Below are positions 1 to 64,000 of a stretch of 64,000 bases of DNA, one piece after another (within the stretch, counting starts at the first letter, position 1; the number at the start of each line of letters is the position of its first letter). The notes beneath the pieces are model-generated. The model did no database searches. It worked only from the letters and a program-made list of their open reading frames with translations, and had not been told where the DNA came from. Source of the DNA: Pseudosulfitobacter pseudonitzschiae (GTDB lineage: Bacteria; Pseudomonadota; Alphaproteobacteria; Rhodobacterales; Rhodobacteraceae); NCBI RefSeq assembly GCF_002222635.1, contig NZ_CP022415.1, positions 2,418,001-2,482,000 on the forward strand. The letters are read 5' to 3'. The translations under genes and the position numbers were made by a program.

Positions 1-208
1 CAGGGTCGAACATCCGCGTTTCACAACCCAGATGGTGCAGCACCCGCGCGGATTCTTCGGCCGCGCGCCGCGAATAGCTGACATCGCGCAACGATCCGTA
101 CAACAGCAGGATACGCGGCGGGTGGCGCGGATCATCCGCAGACGCCAGCGCGTCCACATCTATGTCGGGCAGTTCACCAACAAAAAGCGCGCCGGTGTCT
201 TCAGGCAC
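1..208 (-). CDS. arsH: ArsH-type NADPH-dependent FMN reductase (N-terminal part, cut by window edge)
   Basis: Only the first 69 codons lie in the window; the rest continues beyond position 1. The visible protein contains [20 protein letters not shown], the flavodoxin-like FMN phosphate-binding start typical of ArsH. ArsH proteins are cytoplasmic flavoproteins that oxidise organoarsenicals or reduce quinones, usually found in arsenic-resistance loci. The GTG start at 206-208 is preceded by a purine-rich GGAAGAAG and overlaps the stop codon of the upstream HTH-like gene, so the two are translationally coupled. No ars genes are visible on the right side; any others would lie to the left. Confidence 0.8.
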
Positions 209-659
209 TTTCTTCTTCCAGATGCAGTTTCATGTCGATCAGGACACGCTGCAACAAAGACGTCTCGCGCAGCAGGCGTTTGGCTTCGTTGACGGTGATG
301 ATGCCGTCCTCGATGGACTGCTGGTATTCGCTCATCAACATGGCAAAACGCTGGCTCAGCGCGATCACATCCGCATTTACACCGCCCTTCATTGGCGTGT
401 TCTGGCGACGATCTTCAAACGACAGACTGCCCCCCTGCAATTCTGCCAGCGCAGTGGTGACAAAAGGAAATGACGCCTCTTTTTCAAGAAGCACCACCGC
501 GTCGACCGGCATGAACCGGTCGGCATGTTCGGGGTTGTCCGAATAATATCGCCCCAAGGTGGCTTTGGATTTTCCCGTTAAAGCGCACGCAGGCTCAATA
601 CCCACATCCTTGACTAAAGCTTCGGTGTGCTTTTTCAAATAGCTGCCAATACCCGCCAT
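201..659 (-). CDS. Conserved protein with a possible CII-like HTH, upstream of arsH
   Basis: A 152-residue soluble protein. Residues about 10-60 (ending around [14 protein letters not shown]) resemble the helix-turn-helix of phage CII-type or repressor-like proteins; the C-terminal half (about 90-150) is predicted helical, with the run [20 protein letters not shown], and may mediate oligomerisation. The gene overlaps arsH by 8 bp and is cotranscribed with it. I do not recognise a named family. A transcriptional role is inferred from the HTH-like segment and from three inverted repeats just upstream of its start (689-812). It could equally be a non-DNA-binding housekeeping protein of this clade. 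Confidence 0.6.
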
Positions 660-1014
660 ACGTCCCCCATCAGCTTTCGTGCGGCTTGTCCCCGAACGCC
701 GGGGGAAACCGTTCTGTCTTTTCCCATTAATTCAATGGCGTGGAAATGTCATTTCTTAATCGTCCCCTGAGTTTCGGGATTTTCCGAGTGTCCCGTTTCC
801 CCAGACACGGGAAAGAGTGAAGTCCGTTGTGCTTTCGCCGCCTGGGAATGGCGGGCCGGTTTGTCCGGCAGTCGGCGCAACGGGCCTTACAATTCAATGT
901 ATCAGGCGTCTGTCCTGCGGGCCTGTTTCAGCACATGACGGCGTGCGATAAACTGGCACAGGCTATCTTGGACTGCCTTGCCTGCCCTAACGCCTTGGCG
1001 TACCTCTTGGGCCT
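660..1014. other. 355 bp divergent intergenic region between the HTH gene and tdk
   Basis: This gap separates the leftward HTH-arsH pair from rightward tdk and must hold the promoters for both. I see no convincing gene in it: the open frames that cross it have no family match and are shadows. The left half (689-812) holds three TCCC/GGGA inverted repeats listed separately. The right half (about 830-1014) shows nothing clear. The tdk start at 1015 has only a weak ribosome-binding site. Confidence 0.6.
689..812. promoter_or_regulatory. Three inverted repeats of TCCC(C/G)...(C/G)GGGA, candidate operators
   Basis: Three arms-in-inverse sites follow one another: 689-706 (TCCCC, 8-base spacer, GGGGA), 763-779 (TCCCC, 7-base spacer, CGGGA) and 791-812 (TCCCG, 12-base spacer, CGGGA). 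They lie 30-153 bp upstream of the HTH-like gene on its 5' side. Similar arms repeated three times suggest a cooperative operator for that regulator or another factor. The spacers differ in length, which weakens the case. Binding is inferred only. Confidence 0.35.
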
Positions 1015-1599
1015 ATGGCAAAGCTCTATTTCCACTACTCGACAATGAACGCAGGCAAATCGACAGTGCTTTTGCAGGCCGCGCACAACTATCGTGAACG
1101 GGGAATGCAATGCTACCTGCTGACCGCGCAATTCGACAACCGCGCAGGTCAGGGCCGTATCGCCAGCCGGATCGGCATTGGTCAGGATGCAGACACATTC
1201 GGCCCCGGCGAAGACCTCTTTGCCAAGATACAGACGCAACTGGCCACAGCCCAGATTGCCTGTATTTTCATCGACGAGGCCCAGTTTCTAAGCGATGCGC
1301 AAGTGTGGCAACTGGCACGTGCAGTGGATGATCTGAAGGTTCCAATCATGTGCTACGGGCTGCGGGTGGATTTTCAGGGCAAGCTGTTTCCCGGCTCGGC
1401 CACTCTGTTGGCACTGGCGGACGAAATGCGCGAAGTGCGCACCATCTGCCATTGCGGCAAGAAGGCGTCGATGGTCGTCCGGCAAGACGCGCAGGGCAAC
1501 GTGGTCAAGGACGGCGCACAGGTGCAGATCGGCGGCAACGAGACTTACGTCAGCCTGTGTCGCCGCCACTGGCGCAAGGCGACGGGCGACATTGCCTAG
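1015..1599 (+). CDS. tdk: Thymidine kinase (type II)
   Basis: A 194-residue enzyme that phosphorylates thymidine to dTMP with ATP in the nucleotide salvage pathway. The Walker A loop STMNAGKST is at residues 9-17, the catalytic DEAQF segment at 87-91 with Glu88 the expected general base, and the structural zinc site is C145, C147, C182 and H185. Length matches the bacterial TK1-like family. The gene stands alone; its TAG stop lies inside a palindromic CTAG that also supplies the stop of the convergent dehydrogenase gene. It has no close upstream partner and only a weak Shine-Dalgarno sequence. Confidence 0.97.
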   Translation: MAKLYFHYSTMNAGKSTVLLQAAHNYRERGMQCYLLTAQFDNRAGQGRIASRIGIGQDADTFGPGEDLFAKIQTQLATAQIACIFIDEAQFLSDAQVWQLARAVDDLKVPIMCYGLRVDFQGKLFPGSATLLALADEMREVRTICHCGKKASMVVRQDAQGNVVKDGAQVQIGGNETYVSLCRRHWRKATGDIA

Positions 1600-2555
1600 A
1601 ACCACACCGCGTTCGGCGCGTCCTGCCCGTCGATCAGCACCGCCCTGAGGTTGCGCAGCGCCATCAGCCCCATGTCCGTACGGACCTCAAGCGCGGCCGT
1701 GCCCAGATGCGGCAGCAGCACCACGTTTTCCAAAGCGACCAGCGCCGCGGGCACGTCCGGTTCCTGCGCATAAACATCCAGACCTGCACCACCGATGGAC
1801 CCGTTCTGCAAGGCTGAAATCAGCGCCTCTTCGTCCACCACATCGCCGCGGGCGATGTTGATCAGATGCGCGTGGGGCTGCATCGCGGCCAGCACGTCGG
1901 CGTCGACCAGATGCCGCGTTCCGGCCCCGCCCGGCACCGCCAGCACCAGCACATCCACCGCTGCGGCCAGCTTTGGCAGATCGTCAAAGGGCGTTGCGTC
2001 AAAATCCAGATCCTTGGGCGAGCGGGTAAAATAGGCCACTTTCATTCCAAAGCCGAAATGACACCGCCGCGCAATCGCCTGACCGATCCGGCCCATACCG
2101 ACAATGCCCACCGTCTTACCCGACAGGTGCATTCCCAGCATTTGCGTCGGGTGCCAGCCGTCCCACCGTCCTGCACGCACCATCCGTTCGCCTTCGCCTG
2201 CGCGGCGGGCGCTCATCAACATCAAGGTCATGGCGGTGTCGGCTGTCGCATCGGTGACAGCACCGGGTGTGTTGCTGACGATCAGCCCCTTGGCCTTGGC
2301 CGCGTCCACGTCGATGTGATTATAGCCGACACCAAAGTTGGCCAGCATCACCGCGCGTGGCGTTGCCTTGGCAAACACCTCGGCGCTGAACCTGTCGCCC
2401 AGCGTCGGCAGAACGGCGTCATATCCCTCGAGCGCTTCGACCATTTCAGTCTGTGACAACGGCGCATTGCTGGCGCGCATGGTGACGTCGAAATGCTGAC
2501 GCGCCTCGGTTTCGACGTCGGCAGGCATGGGCCGAGAGATAAAAACCGTCTTCAC
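1596..2555 (-). CDS. D-isomer-specific 2-hydroxyacid dehydrogenase (glyoxylate/hydroxypyruvate reductase-like)
   Basis: A 319-residue NAD(P)-dependent oxidoreductase. The Rossmann motif GIVGMGRIGQA lies near residues 149-159; the catalytic Arg is in NIARGDVVDE, the Glu in DVYAQEP and the His in LLPHLGTA. It likely reduces glyoxylate or hydroxypyruvate, but substrate cannot be fixed from sequence. The start is GTG at 2553-2555, overlapping the TGA of csaA (GTGA), so it is the third gene of a proC-csaA-dehydrogenase operon with 4-8 bp overlaps throughout. Its stop shares CTAG with convergent tdk. Confidence 0.92.
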   Translation of the reverse strand: MKTVFISRPMPADVETEARQHFDVTMRASNAPLSQTEMVEALEGYDAVLPTLGDRFSAEVFAKATPRAVMLANFGVGYNHIDVDAAKAKGLIVSNTPGAVTDATADTAMTLMLMSARRAGEGERMVRAGRWDGWHPTQMLGMHLSGKTVGIVGMGRIGQAIARRCHFGFGMKVAYFTRSPKDLDFDATPFDDLPKLAAAVDVLVLAVPGGAGTRHLVDADVLAAMQPHAHLINIARGDVVDEEALISALQNGSIGGAGLDVYAQEPDVPAALVALENVVLLPHLGTAALEVRTDMGLMALRNLRAVLIDGQDAPNAVWF

Positions 2556-2893
2556 TGCATCCGCCCCCCGTTCGGCACCACCTGGTCGGGGCGCAGAAGA
2601 ACGATTTCGCCGGTCGCATCGGGCAGGCCCAGCACCAGCACCTCGGACATGAACGGCCCGATCTGGCGCGGCGGAAAGTTCACCACCGCCGTCACCTGTC
2701 TGCCCACCAGCATCTCGGGCGTGTAATGCGCGGTGATCTGTGCGCTGGTCTTGCGTTCTCCGATGTCACCGCCAAAGTCGATCCACAACTTGATCGCAGG
2801 CTTGCGCGCCTCGGGGAAGGGTTCGGCGCGGACGACGGTGCCGACGCGAATGTCCACCTTCAGAAAAGTGTCGAAATCCAGATTGTCAGCCAT
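2552..2893 (-). CDS. csaA: CsaA-type tRNA-binding domain protein
   Basis: A 113-residue single OB-fold protein with the EMAP-II-like tRNA-binding domain: DIRVGTVVRAEPFPEARKPA near the N terminus and the NFPPRQIGPFMSEVL segment in the second half. CsaA proteins are homodimers with chaperone or export-related activity reported in Bacillus; the molecular role is unsettled. I chose the ATG at 2891-2893 (MADNLDFDTF) over one 14 codons upstream because it gives the family length and overlaps the end of proC by 8 bp. It lies between proC and the dehydrogenase gene in one operon. Confidence 0.93.
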   Translation of the reverse strand: MADNLDFDTFLKVDIRVGTVVRAEPFPEARKPAIKLWIDFGGDIGERKTSAQITAHYTPEMLVGRQVTAVVNFPPRQIGPFMSEVLVLGLPDATGEIVLLRPDQVVPNGGRMQ

Positions 2894-3698
2894 CAGCCAG
2901 TTCCTTTGCGCGCTGTGTTGCAGCCGCCACCGCACGGGGCAGCAAGGACGGAAAGCCGGTCTCGGGGTCCATCAGCACCTCCAGCGCCGCCTGCGTCGTG
3001 CCATTGGGCGAGGTCACGTTGATGCGCAACTGCGTCGGGTCTTCGTCGGAATCCTCGGCCAGCGCGCCGGCGCCCGCCACTGTCGCCTTGGCCAGTTGCA
3101 TCGCCAGTTCCGGCGAGAGTCCTTGGGCCACACCACCTGCCGCCATCGTTTCGATCATGTGAAAGACATAAGCCGGACCAGAGCCGCTGACCCCCGTCAC
3201 CGCATCGATCTGCGATTCCGTTTCCAGCCGCACCACCTGCCCCACTGCGCTCAGCAGGTCTTCGGCCACGTCCAGCGATCCGGCCCCCGCAGCATTGGCG
3301 ACAATGGCGGTGATCCCGCGCCCCACGGCGGCAGGCGTGTTCGGCATGGCCCGCACAACCGGCGTGGCCGCGCCCAGCGTCTTTTCGAAATAGGAAATCG
3401 GCGTGCCAGCCGCGACACTGACAAATGTCGTCTGTCCGCCACCCATATGTGCCATATTGGGCACCGCGTCGCCCATCATCTGCGGCTTGACGGCCACCAG
3501 AACAATCGCCGGATGCGCAGGCAGGTCGGCATTGATATGCACGCCGCTGGCTTTCAGCCAGTCCGACGGCTGCGGGTCTTGCACCCAGACCGAGGCTGCG
3601 GGCAGACCGCGTTTCAGCCAGCCTGCCAGCATTGCCGAGCCCATCTTGCCACAGCCCAGCAGCACTAGACCTCGCTGCGCGATCACATCATTTGTCAT
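2886..3698 (-). CDS. proC: Pyrroline-5-carboxylate reductase
   Basis: A 270-residue enzyme catalysing the last step of proline synthesis, NAD(P)H reduction of pyrroline-5-carboxylate. The Rossmann start GLVLLGCGKMGSAMLAGW is at residues 9-26, and the family signature around VTGVSGSGPAYVF followed by the helical dimerisation domain is intact; RAMPNTPAAVG is the usual proline-loop segment. Length is normal. It heads an operon with csaA and a 2-hydroxyacid dehydrogenase. The YbjN-like gene lies 37 bp upstream on the same strand and may be cotranscribed. Confidence 0.97.
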   Translation of the reverse strand: MTNDVIAQRGLVLLGCGKMGSAMLAGWLKRGLPAASVWVQDPQPSDWLKASGVHINADLPAHPAIVLVAVKPQMMGDAVPNMAHMGGGQTTFVSVAAGTPISYFEKTLGAATPVVRAMPNTPAAVGRGITAIVANAAGAGSLDVAEDLLSAVGQVVRLETESQIDAVTGVSGSGPAYVFHMIETMAAGGVAQGLSPELAMQLAKATVAGAGALAEDSDEDPTQLRINVTSPNGTTQAALEVLMDPETGFPSLLPRAVAAATQRAKELADG

Positions 3699-3735
3699 GG
3701 TTTGCCCTTCCCCTTATGTGGTTCAGGGCAAAGGT

Positions 3736-4236
3736 TTACGCGCGGCCATAGGCCTCTGCAATGGCCACATCCAACGCTTCTTTGGGTGTGCGATCGCCCC
3801 ACGTCAGCAATTGCAGCGCGGGATAATAGCGCTCGGCGCTCATCACGGCAGCGCTGATCATGGTGTCGACCTGCTCGGGGCCTGCGACCTGACCACCGGC
3901 CAGCACCAAGCCATAGCGGTACACCATCAGCTTTTGCTCTTCCCAATATGTGAAGGCACCAGCCCAGCATTGGTCGTTGATCAGGTTCAGCAAAGCATAA
4001 AGATCACCCAGCTTTTCGGCGGGTGGTTCCATTTCAAAGGTACACACCAGACGCAGGGTTTCGTCATAGCCCGACCATGCCAGCGTCAGGGAATATGTCC
4101 GCCACTGGCCTTCGACGGCCATCGCGATCTGGTCGTCCGCGATGCGGTCGAAATCCCAGTCATGATGCGCCGCGATGTTCTCGACTATATCAATGGGGTG
4201 AATCTCGTCTTCCAGGTAATGCTCGGAAAGGGCCAT
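3736..4236 (-). CDS. YbjN domain-containing protein
   Basis: A 166-residue acidic cytosolic protein matching the YbjN family, whose fold resembles type III secretion chaperones. Recognisable segments are HPIDIVENIAAHHDWDFDR near the N terminus, LNLINDQCWAGAFTYWEE in the centre and MISAAVMSAERYYPAL in the C-terminal half. Its molecular function is not established; in E. coli YbjN affects motility and stress responses. It precedes proC by 37 bp on the same strand, an arrangement I believe common in Rhodobacteraceae. Confidence 0.85.
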   Translation of the reverse strand: MALSEHYLEDEIHPIDIVENIAAHHDWDFDRIADDQIAMAVEGQWRTYSLTLAWSGYDETLRLVCTFEMEPPAEKLGDLYALLNLINDQCWAGAFTYWEEQKLMVYRYGLVLAGGQVAGPEQVDTMISAAVMSAERYYPALQLLTWGDRTPKEALDVAIAEAYGRA

Positions 4237-4588
4237 GTCGCTACCTCATTTTCTCGCTCTAGCGACGGGGCCGTGTCGCGCCCCCAAGCGCTAGGTGCCT
4301 GCTCTGAGTATCGGGGGTCATCCCCCGTGTCTCTACCAAATATGGTGCAGGCGGGGCGGCCCTGTGGCAACCCTTTATTTGGGGATAAGTTCAATAAGTT
4401 GTGGAAAAGGCTCTGGGGCGCACAAAATGGACGCTTGGAATCGGGGTTCTGACGGGTGCTGATTGTCAGATTATGCCATCTGCCCAACGCAAAACGTCTG
4501 CCCCAAAAGGCAGACGTTCCCGAATGACTCACAAATTTTGGCACCGCCACATATGCGGCACCCGCCCGTCACGCCCAAAAAGACGTGT
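4237..4588. other. 352 bp intergenic region between ubiK-like and ybjN-like genes
   Basis: Holds a perfect hairpin terminator at 4493-4518 for the leftward ubiK-like gene. The remainder (4237-4490) presumably carries the promoter of the ybjN-proC operon, but I see no clear -35/-10 pair. An AT-richer patch at about 4370-4415 has one DnaA-box-like word (TTGTGGAAAA), not a cluster. No credible small gene or structured RNA was found. Confidence 0.5.
4493..4518 (-). terminator. Rho-independent terminator of the ubiK-like gene
   Basis: Perfect 10 bp inverted repeat AACGTCTGCC / GGCAGACGTT with a 6-base loop. Read leftwards it is followed by TTTTGCG, so it fits the 3' end of the leftward gene that stops at 4589. 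Confidence 0.75.
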
Positions 4589-4828
4589 TTATTTGCTTTC
4601 CAACGCATCAAGACGCGCTTTCAGCGCCTCGTTCTCTTCGCGGGCCTTTTGCGCCATTGCGCGCACCGCGTCGAATTCCTCGCGGGTGACAAAATCACGG
4701 TCCGCCAGCCAGCGATCCATCAGCGACTTCATCGCGGTTTCGGCTTCGCCTTTGGCACCCTGCGCCACGCCCATCGCATTGGTCATCAGTTGCGAAATAT
4801 CGTCGAAAATCTTGCCACGCGCTTGCAT
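4589..4828 (-). CDS. ubiK: UbiK/BMFP family accessory factor
   Basis: A 79-residue protein with the BMFP (YqiC) pattern: an amphipathic N-terminal helix ([17 protein letters not shown]) and a C-terminal coiled coil ([20 protein letters not shown]). In E. coli UbiK helps the soluble Ubi complex act in aerobic ubiquinone synthesis and binds lipids; the same role here is inferred. Length fits the family. It is transcribed away from lgt, with about 96 bp between the two starts, and is followed by a strong terminator. Confidence 0.85.
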
Positions 4829-4924
4829 GTGCGTACTCCTATAACTGGCTTGTTACCTATATGGGGTGATGCGCCCGCGCCCGCAAGGTTGACTTCCCCC
4901 GCGCGGCACATGCATGTCGCATCC

Positions 4925-5818
4925 ATGACCGGTTTGATCCCCTTCCCCGATATCTCTCCCGACATCTTTTCGGTGTCGATTTTTGGCATGACCATCGCCC
5001 TGCGGTGGTATGCGCTGGCCTATATCGTGGGCATCCTTGCAGGCTGGCGCATGGTGGTGATGGCCATCAACCGCGCACCGCTCTGGCGCGACGATACGCC
5101 CCCGATGACACGCGCGCAAATCGAGGAACTGCTGACGTGGATCATTGTCGGGGTCATTCTGGGCGGGCGGCTGGGGTATGTGCTGTTTTACCAGCCGGCC
5201 TATTACTTTGCCAATCCGATGCAAATTCTTGCGATCTGGCAGGGAGGCATGTCGTTCCACGGCGGGCTATTGGGCGTAATCGTGGCGGCATTTGTATATA
5301 CTTCGCGGCAGGGCATCCCCAAAACCTCTGCCGCCGACGCCATCGCTTTGGGTGTACCGCCCGGTCTGTTGCTGGGTCGGATCGCCAATTTCATCAACGC
5401 CGAGCTGTGGGGCCGCCCCACCGACTTGCCCTGGGGCGTCGCCTTTCCCGGCGATGCCGCGCAGTATTGCCCCGACGTGGCGGACCTGTGCGCACGCCAT
5501 CCCAGCCAGCTTTATGAAGCGCTGCTAGAGGGGCTGATTCTCGGGACGGTCTTGCTGATCCTTGTGTGGCGACGCGGTGCGCTGAAACGTCCCGGACAGG
5601 TGGCGGGCACATTTTTCGCAGGCTACGGTCTCTCGCGGTTTCTGGTCGAATTCGTGCGCCAACCCGACGCGCAGTTCATTTCCCAAGGCAACCCGCTGGG
5701 GCTGGCGTGGCATGTGGGCGGCTGGGGGCTGACGATGGGGCAGATCCTGTCGCTGCCGATGATCGCGCTGGGGCTGTGGCTGATTGTCCGCGCCCGCAGG
5801 ATCACCCCAGCCCCATGA
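4925..5818 (+). CDS. lgt: Prolipoprotein diacylglyceryl transferase
   Basis: A 297-residue inner-membrane enzyme that transfers diacylglycerol from phosphatidylglycerol to the lipobox cysteine of prolipoproteins. Seven or so hydrophobic helices are visible. The Lgt signature region is [30 protein letters not shown] holds the essential first-half Gly/Arg, and HPSQLYEA the later conserved His. I chose the ATG at 4925 ([10 protein letters not shown]); an in-frame ATG at 4910 would add five residues. The stop overlaps the next gene's ATG (ATGA). It is the first gene of an lgt-midA-pgeF operon. Confidence 0.96.
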
Positions 5819-6873
5819 CGCTGCTGCGGATACTGACCGACCGGATCGCGGCCACAGGTCCGATCACCGTGGCTGATTACATGTTCGAGGCGCTGCTGCA
5901 TCCGGTCCACGGCTATTATACCACCCGCGATCCGCTGGGCACTGCGGGCGATTTCACCACCGCCCCCGAAATCAGCCAGATGTTCGGCGAACTGATCGGC
6001 CTTTCGCTGGCGCAAAGCTGGCTGGATCAAGGCGCGCCTGCTGCGTTTACGCTGGCGGAACTTGGCCCCGGACGCGGAACGTTGATGGCCGATATCCTGC
6101 GTGCCACAGCCCGTGTAACTGGGTTTCATAATGCCATGCGGATCACTCTGGTCGAGGTGTCTCCCGCCCTGTGCGACATCCAGGCCCGCACATTGCAAGG
6201 CCATACGCCGCAATGGCAGGACAATATACACGACCTGTCCGAGCAACCGCTGTTTCTGGTCGCCAACGAATTCTTCGATGCGCTGCCAGTTCACCAATAC
6301 CAGCGCGACGGCGACCGCTGGCGCGAACGAATGGTCGGGATCGACGGCGACCGGCTTCAGATGGGGCTGGGCCCAGCCACCCTGCAACCCGCGCTGGCGC
6401 ACCGGCTAGAAGACACACGCCAAGATGACATCGTCGAGGTTTGCCCCACAGCCCCCCCCATCATTGACACCATCAGCACCCGCATCCGCGATCATGGCGG
6501 AGCGGCGCTGATCATCGACTATGGTGACTGGCGCTCGTTGGGTGATACTTTGCAGGCGATCAAGGACCACGCGGCCACTGACCCGCTGGCGGCCCCCGGC
6601 ACCGCCGATTTGACAACCCATGTGGACTTCGAGGTGCTGACCCAAGCCGCGCGCTGCCCTTTCACCCGCATCACCCCGCAGGGTGTGTTTCTGGAACGTC
6701 TGGGCATCACCCAACGTGCCCAAACTTTGGCGCAAACCCTGCGCGATGCTCCGCTAGAGGCGCACATCGCCGCACATCGCCGGTTGACGCATCCCGCAGA
6801 AATGGGAAACCTGTTCAAAGTGCTGGGTCTCTATCCCGAAGGGGCCACGCCACCACCGGGTCTGGAACCATGA
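5815..6873 (+). CDS. SAM-dependent methyltransferase, MidA/NDUFAF7 family
   Basis: A 352-residue protein of the DUF185 group. The N-terminal [18 protein letters not shown] block, the SAM-binding [16 protein letters not shown], and [13 protein letters not shown] are hallmark segments. The mitochondrial relative NDUFAF7 dimethylates an arginine in the complex I subunit NDUFS2; the bacterial enzyme is presumed to act on NuoD or another protein, but this is inference. The ATG overlaps the lgt stop by 4 bp and its own stop overlaps the pgeF start, so the three genes are translationally coupled. Confidence 0.92.
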
Positions 6874-7625
6874 CGCTCAAGCTGCTGACACATGACACAT
6901 TGGACCCGCTGCGCCACGGGTTCTTCACCCGTGCGGGCGGGGCCTCGTCAGGCGTGTTCGCAGGGTTGAATTGCGGCAGCGGAAGCACCGACCAAAGCGA
7001 GATCGTCGCGATCAACCGCGCCCGCGTTGCAGACAGATTGGATGTGCCCCCAGAGCACCTGCTGGGCGTGCATCAGGTACACTCGGCCACGGCGATCCCC
7101 GTCACCGGCCCGATGGCCAACAAACCCAAAGCTGACGCAATGGTCACCGCCACGCCGGGGCTGGCCCTGTCGGTTCTGTCGGCCGATTGCCAGCCGGTAC
7201 TGTTTGCCGACCACAAGGCAAAGGTGATCGGTGCCGCCCACGCAGGCTGGCGCGGCACGCTGGACGGTGTGCTTGAGGCGACGGTGGACGCGATGGAGGC
7301 CTTGGGCGCCAAAGCGGACAACATCCACGTGGTGATCGGCCCGTCAATCAGCCAGCGCGCCTATGAGGTGGGACCAGAGTTTTTTGAAACCCATCTGGCC
7401 GAGGACGACGCCAGCGCCCGCTATTTCGCCAACGGAACGGGCGACAAGATGATGTACGATCTGCCTGGATATGGCCTGCACCGTTTGCGCAGCCGTGGTG
7501 TGGCGTCGGCTGAGTGGACGCGCCATTGCACCTATTCCGATCCGGTGCAGTTTTTCTCGTACCGCCGGTCGGTCCATGAACGGGCTGCCGATTATGGCCG
7601 CATGCTCGCCGCGATCCGGCTGTGA
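6870..7625 (+). CDS. pgeF: Peptidoglycan editing factor PgeF (YfiH/LACC1 family)
   Basis: A 251-residue protein with the metal-binding residues of the laccase-domain family: HQVHSA in the first third, SADCQPVLF in the centre and AAHAGWRGTL following it. E. coli YfiH removes mis-incorporated L-serine from UDP-MurNAc-L-Ser, and relatives have purine nucleoside phosphorylase or adenosine deaminase activity. The coupling to lgt suggests a cell-envelope role, though this order is simply conserved in alphaproteobacteria. It starts 4 bp inside the upstream gene. Confidence 0.93.
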   Translation: MTLKLLTHDTLDPLRHGFFTRAGGASSGVFAGLNCGSGSTDQSEIVAINRARVADRLDVPPEHLLGVHQVHSATAIPVTGPMANKPKADAMVTATPGLALSVLSADCQPVLFADHKAKVIGAAHAGWRGTLDGVLEATVDAMEALGAKADNIHVVIGPSISQRAYEVGPEFFETHLAEDDASARYFANGTGDKMMYDLPGYGLHRLRSRGVASAEWTRHCTYSDPVQFFSYRRSVHERAADYGRMLAAIRL

Positions 7626-7796
7626 GCGTTAAAAACAGGAGACAATTGCGGCACGACGGCCTTAATTGTTCCAATTTCGCCTCAATCTTTCTTTGAATTG
7701 ACCGAAACTGGTCCCAACCGCGCCTGAAATCGCTGTCAAAAAAGCTCTCAACAGCGGCACCAACGCCGCAGAGATGACAGAGCAAAGGGCACCGAC

Positions 7797-7937
7797 ATGA
7801 AAACCAACACACGCTTCATCAAATCCGTGGTCGCAACAGCCGCTGATGACAAGACGGTGATGCCTTGGGCCCGGGGCGCACGCCGCGCCGCTTTCATCGC
7901 CAAGCGCAAAGCCGATCTGGACCGCAAAGCGGCCTGA
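7797..7937 (+). CDS. Small conserved basic protein (46 aa)
   Basis: The ATG at 7797 follows a good ribosome-binding site (AAAGGG, 8 bases upstream) and opens a 46-codon frame starting MKTNTRFIKSVVATAADD, with MPWARGARRAAFIAKRKA in the second half and ending in KAA. The C-terminal half is strongly basic and helical. I recall near-identical small proteins (MPWARGARRAA core) across Rhodobacteraceae, but no function is known to me. The high charge suggests nucleic-acid or ribosome contact; this is inference. It sits alone between pgeF and the Hint gene. Confidence 0.7.
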   Translation: MKTNTRFIKSVVATAADDKTVMPWARGARRAAFIAKRKADLDRKAA

Positions 7938-8024
7938 TCCGGCCCAAACGGGTCGAATCACTGCCCGCGCTACAATTGGCCGAAATTAGGGCAAATGTGG
8001 CGACAGATATCTACCGCATCAAAC

Positions 8025-8048
8025 AATCCGTCCTTTTCGGGGCGGATT
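8025..8048 (+). terminator. Possible terminator hairpin after the 46-aa gene
   Basis: AATCCGTCC and GGGCGGATT form a 9 bp stem with one G-T pair around a 6-base loop. No clean T tract follows, so its role is uncertain. It lies 88 bp after the small gene. Confidence 0.35.
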
Positions 8049-8200
8049 GATCCGTTTTGGGGCTTAAAAGTCTCCAAAATTTTGACAGTTAAGCTAATGT
8101 TCAGCGATTAAAGTCACATCAGACACGTGAACCTCAGTTCATCTGTCGTCGTCGGTGGGGGCCGGCATCAGATGTGACCAACCAGATTAAGGTTAATCGC

Positions 8201-8953
8201 ATGACCAGCACCATCGCCCTGACAGGGCAACCGCGCCGCCCGTCCTATGCCGCCCCGATCTCTCGCGGTGTCAGCCTGCCAGCCACGCGCACTTACGAAA
8301 TCGCCGCCCTGCGTGCGGATGGCAGCCGTATGGTCAGCCAGACCAAGGCACCAGCCCTGCCACTGATCGAATCCGCATTTTCCGCCTTTGCCCGCGGCAC
8401 GGTACTGGAAGGGCGCAATGGTCCCGTCGCCATCGAAGACCTGCAACCCGGTGACTGGTTGCGCACCTCGAACGGTGATGCGGAACAGGTTGTGTGGATC
8501 GGGTCCACCAATTTTGTGCCTGCCGACACTGGGCGCCGCACGCCGTTGATCCGCATCATGGCTGACAGCTTTGGCCCTGCGCGCCCCGAAAGTTTCCTGA
8601 CAGTCGGTCCCGCCGCCCGCCTGCTGCAAACGCCGCACAATATGCGCGGAACGCTGGCGTCTGGCGCACAAATGCTGACACCGGCGCGGGATTTTGTGGA
8701 TGGTGTAAATGTAATCGAAGTGACGCCGCCCACATCGGTGCGGCTATTCCACATCTGCCTGACCCGCCATGCCGCGATCTATGCGGGCGGTATGCAGATG
8801 GAAACCTTTCATCCCGGAACCCAAGCCACCCGCGCCGTCAGCCCGGCCATGCGCGACATGTTCCTTGCGTTGTTCCCGCGCATTTCGCATGTGACAGATT
8901 TCGGCCCGCTGGCGCATCCGCGCGCGCCCGACCATGCCGAGAATGCGGCCTGA
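8201..8953 (+). CDS. Hint-domain protein of the Roseobacter type, lacking splicing residues
   Basis: A 250-residue protein whose residues about 65-200 match the Hint (hedgehog/intein) fold: AFARGTVLEGRNGPVAIEDL then QPGDWLRTSNGDAEQVVWIG, and a later block RTPLIRIMADSFGPARPESF. In active Hint domains the first residue is Cys or Ser and a TxxH motif assists; here the start is Ala-Arg-Gly and the TVGPAARLL segment has no His, so autoprocessing is unlikely. Function is unknown. I chose the ATG at 8201 (MTSTIALTG), which follows AAGGTTAATCGC; a GTG at 8174 would add nine residues. It ends 40 bp before the convergent lrp gene. Confidence 0.8.
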   Translation: MTSTIALTGQPRRPSYAAPISRGVSLPATRTYEIAALRADGSRMVSQTKAPALPLIESAFSAFARGTVLEGRNGPVAIEDLQPGDWLRTSNGDAEQVVWIGSTNFVPADTGRRTPLIRIMADSFGPARPESFLTVGPAARLLQTPHNMRGTLASGAQMLTPARDFVDGVNVIEVTPPTSVRLFHICLTRHAAIYAGGMQMETFHPGTQATRAVSPAMRDMFLALFPRISHVTDFGPLAHPRAPDHAENAA

Positions 8954-8964
8954 CAGAAATCCGG

Positions 8965-8983
8965 CCCGCGCAAACCGCGCGGG
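8965..8983. terminator. Bidirectional hairpin between the Hint gene and lrp
   Basis: CCCGCGC and GCGCGGG make a perfect 7 bp stem with a 5-base loop in the 40 bp convergent gap. No T tract accompanies it in either direction. Confidence 0.45.
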
Positions 8984-8992
8984 TCGCAGCCA

Positions 8993-9493
8993 TCAGGCGG
9001 TTCTGCTCAACCGGTCTTCCAGAACATCAAAGGGCACGCCGGCCTCATCCTTGGCCTGACGGATCACCAGCGACGTCTTGACGCTGGCCACATTGGGCGT
9101 TGTCAGCAACTGGCCGGTCAGAAAGCTCTGGAACCCCGACAGATCGGGGGCCACACATTTCAGGATAAAATCCACTTCGCCGTTCAGCATGTGGCACTCG
9201 CGCACCAAAGGCCACGCACGACACCGGTCTTCAAAGGCGCTCAGGTCGCTTTCGGCCTGACTGGCCAGACCGACCATCGCAAACACCTGCACCTCAAAGC
9301 CCAGAACATGTGCATCTACATCCGCGTGAAACCCACGGATGTACCCGGCCTCTTCCAGTGTGCGCACACGACGCAGACAAGGCGGTGCGGAAATGCCCAC
9401 CCGCTTTGCCAACTCGACGTTGGTCATGCGTCCATCTGCCTGCAGTTCTGCGAGAATCTTGCGATCAATTGGATCAAGCCGCGTATTCGCCAT
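8993..9493 (-). CDS. Lrp/AsnC family transcriptional regulator
   Basis: A 166-residue regulator with the N-terminal winged HTH (LDPIDRKILAELQADGRMTN, residues 6-25, then VELAKRVGISAPPCLRRVRTL) and a C-terminal RAM effector-binding domain containing the conserved GEVDFILK strand. Such proteins sense amino acids and form octamers. It is divergent from trxB with 253 bp between the starts. The lrp-trxB neighbourhood is conserved in alphaproteobacteria, suggesting but not proving that it regulates trxB. Confidence 0.94.
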   Translation of the reverse strand: MANTRLDPIDRKILAELQADGRMTNVELAKRVGISAPPCLRRVRTLEEAGYIRGFHADVDAHVLGFEVQVFAMVGLASQAESDLSAFEDRCRAWPLVRECHMLNGEVDFILKCVAPDLSGFQSFLTGQLLTTPNVASVKTSLVIRQAKDEAGVPFDVLEDRLSRTA

Positions 9494-9746
9494 TTTGCCC
9501 CCGGATTTTGCGGTTGTTATAACACCGACCGCGTTGTGCGCAATATTGTTTCACTCAGCCGCAAGAATCTTGCAGCCACGTGGATAAAAAGTGCCTGTTA
9601 GCGCTGCATATCGGTCATGCAATTGCGGGGTTCAATCACAAAGCGCAGATGACTATATCCAAGAAGCCAAAAAAGACGTAGCACCACGTTCCACACCGCG
9701 CCGGCATCAACACCGGACGCCGACAGACCGACCTAAGGGGATCATC

Positions 9747-10754
9747 ATGGGCGAGACACGCAAAACCAAGGTTCTGATCATCGGATCGGGCCCTGCGGGC
9801 TATACCGCAGGCATCTATGCCAGCCGCGCCATGCTGGAGCCGATCCTTGTTCAGGGGATCGAACCGGGCGGTCAATTGACCACCACAACCGAGGTCGAAA
9901 ACTGGCCCGGCGACACCGAAGTGCAAGGCCCCGACCTGATGGTCCGTATGGAAGCACATGCTAAGGCGATGGGCTGCGAAGTCATCGGCGACATCATCTC
10001 GTCGGTCGACTTTTCGAAACGCCCGTTCGTGGCGCAATCCGACAGCGGCACGGTCTATATAGCGGATGCGATTATTCTTGCCACGGGTGCGCGCGCCAAA
10101 TGGCTGGGCATGGCATCGGAAGAGAAATTCAAAGGTTTCGGTGTTTCGGCCTGCGCCACCTGCGACGGCTTCTTTTACCGCGGGCAGGAAATCGTGGTGA
10201 TCGGTGGTGGTAACACCGCCGTGGAAGAGGCGCTGTTCCTGACCAACTTCGCCTCCAAGGTCACGCTGATCCACCGCCGCGACGAATTGCGCGCAGAAAT
10301 GATCCTGCAAGACCGCCTGTTGAAAAACCCCAAGATCGAGACCCTGTGGTTCCACCAGTTGGAAGAGGTCTATGGCACCGACAGCCCGCTGGGCGTCGAG
10401 GGCGTAAAGGTCAAGAACGTGAACACAGGCGAAATCACCGACATCCCCGCCAAAGGCGTTTTTGTCGCGATCGGTCACGCTCCGTCGAACGAACTGGTCA
10501 AGGACGTGCTGGAAACCCACATGGGCGGCTATGTCGTGACCAAATCCGACAGCACCGAAACCTCTGTTCCGGGTGTTTTTGCTGCCGGTGACCTGACCGA
10601 CCACAAATACCGTCAGGCCGTCACCTCGGCGGGTATGGGCTGCATGGCCGCCCTCGAGGCCGAACGCTGGCTGGCAGAAAACACCGATACCGACGTGGAA
10701 AAAGACACCTCCCTGCCGCTGGGCTATGGCACGGAAGTCAAAGAACGCGCCTGA
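9747..10754 (+). CDS. trxB: Thioredoxin-disulfide reductase
   Basis: A 335-residue flavoenzyme that reduces thioredoxin with NADPH. FAD-binding IIGSGPAGYTAGIYASRA is near the N terminus, the redox-active CATC in SACATCDGFFYRG lies in the centre, followed by the NADPH-binding VIGGGNTAVEEA and the C-terminal FAAGDLTDHKYRQA. The ATG at 9747 follows AAGGGG at a good distance; longer in-frame starts would add a non-homologous leader. Its last 31 bases overlap the 3' end of the convergent GSCFA gene. Confidence 0.97.
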   Translation: MGETRKTKVLIIGSGPAGYTAGIYASRAMLEPILVQGIEPGGQLTTTTEVENWPGDTEVQGPDLMVRMEAHAKAMGCEVIGDIISSVDFSKRPFVAQSDSGTVYIADAIILATGARAKWLGMASEEKFKGFGVSACATCDGFFYRGQEIVVIGGGNTAVEEALFLTNFASKVTLIHRRDELRAEMILQDRLLKNPKIETLWFHQLEEVYGTDSPLGVEGVKVKNVNTGEITDIPAKGVFVAIGHAPSNELVKDVLETHMGGYVVTKSDSTETSVPGVFAAGDLTDHKYRQAVTSAGMGCMAALEAERWLAENTDTDVEKDTSLPLGYGTEVKERA

Positions 10755-12631
10755 TCGCGGGCTGTGCCCCCGGTCTCACCGAACATCTGATCCAATGCGC
10801 CACGGTAGAACGCGGCACTTGCGTGGATGTCCATTGTGGCCGGGTGCGCTGCGTATGCCTCGCGGATAAATCCGCTTTCGGTGCGCTGGGCCGGATCGTG
10901 CTGGATCAGGCGCAGGCGGTCGTCTTGTTCGGGCATCATCGACAATGTCGCACGCAGCGCCGCCGCCTGATGATGGCGGTAGCTGCCGCTGTCGACAAAA
11001 GCATCGCCCAGACGCACCCGTGCGGCATGTTCCGGCAGATCGGGCGAGGCCACCCAGAACGCTCGCTTGAACATCGGATCCATTAATATCTGCAATGCCC
11101 AGGCCACTTTGGGCTGCAACGCGCCGCGATAAAAATCCTCAAGCGTAGCATCATCGCGGGCCACCAGCGGCAGTTGCGGCATTGCCTTATTGCCACCACG
11201 CAGGCCCGGCTGGCCCGTAGCCAGATCACCATGGGCGCGCAACACCTGATCACCGATGAAATTGCACCCCACCAGACACAAGGTCACCCGCCCACGGTGC
11301 ATGGACAGGTCGATATCCTGCATCCGGTTGCGATATTCGGGGCGGAACACGATTTGTTCATAGGTGCTGCGTCGCCGCAAACGCGGCCAGCGCCCGCCGC
11401 CCTGAATGGCCGTGGTCCAGTTGATCGGCACAAACCAATGCCCCGCCGGGTCCAGATCGGGGGCTGCGGCCATCACCGCATCCTTAAAGCTGCCCAGATG
11501 GCTGTTTCCGGCAAAAAGGATGGGATCTTGCAGCGTCGCCCCCATGTTCAGACGCGGCGCAGCTGGCGCTGACCGAGGCGGAACGTCGGGCGCAAAACCT
11601 TCTAGCAGCGCCTTTTTACGGTTGTCGCCAGCCAATGCGTTGTCGGCATGGGTCAAGTGCTTGTCGCCAGCGTCCCCCGCCCCGTGATGGTGAAAGAACA
11701 CGCCCATTACGGCCCGCACGCCCTCTTGGGTGACAGTGCGCAGGTTAGCATCATAGTAGCGCGAGCGGGCAGCGGGGTTGGTTATGATCTCATAGGATGG
11801 AAAGTAGTCGACAAAATCGTGCCGCGCGGCACATTCGCCCGCCACGGCGCGCAGCACCGATTTGGAATAGACCGTCGCGGGCAGCACGTGCCCGTCGGTC
11901 GCGGTTGCGCTCGGCGGCACCGGCGAAACCGTCAGCAAAACGCGAAACGCCCGCCCACCACGGATGTCGCGGATAAGGCCAAAGCTGTCTTCCAGCGCTG
12001 CCATCGTGTCGGCAAAGCCGAAATTGCGAAGGGCAAATGTTTGGGAATCAAACGCACCTCCCACGGCACCGGGCGGGGCGGGATAGACCGTGCCGAGTTG
12101 CCGGTGCTCCCAAGCCTCGGTCAGACCCAGCGTAAAGACAAACAGGTCAAGCCCCTCGATCATCTCGCGCACTGCTGCCAGATGCTGTGTCCGCGCCTCC
12201 AGCGTCTCGGCCGCCGTGTCAAATCCCTGTGCGGGAACGCGCGGGCGCAGGGCATCGATCACGCGGCCGCCACGCTTCCAGATGATCCCTTTGGACGGTT
12301 TGCCCCCTAGCACTTCGCGCAACAACTGCGCCAGTTGTGGTGCGGTGTAGATGTTGCCGTAGCGGGCCGAGAACTGGCCATACCCGCCCTGCTCGGCCTC
12401 TTGTGGTGTCAGGCCGTCGGGCGCTGGTTCAGCGTCGATCACATTAAACCCGTTTTGCACCAGAAACCCCGCCAAATTGCGGGCAAAGCAACTGCCCGCC
12501 GTGGCCACGCGCATATCACGCCGGATCGGCCATTTGGGCGTGTGAATATCGTAGAGTGCATCCGGATCACCGGCTTCGACGCCGGTTTTCCAGAAGCCAC
12601 GCGGCGCAGTCTTGTCATAGGGATTGGTCAT
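10724..12631 (-). CDS. GSCFA family protein with a second SGNH-like module
   Basis: A 635-residue protein with no signal peptide. The GSCFA motif is at residues 46-50 (ATAGSCFARNLAGF), and the N-terminal domain extends to about residue 320, with LDLFVFTLGLTEAW and LLTVSPVPPSATA typical of this SGNH-related family. A second segment, ILFAGNSHLGSF at 371-382, looks like another SGNH-hydrolase block I, so the protein may have two modules. Family members occur in capsule and glycan contexts; the substrate is unknown. Its 3' end overlaps trxB by 31 bp, and it is divergent from the cyclase gene. Confidence 0.85.
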   Translation of the reverse strand: MTNPYDKTAPRGFWKTGVEAGDPDALYDIHTPKWPIRRDMRVATAGSCFARNLAGFLVQNGFNVIDAEPAPDGLTPQEAEQGGYGQFSARYGNIYTAPQLAQLLREVLGGKPSKGIIWKRGGRVIDALRPRVPAQGFDTAAETLEARTQHLAAVREMIEGLDLFVFTLGLTEAWEHRQLGTVYPAPPGAVGGAFDSQTFALRNFGFADTMAALEDSFGLIRDIRGGRAFRVLLTVSPVPPSATATDGHVLPATVYSKSVLRAVAGECAARHDFVDYFPSYEIITNPAARSRYYDANLRTVTQEGVRAVMGVFFHHHGAGDAGDKHLTHADNALAGDNRKKALLEGFAPDVPPRSAPAAPRLNMGATLQDPILFAGNSHLGSFKDAVMAAAPDLDPAGHWFVPINWTTAIQGGGRWPRLRRRSTYEQIVFRPEYRNRMQDIDLSMHRGRVTLCLVGCNFIGDQVLRAHGDLATGQPGLRGGNKAMPQLPLVARDDATLEDFYRGALQPKVAWALQILMDPMFKRAFWVASPDLPEHAARVRLGDAFVDSGSYRHHQAAALRATLSMMPEQDDRLRLIQHDPAQRTESGFIREAYAAHPATMDIHASAAFYRGALDQMFGETGGTARDQARSLTSVP

Positions 12632-12763
12632 CCGGGCTCCACCTGTCGCGTTGGTCCGCTTTTCGCACAGGCCCTGTCACCTGTCGAGCAGGCAACTGTG
12701 CCATAGGCCCGTTGACGCCGCCCGTGCCAGCAGGCCATTCTGCCCAAAATCAAGGAGCAGTGG

Positions 12764-14428
12764 ATGTCAGAACTCTGGCGCGGCAACTGGGCGACCCGCG
12801 CCCGCATTGTCAGTGGGCTGGCACTTATGTTCTATGCCTTGCTGCATTTCCTGAATATCGGGCTTGGCCTATTCTCGTCCGAGTGGCTGGAGAAGGGGCA
12901 GGATCTGCGCCAGATCGTGACCCGAAATGCGGTGGGCGAAGTTCTGCTCTATGCAGCCCTTGCAGTGCACGCGGGTTTTGCGATGGCGCGTCTGATCGAA
13001 CGCCGCAGCTTGCGGATGCCCCGCGCCGAAGCCGTGCAATACGCCTTTGGTTTTGCCATTCCCCTGCTGCTGCTGAGGCATATCACATACACGCGCGTCG
13101 CCCACGAGGTCTATGCAGTGGATGACCAGATGGGATACCTGATGTTTCTGATCTGGGGCACCGTATCGGCGCTGTCCCAGACCGTGCTGTTGCTGATTGT
13201 ATGGATTCATGGCTGCATCGGCTTGCATTTGTGGTTGCGCGGGCGGGCGTGGTGGCGGCGCAACACGCACCTGTTGACGGGGCTGGCCGTGTTCGTGCCT
13301 GCCTTTGCGCTGGCCGGTTTCGTGGCCGAAAGCCGTCGTTTGCACGACGCCGCCTTGGACGAAGACACGCGTCTGGATATGTTGGATGCCTATAATTTCC
13401 CCGGTCCGCGCGAATTCCAAGGCCTGATCCAGATCGACACCGCACTTTATTGGGGGTTTGTCGTGGTGCTCGGCCTTGCCCTGACATTCCACTTTGCATT
13501 ACGCCTGAACGCACGCCGCACCAGCGTGCGCATCACCTATGCCGACGGGCCCACGATCACCGCACCACGCGGCCAAACGTTGCTGGAAATGTCGCGCGGG
13601 GCGAACGTGCCGCACACATCCCTGTGCGGAGGCAAGGGCCGCTGCACCACATGCCGCGTGATGGTCGAGGCAGGCGCCGAACACCTGCCGCCCCCATCGG
13701 ACGCCGAAGCGCGCAGCCTGAACGCTGTGGGTGCCCCGCCCGGCGCACGGCTGGCCTGTCAAATCAGGCCAGAGCAGCCAATGACAGTACGCCGGGTTTT
13801 CGCCAGTGGCGCTATGACCGCGCGCGGAGCCGCCAGTCAGGGGCAGGAACGTCCGCTGGCCATCCTGTTTCTGGATATGCGCGGCTTCACCGCGCGCACG
13901 GCGGGGCAACTGCCCTATGACGTGGTGTTTTTGCTCAACCGGTTCTTTGATGCGGTGGTGCCTGCGGTGACTGCGGCGGGCGGCAAGATCGACAAATATC
14001 TGGGCGACGGCTTTCTGGCGCTGTTCGAGACACCTGATACGGCCTCGTCGGCACAGGCGGGCCTGACCGCGGCTGCCGGAATCGGGCGGGCGCTGGATGC
14101 GTTCAACGCAGGGCTGGAAACCGAAGGCGCGCCGCCTGTGGGCATCGGAATTGGCCTGCATCTGGGCAATGTCGTGCTGGGTGAAATCGGCGCCGCCGGA
14201 CACGCCCCGCGCACGCTGATTGGTGATGCGGTCAATGCCGCCAGCCGTCTTGAGGCGCAAACCAAACCCATGAAAGTCGAATTGCTGATCAGCACCGCTG
14301 TTCTAGATGCGGCAGGTCTTGCACGCCCCGAGGGCTTGGTGTCGCTGACGCTGCGCGGTGTTTCGACGGAAATCGACGCTTTGCCGGTGCCCAAAGCCGC
14401 TGATGCGCCCCAAATGCCACAGTTGTGA
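12764..14428 (+). CDS. Membrane-bound class III adenylate/guanylate cyclase with a 2Fe-2S ferredoxin domain
   Basis: A 554-residue protein in three parts. Residues 1-250 form about six membrane helices with many histidines in or beside them (H28, H69, H106, H149, H155, H243), suggesting a heme b bundle like SdhC. Residues 253-345 are a plant-type 2Fe-2S domain with C288, C294, C297 and C332. Residues 362-535 are a class III cyclase: metal ligands D371 and D415 (LDMRGF, GDGFLALF), K411 for the purine, and N491/R495. All catalytic residues are present, with Lys favouring ATP. A redox-controlled cAMP synthase is inferred. It is monocistronic; an ATG with AAGGAG upstream sets the start. Confidence 0.93.
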   Translation: MSELWRGNWATRARIVSGLALMFYALLHFLNIGLGLFSSEWLEKGQDLRQIVTRNAVGEVLLYAALAVHAGFAMARLIERRSLRMPRAEAVQYAFGFAIPLLLLRHITYTRVAHEVYAVDDQMGYLMFLIWGTVSALSQTVLLLIVWIHGCIGLHLWLRGRAWWRRNTHLLTGLAVFVPAFALAGFVAESRRLHDAALDEDTRLDMLDAYNFPGPREFQGLIQIDTALYWGFVVVLGLALTFHFALRLNARRTSVRITYADGPTITAPRGQTLLEMSRGANVPHTSLCGGKGRCTTCRVMVEAGAEHLPPPSDAEARSLNAVGAPPGARLACQIRPEQPMTVRRVFASGAMTARGAASQGQERPLAILFLDMRGFTARTAGQLPYDVVFLLNRFFDAVVPAVTAAGGKIDKYLGDGFLALFETPDTASSAQAGLTAAAGIGRALDAFNAGLETEGAPPVGIGIGLHLGNVVLGEIGAAGHAPRTLIGDAVNAASRLEAQTKPMKVELLISTAVLDAAGLARPEGLVSLTLRGVSTEIDALPVPKAADAPQMPQL

Positions 14429-14656
14429 CGGTTCGGGTCGGTTACCGGCACAAACCCGCTAAACGACAGCCCGCGAAACAGCCTAAAATCGGGCAAAATG
14501 ACCCAAAATTGCCATGCGAATGGGGAATTTGTGCCGAAGTTGCGTCATATGGGGCGTAGTGCAAGCAGTGCATCTGGACGCCCTTCGCCCAGCCCGTTAT
14601 TGCGCGTCAAGAGTTGCCCGCTGGGTACCGCCACCCGTTGAACGAAAGTAATCTTC

Positions 14657-16375
14657 ATGTCGATGCCAAATAACCTCGCCCCTATTCCCGAACTTTTTGT
14701 TTCTTACGATTCAGCCCAAAAGCTCAAACTCGAAGCGGCCGATCTGATCAGCCACGACCTGACCCCACGCCAGATTTGCGATTTGGAACTGCTGATGAAC
14801 GGCGGGTTCAACCCGCTCAAAGGCTTTTTGTCCGAGGCAGATTACAACGGCGTTGTGGAAAACATGCGCCTTGCCGATGGCAGCCTGTGGCCAATGCCCA
14901 TCACGCTTGATGTCAGCGAAGGCTTTGCCGAAAAGCTGGAAATCGGACAGGACATTGCCCTGCGCGATCAGGAAGGCGTGATCCTGGCAACCATGACTGT
15001 CACCGACCGCTGGGAGCCGAACAAGGCGAACGAGGCGAAAAAAGTCTTTGGCGCCGACGACGACAAACATCCGGCAGTGAACTACCTGCACAATCAGGCG
15101 GGCAAGATCTATCTGGGCGGTCCGATCACCGGCATACAGCAGCCCGTTCACTACGATTTCCGCGCCCGCCGCGACACGCCCAACGAATTGCGCAGCTATT
15201 TCCGCAAGATGGGCTGGCGCAAAGTGGTGGCGTTCCAAACCCGCAACCCGCTGCACCGCGCCCATCAGGAACTGACGTTCCGCGCCGCGCGCGAAGCACA
15301 AGCCAACCTGCTGATCCACCCCGTCGTCGGGTTGACCAAACCGGGTGACGTCGATCACTTTACCCGCGTGCGCTGCTACGAGGCTGTGCTGGACAAATAT
15401 CCATCGGCCACCACCTCAATGTCGTTACTGAACCTTGCCATGCGTATGGCAGGCCCGCGCGAGGCCGTGTGGCACGGTCTGATCCGCAAAAACCACGGCT
15501 GCACCCACTTTATCGTCGGTCGCGACCACGCGGGCCCCGGTACAAATTCCAAGGGTGAAGATTTCTATGGCCCCTACGACGCTCAGGACTTGTTCCGCGA
15601 GCATCAAGAGGAAATGGGCATCGAAATGGTCGATTTCAAACACATGGTCTGGGTGCAGGAACGCGCCCAATACGAGGCCATCGACGAGATCGAAGACAAG
15701 GATAACATCACCATCCTGAACATCTCGGGCACCGAACTGCGCCGTCGTCTGGCCGAAGGTCTGGAAATCCCCGAGTGGTTCTCCTTCCCCGAAGTGGTCA
15801 AGGAATTGCGCCGCACCAAGCCCCCGCGCTCCAAGCAGGGGTTTACCGTGTTCTTCACCGGCTTCTCCGGTTCGGGCAAATCCACCATCGCCAACGCCCT
15901 GATGGTTAAGCTGATGGAAATGGGTGGCCGTCCCGTAACATTGCTGGACGGCGATCTGGTACGCAAGAACCTCAGCTCCGAACTGGGCTTTTCGAAAGAG
16001 CACCGCGACCTGAACATCCGTCGCATCGGCTATGTGGCGTCGGAAATCACCAAGAACGGCGGCATCGCCATTTGTGCGCCCATCGCGCCCTATGCCACAA
16101 CCCGTCGTGCCGTGCGCGAAGACATCGAATCTTTTGGTGCTTTTGTCGAAGTGCACGTCGCTACCTCGATCGAAGAATGCGAACGCCGCGACCGCAAGGG
16201 TCTGTATAAACTGGCACGCGAAGGCAAGATCAAGGAATTCACCGGCATTTCCGACCCCTATGATGTTCCGGAAGACCCGGAAATCCGCCTGCAAACCGAG
16301 AATATCGAGGTGGACAACTGTGCCCATCAGGTTCTGCTGAAACTGGAAAGCATGGGTCTGATCGCTGCCGAATAA
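14657..16375 (+). CDS. sat-cysC: Bifunctional sulfate adenylyltransferase / adenylylsulfate kinase
   Basis: A 572-residue fusion that converts sulfate to APS and then PAPS. The N-terminal ATP sulfurylase (about 1-385) holds QTRNPLHRAHQELTFRAA and GRDHAGPG; the C-terminal APS kinase (about 390-572) has the P-loop GFSGSGKST and the LDGDLVRKNL block. This single-chain form is usual in Rhodobacteraceae, replacing the CysDN system. It stands alone, preceded by 228 bp without a gene and followed by a perfect terminator. Which start among MSMPNN and MPNN is used is uncertain by two codons. Confidence 0.97.
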   Translation: MSMPNNLAPIPELFVSYDSAQKLKLEAADLISHDLTPRQICDLELLMNGGFNPLKGFLSEADYNGVVENMRLADGSLWPMPITLDVSEGFAEKLEIGQDIALRDQEGVILATMTVTDRWEPNKANEAKKVFGADDDKHPAVNYLHNQAGKIYLGGPITGIQQPVHYDFRARRDTPNELRSYFRKMGWRKVVAFQTRNPLHRAHQELTFRAAREAQANLLIHPVVGLTKPGDVDHFTRVRCYEAVLDKYPSATTSMSLLNLAMRMAGPREAVWHGLIRKNHGCTHFIVGRDHAGPGTNSKGEDFYGPYDAQDLFREHQEEMGIEMVDFKHMVWVQERAQYEAIDEIEDKDNITILNISGTELRRRLAEGLEIPEWFSFPEVVKELRRTKPPRSKQGFTVFFTGFSGSGKSTIANALMVKLMEMGGRPVTLLDGDLVRKNLSSELGFSKEHRDLNIRRIGYVASEITKNGGIAICAPIAPYATTRRAVREDIESFGAFVEVHVATSIEECERRDRKGLYKLAREGKIKEFTGISDPYDVPEDPEIRLQTENIEVDNCAHQVLLKLESMGLIAAE

Positions 16376-16394
16376 GGCGCAGATGATCTGACGA

Positions 16395-16436
16395 AAACGA
16401 TAAGGCCCCGCTGTTCCCAGCGGGGCCTTATCGTTT
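16395..16436. terminator. Strong bidirectional terminator after sat-cysC
   Basis: A perfect 19 bp inverted repeat with a TTCC loop; the core is AAGGCCCCGCTG / CAGCGGGGCCTT. The outer A and T bases supply the short tracts on both strands. It ends sat-cysC at 16375 and probably also the leftward glycosyltransferase at 16477. Confidence 0.9.
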
Positions 16437-16476
16437 GCGCATCCCCGGTATGTGACCATGCGCCTGCCGGTCCGGA

Positions 16477-17322
16477 TCAGACCCCGTCGCGCAGCATTTC
16501 GGCAGCGCTGTGTTCATAGTCTGACCAGCCCACCGCCTGCACCTTGGCCCGCAGCAACGCAGGCCGCATCGCATCATAAAGTTCGGCGTCGGCCCGTGCG
16601 ATGGCCGCCAAAATCTCGTCTTTGCTGGTGCATATGATCATCGCGTCAGCGTTAAAATACTCGGTGACATCGGGCGCGCCCCAATAGATCGGCACCGTCT
16701 CGCACAGCAGGGCATCGACCAGCTTTTCGCTAAAATACCCTCCTGCCCGCACATTCTCGATCACCACGGAAAAGCGGAAGGGTGCCAGCCCTTCATGCTT
16801 GTGTTCAAATGGCGCATAGCCGCGCCCCATCAGTGCCACCCCCGTTGCCGCCTCGGCCACCGCGTGGCGCAGCTTGTGCCCTTCCAGATCGCGCCGGTTC
16901 GACGCAATCAGTGACACGTTGTCGGTTTTGCTCAGGTCCAAAGTATCCCATTCAGGCACCCAAGTCCGCGCAGCCGTCAAAAACCGCGCATTCGGTGCGC
17001 TGCGCAGCAGCTTGGGGTCATGCGTAAAAATCCGGTGATAGCGTCCGTGCGTCCAGCGCAGCAACCGCAGGTGGCGTTCGTGAAGGGTGCGCGGCTCGAC
17101 CACCATCACGCTGACTTTTGCGGTCACTCCAAAAGGGCGCAGATGCATTGATGTTTTGGGATAGACCAGCAAGTGATCCTCCGCCCCCAGATCGGCCAAT
17201 GTTCCGCTGCTCAGCCGCGCGGGGCGACCGACGGGCCAATGCAGCATATTCAACGGCAAATCGGCCACGCGCCTGCCAATCCCGTTGCCATAGGGCAAAA
17301 CTGCAATCGCGCGTTCAGTCAT
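16477..17322 (-). CDS. Family 10-like glycosyltransferase (alpha-1,3-fucosyltransferase fold)
   Basis: A 281-residue protein. The C-terminal segment FRFSVVIENVRAGGYFSEKL then VDALLCETVPIYWGAPDV is the GT10 donor-binding signature, in which the N, E, K and Y/W residues hold GDP-sugar. The N-terminal domain is shorter than in typical fucosyltransferases. The sugar donor and acceptor are unknown; no polysaccharide cluster surrounds it. It overlaps the upstream phzF-like gene by 8 bp and so shares its transcript. Confidence 0.85.
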   Translation of the reverse strand: MTERAIAVLPYGNGIGRRVADLPLNMLHWPVGRPARLSSGTLADLGAEDHLLVYPKTSMHLRPFGVTAKVSVMVVEPRTLHERHLRLLRWTHGRYHRIFTHDPKLLRSAPNARFLTAARTWVPEWDTLDLSKTDNVSLIASNRRDLEGHKLRHAVAEAATGVALMGRGYAPFEHKHEGLAPFRFSVVIENVRAGGYFSEKLVDALLCETVPIYWGAPDVTEYFNADAMIICTSKDEILAAIARADAELYDAMRPALLRAKVQAVGWSDYEHSAAEMLRDGV

Positions 17323-18187
17323 GAGGCAGGTTCACAGTCCCCGACATCAGGACAAAACCGTCGCCTGCAACCTCGACACCCGTGATCGCATCGCGGGGGC
17401 CCAGCACGCGCACCTGCGCCTGTCCGGGGCGGCCCAGCCCATGCCCTTGCTCTGCAGTAAAGTCGGGCGCGTCAATCAGACCTTGCGCCCATAGATAGGC
17501 CGCCATCGCACCAGTGGCCGAGCCTGTGAACGGGTCTTCGGGCGGGCTGGGCGGGGCCAGCAGCAACCGCGCGGCTGTGTCGCCAGCATCGGTGAACCCT
17601 TCAAGCGTGCACCAGAATGGCTCCATCAGGTCGGTGTCAGTGCCCAGCGCCGCGGCCAGATCGGCCAGCCCCTGCATGTTCAGTTGCACCCGCTCCAGCG
17701 TGGCGCGATCTTTCAGAACGGTGATGACAAAGGGCAGTCCGGTACTGACCAGTTGCGGCGGGCTGATGATGTCATCTGCGCTCAGGCCGCCCACCGCCGC
17801 CACCTGCGCTGGTTCCACCAGCGTGCCGAACTGCGGGGCAACTTGGGTCATCGTCACGCGGCTGCCCTGTACCGTGACCGGCACCAGCCCCGCACCGGTT
17901 TCCAGAACCAGTGGCCCGTCACCGATCAACCCGCGCGCCCGCATCGCAGCCACCGTGGCAATGGTGGGATGCCCCGCAAAGGGAATCTCGCGGCTGGCCA
18001 GAAAATAGCGCACCCGCATATCGGCCACATCCGACGGGCCCGTGAAGGTACATTCCACCAGTGAGGTCTCGCGCACATAGGCCATGCAGGTCTCGTGGCT
18101 CAGACCGGCACCCTGATGCACCACGGCGCAGCCATTGCCACCAAAGGCACGATTAGTAAACGCATCTACCCAGTCAAATTCATACAT
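17315..18187 (-). CDS. PhzF family isomerase/epimerase
   Basis: A 290-residue protein with the double hotdog-like PhzF fold: VDAFTNRAFGGNGCAVV at the N terminus, ETSLVECTF containing the conserved acidic Glu, IPFAGHPTIA, and the second-half EDPFTGSATGAM. PhzF itself isomerises a phenazine precursor; most homologues have unknown substrates, and no phenazine genes are present. The gene precedes and overlaps the GT10-like gene by 8 bp. Confidence 0.93.
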   Translation of the reverse strand: MYEFDWVDAFTNRAFGGNGCAVVHQGAGLSHETCMAYVRETSLVECTFTGPSDVADMRVRYFLASREIPFAGHPTIATVAAMRARGLIGDGPLVLETGAGLVPVTVQGSRVTMTQVAPQFGTLVEPAQVAAVGGLSADDIISPPQLVSTGLPFVITVLKDRATLERVQLNMQGLADLAAALGTDTDLMEPFWCTLEGFTDAGDTAARLLLAPPSPPEDPFTGSATGAMAAYLWAQGLIDAPDFTAEQGHGLGRPGQAQVRVLGPRDAITGVEVAGDGFVLMSGTVNLPHD

Positions 18188-18423
18188 CAGACACCCCTAC
18201 AAAGACCCTGGACGTACCGGGATCGCGGCGCACCGCCTCGGTCCCGGCTTGGCGGCGACCATAGTCACCCCGAAGGCTGCGAGAAAGGCCGGATGTTGAT
18301 CTGGTGTTCGACCAGCGCGTACTGCGGGGCCACCTTGACTTGGGATATGCGATAAGAGTTTCGGGCCCTGCACGCAGCAACGGCCCCGAGGCTGCCAGCC
18401 CGAAGGACCAGCAGCACCTGAAT

Positions 18424-18645
18424 TCAGTGCACCGCTTGGGGCGCCAGATCATTCTGCCGCGCCAGCACAAAGGCCATCTTGCGGTCTGCGACCAACGCGA
18501 TCTGGGTGCCCTGCGCGTCGTGCACAGCATAAAGATGTTCAAGCCCCTCAGCTTGCTCCTGCACGTCTTGCGGCAGGTCGCTTACATCAATGGTTTTGAC
18601 ATAAACGATGTTGCTTTTAGGTTCTGAGTTAAATGGCGTTTCCAT
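18424..18645 (-). CDS. DUF1150 family protein
   Basis: A 73-residue protein with the DUF1150 pattern: a central VKTIDVSDLPQDVQEQAEG then LYAVHDAQGTQIALVADRKM and AFVLARQNDLAPQAVH at the end. Function is unknown. It lies only 4 bp downstream of the Hsp20 gene, and this pairing is recurrent in Rhodobacteraceae, suggesting a role linked to the small heat-shock protein. The 236 bp between its stop and the phzF-like start hold nothing I can identify. Confidence 0.85.
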   Translation of the reverse strand: METPFNSEPKSNIVYVKTIDVSDLPQDVQEQAEGLEHLYAVHDAQGTQIALVADRKMAFVLARQNDLAPQAVH

Positions 18646-18649
18646 GTGG

Positions 18650-19063
18650 TTACCCTCTCCGGATGCTGATGGTCTGGACGACTGTTTCAGGTTTGGCCCG
18701 TGTCAGATCGACATGCAGCAGACCGTTTTCGATGATCGCCTCTCCAACCTCAACGCTGTCAGCCAGCACAAAGGTCCGTTGGAATTGTCGCGCCGCGATG
18801 CCACGGTGCAAGAACACGCGCCCGTCGCCGTCGTCGGATTGCCGTCCACGGATCACCAACGTGCGATCCTCGACCGTGATTTGCAGATCTTCTTCGGCAA
18901 AGCCGGCCACAGCAAGCGTGATGCGGTAAGAAAAATCGGAAGTTTGTTCGATGTTAAAAGGCGGATAGCCTTCGTTGCCGGATTTTGCCGTGCGTTCCAG
19001 CAGGCGTTCCAGTTGCTCAAACCCCAACATATGCGGGTGCGAGCCGAGTGTCATTTTCGTCAT
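18650..19063 (-). CDS. Hsp20 family small heat-shock protein
   Basis: A 137-residue alpha-crystallin-domain chaperone. The domain runs from about residue 35 (YPPFNIEQTSDFSYRITLAV) to the end, including AGFAEEDLQITVEDRTLVI and the GLLHVDLTR strand; the C terminus ends TISIRRG, a form of the IxI motif. Such proteins (IbpA-like) bind unfolding clients as oligomers. It is cotranscribed with the DUF1150 gene and has a candidate RpoH-type promoter at 19131-19159. Confidence 0.95.
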   Translation of the reverse strand: MTKMTLGSHPHMLGFEQLERLLERTAKSGNEGYPPFNIEQTSDFSYRITLAVAGFAEEDLQITVEDRTLVIRGRQSDDGDGRVFLHRGIAARQFQRTFVLADSVEVGEAIIENGLLHVDLTRAKPETVVQTISIRRG

Positions 19064-19130
19064 TGCGACACGTCCTTATCATATCAAGCGACAGTCATGT
19101 ACGGTCCCTTTTGGCAACCGCTTGCTCAGA

Positions 19131-19159
19131 ATATGGGAAGATTTGCGCCCCCAGACAAG
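19131..19159 (-). promoter_or_regulatory. Candidate RpoH-type heat-shock promoter for hsp20
   Basis: Read leftwards: -35 CTTGTC (19159-19154), a 17-base spacer, and -10 CCATAT (19136-19131), about 70 bp upstream of the Hsp20 start. CTTG at -35 is the hallmark of alphaproteobacterial sigma-32 promoters; the -10 match is only partial. Confidence 0.4.
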
Positions 19160-19305
19160 AGGTCGGGCAGCCAAGGACAGGCCCCTTTGACAAAAATCGG
19201 TGATTTTAAGTGATCAATCGCGGCATTTGCGCTGCACGCACTCTATGCGCAGCGGGTGTCATCGCTTATGTATACAATTCCTCACTGTGCGGGAATCAAC
19301 AATCC

Positions 19306-19530
19306 ATGAATGCGCCATCTGACCTTTCGATGAAGAACGACGATGTGCTGCGCGTCGAGCTGGAAGTGTTCCGGCGCGAACATCGCGATCTGGATGAGGC
19401 GATTGCCGCCATGAACCAGCGCGCCACATCCGACCCGCTGACGCTGCAACGTCTGAAAAAACGCAAATTGCGGCTGAAAGACATCATTGCCACCCTCGAA
19501 GACCGCCTGACCCCCGACATCATCGCCTGA
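19306..19530 (+). CDS. YdcH family (DUF465) protein
   Basis: A 74-residue, highly charged helical protein. The segment FRREHRDLDEAIAAM followed by LTLQRLKKRKLRLKDIIATL is the YdcH/DUF465 signature and should form an antiparallel coiled-coil hairpin. No biochemical function is established. I chose the ATG at 19306 (MNAPSDLS); a second ATG at 19330 would shorten it by eight codons. It precedes purE by 65 bp. Confidence 0.85.
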   Translation: MNAPSDLSMKNDDVLRVELEVFRREHRDLDEAIAAMNQRATSDPLTLQRLKKRKLRLKDIIATLEDRLTPDIIA

Positions 19531-19595
19531 GCCTTGCCCCGCCGGATCAGGCCCGTATAAGTCCCTGACTGAACGATAATACGCGAGGGCGCAGG

Positions 19596-20090
19596 ATGAC
19601 GGACCAATCCCCCAAAGTCGGCATTATCATGGGTAGCCAGTCCGACTGGCCCACCATGTGCGAAGCGGCACAAATGCTGGATGATCTGGGCGTGCCCTTC
19701 GAGACGCGCATCGTGTCTGCGCACCGCACGCCCGACCGGCTGTGGGACTACGGCAAGACGGCTGTCGATCGCGGTTTGCAGGTGATTATCGCGGGCGCGG
19801 GCGGTGCCGCCCACTTGCCCGGCATGATGGCATCAAAAACCCGTGTACCGGTGATTGGCGTGCCGGTTCTGACCAAGGCGCTGTCGGGGGTTGATTCGCT
19901 TTATTCCATCCTGCAGATGCCGCGCGGCTTTCCCGTGGCGACGATGGCCATCGGGGCTGCGGGTGCCGCCAATGCGGGGCTGATGGCGGCGGGTATTCTT
20001 GCCCTGAACGACCCCGCTCTGGCGCAGCGTCTGGACCAATGGCGCGGCGATCTGTCGGCCTCAATCCCGGAAGAACCCAGCGATGACTGA
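19596..20090 (+). CDS. purE: N5-carboxyaminoimidazole ribonucleotide mutase
   Basis: A 164-residue class I PurE that converts N5-CAIR to CAIR in purine synthesis. [13 protein letters not shown], the catalytic SAHRTPDR and [12 protein letters not shown] segments are all present. Its last 8 bp overlap the start of purK, which provides its substrate, so the pair is translationally coupled. Confidence 0.98.
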
Positions 20091-21150
20091 TCCTTTGCCC
20101 ACAGGCGCCACCATCGGCATTCTTGGCGGCGGCCAGTTGGGCCGTATGCTGTCGGTCGCAGCGGCCCGTCTGGGTTTCAAAACCCACATCTATGAGCCGG
20201 GTGCAAACCCGCCCGCCGCAGACGTGGCCCATGCTTGCACCACGGCGGCCTATGACGATGCCGCCGCCCTGACCGCCTTTGCGCAGTCGGTTAATGTGAT
20301 CACCTATGAATTCGAAAACATCCCGACCGCAGCGCTGGACATCCTCGAAGCGCTCAAACCCATCCATCCCAACCGCGAAGCTTTGCGCATCAGTCAGGAC
20401 CGCCTGACCGAAAAGGACTTTCTGACCGGTCTGGGCCTGCAAACTGCCCCCTATGCTGACATTCCCGACGCCGACGCGTTGACCGCCGCACTGGGCACGA
20501 TCGGCACGCCCGCGATCCTGAAAACCCGTCGTTTCGGCTATGACGGCAAGGGGCAGGCGCGGCTGATGTCCGACGCGGACGCACCCCAGGCCATCACCGA
20601 TATGGCAGGCGCACCTGCCCTGCTCGAAGGGTTCGTAGATTTCTCGATAGAAGTGTCGGTGATCGCCGCGCGCAGCGCCTCGGGCGATGTGGCCTGCTAT
20701 GACCCCGGTGAAAACATCCACCGCGACGGTATCCTGCACACCACAACCGTCCCCGCCCGCCTGTCCGCCAGCCTGCGCACCGATGCAGTGCTGCTGGCGG
20801 CGCGCATCCTGAATGCGCTGGACTATGTGGGCGTCATGGGGGTCGAGTTGTTCGTCACGCCATCGGGGCTGATCGTCAACGAGGTCGCTCCGCGCGTGCA
20901 CAATTCGGGCCACTGGACCCAGAACGGCTGTGCCGTGGATCAGTTCGAACAACATATCCGCGCAGTGGCCGGCTGGCCCTTGGGCGACGGCCAGCGGCAC
21001 AGCGACGTGGTAATGGAAAACCTGATCGGCGACGATATGGACCGCGTGCCTGACCTTGCCGCGACCCGTGACACGGCATTGCATCTTTATGGAAAAGCCG
21101 ACGTTAAACCGGGCCGCAAAATGGGCCACGTCAACCGCATCGTGCGCTGA
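20083..21150 (+). CDS. purK: N5-carboxyaminoimidazole ribonucleotide synthase
   Basis: A 355-residue ATP-grasp enzyme that uses ATP and bicarbonate to carboxylate AIR. The N-terminal [20 protein letters not shown], the ATP-grasp GYDGKGQ and the C-terminal [18 protein letters not shown], which binds nucleotide and metal, are clear. Coupled to purE by an 8 bp overlap. It ends 3 bp before the convergent stop of the phnM-like gene. Confidence 0.98.
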
Positions 21151-21153
21151 AAC

Positions 21154-22293
21154 TTACGCCACCAGCCGCGCCGCAATATCACCAGACAGATAGCTGACAC
21201 GCCCGCCCGAAACGGTCATGGCCACGCGGTCGGCTGCATCCAGCGCGACCAGATCGGCACGCTTGCCTGCCTGCAACACGCCACGGTCCCGCAACCCCAG
21301 TGCCCGCGCCGGTCCCGCAGACACCAGCGCCCAAGCGGCGGCAAAATCCAGCACGCCCGACCGCGCCAGCATCAGGGCCGCACGGCGCGGGCTGGGGTAA
21401 TGGTAATCCGACGCCACTGCGTCGGCCATTCCCATCGACACCACATCCAGCGCAGACACGTTGCCCTTGTGTGATCCGCCCCGCACCAGATTAGGAGCCC
21501 CCAGAATAACCACATCTCCCGCCGCATCTGCCGCCTCGGCAGCCTCAAGCGTTTCAGGAAACTCCGACACCTTCACGCCCCGTGCCCGCCATGCCGCGCG
21601 GGCTTCGGCGGTGTGGTCGTCATGGCTGCCCATCTGCACACCCATATCCGCCAGTGTGGCGCACAGGCTGTCCAATGCCGCTGGCACCTCGGCGCGGCGT
21701 GCGTGCAAATCCAGAAGCATCTGGAAATGCACCTCTGGATTGCGCTGCGCCTTCAACGCCTGCCCCACCAGACGCGGCGGTTTGCGCCCTTCGGCCAGTC
21801 GCGCGTGGGGCAGATGGTCGTTGAACACAACATAGGACACACCCCATTCCGCGATCCGCGCGGGCAGGCCAGCATAATCATCCAGCAAATGCGTCTCGAA
21901 GCGCAATTGGGGGCGCAGATCGGTGACCAATCCGCCTGCCGTGTCGCGGATCGCACCAAAGACCTGATCGGCAAAGTCCATGCCACGCAGCCCACCCTCC
22001 CAGCTGACGAATTGGGCCAGAACGCCCGTGGTGATGCCATTGGCGGCCAGTTCCGCCTCGGCGGCGACCAGCCCTTCGGCCATCTGTTTCATCGCACCGC
22101 GACGCGGGGCAAGGTGTCGTTCAAACCCGTCTCCATGTACGTCGACGATGCCGGGCAAAACGCGAAACCCCGTCAGATCCACAGCGCGGCCCACGGGCGC
22201 GTCCATGATCAAACCACCGCTCAGGCTCAGCCCGTCGCGGTGAAAGCCTTGCTGTCCCAGCACCTCGGCGCCGGTGATATCAATTGTCAGCAT
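21154..22293 (-). CDS. phnM: PhnM-like amidohydrolase (alpha-D-ribose 1-methylphosphonate 5-triphosphate diphosphatase)
   Basis: A 379-residue amidohydrolase-fold protein. The metal-site segment is [18 protein letters not shown]; classic C-P lyase PhnM has HTDN at the same place. Further PhnM features are [16 protein letters not shown], the [10 protein letters not shown] loop and [14 protein letters not shown]. PhnM removes pyrophosphate from a phosphonylated ribose triphosphate. No other phn gene is nearby, so this copy may serve another substrate. I chose the ATG at 22293 (MLTIDITG); it overlaps the end of the upstream lipase gene by 14 bp. Confidence 0.85.
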
Positions 22294-23068
22294 TGCGCGA
22301 TGAACTCCACAATCCGCCACGCGCGACGCAATCGCCCTCGGGGCAATCCAACTGTTCCAGCACAGCATCCAGCCACGAAACATCCTTTTCAAAGGTTCCC
22401 CTGCGCAAAAAATGCACCGTCTGCGAGATCACACGCGGGTTGTTCATCATAAATGTATGCGTAACTGGCAGAACGATATGCGCAGCCATCCCTTCGACCC
22501 GGGTCGAGGCGACACTGACCTTACCGTCATCCGGCCCCGGCAAAAGGGTCGAGAAATAGGCGTTCAGCGACTGGTCGCCCGCGATCACCCCCACCGGATA
22601 GGTCACGGGTGGCAGGCTGCGCGGCAGACTGTCGGGTCCGGTGCCCATCTGCCCCCCCGCAGGGCCGTTCAGCCAGTCAAAAGCGGCCAGATCACCCAGC
22701 TTGTCCACCACTTCGCTGCCCTGATTGGGCGGTGCCAGCATCACCACGCGGCCCAATTGGGGCAGATCATGGTCCCGAAGCCATTCGCGCACCAGAATAC
22801 CCCCCATTGAATGGGTCACAAAATTCACACTCTGGTTACCACATTCGGCCAGTGCTGCTGGTATGACCCCAGCGGCCAGCGATCCGACCGGCGCTTGGGT
22901 CGATGGATAGCCCGGACGCACCACCTGAAACCCGTCCGCTTCCAGCGCGGCTTCCATCAGGGCAAAAGATGTCTCGGTGCGCGCCAGCCCGTGCAACAGG
23001 ATGACGCAATCCGCCCGCGCGGGCGCGGACAGCAGCAACAGGGGCAAGATCAACATGCAAACTCTCAT
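22280..23068 (-). CDS. Secreted alpha/beta hydrolase (lipase-like)
   Basis: A 262-residue protein with a Sec signal peptide (about 1-19, [19 protein letters not shown]). The mature start [15 protein letters not shown] carries the oxyanion HG, and the nucleophile is S87 in [26 protein letters not shown] near the C terminus probably supplies the catalytic His. It resembles Gram-negative triacylglycerol lipase/esterase families. The Cys directly after the signal does not sit in a convincing lipobox. It is upstream of and overlaps the phnM-like gene. Confidence 0.88.
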
Positions 23069-23138
23069 GCGGTGTGAGATAGTGCCTTGGCGCGACTTAT
23101 GGAATGGCCCAAGCGCGACAACTTACGGAAACCCGCTT

Positions 23139-23594
23139 ATGCCCAAACCGCGTCCACCCCGCATCGCTGCCCGTGCGGTCATTGTTCACGAGGGGCGGCT
23201 GTTGCTGGTGAACGCCTTTGCGGGCAACCGCAGCCCGTTAATGTGCGCGCCGGGTGGCGGGGTCGAGGCCCACAGCAGCCTGCCCGCCAATCTGGTCCGC
23301 GAGGTTCACGAGGAAACCGGCCTGCGCATCTCTGTGGGCGCGCCCTGTCTGATCAACGAATTTCACGACCGCAACCGCGACTTCCATCAGGTCGAGGTGT
23401 TCTTTCGCTGCACCCTTCAGGGCAGTGCCGACATACCTGACAGCTGGAAAGACCCCGAAGCCGTGGTCACCAAACGCCGCTGGGTGACGCAAACCGAGCT
23501 GGAAAACGTACCCCACAAGCCATCAAGCCTTGGCGCAGTGGCCTTTGGTGGCGATGCAATCAGCTATGATCCACTGGAACCTTTGGTGCTGTAA
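23139..23594 (+). CDS. Nudix hydrolase
   Basis: A 151-residue protein. The Nudix box is GGGVEAHSSLPANLVREVHE then ETGLRI; the catalytic REVHEE part is intact, but the more N-terminal Glu of the Gx5E motif is Ser here. Substrate is unknown (nucleoside diphosphate derivatives in general). The start at 23139 (MPKPRPPRIAAR) is the best fit; earlier in-frame ATGs would extend into the lipase promoter area. Its last 35 bases overlap the convergent EamA gene. Confidence 0.88.
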   Translation: MPKPRPPRIAARAVIVHEGRLLLVNAFAGNRSPLMCAPGGGVEAHSSLPANLVREVHEETGLRISVGAPCLINEFHDRNRDFHQVEVFFRCTLQGSADIPDSWKDPEAVVTKRRWVTQTELENVPHKPSSLGAVAFGGDAISYDPLEPLVL

Positions 23595-24408
23595 CTGCCC
23601 ATCCGATGCCGCCCAACACCAGTGCTGCGGCCATCACCATCAGCGCGCTGACCGGCTCGCCCAGCACGACAGCCCCCACGACAATCGCGATGATCGGCAC
23701 GCTTAACTGCACCACAGCCGCCGTAGCCTGCGCCAGACGCGGCAGCAATGCATACCACAGCGCATAGCCCAACCCCGATGTCACAGCCCCCGATACCACA
23801 GCCAGCCCGATGCCCAAGGGCCGCGCCGTCATGTCCGGACCGATCAGAAACAGCGCCAACACCGGCAGGCACAGCACAAAATTCGCCGCCGTCGCGGGCA
23901 ACGGGTCAGGTTCGGATTTGCCCGAAATCGTATAGGCGGCCCAGCCGATCCCCGCGATCACCATCATCACCGCCCCCGCAGGGTCGGTCTGACTGCCCGG
24001 ACCCGGCCACAACACAAGCAGCAATCCGGCAAAGGCCACACCCGCCCCCGCCATCTGCCTGCGTGTGGGGGCCACACCCCGATATGCGCCCCAACCGAAC
24101 ATCGTTATCTGCACCACCCCGAACAGGATCAGCGCGCCCAGACCTGCGTCCAGCGCCACATAAGACAGCGAAAACCCCGCCATATAGGCCGCCAGAGACA
24201 CCGCCCCCAGCACCCGCGCACGGCGAAACAGCGGCAGCGGCGTGCCCCGCACGCTCAGCACCATGCACAGGATCACGATGCCCGCGATGACACGGATCAA
24301 GGCAAAGCTGGCCGGATCAATGGTGCCACTGCTGACAGCGGCACGGTTCAGCACCGAATTGGCAGCAAATGCCACCATCGTCAGCGCAGTCAGAAAGGTC
24401 AGCTTCAT
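23560..24408 (-). CDS. DMT superfamily (EamA) transporter
   Basis: A 282-residue inner-membrane protein with about ten hydrophobic helices in two EamA repeats; the first starts FLTALTMVAFAANSVLNRAA and the second near GAVMMVIAGIGWAAYTISGK. Family members export amino acids or other metabolites; the cargo cannot be read from sequence. It follows the GNAT gene on the same strand by 3 bp, so the two form an operon. Confidence 0.93.
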   Translation of the reverse strand: MKLTFLTALTMVAFAANSVLNRAAVSSGTIDPASFALIRVIAGIVILCMVLSVRGTPLPLFRRARVLGAVSLAAYMAGFSLSYVALDAGLGALILFGVVQITMFGWGAYRGVAPTRRQMAGAGVAFAGLLLVLWPGPGSQTDPAGAVMMVIAGIGWAAYTISGKSEPDPLPATAANFVLCLPVLALFLIGPDMTARPLGIGLAVVSGAVTSGLGYALWYALLPRLAQATAAVVQLSVPIIAIVVGAVVLGEPVSALMVMAAALVLGGIGWAVTAPKVPVDHS

Positions 24409-24411
24409 AGG

Positions 24412-24903
24412 TCAGCCCAGCCGCGCGAACGGCTTGGGATAGGTCAGGTTGACCACAGGCACATCCAGCCCCGGCCCCGCAATCATTGTGTGTTCCAACG
24501 GATAGGGCGAGGTCAGACCCTGCGCCCGCGCGTGAGAAAACCCTGCCTTTTCGTAAAACGCCACCTGCCCCAGCACCACCACATAGGTTTCGCTCAGCCG
24601 CGCCCATTCAACCAGCATTCCCATCATCTGGCGCCCCAATCCACTGCGTTGACGGTCGGGCACCACGGCGACGGGGGCCAGACACAGCCATCCCTTGGGC
24701 GCGATCATGTAAGACAGCGCGTAATAGCCCGCGATCCGGCCGTCCCACGTTGTGACGCTCTCGCCCGCCATCGCCCCCGCCTTGCGCAGCGCCCTGACCA
24801 GATCGGCCTCGTCCGGACCGTCAAATGCTGTGCGCAACAGTGCATCGGCTTCGTCCTCTTCGCCCCGCCGCAGTTCGCGGGAAAAATCCGGTCCGATCAT
24901 CAT
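24412..24903 (-). CDS. GNAT family N-acetyltransferase
   Basis: A 163-residue acetyl-CoA-dependent transferase. The acetyl-CoA loop is VVPDRQRSGLGRQMMGMLV (V-x-x-x-x-Q/R-x-x-G-x-G/A pattern), preceded by LCLAPVAV and followed by VVVLGQVAFYEKAGFSHA, which matches the YhbS-like subfamily. Substrate unknown. It lies 3 bp upstream of the EamA gene and 28 bp from the groEL terminator. Confidence 0.9.
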   Translation of the reverse strand: MMIGPDFSRELRRGEEDEADALLRTAFDGPDEADLVRALRKAGAMAGESVTTWDGRIAGYYALSYMIAPKGWLCLAPVAVVPDRQRSGLGRQMMGMLVEWARLSETYVVVLGQVAFYEKAGFSHARAQGLTSPYPLEHTMIAGPGLDVPVVNLTYPKPFARLG

Positions 24904-24930
24904 AGGGCGCGGCCCTCCTAGTGGCGCATG

Positions 24931-24960
24931 AAAAAAGGGGCCGCCCGCAGGCAGCCCCTT
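24931..24960 (-). terminator. Rho-independent terminator of groESL
   Basis: An 11 bp stem (AAGGGGCTGCC / GGCGGCCCCTT read leftwards, one G-T pair) with a 4-base loop and a run of T residues. It lies 36 bp after the groEL stop. Confidence 0.9.
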
Positions 24961-24995
24961 CTTATAGATGAAAGCGTTCGGTAAGGAACGGCAGA

Positions 24996-26672
<1,677 letters not shown>

Positions 26673-26699
26673 TCATCAGGGTCAGAGCAAGCGGGGTGC

Positions 26700-26987
26700 T
26701 TACTCGATGATCCCCATGATGTCGGATTCCTTCATCATCAGCAGTTCTTCGCCTGCGACGGTGACTTCGGTGCCCGACCATTTTCCGAACAGAATTTTGT
26801 CGCCTGGCTTGACGGCCATTTCGATCAGCTCGCCGCTGTCTTTGCGGGCGCCTTCGCCAACCGAAACAACTTCGCCTTCCGAGGGCTTTTCCTTCGCGCT
26901 ATCGGGAATAATCAACCCGCCAGCAGTTTTCTCTTCGCTTTCCGTGCGGCGAACCAGCACGCGGTCATGAAGCGGTTTCAATGCCAT
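26700..26987 (-). CDS. groS: Co-chaperonin GroES
   Basis: A 95-residue protein with the family start [20 protein letters not shown], the mobile loop [20 protein letters not shown] and the KWSGTEV segment. It caps GroEL. It is the first gene of the groESL operon, with a CIRCE operator and a sigma-70-type promoter directly upstream. Confidence 0.99.
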
Positions 26988-27045
26988 CTTTGCAGCTCCT
27001 TAAGGCTCAAAGTTACTCCCTAGCAGGGCACCTTGGCGCCCTGTA

Positions 27046-27072
27046 TTAGCACTCAGCTCGTCCGAGTGATAA
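27046..27072 (-). promoter_or_regulatory. CIRCE operator of groESL
   Basis: TTAGCACTC, a 9-base spacer, then GAGTGATAA: a match to the CIRCE inverted repeat (TTAGCACTC-N9-GAGTGCTAA) with one mismatch. It lies about 60 bp upstream of the groES start, at or just after the predicted transcription start. HrcA is the known CIRCE repressor. Confidence 0.95.
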
Positions 27073-27079
27073 CGACGCA

Positions 27080-27108
27080 TAGCTAGGCATGTCCGGAGGG
27101 GCTGTCAA
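27080..27108 (-). promoter_or_regulatory. Sigma-70-type promoter of groESL
   Basis: Read leftwards: -35 TTGACA (27108-27103), 17-base spacer, -10 TAGCTA (27085-27080). The CIRCE element begins eight bases after the -10, where HrcA would block initiation. Confidence 0.65.
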
Positions 27109-27209
27109 CTGCGCTGATTACAAATTTTACCGAGATATTTCATGGTCGCCTCTTTGCCTTGCCAGCCTCAGCGCATAGCGTGATGAAAGCAATGACCAAA
27201 AGGCCCGTT

Positions 27210-28196
27210 ATGATACTGCGCACCCTCGTTCTAGCCCTTGCCCTGATGCTGCCGCAGATGGCCTTGGCCACCTGCAACGGCACCGACTTGCGCACCCGTC
27301 TGACCACAGATCAGACCGATGCACTGGCCACGTTGATGCGCGACATGCCCTACCCAGATGGGAACCACTGGGTCGCACACAAGGGGGCGCTGACAATTCA
27401 TCTGATCGGCACGCTTCATCTGGCCGATCCCCGCCTGCCCGCCATTGCCGCAGGCCTTGCGCCAGTTGTTGCATCCGCCGACATGATGCTGGTCGAGGCC
27501 ACCGAGGTCGAGGAAAGTCAACTGCTCCAAGCCTTGACCACCCGCCCCGAGCTGATTTCGCTGACCTCCGGTCCGACGCTGATCGACCTGATGCCGCCCG
27601 AAACATGGGCAAAACTGGCCCAAGCCGCATCCGAGCGGGGAATCCCGTCTTTCATGGCCGCAAAATTCCAGCCGTGGTATCTGTCGCTGGTGTTGGGAAT
27701 GCCGCCCTGCGTGTTTTCCAGCGTGAAGAACGACGCACACGGGCTGGACAAGACGCTGCTTCAAATCGCCGAAGACAACGGCGTGCCCGCCACCGCGATT
27801 GAACCCTTTGACACGCTCTTTACGCTGATGGCAGAGGCCCCGCTGGACGAGCAAATCAAGATGCTGGGTCTCGGCTTGATGTCCGTGCAGCAATCCGAAG
27901 ATATGACCGCAACGCTGGTCGAACAGTATTTCGAAGAAGGTCACGGCACGATCATGCCCCTGAACCGAGTGATGGCAAGCAGCTGGATTGACTTGCCGAA
28001 GGCCGAATTCGACGTGCTTTTTGACGAGACGCTGGACACGTTGCTGATCCGGCGCAACGCCATGTGGCTGCCAAAAATTACATCGGCGCAGGGGGTCGTG
28101 GTCGTTGCTGTCGGCGCGGGCCATCTGGGCGGCGAAGGCGGGTTGCTGCAATTGCTCGACGCAGCAGGCTTTGCCCTCAGACGCCAGCCGTTCTAA
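27210..28196 (+). CDS. TraB/GumN family protein, secreted
   Basis: A 328-residue protein with a Sec signal peptide (MILRTLVLALALMLPQMALA). TraB/GumN motifs are IHLIGTLHLADP (G-x-x-H), MLVEATEVEES, and the late VVVVAVGAGHLGGEGGLLQL. Relatives in eukaryotic Tiki and bacterial members are proposed or proven metallo-peptidases; activity here is inferred. I chose the ATG at 27210, which follows AAAAGG by six bases; ATGs at 27183 and 27192 are alternatives. Its stop overlaps that of the convergent DUF2161 gene. Confidence 0.87.
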   Translation: MILRTLVLALALMLPQMALATCNGTDLRTRLTTDQTDALATLMRDMPYPDGNHWVAHKGALTIHLIGTLHLADPRLPAIAAGLAPVVASADMMLVEATEVEESQLLQALTTRPELISLTSGPTLIDLMPPETWAKLAQAASERGIPSFMAAKFQPWYLSLVLGMPPCVFSSVKNDAHGLDKTLLQIAEDNGVPATAIEPFDTLFTLMAEAPLDEQIKMLGLGLMSVQQSEDMTATLVEQYFEEGHGTIMPLNRVMASSWIDLPKAEFDVLFDETLDTLLIRRNAMWLPKITSAQGVVVVAVGAGHLGGEGGLLQLLDAAGFALRRQPF

Positions 28197-28870
28197 TTGC
28201 CCAAGGCAACCCCTGCCGCTGCCACTGCTTGTGCGCCCTTTGGCGTCAGGCCGTAAATGCCTTTGTCCACCTTTTCGAACCAGCCATAGTGGTCATCGCG
28301 CATCATTGTCGTTGCCCGCGCCACTCCGGTCTCGCGCGCCACATCCGCGCCCTTACACGCGCCCGCCTCGTATAAATACATCGCCAACTTGACCGCGTCC
28401 TGACGATAGGCCGTGACCAGCCCCACCCGTGTCTGGCCACCGTCGTTCGGATCACCCTGCCGCCGCGCAAATTCGCGCAGCAACTTGCCCTGACGTTTCT
28501 TCGACTTGCGCGGGGTATAGGGCACCGGATCGCACTGCACCTCGACCAGCCCGTCGCTGATCCGCACTGTCATCAGACCCAGCCCCAACCGCCGCGCCAG
28601 CGTCGTCATCTCCTTAAGCGTTCTGGCAAACCGCTTTCCTTGCCCGCGCGCCACGGCCATATATACATCATCCGACACCGCCAGCCGCGCCACGCACTGA
28701 TGCACCAACGCCAACGAGAACCCCAGTTTCAGTTCGACAATCACCGGCGGTTCGCCTCCGCGCACTGCCACCACATCGGCAGCGCCAACTTCGGCCTTCA
28801 CCACATAGCCCTGCGCCTCGAGAAAGGTTTTGACGGGCGGATAAAGATCGGTTTCGCGGGGCACATTCAT
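28193..28870 (-). CDS. DUF2161 family protein, PD-(D/E)xK-like nuclease fold
   Basis: A 225-residue protein. The N-terminal part shows a PD-(D/E)xK-type core: KAEVGAADVVAVRGG followed by PPVIVELKLGFS, where Asp and the ELK are the expected metal ligands. The C-terminal part (about 150-225) looks like a winged helix (GADVARETGVARATTMMRDD). DUF2161 proteins are annotated as putative phosphodiesterases; the role is unknown. It is monocistronic, with its stop overlapping that of the TraB-like gene. Confidence 0.85.
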   Translation of the reverse strand: MNVPRETDLYPPVKTFLEAQGYVVKAEVGAADVVAVRGGEPPVIVELKLGFSLALVHQCVARLAVSDDVYMAVARGQGKRFARTLKEMTTLARRLGLGLMTVRISDGLVEVQCDPVPYTPRKSKKRQGKLLREFARRQGDPNDGGQTRVGLVTAYRQDAVKLAMYLYEAGACKGADVARETGVARATTMMRDDHYGWFEKVDKGIYGLTPKGAQAVAAAGVALGN

Positions 28871-28923
28871 ACCCCGCAGCTAACACCATTTTCAGGCGCG
28901 CCCCAAGACGCTAAAGTGCCCGA

Positions 28924-29280
28924 ATGACCCGCGAAGAATTCAACGCCTATTGCGCCGCCAAAGCAGCCGCCACCCATGTTGTGCAGTGGGGCAATGCGGA
29001 CGTGTGGAAAGTTGGCGGCAAGGTTTTTGCCATTTGCGGGTGGGCTGACGACGCTCCGGCCTTTACCTTCAAGGTCACCGAAATGGCCTTTGAAATCCTC
29101 GGCGATATGCCCGGCTTGCGCCCTGCGCCCTACCTTGCCTCGCGGGGACTGAAATGGATCCAGCATTACGGCACCCCCGGCCTGAACGACACCGAACTGA
29201 CGCAGCATATCGACGCCTCATATGACATGATCGTCGCCAAACTGCCCAGCAAGACGCGCACCGCTCTGGGGTTGGAATAG
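28924..29280 (+). CDS. MmcQ/YjbR family protein
   Basis: A 118-residue small DNA-binding-like protein with the CyaY-like fold of the YjbR family. Typical segments are VVQWGNADVWKVGGKVFAI, FKVTEMAFEIL and the C-terminal LTQHIDASYDMIVAKLP. Function not established. It is divergent from the DUF2161 gene with 53 bp between the starts. Confidence 0.9.
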   Translation: MTREEFNAYCAAKAAATHVVQWGNADVWKVGGKVFAICGWADDAPAFTFKVTEMAFEILGDMPGLRPAPYLASRGLKWIQHYGTPGLNDTELTQHIDASYDMIVAKLPSKTRTALGLE

Positions 29281-29463
29281 TCCCCCCTTGCTCTGGTGTA
29301 GAAATTCCGTGGTACTGGCAGGGCAAAGCCCCTGAATAAAGCGGTCATCCCCCGCGCCAGCGGGCCACGTTCCCATATCCCGAACGGCCAAAATACCGCA
29401 GGTGACAAGGCACAGATGCCCCCCTATAAGGCCGCAAAACCACACATAACCTCAGGACGTCTC

Positions 29464-30384
29464 ATGACAACGCTCGTATTTGGCCACAAATCCCCCGACA
29501 CCGACAGCACTGGCAGCCCGATCATCTGGGCGTGGTACCTGAAAACCGTCCACGGCATAGACGCCAAACCCGTGTTGCTGGGCGAGCCAAACACCGAAGC
29601 GGCGTTTATGCTGGAACGCTGGAACCTCGACAAACCCGAGATCGTCACCGAAGTGGCCGACGGCACGCCCGTTGTGATCGTCGACACCAACAACCCTGCC
29701 GAACTGCCCGCGAACATCAACAACTGCGACATCAAGGCAATCATCGACCACCACAAACTGGTAGGCGGCCTGGAAACAGCCGGTCCGATCCATATCGTGA
29801 TGGAACCGCTGGCCTGCACTGCAACCATCATGTTCAAATCCATCGGCAAGCACATGGCGCAGATGCCCGACAACATCAAAGGTGCCATGCTGTCATGCAT
29901 TCTGTCCGACACGCTGGAATTCCGCAGCCCGACCACAACGCAAGAAGACACCGCAATTGCACATGATCTGGCCAAACAGCTGGGCATCGGCATTCCCGCC
30001 TATGCCTCGGAAATGTTCGAAGCGAAATCCGACGTTTCGTCGTTTTCCGATGCGGAACTGCTGCGCATGGACAGCAAGGAATACACCGTCGACGGCAAGG
30101 ATTTCCGCGTCAGCGTTCTGGAAACCACAGCGCCCAAGATTGTGCTGGACCGCAAAGACAGCCTGATGGCCTCGATGGTGACCGTGGCTGCCGAAGACGG
30201 TGCCGATCAGGTTTTGCTGTTCGTTGTGGACATCCTGAACGAAGAGGCCACTCTGCTGGTGCCCAACGATCTGGTGAAAACCGTGGCCGAAAACAGCTTT
30301 GGCGTCACCGTGACCGGCGACACCGTGGTGCTGCCCGGCGTGATGAGCCGCAAAAAGCAGATTATCCCCAACCTCAAGGTCTGA
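29464..30384 (+). CDS. ppaC: Manganese-dependent inorganic pyrophosphatase (DHH family)
   Basis: A 306-residue family II pyrophosphatase. The metal-binding DHH-family motifs are GHKSPDTDST (H8, D12, D14), VIVDTNNP and AIIDHHKLV; the C-terminal DHHA2 domain ends PGVMSRKKQIIPNL, with the SRKK loop that binds pyrophosphate. It hydrolyses PPi to drive biosynthesis. The ATG at 29464 gives the family length. A strong terminator follows at 30442-30470. Confidence 0.97.
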   Translation: MTTLVFGHKSPDTDSTGSPIIWAWYLKTVHGIDAKPVLLGEPNTEAAFMLERWNLDKPEIVTEVADGTPVVIVDTNNPAELPANINNCDIKAIIDHHKLVGGLETAGPIHIVMEPLACTATIMFKSIGKHMAQMPDNIKGAMLSCILSDTLEFRSPTTTQEDTAIAHDLAKQLGIGIPAYASEMFEAKSDVSSFSDAELLRMDSKEYTVDGKDFRVSVLETTAPKIVLDRKDSLMASMVTVAAEDGADQVLLFVVDILNEEATLLVPNDLVKTVAENSFGVTVTGDTVVLPGVMSRKKQIIPNLKV

Positions 30385-30441
30385 GACGGCGTCACAGCGC
30401 GACATTTCTCTCGCGCGACATACATATGGGGCAGCACCCCG

Positions 30442-30470
30442 AAAAAGGCGGGCCAAGTGCCCGCTTTTTT
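30442..30470 (+). terminator. Rho-independent terminator after ppaC
   Basis: GCGGGC / GCCCGC stem with a 5-base loop, A residues before and six T residues after. It lies about 60 bp after the ppaC stop. Confidence 0.9.
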
Positions 30471-30557
30471 CTTGACGCCACCGCACGCCCCTGCCCTTGC
30501 GCCCTGCCTGCGTTTCATGCTCGAAGCTTAAGCAACCACAGACCAAAGGATTGCCCC

Positions 30558-31430
30558 ATGACCCAGATCATTTCCTCCCTTTCCGATGTCTCCGATCGCT
30601 ATGATGCCCTGTTCGTCGATCTGTGGGGTTGCGTTCACAACGGCATCGACGCCTTCCCCGACGCAGTGGCCGCATTGCAGGCCTACCGCACCCGTGGCGG
30701 CACGGTGGTTCTGGTCACCAACGCGCCACGCCCCCGCGCCAACGTGACCAAGCAAATCGCGGGCTTTGGCATCCCCGACGACGCATGGGACACCATCGCC
30801 ACATCAGGCGACAGCGCACGCACGGCGATGTATCGCGGCGCGGTCGGGCAAAAGGTGTTCTTCATCGGTGAAAACCGCGACACCAACTTTTTCGACCCCA
30901 TTGGCGTGGTCGATGATCCGGTCGACATCAGTATTGTGCCGCTGGAAGACGCCGAAGGCATCGTCTGCACCGGTCCATTCGACCCGATGGCCGACGTCGA
31001 TACGCTGCGCCCGCAACTGCTGTACGCCAAACAAAAGGGCCTGAAACTGCTCTGCGCCAACCCCGACATTGTCGTGGACCGTGGCGACGTGCGCGAATGG
31101 TGCGCGGGCGCAGTGGCCAAGCTTTATACCGAAATGGGCGGCGAAAGCCTGTACACTGGCAAACCGCATCCGCCGATCTACGATCTGGCCCGTTTGCGTT
31201 TGGCCGAGATTGGTCGCAAGGCTGACAGCGCATCGATTCTGGCAATCGGTGACGGTGTTCTGACCGATATTCAGGGCGCACAGGGCGAGGATATCGATTC
31301 TCTGTTCATTTCGGGCGGGCTGGCAGCGGAAGAGACAAAAACCGACACCCAACCGGATTCTGATGCACTCCAGGCCTATCTGGACAGGGAAATGGTCAAC
31401 CCCACGTACACAATCGGCTTTTTGCGATAG
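30558..31430 (+). CDS. HAD-superfamily hydrolase, TIGR01459 class IIA type
   Basis: A 290-residue phosphatase-like protein. HAD motif I is DALFVDLWGCVHNG (nucleophile Asp in FVDLWG), motif II is VVLVTNAPRPRANV, and the C-terminal LAIGDGVLTDIQGA supplies the metal-binding acidic residues. Substrate unknown; the class IIA cap suggests a sugar or nucleotide phosphate. The ATG at 30558 follows AAAGGA. It stands alone downstream of the ppaC terminator. Confidence 0.92.
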   Translation: MTQIISSLSDVSDRYDALFVDLWGCVHNGIDAFPDAVAALQAYRTRGGTVVLVTNAPRPRANVTKQIAGFGIPDDAWDTIATSGDSARTAMYRGAVGQKVFFIGENRDTNFFDPIGVVDDPVDISIVPLEDAEGIVCTGPFDPMADVDTLRPQLLYAKQKGLKLLCANPDIVVDRGDVREWCAGAVAKLYTEMGGESLYTGKPHPPIYDLARLRLAEIGRKADSASILAIGDGVLTDIQGAQGEDIDSLFISGGLAAEETKTDTQPDSDALQAYLDREMVNPTYTIGFLR

Positions 31431-31518
31431 CAACTTTCTCCTTGGCTTTTCTGCGCGTGCAAAGTAATAATATTACCAACAACCGCCATATTGCGTCAGA
31501 AAATAACCGGAGCTGGGA

Positions 31519-31962
31519 ATGTTGGACAACCTGCCACGCGGCACGATCTGCATCGAAGACATCGAAATGGGCATGACCCGTCACCTGCGCAAAGTGGTGA
31601 CGGACGAGGACATCGAGATGTTCGCCCAAGTCAGCACCGACCGCAATCCTGTCCATCTGGACGACGACTATGCCCGCGACACCATCTTTGAGGGGCGCAT
31701 CGCCCACGGGATGCTGACCGCCGGTCTGATTTCCGCCGTGATCGGTGAACAACTTCCCGGACACGGCACGGTCTATATGGGCCAAAGCCTGAAGTTTCTG
31801 GCCCCTGTCCGCCCCGGCGATATGGTCTATGCCGAGGTCAAAGTGATCGACATCGATGTGGCCAAACGGCGCGTCAAACTGGATTGCCATTGCAGCGTCG
31901 AGGGAAAAAAAGTGTTGATCGGCGAAGCATCGGTTCTGGCCCCGTCGCGCAAATTCGACTGA
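31519..31962 (+). CDS. MaoC family (R)-hydratase
   Basis: A 147-residue hot-dog-fold protein. The hydratase motif is VSTDRNPVHLDDDYA (Asp and His of the D-x4-H dyad), followed by GRIAHGMLTAGLISAVIG. Such enzymes hydrate trans-2-enoyl-CoA, for example to (R)-3-hydroxyacyl-CoA. Start codon ATG with a GGAGCTGGGA-like ribosome-binding site. It lies 83 bp upstream of ribF on the same strand but the two need not be linked in function. Confidence 0.93.
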   Translation: MLDNLPRGTICIEDIEMGMTRHLRKVVTDEDIEMFAQVSTDRNPVHLDDDYARDTIFEGRIAHGMLTAGLISAVIGEQLPGHGTVYMGQSLKFLAPVRPGDMVYAEVKVIDIDVAKRRVKLDCHCSVEGKKVLIGEASVLAPSRKFD

Positions 31963-32045
31963 CGGGATCGCGCTGCACGGCATTTGCGGTGCGAAAGGGC
32001 GGGACGTGTCTTGCCTCTGGCAATGGGCGCGGCTAGGCATTGGCC

Positions 32046-32978
32046 ATGCGGATCATTCGAGATTACCAATTTGTCGAGGCAGCGGATCGCGGAGCCTCTG
32101 TCGCCATCGGAAACTTTGACGGTGTTCATCTGGGCCACCAGTCGGTGATTGATCTGGCACGCGCTGCTGCCCCCGGTGCGCCCTTGGGCGTGTTGACGTT
32201 CGAGCCGCACCCGCGTGAATTTTTCGCCCCCGACGCCCCGCCTTTCCGGTTGATGGGCGCCGAGGCACGAGCCTCGCAACTGGCCAAGCTGGGGGTCGAG
32301 CGTCTTTATCAGCTGAACTTCAACGCCCAATTGGCCGGTCTGACACCCGAAGCTTTTGCCCGCTCGGTGATCGCCAACGGTCTGGGCCTGCGTCATGTGG
32401 TTGTGGGGTCCGATTTCCGCTTTGGCAAAGGGCGCGCAGGCACGGTAGACACCTTGCAGGCTTTCGGAGCCGAGATGGGCTTTGGCGTGACAATCGCACC
32501 GCTGCTGGAAACCGACGCCGCCACAGTGTCGTCCACCGCGATCCGTCAGGCTCTGACTGACGCCCGCCCGCGCGATGCCGCTGAAATGCTGGGCCACTGG
32601 CACCGGATCGAGGGACCGGTGATCAGTGGCGAACAACGTGGCCGCGAGTTGGGTTTTCCCACTGCAAATATGTCCATCGACGGCCTGCACCCGCCCGCCT
32701 TTGGCGTCTATGCCGTGCTGGTCGACGTACTGGAAGGGCTGCACAAGGGTCGTTATCAGGGTGCTGCCTCGCTTGGCGTGCGCCCGATGTTCGGTGAAAA
32801 CCGCGCGAACCTCGAAACATTTATCTTCGATTTTTCCGGCGATCTCTATGGCACCCACGTCTCGGTCGCGCTGGTCGAATTCCTCCGCGGCGAGGAAAAA
32901 TTCGACAGCCTTGATGCGCTGATTGCCCAGATGGACGCCGACTGCACCCGCGCCCGCGACATTCTGGCGGCATTATGA
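32046..32978 (+). CDS. ribF: Bifunctional riboflavin kinase / FAD synthetase
   Basis: A 310-residue enzyme making FMN then FAD. The N-terminal adenylyltransferase domain has AIGNFDGVHLGHQSVI and VVVGSDFRFGKGRAG; the C-terminal kinase domain has GRELGFPTANMSID. The ATG at 32046 (MRIIRDYQ) is preferred over a TTG two codons earlier. Its stop overlaps the ycgN start by 4 bp. Confidence 0.97.
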   Translation: MRIIRDYQFVEAADRGASVAIGNFDGVHLGHQSVIDLARAAAPGAPLGVLTFEPHPREFFAPDAPPFRLMGAEARASQLAKLGVERLYQLNFNAQLAGLTPEAFARSVIANGLGLRHVVVGSDFRFGKGRAGTVDTLQAFGAEMGFGVTIAPLLETDAATVSSTAIRQALTDARPRDAAEMLGHWHRIEGPVISGEQRGRELGFPTANMSIDGLHPPAFGVYAVLVDVLEGLHKGRYQGAASLGVRPMFGENRANLETFIFDFSGDLYGTHVSVALVEFLRGEEKFDSLDALIAQMDADCTRARDILAAL

Positions 32979-33433
32979 GCGGCGCAAAGCTGGGGCACAA
33001 ATTCTGGGAACGCAAAGCGCTGGACCAGATGACCGCCCCCGAATGGGAGGCGCTTTGCGACGGCTGCGGCAAATGCTGCCTGAACAAACTGGAAGACGAA
33101 GACACCGGCGACGTCGCCCTGACCCGCGTTGCCTGCCGTCTGCTGGACGATGCCACCTGCCGCTGTGCGCACTATGAAAACCGCCACCAGTTCGTACCCG
33201 ACTGCATCGTGCTGAAGCCGTCAAACCTTGACACCCACGCCTATTGGATGCCGCAAACCTGCGCCTACCGTCTGCTGTGGGAGGGAAAGCCCCTGCCCGA
33301 CTGGCACCCGTTGCTGACCGGCACCGCACAATCTGTACATGATGCGGGCGTAAGCGTACAAAACAGGACGCTCAGCGAATTCGACATTCCCGAAGAAGAC
33401 TGGGAAGACTACATAATCGAGGAACCCACCTAG
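32975..33433 (+). CDS. YcgN family cysteine-cluster protein (UPF0260)
   Basis: A 152-residue protein rich in cysteines: CDGCGKCC near residue 28 and further Cys in TRVACRLLDDATCRCAHYE, a pattern suggesting a bound zinc or Fe-S cluster. Function unknown. It overlaps ribF by 4 bp and is followed directly by ltaE, so the three form one transcript. Confidence 0.93.
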   Translation: MSGAKLGHKFWERKALDQMTAPEWEALCDGCGKCCLNKLEDEDTGDVALTRVACRLLDDATCRCAHYENRHQFVPDCIVLKPSNLDTHAYWMPQTCAYRLLWEGKPLPDWHPLLTGTAQSVHDAGVSVQNRTLSEFDIPEEDWEDYIIEEPT

Positions 33434-34471
33434 ATGTTTTTCGCCTCTGACAACGCCGGCCCTGTCCACCCGCAAATCATGAATCGTATCCTTCAGGACA
33501 ACACGGGCCATGCCATGCCCTATGGCAACGATCCCGTGATGGACGAGGTCCGACAGGCGATCCGCCGCACCTTCGAGGCACCAGAAGCCGAAGTGTACCT
33601 GGTCGCCACCGGCACTGCCGCCAACTCGCTTGCGCTGGCCTGCTACACCCAACCATTCGACACCATCTTTTGCAGCAACGTCGCCCACATCCACGAGGAC
33701 GAATGCAACGCCCCCGAGTTCTACGCAGGCGGAGCGAAACTGACGCTGGTACAAGGCGGGGACAAGATGACGCCCAAGTCGCTGCACGCCACCATCGCAG
33801 GCGAAGAGGTGCGCGGCGTACACGGACCGCAACGCGGGCCTGTCAGCATCACCCAAGTGACCGAACGTGGCGAGGTCTATACGCTGGACGAATTGCGCGC
33901 CCTGACGGCAGTCGCCAAGGACTTTGACCTGCCTGTGCATCTGGACGGCGCACGTTTCGCCAATGCAATCAACACATTGGACTGTACCGCCGCAGAGATG
34001 ACGTGGAAATCGGGCGTGGATATCGTCAGCTTTGGTGGCACCAAGAACGGCTGCATGGGCGTCGAAGCTGTGGTGATGTTCGACGCTGAAAAAGCATGGG
34101 AATTCGAATTGCGCCGCAAACGTGGGGCGCATCTGTTTTCCAAACACCGCTTTTTGTCGTCACAGATGGCGGCGTATCTGGACGGCGAATTGTGGATGGA
34201 AACGGCCGCCGCAGCGAACGCCAATGCCCAGCGTCTGGCCGCGGGCCTACGTGACAACGGTGCCGAATTTTTACACCAGCCCGATGCCAACATGATTTTT
34301 GCCGCCTTCCCCCGCGCCGCGCACAAACGGCTGCACGCGGCGGGCGCAAAATATTACATCTGGGAAGGCGAGATGGAAGGCGACGATCCTGACGAAATGA
34401 TCGCCGCGCGTCTGGTTTGTGACTGGTCGATCTCGGATGCGCAAATCGACCAGTTTCTAAGTTACCTCTAA
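33434..34471 (+). CDS. ltaE: Low-specificity L-threonine aldolase
   Basis: A 345-residue PLP enzyme of fold type I that cleaves L-threonine or L-allo-threonine to glycine and acetaldehyde. The PLP Lys is K204 in SFGGTKNG, D171 of HLDGARF binds the pyridine N, and H84 in VAHIHEDE stacks on the cofactor. It starts immediately after the ycgN-like stop with no gap. Its stop overlaps that of the convergent alpha/beta hydrolase by 4 bp. Confidence 0.93.
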   Translation: MFFASDNAGPVHPQIMNRILQDNTGHAMPYGNDPVMDEVRQAIRRTFEAPEAEVYLVATGTAANSLALACYTQPFDTIFCSNVAHIHEDECNAPEFYAGGAKLTLVQGGDKMTPKSLHATIAGEEVRGVHGPQRGPVSITQVTERGEVYTLDELRALTAVAKDFDLPVHLDGARFANAINTLDCTAAEMTWKSGVDIVSFGGTKNGCMGVEAVVMFDAEKAWEFELRRKRGAHLFSKHRFLSSQMAAYLDGELWMETAAAANANAQRLAAGLRDNGAEFLHQPDANMIFAAFPRAAHKRLHAAGAKYYIWEGEMEGDDPDEMIAARLVCDWSISDAQIDQFLSYL

Positions 34472-35250
34472 GCCGCGTCCAGAAACCGCCGCACTTCGTC
34501 GGCGACGCGCTTGGGGTGGGTGATCGGGGCCATGTGCCCTGCCCCCTTCAACACAACGCGCTGCGCCTGTGGAATACGGCGCATCAGCGCCGTGTTGGCC
34601 GCAGCGATGGTGCCATCGGAATCGCCCCCTTCCATCAGCAGCACCGGACATTTGATCACGTCCAGTGCCCCAGGTTTCAGCAGGCCGATGCTGTCGCGCT
34701 GCACTGCGGGGGCTGATCCCGCGACAAAGTCGATGCGGTCGGCCATATACTGCCGCGTCTGTTGCGGAATCTCGTCCCACGGCGTGCCGTTGCCCCAACC
34801 GCGATTGAACGACCGCGCCGCCTGCATCTTGTCGCCAGCTTTCATCGCTGCATCAAAATCCAGATTGCGCAAACGGTATTCCTCGACCTTGGCCGGATCA
34901 TCCGCCGCGACAAAGGCAAAGGCCACCGGTTCGATCAGCGTCAGGCTGCGCACCCGTTCGGGTGCCTCGGCCGCCAATCGCAGGGCCACCATCGCGCCAA
35001 AGCTGTGGCCGATCAGGTCCATCGGTTCGGACAGCATGTCATGGCCCCATGCCGTCACCAGATCGTGCAGATCGCCCTTGCCGTTCCAGTCGGGTGATTT
35101 GCCGTGGCTGGGCATGTCATAGGCGTTGATCGTCAGCCCGTCCCCCAGTGCGTCGGCCATGCCGCGCCACGCGCCGGAATGCGCAAGCGTGCAGTGAACC
35201 GCCAGAACCTGTCTGGGGCCAGTTCCATAACGTCGAGAATGGTAATCCAT
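34468..35250 (-). CDS. Alpha/beta hydrolase
   Basis: A 260-residue soluble hydrolase. LAVHCTLAHSGAWRG is the oxyanion region, LIGHSFGAMVALRLA holds the nucleophile Ser, EGGDSDG the likely Asp region and GAGHMAPITHP the catalytic His. Substrate unknown. It is transcribed 2 bp downstream of the isomerase gene, forming a two-gene operon that suggests a common aromatic or ester degradation step, which is only inference. Confidence 0.92.
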   Translation of the reverse strand: MDYHSRRYGTGPRQVLAVHCTLAHSGAWRGMADALGDGLTINAYDMPSHGKSPDWNGKGDLHDLVTAWGHDMLSEPMDLIGHSFGAMVALRLAAEAPERVRSLTLIEPVAFAFVAADDPAKVEEYRLRNLDFDAAMKAGDKMQAARSFNRGWGNGTPWDEIPQQTRQYMADRIDFVAGSAPAVQRDSIGLLKPGALDVIKCPVLLMEGGDSDGTIAAANTALMRRIPQAQRVVLKGAGHMAPITHPKRVADEVRRFLDAA

Positions 35251-35252
35251 AT

Positions 35253-35852
35253 TCAGAGCTTGCCCGCCAGATGCAGATCCAGATCATCCAAACGGTCCTG
35301 ACCCCAGAACCGGTTGTCGCCTTGTGCAATATAAAACGGCGCGCCAAAGACGCCTCGGTTGGCGGCTTCCTCCAGATTAGTCGCGTATGTTTCTGCCCCC
35401 TGCAACAGCCCGCTATCGGCCAGCGACGGTGAAAACCCCGCCTCTTCCAGACAGGCGCGCACAACAGCGTCATCCGCAATGTCTTTCTCGTCCGCCCAAA
35501 CCGAGCGCAAGAACGCATGGACCAGCTTGCCCACATCACCGCCGCCTGCGTGGATCGCCGCTATGATCGCATAAGACGCAGGCGCGCCATTGGTCGGCCA
35601 GTGGGCCGGTTGCAGGTTAAACGGCATGCCCAGCTTTTTCGCCTGCCGCACCAATTCCTGCGCGCGGTATTCCTGCCGGCTGGGGTGACGGTCCTTGGGC
35701 GGTGTGCCACCGGTGCGCCCGAACAACGCCGTGATATCCGTGGGCTTGTAATTGATGGTGGCGTCGTGTTTTGCCGCGATTTCTTCCAGCCGAGTGCCCG
35801 CCAGATAGGTGTATGGCGACAGCACTGAAAAAAAATAGTCGATCTGGTGCAT
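35253..35852 (-). CDS. 2-hydroxychromene-2-carboxylate isomerase (DsbA/kappa-GST fold)
   Basis: A 199-residue protein. YFFSVLSPYTYLAG near the N terminus carries the Ser that replaces Cys in this GST-kappa family, and NRGVFGAPFYIAQGDNRFWG is the conserved cis-Pro region followed by GQDRLD. Family members isomerise 2-hydroxychromene-2-carboxylate with glutathione in naphthalene degradation; the actual substrate here is unknown. It is the first gene of a pair with the alpha/beta hydrolase. Confidence 0.9.
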   Translation of the reverse strand: MHQIDYFFSVLSPYTYLAGTRLEEIAAKHDATINYKPTDITALFGRTGGTPPKDRHPSRQEYRAQELVRQAKKLGMPFNLQPAHWPTNGAPASYAIIAAIHAGGGDVGKLVHAFLRSVWADEKDIADDAVVRACLEEAGFSPSLADSGLLQGAETYATNLEEAANRGVFGAPFYIAQGDNRFWGQDRLDDLDLHLAGKL

Positions 35853-35957
35853 GTTATTCTCCGATAGGGGGGTGTCCCGCTTTGCCGGACCGTAAGGCCA
35901 TGCTAAGCGGTGTCAACGTCACGATTCTGTCACAAGCGCCTTGGGGGGCCACAAGAC

Positions 35958-36977
35958 ATGCCACACGTTCAGGAACCCAAGCTGATCGCCGGAAACGCCA
36001 ACCAGCCATTGGCACAGGCCATCGCGCGCCGGATGTCGATGCACCGCGGGAAAAAGATGGGGCTGGTAGAAGCCCGTGTAGAGCGGTTCAACGATGGCGA
36101 AATTTTCGTCGAAGTCTACGAAAACGTCCGCGGCGAGGATATGTATATCATCCAGCCCACGTCAAACCCCGCCAATGACAACCTGATGGAATTGCTGATC
36201 ATGTGCGACGCGCTGCGCCGTTCCTCGGCGGCCCGCATCACTGCTGTGATTCCCTACTTCGGCTATGCCCGTCAGGATCGCCGGACAAAGGCCCGCACGC
36301 CCATCAGCGCCAAACTTGTTGCCAACATGCTGGTCAGTGCCGGTGTCGAACGTGTGCTGACGATGGATCTGCACGCAGCGCAAATTCAGGGGTTCTTCGA
36401 CATCCCCGTCGACAACCTCTATGCGTCTCCGATCTTTGCACTGGATATCGCCAACCAGTTTCGCGACCGTCTGGATGATCTGATGATCGTCTCGCCCGAC
36501 GTGGGGGGCGTGGCCCGTGCCCGCGAACTGGCCAAGCGTCTGAACGCACCGCTGTCCATCGTTGACAAGCGCCGCGAAAAACCCGGCGAGATTGCGGAAA
36601 TGACCGTGATCGGCAACGTAAAAGGCAAGGTTGCCCTGATCGTCGACGACATGTGCGACACCGCCGGCACCCTGTGCAAAGCCGCCGAAGTCCTGATGGA
36701 AAACGGGGCGAAAGAGGTTCACAGCTATATCAGCCACGGCGTGATGAGCGGGCCTGCGGTGGAGCGTGTGACCAAATCGGTGATGAAATCATTGGTGATC
36801 ACCGACACGATCGCCCCGACCAAAGCCATTCTGGATGCGCCAAACATCCGCGTCGTGCCCACTGCACCCATCTTTGCACAGGCGATTCTGAACATCTGGA
36901 ACGGCACTTCGGTCAGCTCGCTGTTCGAGCAGGACACGCTGGGCCCGATCTATGACGGGATGTACGCCGCCGAATAG
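35958..36977 (+). CDS. prs: Ribose-phosphate pyrophosphokinase
   Basis: A 339-residue enzyme making PRPP from ribose 5-phosphate and ATP for purine, pyrimidine, histidine and NAD synthesis. YGYARQDR-like [16 protein letters not shown], the catalytic flexible loop KRREKPGE and the PRPP-binding [11 protein letters not shown] are present. Start ATG at 35958 gives the family length. The gene is followed by one copy of the intergenic repeat family (36991-37050). Confidence 0.97.
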
Positions 36978-36990
36978 GTCCGCGTCTGAC

Positions 36991-37050
36991 ACTTCATCTT
37001 GCCAGATAAACTCCGGGGACGCGCCAAAGGCGCGGGGGCAGAGCCCCTGC
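36991..37050. repeat. Dispersed intergenic repeat, copy A
   Basis: Begins CTTCATCTTGCC, continues AACTCCGGGG, then forms two adjacent stem-loops: CGCGCC / GGCGCG (37020-37034) and GGGGC / GCCCC (37035-37047). It lies between prs and the convergent H-type lectin gene. Closely matches copies B and C. It may act as a terminator. Confidence 0.8.
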
Positions 37051-37056
37051 CCGGCT

Positions 37057-37407
37057 TCAGTAAAGCTCCCAGTCATCGGAGTCCGCAAGCTCTCCGATGG
37101 CTGTCCAGCTGACCCGTACCCGTGCCACGCGTGTGTCGCCCCATGTGCGAAACACCAGATCGAACCCGTCCTGGGTGATTGTCTCGGTCGAAATATCGGC
37201 GCGGATGACTGTTGTTGCATCCATATCCCACAGGCTGATCGACGCCTGAACAGCAGGCGGGCTGCGAAAGGGTTCTTCGAATGAAATCCGCCGCCGCCGC
37301 TCGCGTTGCCCACGGCCTGTCCACATTTCGCCACCGTCTTCGAAATCCGAAAACATCACAGGGTCTCCCTGCGCGATGCCGATCATGTAGTTGCGTAGCT
37401 TCTTCAT
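37057..37407 (-). CDS. H-type lectin domain protein
   Basis: A 116-residue protein that aligns with the H-type lectin family: GEMWTGRGQRERRRRISFEE then FRSPPAVQASISLWDMDA and the GFDLVFRTWGDTRVARVRVS strand. H-type lectins bind N-acetylgalactosamine as trimers. No signal peptide is seen, so a cytosolic or unknown location applies. Its ligand here is unknown. It is preceded by the atp operon terminator and ends beside repeat copy A. Confidence 0.82.
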   Translation of the reverse strand: MKKLRNYMIGIAQGDPVMFSDFEDGGEMWTGRGQRERRRRISFEEPFRSPPAVQASISLWDMDATTVIRADISTETITQDGFDLVFRTWGDTRVARVRVSWTAIGELADSDDWELY

Positions 37408-37496
37408 TGTCCGCCTTGTCTGCGTGGATCATGGCTGAAATGTGTCAGCATCATGCCAGATACGCAGAATGCGCAACAATGGGGCGAGAATGCAAG

Positions 37497-37521
37497 AAGG
37501 CCCCGAAAGTTTCGGGGCCTT
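37497..37521 (-). terminator. Terminator of the atp F1 operon
   Basis: Perfect 12 bp stem (AAGGCCCCGAAA / TTTCGGGGCCTT) with a 1-base centre, so the functional loop opens the A/T pairs. Located 23 bp past the atpC stop. T residues flank both sides, but the leftward run is short. Confidence 0.85.
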
Positions 37522-37543
37522 TTCAACGATTTGCCGTTAACCT

Positions 37544-37978
37544 TTACAGGCTGGGCTGTTTGGTGCTCAGACCGATTTCACTGCCCATAGCGACCATGTC
37601 GCCCAGCAGCTTGGCCGCGTCGTCGACAGGGCCCGGCTCGTTCTGGAAGTTTTCCTTGGCCGTTTTGTACATATTCTCAGCTTCTTCGTACATCTCGTCG
37701 AGATGTTCCTGAGTCATGTCCCCCCGCGCCATCGCGCGTTCGGCCAAAACGGTCACGCCATCTGCGTTGATCTCGGCAAAGCCGCCGGTGACAACGTATT
37801 CGGCTGTCTTGCCATCTGCGTCGACCCGCAACAGGCCGGGACGCAGCGTTGTGATGGTCGGCGCATGGCCTGCCATCACGGTCAGATCCCCATCGGCGCC
37901 GGGGATCGAAACCGAGGTCGCGGCGTGCGAAGCAAGGCTGCGCGCGGGCGAAACCAGATCGAATTGCATATCTGCCAT
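37544..37978 (-). CDS. atpC: ATP synthase F1 epsilon subunit
   Basis: A 144-residue subunit of the central stalk. The N-terminal beta-barrel shows [20 protein letters not shown] then [20 protein letters not shown], with the C-terminal helices after about residue 90 carrying the usual regulatory hairpin. Last gene of the atpHAGDC operon, 69 bp after atpD. Confidence 0.97.
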
Positions 37979-38047
37979 TGTGTTCCCCTTGGATCAGGCA
38001 CATCGCCCGGACAACAGCATTTGCCGTCCGGGCTTTGTGATTGGGAT

Positions 38048-40376
<2,329 letters not shown>

Positions 40377-40390
40377 TGCCTTATCTCTCC

Positions 40391-41929
<1,539 letters not shown>

Positions 41930-42490
41930 TTATCCGACCTCTTTCATTACGTTCTGGAGGGAATTGAGCTTGGAGCGGATCGACGTATCGATCATCTTCG
42001 AGCCCACTTTGACGACAAGACCGCCGATGAGGCTTTCATCAACGGTCGCATTAATAGTCACGGTTTTGCCCATCGACGCCGTCAGCGTCTTGGCCAATTT
42101 GTCAGACTGCGTCTTGGTCAGCGCCTTGGCCGATGTGACATCGGCGGTCACTTCGCCTTTGTCTTGGGCGATCACGTCGCGCAGGGTCTGTACCAGTTGC
42201 GGCAGCACGAACAGACGGCGCTTTTGCGCCATCAGTGCCAGCGTGTTGGACATCACACCCGACAATTCCATGTTTTTCGCCAGCGCCGACACCGCTGCAC
42301 CTTGCTGGTCGCGGGTATAGATCGGCGAATGGATCATGGCATTGAAATCGTCCGACTGCGCCATGGCATCTTGCAGGACAGCAATATCGGTCTCAATGGC
42401 TTTTACGGAGTTGGTCTCTTTAGCCAAGTCGTAGACGGCAGTCGCATAGCGTTTGGCGATGCCTGTGGAGATCGAAGCAGGTTCGGACAC
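41930..42490 (-). CDS. atpH: ATP synthase F1 delta subunit
   Basis: A 186-residue stator subunit with the N-terminal six-helix bundle GIAKRYATAVYDLAKE and the C-terminal LIGGLVVKVGSKMIDTSIRS signature. I chose the GTG at 42490 (VSEPASIS) because a GGAAGG lies six bases upstream and related proteins start with MSEPASIS; a frame running upstream lacks homology. It heads the F1 operon; F0 genes are elsewhere, as in other alphaproteobacteria. Confidence 0.95.
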   Translation of the reverse strand: MSEPASISTGIAKRYATAVYDLAKETNSVKAIETDIAVLQDAMAQSDDFNAMIHSPIYTRDQQGAAVSALAKNMELSGVMSNTLALMAQKRRLFVLPQLVQTLRDVIAQDKGEVTADVTSAKALTKTQSDKLAKTLTASMGKTVTINATVDESLIGGLVVKVGSKMIDTSIRSKLNSLQNVMKEVG

Positions 42491-42592
42491 GTCCACCCTT
42501 CCAATATCTGGCCTCGTCTTCGCCGCATCAGCGCCGATAGAACGAGGGTGTTGGCGCGGGCTGATGGGCATCAATCCGCTGAAATCAGGGGG

Positions 42593-42621
42593 GATGTATC
42601 AGACCCCCGCGCACCCCGCAA
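42593..42621 (-). promoter_or_regulatory. Candidate promoter of the atpHAGDC operon
   Basis: Read leftwards: -35 TTGCGG (42621-42616), 17-base spacer and -10 TACATC (42598-42593), about 100 bp ahead of the atpH start. The -35 match is fair and the -10 weak. Confidence 0.35.
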
Positions 42622-42799
42622 CTGTGGAGAGCACCGGATGCAAAAGGCTGTTTTTATTTAATTTCAAACCCTTACCCCAAGTGCGACGCTTTGCGCAGAC
42701 GAAAATGTTAAAAAACTGTATCGATCGAGGGCCCCAACTGAGCGATTCCGAGGCATTCACCACAAATTTACCACCGCTGCTTCATCGCACAGACCCGCC

Positions 42800-42860
42800 C
42801 TTCATCTTGCCGGAAAAACTCCGGGGGACGGCCGCAGGCCGGGGGGCTGGCCCCCTGCCC
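42800..42860. repeat. Dispersed intergenic repeat, copy B
   Basis: Starts CTTCATCTTGCC, then AACTCCGGGGG and two hairpins built from CGGCC/GGCCG and GGGG..CCCC arms, as in copies A and C. It lies just past the 3' end of the leftward aldolase gene (stop at 42873) and upstream of atpH. Confidence 0.8.
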
Positions 42861-42872
42861 ATGCGCCGAATA

Positions 42873-43703
42873 CTAGTGATCGTAACCCGGATTGGTCCGC
42901 TTCAGCTTGCGCATCAGCCCCGGCCAGATCAGGTTGTCACCATAGCCCGGCGTGAACGCCCCCTTGGCCTGTGCCTGCACGGTGTCGGCCATTGCCTGGT
43001 CTTCCTCGTGCAGGTTTTCGGTGCCCGCGGCCTGCGCAAAGATTTGCGTCTTGCAGGCGTTCTCGAGGAAATACATCCGCAGGAAGGCAATCGCACAGTT
43101 CGGCCCCACCGTCAGCGTGCCGTGGTTGCGCAGCATCAGCAGCGACTTGTCACCCAGATCGTTCACGATCCGCTCGCGCTCGTCCAGTTCCAGCGCGATG
43201 CCTTCATAGTCGTGATAGGCCAGATCGTTGTTCACGATCATCGAGAACTGGGTATAGCGGCGCAGCCCGCCATTCTGCACTGACACCGCCACGCCATAGG
43301 GCGTGTGTACATGAATTACACAGCCCGCATCGTGGCGTGCGGCGTGAATGGCCGAATGAATGGTAAAGCCCGCAGGATTGATATTGTAGGGCGTGTCCTG
43401 ACAAATATTGCCCTCGAGATCGATCTTGACCAGCGAAGACGCTGTCATTTCGTCGAACATCACGCCGTAAGGATTGATCAAGAACCGCTCGGACCCGTCC
43501 TCATCCGGTAAACGCGCCGAGATGTGGGTAAAGACCAGATCGGTCCAGCCATGCATCGCGCACAGCCGGTAGGTGGCGGCCAGTTGGCAGCGCAGGGCCC
43601 ATTCCTGTTCCGGAACTTTGCCCTTGAGCGAGGGCATCTCCATCGGATCGGGCATGTCCTTGATGTCCATGGCCGTGGGCATGGCGGTGGCTGCATCTTT
43701 CAT
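42873..43703 (-). CDS. Class II aldolase/adducin family protein
   Basis: A 276-residue metal-dependent aldolase-fold protein. MHGWTDLVFTHISARLP, INPYGVMFDEMTASSLVKID and the metal-binding VIHVHTPYGVAVS with a later LRNHGTLTVG are the family motifs. Substrate unknown; many such proteins are decarboxylases or aldolases of sugar derivatives. The ATG at 43703 follows GGGAGGAGAG, a strong ribosome-binding site; an upstream in-frame ATG is not needed. Confidence 0.92.
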   Translation of the reverse strand: MKDAATAMPTAMDIKDMPDPMEMPSLKGKVPEQEWALRCQLAATYRLCAMHGWTDLVFTHISARLPDEDGSERFLINPYGVMFDEMTASSLVKIDLEGNICQDTPYNINPAGFTIHSAIHAARHDAGCVIHVHTPYGVAVSVQNGGLRRYTQFSMIVNNDLAYHDYEGIALELDERERIVNDLGDKSLLMLRNHGTLTVGPNCAIAFLRMYFLENACKTQIFAQAAGTENLHEEDQAMADTVQAQAKGAFTPGYGDNLIWPGLMRKLKRTNPGYDH

Positions 43704-43875
43704 CGGTCTCTCCTCCCAGACGAGCAATTTGTTGGCCCGAGCCTAGACCAACGCACGCGCAAAAGGAAATGACGCAGCGTTCCACGCAACGGCTTTTCGG
43801 CGTGATCGGGCCGAGACGTTGAAACGGCTGTGTCTGGATGCGCCAAGGGTGCCGCGCGGCAGGTGGATTGCGCGC

Positions 43876-44616
43876 TCAGATCGGTTTTGCGCTGGGTTCG
43901 GTCAACCCGTCCAGCACGCCGACCCGCTTACGCACCCGGCTGGTCGTGCCCTTGGGTGGATAGACCAGCTTGGACGCCTCGACCATGAACGCGCCCCCTG
44001 CGAACATGCCGGGCATCGAGCGGCCCACGCCTTCGAACATGCCTGCGGATTTCATCCACAGCCGCTTGCCCGACGGAAACTGGTAGAGCGCGCCCACATG
44101 GCGTTCAGGCAAAAACTGGTGTTTGCGCAGCTGGGTTTCCAGTTGGGACGCCGAATAGGGCCGCCCGTATCCGAACGGCGTGCGGTCGCGCCGCGACCAC
44201 AGACCTGCGCGGTTGGGAACGATGAACAGCGCTTTGCCCCCCGGCCCCAGCACCCGCCAGCATTCTTCCAGCAGCTCCTGCGGACGGTCCGAGGTTTCCA
44301 ACCCGTGCAACACCACCAGCTTGTCCACATGGCCGGTTTCGACGGGCCACATCGTCTCTTCTATCAGCGCCGACACATTGGGCTGACCTGCGGGCCAGGG
44401 CATCACGCCCTGCGGCCCCGGCATCAATGCCATCACCCGGCGCGCGTCGGGCATATAGGGGCGCAACAGCGGCACCGCAAAGCCATAGCCCGCAACAGTT
44501 TGCCCCTTGGCCTCGGGCCACAGTTGCAGCATACGCCCGCGCAGCGATTTCTGCGCGGCACGCCCCAGCGCGCTGCGATAATAGAAATTGCGCAAGTCCT
44601 GTACGTCGAGGTGCAT
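43876..44616 (-). CDS. Class I SAM-dependent methyltransferase
   Basis: A 246-residue protein. Motif I is degenerate ([18 protein letters not shown]), but the order motif-post I ([14 protein letters not shown]), [15 protein letters not shown] and [19 protein letters not shown] (the usual LrPGG motif) marks a methyltransferase of the UbiE/Bioc-like group. Substrate unknown. It is divergent from gloB, with 68 bp between the starts, a pairing I believe common in this clade. Confidence 0.85.
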
Positions 44617-44684
44617 TGCAGCCCTTCATCGGATCGGCCAAGCTGGCCCTTGCGCCGATCCTATCAACCGTGAAGGAAATGACC

Positions 44685-45452
44685 ATGCCTCTTGAACTCG
44701 TCACTGTGCCCTGCCTTGAAGACAATTATGCCTTTTTGGTCCACGACGCCGACAGCGGCGAAACCGCGGTGATTGATGTGCCCGAAGCCGGACCGATCAA
44801 GGCAGCGCTGGCCGCGCGCGACTGGACGCTGAGCCATGTGCTGCTTACACACCACCACTGGGACCATGTCGATGGTCTGCCCGAGTTGCTGGCCGATCAT
44901 CCAGCCAAGGTTGTGGGCGCTTCGGCAGATGCGCACCGTCTGCCGCCGCTGGATCTGGCTGTGGCCGAAGGTGACAGCTTTACCGTGGGCAGTGATTCCT
45001 TCGAGGTTCTGGACGTGAGCGGCCACACCGTCGGCCATATCGCCTTTTACGCACCCGCGTCGAAACTGGTGTTTACCGCCGACAGCCTGATGGCACTGGG
45101 CTGTGGCCGCCTGTTCGAGGGCACGCCCGCGCAGATGCTGGACAGCATGACCAAGCTGGCCGCCCTGCCCGGCGACACAACGGTTTGTTCGGGACATGAA
45201 TACACCACCACAAACGCAAATTTCGCCGCGACGGTTGACCCGCAAAACGCTGCACTTATATCTCGTACACAGGACATCGCGGAGAAACGCGCCGCCGGGA
45301 TGCCCACTGTACCTTCCAAGCTTCAGCTTGAACTGGACACCAATCCTTTTCTGCGCGCCTCAGACCCTGCCATTGCCGCCCATCTGGACATGGCAGGCGC
45401 AACGCCACTGGACGTTTTTACCGAAATCCGCGCCCGCCGCGACCGGTTCTGA
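44685..45452 (+). CDS. gloB: Hydroxyacylglutathione hydrolase (glyoxalase II)
   Basis: A 255-residue metallo-beta-lactamase-fold enzyme that hydrolyses S-lactoylglutathione to lactate, finishing methylglyoxal detoxification. The metal motif is LTHHHWDHVDG, followed by SGHTVGHIAFY, FTADSL and the C-terminal CSGHEYTTTNANFA. The ATG at 44685 follows AAGGAA by seven bases; a neighbouring ATG at 44679 is too close to it. Confidence 0.96.
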   Translation: MPLELVTVPCLEDNYAFLVHDADSGETAVIDVPEAGPIKAALAARDWTLSHVLLTHHHWDHVDGLPELLADHPAKVVGASADAHRLPPLDLAVAEGDSFTVGSDSFEVLDVSGHTVGHIAFYAPASKLVFTADSLMALGCGRLFEGTPAQMLDSMTKLAALPGDTTVCSGHEYTTTNANFAATVDPQNAALISRTQDIAEKRAAGMPTVPSKLQLELDTNPFLRASDPAIAAHLDMAGATPLDVFTEIRARRDRF

Positions 45453-45494
45453 CGCCCGCCATTCGCAACAATCGATAGCGTTTCATCGGGTATT

Positions 45495-45508
45495 GTCACT
45501 TTTGTGAC
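45495..45508. promoter_or_regulatory. Palindrome GTCAC-TTTT-GTGAC upstream of clpA
   Basis: A perfect 5 bp inverted repeat with a 4-base spacer, 43 bp after the gloB stop and about 124 bp before the clpA start. It resembles a small transcription-factor site (FNR/CRP-like half-sites are TGTCA-type). No regulator can be named. Confidence 0.25.
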
Positions 45509-45631
45509 TGGTTTATGAAAGAAAACCCTTGAAGCCAGCCGTCGATCAACCAAACTCTAACAGTATGAGGCCATGGTTGGCGGAGGGACGCCAAAATGTC
45601 CCCACCGACCCAGATCAGAAGGAGCACGAGC

Positions 45632-47953
45632 GTGCCTTCATTCTCGACGACATTGGAAAAAGCAATCCATTCCGCGCTGGCGCTGGCAAACGAGCGTCGC
45701 CACGAATTCGCAACGCTGGAGCATTTGCTGTTGGCGTTGGTCGAAGAACCCGACGCCAAACGTGTCATGCAGGCATGCAGCGTCGATGTTGACGAACTGC
45801 GCACCACGCTGAACGAATTTGTCGACGAGGATCTGTCGAACCTTGTGACAGATATCGACGGCAGCGAAGCAGTGCCAACAGCGGCCTTCCAACGCGTAAT
45901 CCAGCGTGCGGCGATCCATGTGCAGTCTTCGGGCCGCACCGAAGTGACCGGTGCCAACGTTCTGGTCGCGATCTTTGCCGAACGCGAAAGCAACGCGGCC
46001 TATTTCCTGCAGGAGCAGGACATGACCCGCTATGATGCGGTCAACTTTATCGCCCACGGCGTCGCCAAAGACCCTGCTTTCGGCGATCCGCGCCCCGTTT
46101 CCGGCGCGCCCGAGCACGAAGACGAGCCGCAAGGCGTGACCGAAGGCGAGAAAAAGGATTCGGCGCTTGAGAAATACTGCGTCGATCTGAACGCAAAATC
46201 GCGCGAAGGCGACATTGATCCGCTGATCGGTCGTGACAGCGAAGTGGAACGTTGCATTCAGGTTCTCTGCCGCCGGCGCAAGAACAACCCGCTGCTGGTG
46301 GGGGATCCCGGTGTGGGCAAAACTGCCATCGCCGAAGGTCTGGCGCGCAAGATCGTATCGGGCGAAACCCCCGAGGTTCTGGCCAACACCACGATCTATT
46401 CGCTGGACATGGGCGCGTTGCTGGCAGGCACCCGCTATCGTGGCGACTTTGAAGAGCGCCTGAAAGCCGTCGTGACCGAGCTGGAAGCGCACAAGGATGC
46501 GGTTCTGTTCATCGACGAGATTCACACCGTGATCGGTGCCGGTGCCACCTCGGGTGGGGCAATGGACGCATCGAACCTGCTGAAGCCTGCGCTTCAGGGG
46601 GGCAAACTGCGCACCATGGGCTCGACTACGTATAAAGAGTTCCGCCAGCACTTCGAAAAAGACCGCGCCCTGTCGCGCCGGTTCCAGAAAATCGACGTCA
46701 GCGAACCGTCGGTCGAAGATGCGGTGAAAATCCTGCGCGGTCTTAAGCCGTATTTCGAGGAACACCATTCGGTGAAATACACCTCGGATGCGATCAAGAC
46801 ATCGGTAGAACTGGCCAGCCGGTACATCAACGACCGCAAGCTGCCCGACAGCGCCATCGACGTCATCGACGAGGCGGGTGCCGCACAGCATCTGGTGGTT
46901 GCCAACAAGCGGCGCAAAACCATCGGCACCAAGGAGATCGAGGCCGTCGTGGCCAAGATCGCCCGCATCCCGCCGAAAAACGTGTCGAAAGATGACGCCG
47001 AGGTGCTCAAGGATCTTGAAGGGTCGCTGAAACGCGTCGTCTTTGGTCAGGATAACGCAATCGAGGCACTTGCCTCGGCCATCAAACTGTCGCGTGCGGG
47101 CCTGCGCGAGCCGGAAAAACCCATCGGCAACTACCTGTTCGCAGGGCCGACCGGCGTGGGCAAAACCGAAGTGGCAAAACAACTGGCAGATACGCTGGGT
47201 GTGCAACTGCTGCGTTTCGATATGTCCGAATACATGGAGAAACACGCGGTCAGCCGATTGATCGGTGCCCCTCCGGGCTATGTCGGCTTTGATCAGGGCG
47301 GCTTGCTGACCGACGGAATCGATCAGCACCCACACTGCGTTCTGCTGCTGGACGAGATGGAAAAGGCGCACCCGGATGTCTACAACATCCTGTTGCAGGT
47401 CATGGATCATGGCCGCCTGACCGACCACAACGGCCGCACGGTGGATTTCCGCAATGTGGTGCTGATCATGACCTCGAACGCCGGTGCGGCTGAACAGGCC
47501 AAAGAGGCAATCGGCTTTGGCCGCGACCGTCGCGAGGGCGAGGATACAGCCGCCATCGAACGGACGTTCACGCCGGAATTCCGCAACCGTCTGGACGCGG
47601 TGATCAGCTTTGCGCCGCTGCCGAAAACGGTGATCATGCAAGTGGTCGAAAAGTTCGTGCTGCAACTCGAAGCACAGCTGATGGACCGTGGCGTGACGAT
47701 CGAACTGACCCGACCTGCCGCCGAATGGCTGGCCGACAAAGGCTATGACAGCAAGATGGGAGCGCGTCCCTTGGGCCGTGTTATTCAGGAATACATCAAA
47801 AAGCCGCTGGCCGAAGAGTTGCTCTTTGGCAAGCTGGCCAAAGGTGGAGTTGTCAAAGTCGGTATGAAAAACGGTGTGCTGGACCTGAAGATCGAAGGAC
47901 CGGACAAACCAAGGATTTCAGGCAACAAGCCGCCGCTTCTGACGGCTGAATGA
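45632..47953 (+). CDS. clpA: ATP-dependent Clp protease ATPase subunit ClpA
   Basis: A 773-residue AAA+ unfoldase that feeds ClpP. The N domain ([20 protein letters not shown]) is followed by AAA-1 (Walker [15 protein letters not shown], Walker [15 protein letters not shown]) and AAA-2 ([27 protein letters not shown]). The start is GTG at 45632, eight bases after AGAAGGAG; ATG at 45596 has no suitable site. ClpS is not next to it. Its stop overlaps the M23 gene start by 4 bp. Confidence 0.97.
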
Positions 47954-48921
47954 TCCGCGCGGTTTGCACCGCACTGACACTTACGCTCGTCGCAGGGATG
48001 CCTGCGGCGGGCGATCCTGTTTTGACGCCACCAATTGATTGTGATCTGGGGCGCGACTGCTTTATCCAGCAATATGTTGACCACGACAGCAGCGCGGGCG
48101 CGTCCGATTACTTGTGCGCGCCGCTCAGCTATGATGCGCACAAGGGCACCGATTTTAGCCTGCGTACCTTGCAACAGATGCAGGCGGGTGTGAACGTTCT
48201 GGCCAGCGCCCCCGGTACAGTCAAGGGCGTGCGCGACGGCATGGAGGACCGCATCTATACGACCTCGAACGCCGAGGAAATTAAGGGCCGCGAATGTGGC
48301 AACGGGCTGGTGATCGACCACGGAGATGGCTGGGAAACGCAATATTGCCACATGAAAAAAGACAGCCTGGCAGTCCACTCGGGCGATCAGGTCAGCCGCG
48401 GCAGCGTGCTGGGTCAGGTGGGGGTCAGTGGCCTCGCCCAGTTCCCTCACATCCACCTCAACGTGCGCCACAACGGCACCACCATCGACCCGTTTGATCC
48501 CGATGGCAAAATCACCTGCGGCACACCCGACCCAGACACCCTATGGCAAAACCCGCCGCCATACCGAGCGGGCGGCTTCCTTGACGTCGGCTTTTCCGAC
48601 GGTATTCCCGACTATGCCGACGTCAAATCAGGCAGCGCTGCCAAACCGTCCCTGCCTGTGGATGCACCCGCTCTGGTGGTTTACGGTTACGCCTTCGGTG
48701 GCCAGAAGGACGACAAACTACGCCTGGTCCTGACCGGTCCTGACGGCACGGTGGTCGATCAGACAATCGCGCTGGAAAAAACCCAAGCGCAGTTCTTTCG
48801 CGCCGTCGGCAAGCGTCTGAAGCGCGCCGTCTGGCCCACGGGCACTTACACGGGCATTGCCACTTTGTCCCGCAAGGGCCGCCAGATCGACACCCGCAGC
48901 GCCAACATCACCCTGCGCTAA
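47950..48921 (+). CDS. M23 family metallopeptidase, secreted
   Basis: A 323-residue protein with a signal peptide (about 1-20, [20 protein letters not shown]). The LytM zinc site is complete: H and D in DAHKGTDFSL and HxH in FPHIHLN. It likely cuts peptidoglycan crosslinks in the periplasm. Residues about 220-323 form a C-terminal extension (IVVYGYAFGGQKDDKLRLVL-like) beyond the usual domain. Translation is coupled to clpA by a 4 bp overlap, an odd pairing of cytosolic unfoldase and periplasmic hydrolase. Confidence 0.92.
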   Translation: MIRAVCTALTLTLVAGMPAAGDPVLTPPIDCDLGRDCFIQQYVDHDSSAGASDYLCAPLSYDAHKGTDFSLRTLQQMQAGVNVLASAPGTVKGVRDGMEDRIYTTSNAEEIKGRECGNGLVIDHGDGWETQYCHMKKDSLAVHSGDQVSRGSVLGQVGVSGLAQFPHIHLNVRHNGTTIDPFDPDGKITCGTPDPDTLWQNPPPYRAGGFLDVGFSDGIPDYADVKSGSAAKPSLPVDAPALVVYGYAFGGQKDDKLRLVLTGPDGTVVDQTIALEKTQAQFFRAVGKRLKRAVWPTGTYTGIATLSRKGRQIDTRSANITLR

Positions 48922-48928
48922 CGCGCCC

Positions 48929-48984
48929 CTTCATCTTGCCAGTAAACTCCGGGGGAGGCGCGCAGCGCCGGGGGCAGAGCCCCT
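48929..48984. repeat. Dispersed intergenic repeat, copy C
   Basis: Starts CTTCATCTTGCC, then AACTCCGGGGGAGG, a GGCGC..GCGCC hairpin and a GGGGC AGA GCCCC hairpin. It occupies nearly the whole gap between the M23 gene (stop 48921) and the convergent MotB-like gene (stop 48983), consistent with a bidirectional terminator. Confidence 0.82.
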
Positions 48985-51046
48985 ATTTCTCGGTAAATTT
49001 CAACTCGATACGACGGTTTTGCGCGCGGGCTTCGTCCGTGTCTGCAATGTCTACTGGCTGGTACTGCCCGAACCCGTTGGCCGACAGCCGGTCCGGCGGA
49101 ATGCCAAGGAAGTTCACCATATATTTCACGACCGACAGCGCCCGCGCCTGACTCAGTTCCCAGTTATCGGCAAACTCTCCCAGACCGGACAGGGGCACAT
49201 TGTCGGTGTGACCGTCGACGCGGATCACCCAGTCGATCTCGGGCGGAATGTCGGCGACCACGCTGCGCAGGATCGCTGCGATCTTGGCAATCTCGCGCTT
49301 CCCGTCAGCCGAAATTTCCGCAGCACCGGGCGGAAACAGAACTTCGGAAGAGAACACGAACCGGTCACCCTCGATCCGCACGCCCTCTTGGTTGCCCAAA
49401 ACGTCGCGCAAACGGCCAAAGAATTCTGAACGGTACTTTTCCAGATCCTGTGCTGCTGCTTCCAGTCGCTTGCGCTCTTGCTCTTCCAGCACACGGCGGC
49501 GGCGCTCTTCGGCTGCCACCCGCGCCAGAGCAGTGTTCAGATCCTGCCCCAGCGACAGCAGTTCAACTTGCGCAGCCTCGTCGCGCGATTTGGCATCGTC
49601 CAGCAGCGCCTGAAGCTGTCCCAATTGCGAACGCAACGCCGCGACCTGCTGGTTCAGCACCTCGGTCTGGCGTTGGGCGGCGGTGGATTTTTCCTGTTCC
49701 TCTGCCAGCTTGTCGCGCTCGGTCTGCAACAGCGCGGCACGGCGTTCTGCGTCGGTCATCGTCTCGTCGATAGCATTTTCAGCGGCCAGTTTCGCCGCCA
49801 GTGCAGCGGCCAGTTGCGCGCGCACTTCGGCGGCGTCTGCGGTCAGGGTTTCGGCATCTGTTTCAGCGGCCAGTTTCGCTGCCAAGGCGGCCTGCAATTG
49901 CGTCCGCAAATCGGCGTTTTGCGATTTTGCGGTTTCCGCCGCCGCCTTTTGCGCCGTGACATCGGCCAGTGCCGCCGTAAGACGCGCACGCAGATCCTGT
50001 GTTTCGGCGCTGCCTGCTTCAATTGTCGCTGTGGCCACGTCCAGCTGCCCCTGCAACGCAGCAAGCTGTCCTTCCAGCGCGTCTTTTTGCGCGGTCAGCG
50101 CCTGTGTCTGGCCAGCCAGTTCTTGCACGGTGCTGTCGGTGCCTTCGGCCTGCCCTTTCAGGGTTTCGACCTGCAACAAGGCAGCGACCAGTTGCGTGTC
50201 CAGATCGGCTTCGGCGGCGCGCGCGGCTGCGAGCAAGGTCAATGTTTCCTCGGCTTCCTTACGCTGCGCTTCCAGTGCCAGCGTCATCGAGGTCAGTTCG
50301 GCATCTGCCGCTTCAAGCCGTTCGCGCAACAGCTTTGCCGCCTCTGCTTCGGCCAGCCTTGCTGCTTCTTCCTCACTCAGCGCGTCTTGGGCCTCGTTCA
50401 ATTGCGTATCCAAGGCCGTCAACTGCCCTTCGGCCTCGGCATTCCTTGCCCGCAAATCGGCCACCAGCGCGTCCAGCGCCTCGCGACGCGCCGCCGCCAA
50501 ACGGGCCGCTTCGGTGCCTGCATCAATTTCTTCGCGGGCCTGCGCCAGTGCCAGATTCAGCGCCTCTTGCTCGGACAGCAATCGGACCTGCTCGGCCTGT
50601 AAATCCGCAACCGCGGCCTGCGCCTGATCGCGGTCGGCCAACAGCGCTGCAACCTGTGCTTCGAAACTTGTGATCCGTGTTTGCGCAGCTGCCAGTTCGC
50701 TGGCCTGCGCGTCGCGCTGTTCCGTCAGCGAGGTGATTAATGCCGCCTGATCCGACACCTGTTGCTGCGCATCGCTGAGCGTCGCCGACAGCGCCGACAG
50801 CCGTGCATCAAGCCGGTTGCCACGCTGCTCTTCCATCCCCAAAGCCTGCGCCAGAGCGGCAACTTCCCCGGCCAGTTGGTCCAGTTCGCTTTCCTGCCCC
50901 GAAATGGTTTCGCGCAACACATATTGCACCACCATAAAAATGGTCAGCACAAACATCAGCACCAGCAGCAGACCGGTCATCGCATCGACAAAGCCGGGCC
51001 AGATCGACCCCTGAAACCGTGACCCCGTGCGACGCGACAGGGCCAT
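48983..51046 (-). CDS. MotB-like OmpA-domain protein with a very long periplasmic coiled coil
   Basis: A 687-residue protein. A short cytosolic start leads to one membrane helix (about 22-44, TGLLLVLMFVLTIFMVV) preceded by D21 in WPGFVDAMTG, which matches the proton-binding Asp of MotB and ZorB. Residues about 48-545 are an almost unbroken Ala/Gln/Leu/Glu-rich coiled coil. Residues about 555-687 form an OmpA peptidoglycan-binding domain (VDGHTDNVPL, NRRIELKF). It overlaps its partner at 51046 by one base. It is probably the stator rod of an ion-driven motor; the force recipient is unknown. Confidence 0.88.
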   Translation of the reverse strand: MALSRRTGSRFQGSIWPGFVDAMTGLLLVLMFVLTIFMVVQYVLRETISGQESELDQLAGEVAALAQALGMEEQRGNRLDARLSALSATLSDAQQQVSDQAALITSLTEQRDAQASELAAAQTRITSFEAQVAALLADRDQAQAAVADLQAEQVRLLSEQEALNLALAQAREEIDAGTEAARLAAARREALDALVADLRARNAEAEGQLTALDTQLNEAQDALSEEEAARLAEAEAAKLLRERLEAADAELTSMTLALEAQRKEAEETLTLLAAARAAEADLDTQLVAALLQVETLKGQAEGTDSTVQELAGQTQALTAQKDALEGQLAALQGQLDVATATIEAGSAETQDLRARLTAALADVTAQKAAAETAKSQNADLRTQLQAALAAKLAAETDAETLTADAAEVRAQLAAALAAKLAAENAIDETMTDAERRAALLQTERDKLAEEQEKSTAAQRQTEVLNQQVAALRSQLGQLQALLDDAKSRDEAAQVELLSLGQDLNTALARVAAEERRRRVLEEQERKRLEAAAQDLEKYRSEFFGRLRDVLGNQEGVRIEGDRFVFSSEVLFPPGAAEISADGKREIAKIAAILRSVVADIPPEIDWVIRVDGHTDNVPLSGLGEFADNWELSQARALSVVKYMVNFLGIPPDRLSANGFGQYQPVDIADTDEARAQNRRIELKFTEK

Positions 51047-52260
51047 CAGCCGTCACCCTTGACGTTTCCTGTCCCACCTTGGGGGCCACGCCCGCGATTG
51101 CCCCGGTTTGGCCCGCGCGGTTGTGACAGCGCCTGGGTCAGTCCGGCAAGATCACTGCGTAACTCGGCCATGCTTTCCTGACGGCCTGCGGAAATCTCTT
51201 CGAGGATGCGCAGCATCTGCACGTCGATCGACCGCAACCGCATCCGGCTTTCTGCATCAATTCCGTCCCCCGAACCTTGGGATTCGAAATGCGCTATCAG
51301 CCGTTCCTGCCCTGCCGCGACACGTTCCAGCGCCGAATTTTCAGGGTCGCCATGCTGCATCTGCCGCGTCATGCCGTGGATTGCATCAGCGAGCGTGCCC
51401 AACTTTTCATCCACCATCGTCCGCGAAACGTCCGATTGCGTGACCATCTGTTGCAGCGCTTCCATCTGCTCGGCCAGATGGTCCATCACACTGGCCAGTG
51501 CCGGCGCATCGCCCGTTCCATCGTCAGCCGAAGCAAAGCTGACCCGTGTGATCGAACTCAGCCATTCTTCCAGCTCGCGGTAAAACCGGTTCTGCCCGTG
51601 GCCTGCGAACAGTTCCAACAATCCCACAATCAGCGATCCCGCCAGCCCCAGCAGGGACGACCCAAACGCCACACCCATGCCGCTCAGCTGCGAATCCAGC
51701 CCGTCCATCAGGCGGCCAAACACATCCACACCCGCGTCGCCGTCTTGTGGCGCAAGACTGCGGATCGTGTCGACCAGCGCGGGTACAGTGGTTGCCAGAC
51801 CATAAAACGTGCCCAAAAGCCCAAGAAAAATCAGCAGGTTAACGATGTATCGTGTGATTTCCCGCGCTTCGTCTATCCGTGTAGCCACCGAATCCAGAAT
51901 AGACCGCGTCGAAGTGGCCGAAACCTGCATCCGCGCGCCCCGCGTGCGCAACAGCGACGCGAGCGGCGCCAAAAGCTGCGGCGCATTGTTGTCACTTTCC
52001 AGCGTATCGGCGGCAAAACTTTCGATCCAGCGCACCGATCCGATCAGCTGCAAGACCTGCCAGAAGCACGCCACCACACCGATCAGAAAAACGAAAAAGA
52101 TGAACCCGTTCAGATAGGGGTTCGCTTCGAACACCGGCAACACGCTGGGTGCTGCAACAAACACCATCGCCGCGCTAAGGGCGATCACCATTAGCATCAG
52201 CGCGATCTGCCGCACCGGTTGGGAAAATTGTGGCCGCGCTTCGCGGTCCATCTGCGACAT
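51046..52260 (-). CDS. MotA/ExbB-like proton channel protein
   Basis: A 404-residue membrane protein with four predicted helices at about 17-38, 50-73, 137-158 and 195-217. The third and fourth (NLLIFLGLLGTFYGLATTVP, FGSSLLGLAGSLIVGLLELF) carry the MotA/TolQ/ExbB pattern; the preceding SRSILDSVATRIDEAREITR loop is cytosolic. A tail of about 185 residues follows. The gene precedes the MotB-like gene and overlaps its start by one base. An ATG at 52260 (MSQMDREARP) is used; a longer frame lacks support. A proton-motive-force motor is inferred. Confidence 0.87.
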   Translation of the reverse strand: MSQMDREARPQFSQPVRQIALMLMVIALSAAMVFVAAPSVLPVFEANPYLNGFIFFVFLIGVVACFWQVLQLIGSVRWIESFAADTLESDNNAPQLLAPLASLLRTRGARMQVSATSTRSILDSVATRIDEAREITRYIVNLLIFLGLLGTFYGLATTVPALVDTIRSLAPQDGDAGVDVFGRLMDGLDSQLSGMGVAFGSSLLGLAGSLIVGLLELFAGHGQNRFYRELEEWLSSITRVSFASADDGTGDAPALASVMDHLAEQMEALQQMVTQSDVSRTMVDEKLGTLADAIHGMTRQMQHGDPENSALERVAAGQERLIAHFESQGSGDGIDAESRMRLRSIDVQMLRILEEISAGRQESMAELRSDLAGLTQALSQPRGPNRGNRGRGPQGGTGNVKGDG

Positions 52261-52332
52261 GCGCCCGGGTCCTTGCCCTAAAATACTGCTCTGCAGCAAC
52301 GATAACGAACAATTGCAATCAAGGCCAAGAGA

Positions 52333-52863
52333 TTATCCACAAATTGCCCGCACGCGTGCCGCCAGCCAGTCCAAATCGGCGTCTTGCAGGCCAATCTGGT
52401 TCAAATGATCGGCAGTATTGAACAAATACTCGGTGTTGGGGCCACGCCCGCCCACCGCCTTGGCGATAATCTGCGCCTGTTCTTCCAAGGGCAGACCGCC
52501 ACAATACTGGGTGTGGTTGGCGTCGATGATATAGGCCACCGCATCGACCACGCGCCCGTCGACAAGTTGCAGGGGCACAGTGGCCTCGTAATAGGCCGAC
52601 GAAATCAACTCGCGGGCACGCAGATAATGCAGCGTCGCGTCCTCCTCGCCTTGGGCCACCGCCATTGCGATGCCTTCGCAAGAGGCCGGAGGGACCGCGT
52701 CCAGCGCCAGCACCAGCCCCGGTTCTTCTTCGGTGCCACGGTGGTGGATCGAGCGCATGCAAAACGACCGCTGATACCCGTTCAGCCGTGCCACAACACG
52801 GTCTGCCACCGGAAATCCGGGGTTCCAAAGCAAGCTGCCATAGCCGAAAACCCACATCGTCAT
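52333..52863 (-). CDS. Gamma-glutamylcyclotransferase, ChaC family
   Basis: A 176-residue protein with the ChaC pattern: WVFGYGSLLWNPGFP at the N terminus (the glycine-rich YGSLxW loop) and AYYEATVPLQLVDGRVVDAV. ChaC proteins cleave glutathione to 5-oxoproline and Cys-Gly. The ATG at 52863 (MTMWVFGYG) matches the family start. It is upstream of the MotA-like gene with a 72 bp gap. Confidence 0.92.
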   Translation of the reverse strand: MTMWVFGYGSLLWNPGFPVADRVVARLNGYQRSFCMRSIHHRGTEEEPGLVLALDAVPPASCEGIAMAVAQGEEDATLHYLRARELISSAYYEATVPLQLVDGRVVDAVAYIIDANHTQYCGGLPLEEQAQIIAKAVGGRGPNTEYLFNTADHLNQIGLQDADLDWLAARVRAICG

Positions 52864-52930
52864 TGCACGCGGTTCCTTATTCCTGTCCCACGGGGTAAAT
52901 CTGATTTGGGCTGATTTTGAAAGGGCCGAG

Positions 52931-53929
52931 ATGCGGCGATTGTTGCGGGTGTGCGTGGTGCTGGCCACGCTGTGGTGTGTGTGGTGGGGGGTTGCCAGCT
53001 ATGCGCTGCACAGTGCCGTGGTGTCGTGGTTCGACGCCCGACGCGCCGAAGGCTGGCAGGCCGATATGGATGGACCGCAACCGGGCGGCTTTCCGTTGAA
53101 CCTGCGCACCCGAATTGCGGATCTGGCATTGGCCGATCCTGACACCGGCGTCGCGTTCCGTGCGCCGCAGATCACGTTCACCGCTTCTGCGCTGTGGCCC
53201 GGCAACATAACCCTGCGCTTGCCGGATACCCCGATGACATTCGCCACACCCGAAGGCGCCGCTGATTTGACCATGCAAGACAGCGTGATGACGCTCGACC
53301 TGCGTCGCGAACGCGCGCTGGGTCTCGACCGGTTGCAATGGGCCGCGCAGAGCTGGCAGCTGGACGGGCCTGAGGGTTCGCTGATTGGCGCAAAGGGCCT
53401 CAGCCTTGCGGCGATCCGCACCACCGGGGCCACCTATGACATCACCGCCAGCGCCCCCGCCTTTGCGCCCGGAGCAGTGCCACGCCGCACTTTGCGACTA
53501 CCGGATGAATGGCCGCTGACCTTTGACCAACTGGCGCTTGAGGCAACCGTCACATTTGACCGTCCGTGGGACATTCGGGCGCTCGAAGACCGCCGCCCGC
53601 AACCGCGCTGGATCGCCCTGCATCTGGCCGAAGCTGCTTGGGGTGATCTGCGCCTGCGCCTTGCCGCCGATCTTGAAGTGGACGCAGCAGGCATCCCCGC
53701 GGGCACCGTCAGCATTCAGGCCGACAACTGGCCGATCATGCTGGATCTGGCCGAAGCAGCCAACCTGCTGCCCGGCGGTATGCGCAGCCAGGCGGAAGAA
53801 GTGTTGCGCCGGTTCGCGACTCTCAGCGGCAATCCGGACGCATTGGACGTGCAGTTGAACCTCGCCGGAGGATTCATCTCGCTCGGATTCCTGCCCGTCG
53901 CCCCTGCCCCACGCCTGATCCTGCGCTAA
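52931..53929 (+). CDS. DUF2125 family protein, membrane-anchored
   Basis: A 332-residue protein with a single N-terminal hydrophobic helix (about 5-27, LLRVCVVLATLWCVWWGVAS), probably a signal anchor, and a long beta-rich extracytoplasmic domain. DUF2125 is conserved in alphaproteobacteria; function is unknown. The beta pattern (e.g. TLRLPDTPMTFATPEGAADL) would suit lipid or envelope binding. It stands between the divergent ChaC gene and repeat copy D. Confidence 0.85.
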   Translation: MRRLLRVCVVLATLWCVWWGVASYALHSAVVSWFDARRAEGWQADMDGPQPGGFPLNLRTRIADLALADPDTGVAFRAPQITFTASALWPGNITLRLPDTPMTFATPEGAADLTMQDSVMTLDLRRERALGLDRLQWAAQSWQLDGPEGSLIGAKGLSLAAIRTTGATYDITASAPAFAPGAVPRRTLRLPDEWPLTFDQLALEATVTFDRPWDIRALEDRRPQPRWIALHLAEAAWGDLRLRLAADLEVDAAGIPAGTVSIQADNWPIMLDLAEAANLLPGGMRSQAEEVLRRFATLSGNPDALDVQLNLAGGFISLGFLPVAPAPRLILR

Positions 53930-53936
53930 GGCACCA

Positions 53937-53998
53937 CTTCTTTTGGCGACAAATATCCTAGGGGAGCCGTGTCAGCGGCGGGGGCAAAGCCCCCCCTG
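53937..53998. repeat. Dispersed intergenic repeat, copy D (diverged)
   Basis: A more distant member: starts CTTCTTTTGGCGAC, contains TATCCTAGGGG and ends in a GGGGGC AAA GCCCCC hairpin. It sits between the DUF2125 gene (stop 53929) and the convergent extensin-like gene (stop 54006). The two-part layout agrees with copies A-C, but the 5' half differs. Confidence 0.55.
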
Positions 53999-54005
53999 TA
54001 CCCTT

Positions 54006-54803
54006 TCAACGGCAATAAGATCCGCTGCGATACCGCGCCGTATCAAAATGGAAATGGTCGCGATGATAGCCGTCCGAATTGGGCCCCAACACCGTGCCGA
54101 ACGGCCCGCACGCGCCCGCGTGCATTTTACGTAGTGCTTTGCTGTGGCGCGATGAGTTCCATCCCTCCAGCACGCTCACAATCTCTCCGCTCTGCAACTG
54201 AAAGCCCGAGATGTCGATCGCACGGCCTTTGCCATGTTCGGACACTTTGGCGCCAGGGCGGTTGTTGCGTGTACGGCACGAATAATGCGCCGCCACGCGA
54301 AAGCCGGTCAAACCGCCCAGACGGGCCATTGCCGGCTTTGCGCTGCGTTCTGTCCATTTTTTCAATGCCTTGGCCGTGGCGCAATCCATCACGGCCTCTT
54401 GGCTTAGCGCCACGCCGGACACTGACCGCAGCTTGACAGCATCGTCAACGCCACATGCCGCGATGCGTCCGGGAACGGGACCGACATAGGTGCCTTGCAA
54501 ATCAACATCGCCACAAACCGCCCCCCTTGCCCGCTTGCGTTTCTTTGCCATCGCTTTGTGTTCAAGCGCTTTGGGCCGCACAAAGGGGCGAAGGGTGGTT
54601 TTCGGTCCGGAAAACGATGCCACCGAGGCCAGATGCACTGCGCTTTGGTCCGGTTGCAGAACAATTACACCTGGTGGCGCCATTACGGCCTTGGAGACCG
54701 CCGCGGTTGCACGCGCAATCGGGCGCAAGGGTTTTTTTGGCGCGGTAGCCGCTGCCGTGGTGGCCACACACAGGGCCAAAAGCAATGTCAGCGCCGCCCT
54801 CAT
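54006..54803 (-). CDS. Extensin-like C-terminal domain protein
   Basis: A 265-residue exported protein (signal about 1-18, [18 protein letters not shown]). A proline/lysine-rich linker follows, then the extensin-like domain from about residue 95: the DCATAKALKKW segment, YSCRTRNNRPGAKVSEHGKG with a conserved SEHG, DISGF and the C-terminal HRDHFHFDTA, which together resemble a metal-dependent murein peptidase fold. It may act on peptidoglycan. It overlaps the tyrA-like gene start region by 4 bp. Confidence 0.88.
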   Translation of the reverse strand: MRAALTLLLALCVATTAAATAPKKPLRPIARATAAVSKAVMAPPGVIVLQPDQSAVHLASVASFSGPKTTLRPFVRPKALEHKAMAKKRKRARGAVCGDVDLQGTYVGPVPGRIAACGVDDAVKLRSVSGVALSQEAVMDCATAKALKKWTERSAKPAMARLGGLTGFRVAAHYSCRTRNNRPGAKVSEHGKGRAIDISGFQLQSGEIVSVLEGWNSSRHSKALRKMHAGACGPFGTVLGPNSDGYHRDHFHFDTARYRSGSYCR

Positions 54804-55741
54804 ATCTTCTCTTTGGACACCGAGCGCCCAAAGTCGGGCGCGTCCGTGTCTTGTCCCGCCTCGATAATCCCGCGTCGGATCGCGCGGGTGCGGGTGAAGT
54901 AGTCAAACAGGTGGTCACCGTCACCGGTGCGGATGGCGCGCTGCAGGGCAAAGAGCTCTTCGGTGAAGCGGCCCAGAATTTCCAGCGTTGCATCCTTGTT
55001 GGTCAGGAATACATCCCGCCACATGGTCGGGTCCGAGGCAGCGATGCGGGTAAAGTCGCGAAATCCGGCGGCAGAATATTTAATGACTTCGCCGTCGGTG
55101 ACGCGGCCCAGATCATCAGCCACACCCACCATCGTATAGGCGATCAGGTGCGGCGTGTGCGAGGTGACGGCCAGCACCAGATCGTGGTGGTCGGCGTCCA
55201 TTTCCTCGACGTTCGCACCAAGCCCTTCCCACAGCGCGCGCAGTTGCGCAGTGGCCTTCGGGTCAGTGCCCTCGACCGGAACCAGCAGGCACCAGCGGTT
55301 GTCGAACAGAGTGGCAAACCCCGATTCCGGTCCCGAATGTTCGGTTCCTGCCAACGGGTGACCGGGAATAAAATGCACACTTTCAGGCAGCAGCGGCCCG
55401 ACGCTGTTGATCACGTCGCGTTTGACCGAACCCACATCTGTCACGGTCGCACCCTGCGCCAGATGCGGTGCGATCTCGGACGCGACCGAGGCCATCGCCC
55501 CCACCGGCACCGCCAGCACCACCAGATCGGCACCGGCAACGGCTTCGGCGGCACTGTCGCAGACGCGATCGGTCAAACCGATGCGGCGCGCGGTATCGCG
55601 GGTCGCCTGACTGCGCGCATAACCGGTGACTTCGCCCGCCAGACCACTGCGCTGAATCGCCCAATACATCGACGAGGCGATCAGCCCCAGACCGATCAGC
55701 GCAATACGGTTGTAGACAGGGGCCGTGGCCGGAGTGGTCAT
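54800..55741 (-). CDS. tyrC: Prephenate/arogenate dehydrogenase
   Basis: A 313-residue enzyme for tyrosine synthesis, oxidatively decarboxylating prephenate or arogenate. NAD-binding [28 protein letters not shown] and the substrate-binding [25 protein letters not shown] are all present. The ATG at 55741 overlaps the hisC stop (ATGA), the usual arrangement of a cyclohexadienyl dehydrogenase with a broad aminotransferase. Whether it prefers prephenate or arogenate is not clear. Confidence 0.95.
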
Positions 55742-56829
55742 GCGCTTTTGCCTTCCTTGAACTGGCGGACCGCGTGAACAACACGGCGGCACGCGCTTTC
55801 ATCACCTACGGTGACCCGCAGCGCGGCGGGCAATTTGTAGCCGGCCACTTTACGCACAATCAACCCTTGGGATTGCAACCACGCGTCACAGGCATTTGCC
55901 TCGTCCGCACTACCAAAACGGGCCAGCACAAAGTTGGCATGGCTTACGTCTGACGGCACGCCCAACGCGGCCAGCCCTTCGGCCAGAATGGTACGGCAGC
56001 GGGCGTTTTCACTGCGACAGTGATCGGCATAAGCCACATCACGCACCGCCGCTTCGGCGGTGTCCAGCGCCGCCTGACTGACGTTGAACGGCCCGCGAAT
56101 GCGGTTCAGCACGTCGATCACATGCGCAGGACCATAGCCCCAACCGATGCGCAGCCCGCCCAAGCCGTACAGTTTGGAAAACGTGCGGGTCATCACCACG
56201 TTCTGGCGGCTGTCCACCAACGATGCGCCGCCATCGTATCCTTCGACATAATCGGCATAGGCCCCGTCCAGCACCAGCAACGCCTGCTTTGGCAAACCGT
56301 CCGCCAGACGCGCGATCTCGGCATCCGAGATCATCGTGCCCGTAGGGTTGTTGGGGTTTGCGATAAACACCAGCCGTGTCTTTTTGTTGCACGCCGCCAG
56401 CAGCGCGTCGATGTCGGTGACGCGGTCGGCCTCCAGCACTTCGACAGGCGTGGCACCTGCCGCCTTGGCGCTGATCGAATACATGCCAAAGCCGTGAACG
56501 GTGTGCACAACCTCGGTTCCCGGCCCGGCGTAGGCCTGACAGAGAAACGCGATGATCTCGTCCGAGCCGGACCCGCAAATGACACGCTCGGCGTCAACGC
56601 CGTGCACCTGCGCCAATGCTGCGCGCAGCGCGGCGTGATCGGTGGAGGGATAGCGGTGCAACTGGTGTGCCGCGCGACGGAACGCCTCGACGGCCTTGTC
56701 GGACGGACCCAACGGGTTTTCGTTCGACGACAGTTTTACAGCGTTTTCAATCCCCGCCACATGGCTGGTGCCACCTACGTATGGGTCGATTGTCATAATG
56801 CCGGGTTGTGGCGCAATGGCTTGAGTCAT
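55738..56829 (-). CDS. hisC: Histidinol-phosphate aminotransferase
   Basis: A 363-residue PLP-dependent class I/II aminotransferase. [20 protein letters not shown], the nucleotide-binding NPNNPTG segment, the PLP Lys in [13 protein letters not shown] and the late Arg in LRVTVGD are typical. It converts histidinol phosphate in histidine synthesis and may also transaminate aromatic keto acids, which would explain its coupling to tyrC. Confidence 0.96.
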
Positions 56830-57071
56830 GGGTTGGCTCCTTCGCGGCCCGTTTTAGCGGGGCAAGCGCGCCTACGCCATGCCCTTTTGCCCCTGCGCAA
56901 TTTTGCCAACGCCTGTGTGTCTTCTACCCCTTTCTATTGAACCCCAGAAACTCGGAACATAATGTGAACATATGGTTAAAACACTCTCGGAAAAACTCGC
57001 GATTCTTTCAGATTCAGCCCACTGTCACACCTCTTGCACCTCGTGTGGTGGTGCCAAAATCCTTTGTGGGA

Positions 57072-57671
57072 ATGGCCAACTGCTTGATCTGGTACAGAGA
57101 TGGCGACCGATTTGCGCGGCTTTATGCGTTTCTGTGGCGGCTGCACGATGCACCGTCACTGATGCACGACCGAGATGCCGCGCTGATGATTGTCGGGAAA
57201 CAACCCGGTGAAGTCGAGGACCAGACCGGTTGCCCCTTTGTCGGGCCTGCCGATCAGTTGTTCGACCAGATCGCAGCGCAGGCCGGACTGGACAGGCAGG
57301 CGGCCTTTATCACCAACGCGGTGAACCACTTGAGATTCAGATCGCGCGGCAAGCGGTGGATGCACCAGACACCAACGCAAAGCGAGGTGATCCAGTGCAA
57401 ATGGTGGCTGGAGGCTGAGGTGGCGCTTGTCACACCCAAGCTAATCGTTGCGATGGGTGGCACAGCACTTTTGACCGTGGCCCGACGCAAAGACGGTGTT
57501 TTGAAACGGCGCGGCCAGATCAAGGATACCGCCTATGGGCCGGTTCTGCTGACCCTGCACCCGTCTTGTTTGTTGCGCCTGCCCGACGCGGCACGGCGCG
57601 GGGCGCAGACCGCCCTGTTCAGGGACGATCTGGAACAGGCCGCACGGTTAGGCCAGGGCCATACCGCATGA
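57072..57671 (+). CDS. UdgX-like uracil-DNA-binding protein, apparently truncated from a longer fusion
   Basis: A 199-residue protein. From residue 37 it matches UdgX: motif A GKQPGEVED (usually GEQPGD), the covalent-loop segment RGKRWMHQ with H98, and TLHPSCLLR. Residues 1-33 look like the start of a DUF4130 domain, which in relatives is a full domain ahead of UdgX; here it jumps directly to the UdgX part. That points to an in-frame deletion. The frame stays open upstream of 57072, so the true start may be an earlier GTG at 57045-57051. It is divergent from hisC. Confidence 0.65.
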   Translation: MANCLIWYRDGDRFARLYAFLWRLHDAPSLMHDRDAALMIVGKQPGEVEDQTGCPFVGPADQLFDQIAAQAGLDRQAAFITNAVNHLRFRSRGKRWMHQTPTQSEVIQCKWWLEAEVALVTPKLIVAMGGTALLTVARRKDGVLKRRGQIKDTAYGPVLLTLHPSCLLRLPDAARRGAQTALFRDDLEQAARLGQGHTA

Positions 57672-57684
57672 CCGTCCAGAATGC

Positions 57685-57715
57685 AAAAAAGGCCGCGCTC
57701 GGGGCGCGGCCTTTT
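57685..57715 (-). terminator. Rho-independent terminator of rpsD
   Basis: Stem AAAAGGCCGCGC / GCGCGGCCTTTT with a 5-base loop; read leftwards, the run of T residues follows. It lies 27 bp beyond the rpsD stop at 57742. Confidence 0.92.
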
Positions 57716-57741
57716 GTAGTGTGCAGAACAGATCGCAGGGA

Positions 57742-58362
57742 TCAGTTCTTGGCGTAGAATTCGACCACGAGGTTCGGTTCCATCATCACCGGATACGGCA
57801 CGTCACCAAATGCAGGTGTGCGTACGAATGTGGCGGTCAATTTCGAGTGATCCACGTCCATATAGTCGGGCACGTCACGCTCGGGCAGTTGGGTGGCTTC
57901 CAGAATGGCGGCCATCTGCTTGGAGCGGTCACGCACTTCGATCACGTCGCCTTCTTTGACGCGGTACGAAGGAATGTTCACTTTTTTGCCGTTCACACGG
58001 ACGTGGCCGTGGTTAACGAACTGGCGGGCAGCAAAAACGGTCGCCACGAATTTCGCGCGGTAGACAACGGCGTCAAGACGACGCTCGAGCAGGCCGATCA
58101 AGTTTTCACCGGTGTCGCCTTTGACACGTTCGGCTTCGGCATAGATGCGGCGGAATTGTTTTTCGGTCAGGTCGCCGTAGTAGCCTTTCAGCTTCTGCTT
58201 GGCGCGCAGCTGCAGACCGAAGTCCGACAGTTTGCCCTTGCGGCGCTGGCCGTGCTGGCCGGGGCCATATTCACGACGGTTGACCGGCGATTTGGCGCGG
58301 CCCCAGATGTTTTCGCCCATGCGGCGGTCGATTTTGTACTTGGCAGACGTGCGTTTGGTCAC
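57742..58362 (-). CDS. rpsD: 30S ribosomal protein S4
   Basis: A 206-residue primary rRNA-binding protein that nucleates 30S assembly. The N-terminal [20 protein letters not shown], the S4 RNA-binding domain from about residue 95 ([20 protein letters not shown], then [20 protein letters not shown]) are clear. The N-terminal zinc-binding cysteines found in many S4 are absent (zinc-independent form). It stands alone with its own terminator. Confidence 0.99.
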
Positions 58363-58486
58363 GGCTGGTCTCCTTTATTTAGGTTCATAAAGGGCGTTGT
58401 CCTCTGGTCCATGACCCGACAGGCTTCCCCTTGCAGGGACCACCAACACCAATGAAGGGGCGCTTATACGCCCGCGCGGGGCAGAG

Positions 58487-59107
58487 TCAACGGCCTATTG
58501 GCGGTGATTGCTGACCCATTTGCGTGACTGCCGCGTGGCGGTGGCAGGTGGTTAGATGATCGTTGACCAGACCGCAGGCCTCCATCCACGCATAGACGAT
58601 GGTGGGGCCGCAAAACTTGAAGCCGTCTTTCTTCATTTGTCTGGAGATTCGCGTACTCAGATCCGTGCAGGGCGGCACCTGATCCTGAGCTGTGTATTTT
58701 GGTTGCAATGGTGCGAAATCGACAAAACGCCACATATAGGTGTCAAAGCCTGTCTGGTCCTCGATCCGGCACCATGCCTGAGCGTTGGAAATGGTCGCGG
58801 CGATCTTGCCACGATGGCGGATGATACCTGCGTCCTGCACTAACCGTTCGACGTCTTCATTACCCCAGCGCGCAATCTCGCGCGGGTCAAAACCGCGAAA
58901 GGCGGCACGGAAATTGTCGCGCTTTTTCAGGATGGTAATCCACGACAGCCCCGCCTGAAATCCGTCAAGCACCAGCTTCTCCCACAGGGCGCGGCTGTCG
59001 TATTCGGGCACGCCCCATTCGGTGTCGTGATAGGCGCGATAAATCGGTTCTGACCCCGCCCAGTTGCAGCGGGTGATCCCGTCACCGTTTGTTATTTCAC
59101 CGCACAT
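58487..59107 (-). CDS. tag: DNA-3-methyladenine glycosylase I
   Basis: A 206-residue constitutive repair glycosylase. RCNWAGSEPIYRAYHDTEWG is the family start and LDGFQAGLSWITILKKRDNF carries the catalytic region; FCGPTIVYAWMEACGLVNDH and the following CH residues complete the zinc site (C13 region with H near the C terminus). It removes 3-methyladenine from DNA. It is divergent from the EAL gene. Confidence 0.95.
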   Translation of the reverse strand: MCGEITNGDGITRCNWAGSEPIYRAYHDTEWGVPEYDSRALWEKLVLDGFQAGLSWITILKKRDNFRAAFRGFDPREIARWGNEDVERLVQDAGIIRHRGKIAATISNAQAWCRIEDQTGFDTYMWRFVDFAPLQPKYTAQDQVPPCTDLSTRISRQMKKDGFKFCGPTIVYAWMEACGLVNDHLTTCHRHAAVTQMGQQSPPIGR

Positions 59108-59162
59108 GAGACGACTCCGAAGATAAGACTAAAATGAGAACATTAAGCTCTTGTTAGATAAT

Positions 59163-60047
59163 ATGTCGACAAAGTGGAAGCCGAACCCTCTGTCCATGGA
59201 GACGCCCGTGAACCTGAAGAAACGGCGCATTGCCGATGTCCCGCCCGGCGCCGAAAATCCGCTGGCCTTTGCGGTGTCGCGCCGCGATGGGTCGGTTCTG
59301 GATATGGTGGCGCAGGCGATCCGCCACAAGCAGACCTTGCTGGCGTTTCAACCGGTGGTTCTGTCGCGCGACCCGTCGCGCATCGGTTTCTATGAGGGAC
59401 TTATCCGCATCACCGATGAAACAGGCCGCGTGATCCCCGCGCGTGACTTCATGAACGCGGTAGAGGCGACCGAACTGGGCCGCGAGATTGACGTGCTTGC
59501 CTTGCAGATGGGATTGCGGGCCTTGCACGAAACGCCGCATCTGCGGTTGTCGATCAATATGTCGGCCCGTTCGATCGGGTTCACCAAATGGACCCGCACA
59601 TTGCAACGCTGGCTGGACCGCGATCCGACGATTGCCGAACGGCTGATCCTTGAGATTACGGAAGGTTCGGCAATGACGGTGCCCGAGTTGGTCATCGACT
59701 TTATGGACCGCTGGCAGGTGCGCGGCATCTGTTTTGCGCTGGATGATTTCGGCTCTGGCCAGACAGCCCTGCGTTACTTCAAGGAATTCTTCTTTGACAT
59801 TCTCAAGATCGACGGCCAGTTCGTGTCGGGCATTGCGACGGACGCGGACAATCGGGCGCTGGTGCGTTCTATGGTAGCGATTGCACAGCATTTCGACATG
59901 ATGACCGTGGCCGAATTTGTCGAAACCAAAGCGGACGCCGACGTGTTGGCCAGCCTGGGCGTGGACTGCTTGCAAGGTTACCTGCACGGCGCCCCGACCA
60001 CGCGACCGGGCTGGAAAACCCCTGCCGAAATCCGGGCTGCGGGCTGA
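59163..60047 (+). CDS. EAL-domain cyclic-di-GMP phosphodiesterase
   Basis: A 294-residue soluble protein. A 40-residue N-terminal segment precedes one EAL domain (about 55-285). The catalytic Glu is in FYEGLIRI (EGL in place of EAL), then LSINMS, LEITEG, DDFGSGQTALRYF, LKIDGQ and VAEFVET; all metal and c-di-GMP residues are present, so it should be active. There is no GGDEF or sensor domain. I chose the ATG at 59163; a later in-frame ATG at 59196 is possible. Confidence 0.9.
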   Translation: MSTKWKPNPLSMETPVNLKKRRIADVPPGAENPLAFAVSRRDGSVLDMVAQAIRHKQTLLAFQPVVLSRDPSRIGFYEGLIRITDETGRVIPARDFMNAVEATELGREIDVLALQMGLRALHETPHLRLSINMSARSIGFTKWTRTLQRWLDRDPTIAERLILEITEGSAMTVPELVIDFMDRWQVRGICFALDDFGSGQTALRYFKEFFFDILKIDGQFVSGIATDADNRALVRSMVAIAQHFDMMTVAEFVETKADADVLASLGVDCLQGYLHGAPTTRPGWKTPAEIRAAG

Positions 60048-60217
60048 AATCGGTGGTCTTCAATGTACAAATTACCGTCAATCGCACATGCGACTTGGTA
60101 TCCGTTGTGACGATGGATCGAATGGTTTATCCAATTCAATAAGTCGAGGGGCCAAGACATGGCATGTGGTCAGGTCTGACAATGCGTCCTTCGTCAAACA
60201 ACAAGAGGATGCATTCC

Positions 60218-61393
60218 ATGACCAACGTCGTCATCGCCTCTGCCGCACGCACCGCTGTCGGCAGCTTTACTGGCTCTTTTGCTGGCACCCCCGCGCACGA
60301 TCTGGGCGCCGCTGTACTTGAGGCGATCGTCGAGCGGGCCGGCATCGACAAGTCGGAGGTCAGCGAGACCATTCTGGGTCAGGTTCTGACCGCCGCCCAA
60401 GGGCAGAATCCCGCCCGTCAGGCACATATCAATGCAGGCCTGCCAATCGAAAGCGCCGCATGGAGCATCAATCAGGTGTGTGGTTCCGGCCTGCGCGCCA
60501 TCGCTTTGGCGGCGCAACACATCCAGTTGGGTGATGCCAGCATTGTGGCCGCAGGCGGTCAGGAAAACATGTCGATGAGCCCCCACGCCGCAAACCTACG
60601 TATGGGTCACAAAATGGGCGACATGCAATACATCGACACGATGATCCGCGATGGTCTGTGGGATGCGTTCAACGGTTATCACATGGGTCAAACCGCCGAG
60701 AACGTTGCCGAAAAATGGCAAATCAACCGCGACCAGCAGGACGAATTCGCCGTAGCATCGCAGAACAAGGCCGAAGCGGCCCAGAAGGCGGGCAAGTTTC
60801 AGGACGAAATCACCCCCTTTACCGTCAAAGGCCGCAAGGCAGACATCGTTGTGGACAGTGACGAATACATCCGCCACGGCGCCACAATGGAAGCGATGCA
60901 AAAACTGCGCCCCGCTTTCACCAAGGACGGATCGGTGACAGCTGCCAACGCATCGGGTCTGAACGACGGTGCCGCTGGCGCGTTGCTGATGTCCGCCGAC
61001 AACGCCGAAAAGCGCGGGATCGAGCCGCTGGCGCGAATCGTATCCTACGCCACAGTTGGTCTTGACCCGAAGATCATGGGCGCGGGCCCGATCTTTGCCT
61101 CGCGCAAAGCCTTGGAAAAGGCCGGTTGGAAGGCTGAAGATCTGGATCTGGTCGAAGCCAACGAAGCCTTTGCCGCGCAGGCCTGTGCCGTGAACAAGGA
61201 TATGGGCTGGGATCCATCCATTGTGAACGTCAACGGCGGCGCCATCGCCATCGGCCACCCCATCGGCGCATCTGGCGCGCGAATTCTGAACACTTTGGTG
61301 TTCGAAATGAAACGCCGTGGTGCCAAAAAGGGCCTTGCTACACTGTGCATCGGCGGCGGCATGGGTGTCGCAATGTGCATCGAACGCCCTTAA
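60218..61393 (+). CDS. phaA: Acetyl-CoA C-acetyltransferase (beta-ketothiolase)
   Basis: A 391-residue thiolase that condenses two acetyl-CoA to acetoacetyl-CoA. The nucleophilic C88 is in [11 protein letters not shown], the catalytic His in [13 protein letters not shown] and the second Cys in [12 protein letters not shown]. With phaB downstream it supplies 3-hydroxybutyryl-CoA for polyhydroxybutyrate; phaC lies outside the window. ATG at 60218 follows AGAGGAT. Confidence 0.97.
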
Positions 61394-61725
61394 TTTCAAA
61401 CATGCCGCGCAATATAGTTGCGGGCATGAAGTGAAATGGGTAACAAGATTTCGCGGCACATCAAGTGTCGCGGAATCTTAAGGTCACACACATGTCGATC
61501 CTAACAGCGCTTACCGATCAGATCGACGTCTGCACCACGCAGCGTGACCCGGATGCACCCTTTGGGGTCGACATCCACCAAAAGCGCAAAATTTGCCTTA
61601 TGCCCCCGCGTTTTATGCAATGCTCGAATTGACAGAACCTTGTCACAATTATCGCGGTAGATGCATGGACGCCCTAGGCGGATACACGCAAGAATAGAAC
61701 AAAGCCCATCAGGAGGAGAAACATA
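61394..61725. other. 332 bp region between phaA and phaB
   Basis: Contains a hairpin right after phaA (61401-61427) and a possible 46-codon ORF at 61492-61632 (ATG after AAGGT), which has rare codons and no recognisable family. The AGGAGGAG ribosome-binding site of phaB lies at its right end. Confidence 0.5.
61401..61427 (+). terminator. Hairpin after phaA
   Basis: CATGCCGCGCAA / TTGCGGGCATG with one bulged base and a 5-base loop, eight bases after the phaA stop. No T tract follows, so it may be an RNA-stability element rather than a terminator. Confidence 0.5.
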
Positions 61726-62448
61726 ATGTCCAGAGTTGCACTTGTTACCGGAGGATCACGCGGGATCGGCGCCGCCATTTCGCAAGCATTGAAAGACGCA
61801 GGGTACAGCGTCGCCGCAACCTATGCAGGCAATGACGAAGCCGCTGCAAAATTCACTGAAGAATCCGGTATCAAAACCTACAAGTGGAACGTCGCCAACT
61901 ATGACGAAAGCAAAGCGGGCATCGCGCAGGTCGAATCCGACCTTGGTCCTGTTGACGTTGTGGTTGCCAACGCGGGCATCACCCGTGACGCACCGTTCCA
62001 TAAAATGACCCCCGAACACTGGCACGAGGTTATCGATACAAACCTGACAGGCGTTTTCAACACCGTTCACCCCGTCTGGCCCGGTATGCGTGAACGCAAA
62101 TTCGGCCGCGTGATTGTCATCAGTTCGATCAACGGTCAAAAGGGGCAATTCGCACAAGTGAACTATGCCGCGACCAAGGCGGGCGATCTGGGCATCGTCA
62201 AATCTCTGGCCCAAGAGGGCGCGCGTGCAGGCATCACCGCCAACGCCATCTGCCCCGGCTATATCGGCACCGATATGGTCATGGCCGTGCCGGAAAAAGT
62301 CCGCGAATCGATCATCGCGCAAATCCCCACAGGCCGTCTGGGAGAACCGGAAGAAATCGCACGTTGCGTCGTATTTCTGGCGTCAGACGATTCGGGATTC
62401 ATCAACGGTTCGACCATTTCGGCCAACGGTGCGCAGTTCTTCGTCTAA
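61726..62448 (+). CDS. phaB: Acetoacetyl-CoA reductase
   Basis: A 240-residue short-chain dehydrogenase that reduces acetoacetyl-CoA to (R)-3-hydroxybutyryl-CoA with NADPH. The cofactor site is VTGGSRGIGAAI, and the catalytic tetrad includes N (ANAGITRDAP), S (ISSINGQ) and YAATK; the C-terminal GSTISANGAQFFV is typical of PhaB. A strong AGGAGGAG site precedes the ATG. It closes the phaAB pair and is followed by a terminator. Confidence 0.97.
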   Translation: MSRVALVTGGSRGIGAAISQALKDAGYSVAATYAGNDEAAAKFTEESGIKTYKWNVANYDESKAGIAQVESDLGPVDVVVANAGITRDAPFHKMTPEHWHEVIDTNLTGVFNTVHPVWPGMRERKFGRVIVISSINGQKGQFAQVNYAATKAGDLGIVKSLAQEGARAGITANAICPGYIGTDMVMAVPEKVRESIIAQIPTGRLGEPEEIARCVVFLASDDSGFINGSTISANGAQFFV

Positions 62449-62467
62449 CCTGATCTGAAATTACGGC

Positions 62468-62503
62468 AACCGGCGCGCCCCAGTGGCGCGCCGGTTTTGT
62501 TTT
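62468..62503 (+). terminator. Rho-independent terminator after phaB
   Basis: Perfect 12 bp stem AACCGGCGCGCC / GGCGCGCCGGTT with a 5-base loop, followed by TTGTTTT. It ends 20-55 bp past the phaB stop. Confidence 0.95.
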
Positions 62504-62533
62504 GACCTCGCAAAATATTTTGAACACCATCAC

Positions 62534-62548
62534 TAGACGACCGGTCTA
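62534..62548. promoter_or_regulatory. Palindromic operator TAGAC-N5-GTCTA upstream of the TetR gene
   Basis: TAGACGACCGGTCTA, with inverted TAGAC/GTCTA arms, resembles operators of NemR-like TetR repressors. It lies 21 bp before the TetR ATG, so it fits autorepression and shared control of the downstream oxidoreductase. Confidence 0.65.
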
Positions 62549-62568
62549 TTACTTACTATCTAACGGGC

Positions 62569-63174
62569 ATGACACAGCCAAGAAAATCAGAACAAACTCG
62601 CCAACACATCTTGGAAACAGGGCGTGAACTGGTCTTGCACGGTGGCTTTAGCGGCGTGGGACTGTCCCAGATCCTCGCTGCCAGCGGCGTGCCAAAAGGA
62701 TCATTCTACTACTACTTTGCGTCGAAAGAGGTCTTTGGATGCGCCCTGTTGCAGGACTATGTCGACGACTATCTTGGCCGGTTTGACGCATTGGCCGATG
62801 GCGCGGGGACGGCCGGTGCCAAGCTGCGCAACTATTGGACTGCGTGGCTGGACAACGACAAGGCCAGCGGCATCGCATCAGGCTGTTTGGTCGTGAAACT
62901 GGCAGCCGAGATCGCAGATTTGTCCAACGACATGCGCATGATTCTGGATGCAGGCGTTGACCAGATGACCGCCCGCATCGCCGATTTGCTACGCGCCGGA
63001 GCCGCCGATGGCACTGTGCACGCCCTGCCCGACCCCGACGCCACGGCCCGCGTACTTTACGCGCAATGGCTGGGGGCCGCAATCCTGTCAAAGCTGTCTC
63101 AAACAGACAGTGCCCTGCGCGACGCGTTGCAAGACACCACGCGCCGCCTTTCACCTGAACAGACTGAAAAATAA
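62569..63174 (+). CDS. TetR family transcriptional regulator
   Basis: A 201-residue repressor. The N-terminal HTH spans about residues 8-55 (EQTRQHILETGRELVLHGGF, then GVGLSQILAASGVPKGSFYY); the C-terminal ligand domain is unremarkable. It is followed 10 bp later by the oxidoreductase it probably controls, and a TAGAC-type palindrome lies just upstream. This layout matches nem-type electrophile sensing, which is inference. Confidence 0.95.
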   Translation: MTQPRKSEQTRQHILETGRELVLHGGFSGVGLSQILAASGVPKGSFYYYFASKEVFGCALLQDYVDDYLGRFDALADGAGTAGAKLRNYWTAWLDNDKASGIASGCLVVKLAAEIADLSNDMRMILDAGVDQMTARIADLLRAGAADGTVHALPDPDATARVLYAQWLGAAILSKLSQTDSALRDALQDTTRRLSPEQTEK

Positions 63175-63184
63175 GGAATCTCCC

Positions 63185-64000
63185 ATGAAAGCTGCAATCC
63201 ACGACACCTTTGGTGAACCCGCCGACGTGCTCGAAACCAAAACCATCAACACCCCCGAACCCGCCGCTGGCGAGGTCCGGATCAAGACGCTGCTGTCGCC
63301 GATCCACAACCATGATCTGTGGACCATTCGCGGGAATTATGGCTACAAACCCGAACTGCCAGGCGCTATCGGCGGCTCCGAAGCGGTCGGTACAATCGAA
63401 GCAGCCGGCGACGGGGTTGACGCCGAACTGATCGGCCAACGTGTCAGCATCGCGGGCGTTCACGGCACATGGGCCGACTATTTCATCGCCCCCGCAGGTG
63501 GCGTTTTGCCCCTGCCCGCCACCATCTCGGACACTATGGGCGCGCAACTGATCGCCATGCCGTTCAGCGCGATTTCACTGTTAGACATGCTGCAGGCCGA
63601 AAAAGGCGACTGGATCATACAGACTGCAGCTAACGGTGCCGTGGGTAAAATCATGGCCGTTCTGGCCAAGTCGCGTGGCATCAATCTGCTGAACCTTGTG
63701 CGCCGCGACGAAGCGGTGACCGAACTGACCAGCATGGGGATCGACAACGTGCTGTCCACCTCTGACGCCGACTGGAAATCCAAGGCACAGGCGTTGGTAG
63801 GCAAGGCCGGTGCGGTTTCGGCCATTGATTCTGTCGGCGGTGATCTGGCCAGCGATCTGACCGACCTGCTGGGCAGCAACGGCGAATTGGTGGTGTTTGG
63901 TACAGCCACGGGGGCGCCACTGGAATTGTCCTCGGGCACGTTGATCATAAAGCAGATCACTGTCAAAGGCTTCTGGGGTTCGAAAGTCGGCAGCGACATG
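63185..64000 (+). CDS. Zinc-free medium-chain dehydrogenase/quinone-oxidoreductase-like protein (cut by window edge)
   Basis: 272 codons are visible; the C terminus is beyond 64000. The N-terminal GroES-like domain (MKAAIHDTFGEPADVLETKT...) lacks the zinc-binding Cys of alcohol dehydrogenases, and the Rossmann motif is AANGAVGKIMAVL. This points to the MDR branch with quinone oxidoreductases and enoyl reductases such as AcuI or MECR. The substrate is unknown; the TetR neighbour suggests induction by a reactive carbonyl or enoyl compound. The start ATG at 63185 follows AAGGAATC. Confidence 0.9.
   Translation, partial: MKAAIHDTFGEPADVLETKTINTPEPAAGEVRIKTLLSPIHNHDLWTIRGNYGYKPELPGAIGGSEAVGTIEAAGDGVDAELIGQRVSIAGVHGTWADYFIAPAGGVLPLPATISDTMGAQLIAMPFSAISLLDMLQAEKGDWIIQTAANGAVGKIMAVLAKSRGINLLNLVRRDEAVTELTSMGIDNVLSTSDADWKSKAQALVGKAGAVSAIDSVGGDLASDLTDLLGSNGELVVFGTATGAPLELSSGTLIIKQITVKGFWGSKVGSDM

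Follow-up and report, generated by a model that had tools for sequence, protein, structure and literature searches.

The window analysed here, a stretch of 64,000 nucleotides from Pseudosulfitobacter pseudonitzschiae (contig NZ_CP022415.1), harbors an intact cyaC-type gene flanked by genes for a thioredoxin reductase, a GSCFA-family protein and a fused ATP sulfurylase and APS kinase (Table 1). The encoded protein shares 84–85% identity with its counterparts in four Sulfitobacter/Pseudosulfitobacter relatives. Comparison with the same four relatives gave a dN/dS of approximately 0.11 for the gene as a whole and 0.04–0.08 for the cyclase domain alone and, as judged from these alignments, the gene is under purifying selection. 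Since dN/dS is about 0.1 and none of the ligand histidines and cysteines listed in Table 1, four of each, varies among homologues, the reading frame is not a product of chance. A scan for promoters and terminators around the gene revealed no signal exceeding the shuffled background.

Table 1. Features of the cyaC-type locus and of related loci in which the cyclase is missing. Positions are those of the window unless another locus is given.
Feature	Position	Strand	Remarks
trxB, thioredoxin reductase	9747..10754	+	Conserved neighbour, not shown to belong to the system
GSCFA-family gene	10724-12631	-	Flanked by trxB and cyaC; its end overlaps that of trxB, tail-to-tail, by ~30 bases
Shine-Dalgarno sequence AAGGAG	12752..12757	+	6 nt 5' of the ATG; read from sequence
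cyaC-type gene, 554 aa	12764..14428	+	ORF intact
Six-helix membrane domain, residues 9-252	12788..13519	+	Probable diheme-B succinate dehydrogenase/fumarate reductase-like anchor; AlphaFold2, structure comparison, weak SdhC/FrdC profile match
H28, predicted ligand of distal (periplasm-side) heme b	12845..12847	+	Invariant; membrane side from topology
H69, predicted ligand of proximal (cytoplasm-side) heme b	12968..12970	+	Invariant, 121/121
H106, predicted ligand of distal heme b	13079..13081	+	Invariant, 121/121
H149, predicted ligand of proximal heme b	13208..13210	+	Invariant, 121/121
[2Fe-2S] ferredoxin domain, residues 254-345	13523..13798	+	Ligands C288, C294, C297, C332 (C-x5-C-x2-C-x34-C); Pfam Fer2; cysteines invariant, 121/121
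Short linker joining the cluster domain to the cyclase, residues 346-360	13799..13843	+	Low confidence in model
Class III nucleotide cyclase domain, residues 361-545	13844..14398	+	D371, K411, D415, T484, N491, R495; Pfam; sequence and fold matches in the PDB
sat/cysC, fused ATP sulfurylase and APS kinase	14657..16375	+	Conserved neighbour, not shown to belong to the system
Cyclase-less module and MscS-type gene	L088:5698-9023		Genome G154
Cyclase-less module and MscS-type gene	L087:5629-9086		Genome G521
Cyclase-less module and MscS-type gene	L148:2986-6074		Genome G060

A sequence-only reading of this DNA described six helices, a class III cyclase and, between them, a [2Fe-2S] domain, all within one gene. 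AlphaFold2 models, built from seven sequences, and Pfam searches confirmed this arrangement, and all fifteen residues that had been named (H28, H69, H106, H149, H155, H243, C288, C294, C297, C332, D371, K411, D415, N491 and R495) occupy those positions in the protein. The modelled membrane helices span residues 9–36, 56–79, 87–116, 133–158, 162–198 and 215–251, with short helices in between. Pfam Fer2 matched residues 264–337 (6e-10), and the NCBIfam models nqrF and fdx_isc matched the same domain below their cut-offs (43 against a cut-off of 295 for the nqrF-type score); by its sequence it is an adrenodoxin/NqrF-type [2Fe-2S] domain. Pfam Guanylate_cyc matched residues 364–511 (6e-11), and the catalytic set of class III enzymes is complete. 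Among PDB sequences the guanylate cyclase Cya2 and a phytochrome-cyclase fusion come closest, so the substrate specificity is not readable from similarity alone.

The membrane histidines listed in the earlier reading were not all equally conserved. H28, H69, H106 and H149 did not vary across 121 full-length homologues (one truncated row of the alignment lacks the position of H28), whereas H155 was present in 88 and H243 in just 11 of these, which makes the latter two unlikely as heme ligands. In a separate alignment of the membrane part, comprising 65 sequences, the only invariant residues were G18, H28, H69, H106, W147, H149 and G153. The predicted heme-ligand set is H28, H69, H106 and H149. 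Because both the basic N terminus and the cyclase are expected inside, the periplasmic halves of their helices would contain H28 and H106, and the cytoplasmic halves H69 and H149. These positions suggest one distal and one proximal heme, with the two histidines on each side of the membrane presumably forming a pair.

Searches for relatives of the membrane domain pointed to the anchors of succinate dehydrogenase and fumarate reductase. A profile of this part, run against PDB sequences with E values up to 10, returned three matches, SdhC of 6lum (E 0.05), FrdC of Desulfovibrio gigas (5xmj, E 0.49) and one designed protein; SdhC and FrdC were the only natural chains, and neither is significant alone. 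A fold search with the complete model was taken up by cyclase domains, so a separate model was built for the membrane part, of moderate confidence (pLDDT 72, seven sequences). The top six rows of a VIA-align comparison with this model were the fumarate reductase anchors of W. succinogenes and D. gigas and the succinate dehydrogenase anchors of Chloroflexus, at Z 10.0–12.7, the highest score being slightly below the value recommended as safe for bundles of helices (13); cytochrome b561 came next in the list (Z 8.4). Foldseek alone gave no significant match to the membrane part, fumarate reductase appearing at rank 28 (E 0.86). The window protein had no Pfam match in this domain, and Sdh_cyt was matched by 7 of 65 relatives, at best with E 0.0025. 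The profile and structure matches are each weak alone, and jointly they agree with the diheme assignment published for a homologue.

This homologue is CyaC (SMc01818) of the nitrogen-fixing Sinorhizobium meliloti, a protein purified and studied in earlier work (Wissig et al. 2019 Mol Microbiol 112:16-28, doi 10.1111/mmi.14251, as cited in PMC10463352). There it is described as a diheme-B, [2Fe-2S] adenylate cyclase under quinone redox control, and the legend of Figure 6 in Klein et al. 2023 (PMC10463352) has CyaC activated by oxidised quinone, with the [2Fe-2S] cluster drawn. The diheme and quinone finding is repeated in PMC9552081 and PMC13259868. A tblastn search of plasmid records yielded an S. 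meliloti record annotated cyaC, in whose translation K410, T484, N491 and R495 coincide exactly with the residues that Klein et al. mutated (PMC10463352); the fetched sequence is therefore the characterised CyaC itself or the strain's equivalent of it. The window protein is 38% identical to it over 517 residues (window residues 12–520), with the domains in identical order. Judged by its sequence, which agrees with the family in every defining feature, the window gene appears to encode a CyaC-family adenylate cyclase. The kind of enzyme is already explained by the published homologue, to which the window protein adds a member.

We consider it highly probable that the window protein is a quinone sensor of the CyaC type, in which a diheme anchor acts through a [2Fe-2S] domain on cAMP synthesis. 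The six helices would form a bundle akin to the diheme anchors of succinate dehydrogenase and fumarate reductase and hold two b hemes, H28 and H106 binding the one on the periplasmic side and H69 and H149 the one on the cytoplasmic side. These hemes would exchange electrons with ubiquinone or ubiquinol. Their redox state would then be passed to the homodimeric class III cyclase, probably via the cytoplasmic [2Fe-2S] domain, so that an oxidised quinone pool leads to more cAMP; we infer the role of the cluster in this coupling. The integrity of the gene, its domain order, the invariant ligands, the homology to CyaC and the resemblance in fold were all seen in the present analysis. Hemes, cluster, quinone control and activation on oxidation are reported for S. 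meliloti CyaC in PMC10463352, and by analogy the window protein would be expected to behave likewise in heme and cluster content, activity and redox response. The suggestion, made from the sequence, that electrons from the quinone pool or from heme could report respiratory redox state as cAMP is thus supported by work on the homologue, and for the window protein it probably holds by analogy. The accompanying remark that no signal was established for such cyclases has to be withdrawn, as the quinone redox state has been published for CyaC (PMC10463352).

The CyaC family is common: of the 385 alphaproteobacterial genomes sampled, 112 contain it. With its cyclase it was found in 24 of 198 sampled genera of Rhodobacteraceae, and it also occurs in some other proteobacteria and on many Rhizobium plasmids. 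In the phylogenetic tree the window protein falls among the alphaproteobacterial members, within a Rhodobacteraceae clade, the deep branching being unresolved. Within the Rhodobacteraceae cyaC is usually located between trxB and sat/cysC, and the intervening GSCFA gene on the opposite strand is also present in one of the four close relatives. A functional trxB-cyaC-sat/cysC operon was considered and is not supported. Both neighbours are adjacent in genomes devoid of cyaC as well, with gaps of 286 bp (G331), 166 bp (G154), 225 bp (G482) and 190 bp (G433), and the position of cyaC therefore reflects descent rather than function. At this locus cyaC looks like an optional extra, either inserted or repeatedly lost.

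Three other explanations were weighed. The resemblance of the Fer2 domain to the N terminus of NqrF and to ISC ferredoxins, and the presence nearby of trxB, which encodes a pyridine nucleotide reductase, could be taken to mean that the ferredoxin domain is the primary input. Its electrons would come from a soluble donor in the cytoplasm, such as a flavoprotein reductase that is perhaps linked to trxB, and the hemes would pass them to quinone in a kind of electron valve with cAMP as read-out. However, the adjacency of trxB and sat/cysC in genomes lacking cyaC deprives the neighbourhood of value as functional evidence, and no dedicated reductase was seen travelling with cyaC in the Rhodobacteraceae loci. 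We regard such a valve as very improbable. Only slightly less improbable is a structural or vestigial role of hemes and cluster, the cyclase answering instead to something else that the membrane anchor binds, be it a ligand, a lipid or a partner protein. Across 121 divergent homologues none of the eight metal ligands varies, and quinone redox control has been measured for the S. meliloti homologue according to PMC10463352; both observations speak against this proposal, even though the membrane anchors of other class III cyclases do serve as receptors (PMC4821796) and the text consulted does not settle what the cluster does in CyaC.

The least probable of the three, and in our opinion a far-fetched one, is that the enzyme is a guanylate cyclase or inactive, as might be suspected from its nearest PDB sequences. 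The metal-binding D371 and D415, the adenine-type K411 with T484, and N491 and R495 are all present and equal to those in S. meliloti CyaC.

Under the favoured reading of a quinone-controlled adenylate cyclase, the cAMP formed has to be received. Two class III cyclase domains are detectable in the genome that contains the window. The second (L009:1189-1992, minus strand, near G000:C1:428503-428682) is short, carries a C-terminal hydrophobic stretch and reads NTSGDG where the window protein has KYLGDG, and it is apparently without the substrate lysine. Nine cNMP-binding domains were found in the genome, two of them fused to ABC-exporter-like proteins and one to an apparent sodium/proton antiporter. 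The two exporter-like proteins (L164:1140-4079 and L165:1146-4307) are approximately 1,000 aa long with the nucleotide-binding domain at the C terminus, which in L164 contains GELGL...PRA, close to the phosphate-binding cassette for cAMP; in the antiporter-like protein (L166:3679-6303) the domain is likewise C terminal. Using as reference the S. meliloti Clr, identified adjoining cyaD1, no Clr orthologue was found in the genome, the best matches being 22–27% identical with E 1e-9 or weaker. Furthermore, inspection by eye of all its CRP/FNR-type cNMP domains did not reveal the FGEMAL...RS cassette of Clr. As there is no adjacent CycR gene and Clr homologues are weak, the pathway downstream of cAMP must differ from that in S. 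meliloti.

Three relatives carry the module without the cyclase, as a membrane part and a ferredoxin part in which none of the eight ligands is missing. In all three, the start of the next gene on the same strand abuts or overlaps the stop of the cyclase-less module, the product of this gene being a mechanosensitive channel of the MscS type (MS_channel_2nd, E 4e-16, 7e-17 and 6e-12 in L088, L087 and L148, respectively). The three copies form one clade (SH-aLRT 97). Such pairs are rare, being present in two of the 385 genomes of the class sample and two of the 198 of the family sample, with one genome shared. No other output domain was seen on the diheme-[2Fe-2S] sensor; the sampled matches lacking a cyclase in the same frame were MscS-paired copies, ends of contigs or what look like frameshifts. 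A search of the literature returned no report of a redox module paired with an MscS channel. The module and its MscS-type neighbour possibly constitute a redox-gated channel pair, and these copies are more novel than the cyclase finding itself. A broader and rather unlikely speculation takes the diheme and [2Fe-2S] unit for a portable redox switch. In the lineage of the window's organism it would address non-Clr receptors through cAMP, possibly the cNMP domains on the ABC exporters of this genome, and in sister lineages the cyclase-less unit would gate an MscS-type channel in trans according to the quinone redox state.

Compared with known systems, the window protein stands closest to S. meliloti CyaC in domain order, length (554 and 557 aa), the four heme-ligand histidines, the four cluster cysteines and the catalytic residues, and it adds marine Rhodobacteraceae to the range of a redox-to-cAMP sensor that has been studied biochemically. 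The two differ in their surroundings. Pyrimidine catabolism genes and the gene of the TetR-type CycR, part of the CyaC-CycR-Clr cascade, lie near S. meliloti cyaC, whereas trxB, GSCFA and sat/cysC genes lie near the window gene. In S. meliloti Ak57 (L149:7971-13411), two IS4-family transposase genes are located between cyaC and a rutR/TetR gene that is probably the CycR counterpart, and the published cyaC-cycR neighbourhood appears to be interrupted in this strain. With two detectable class III cyclases, against 28 reported for S. meliloti, the window's organism is a simpler host in which the role of quinone-controlled cAMP may be easier to reveal. The protein shares a membrane helix followed by a C-x5-C-x2-C ferredoxin domain with the N-terminal half of NqrF, but has no FAD/NAD module. 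With the diheme anchors, namely W. succinogenes FrdC, D. gigas FrdC and Chloroflexus SdhC, which gave the best structure matches, it appears to share a helix bundle with four histidines as ligands; in the alignment, both D. gigas FrdC and the 6lum SdhC have histidines opposite H28 and H69. In contrast to these anchors, it has no catalytic flavoprotein partner, and its sixth helix leads into the [2Fe-2S] domain and the cyclase.
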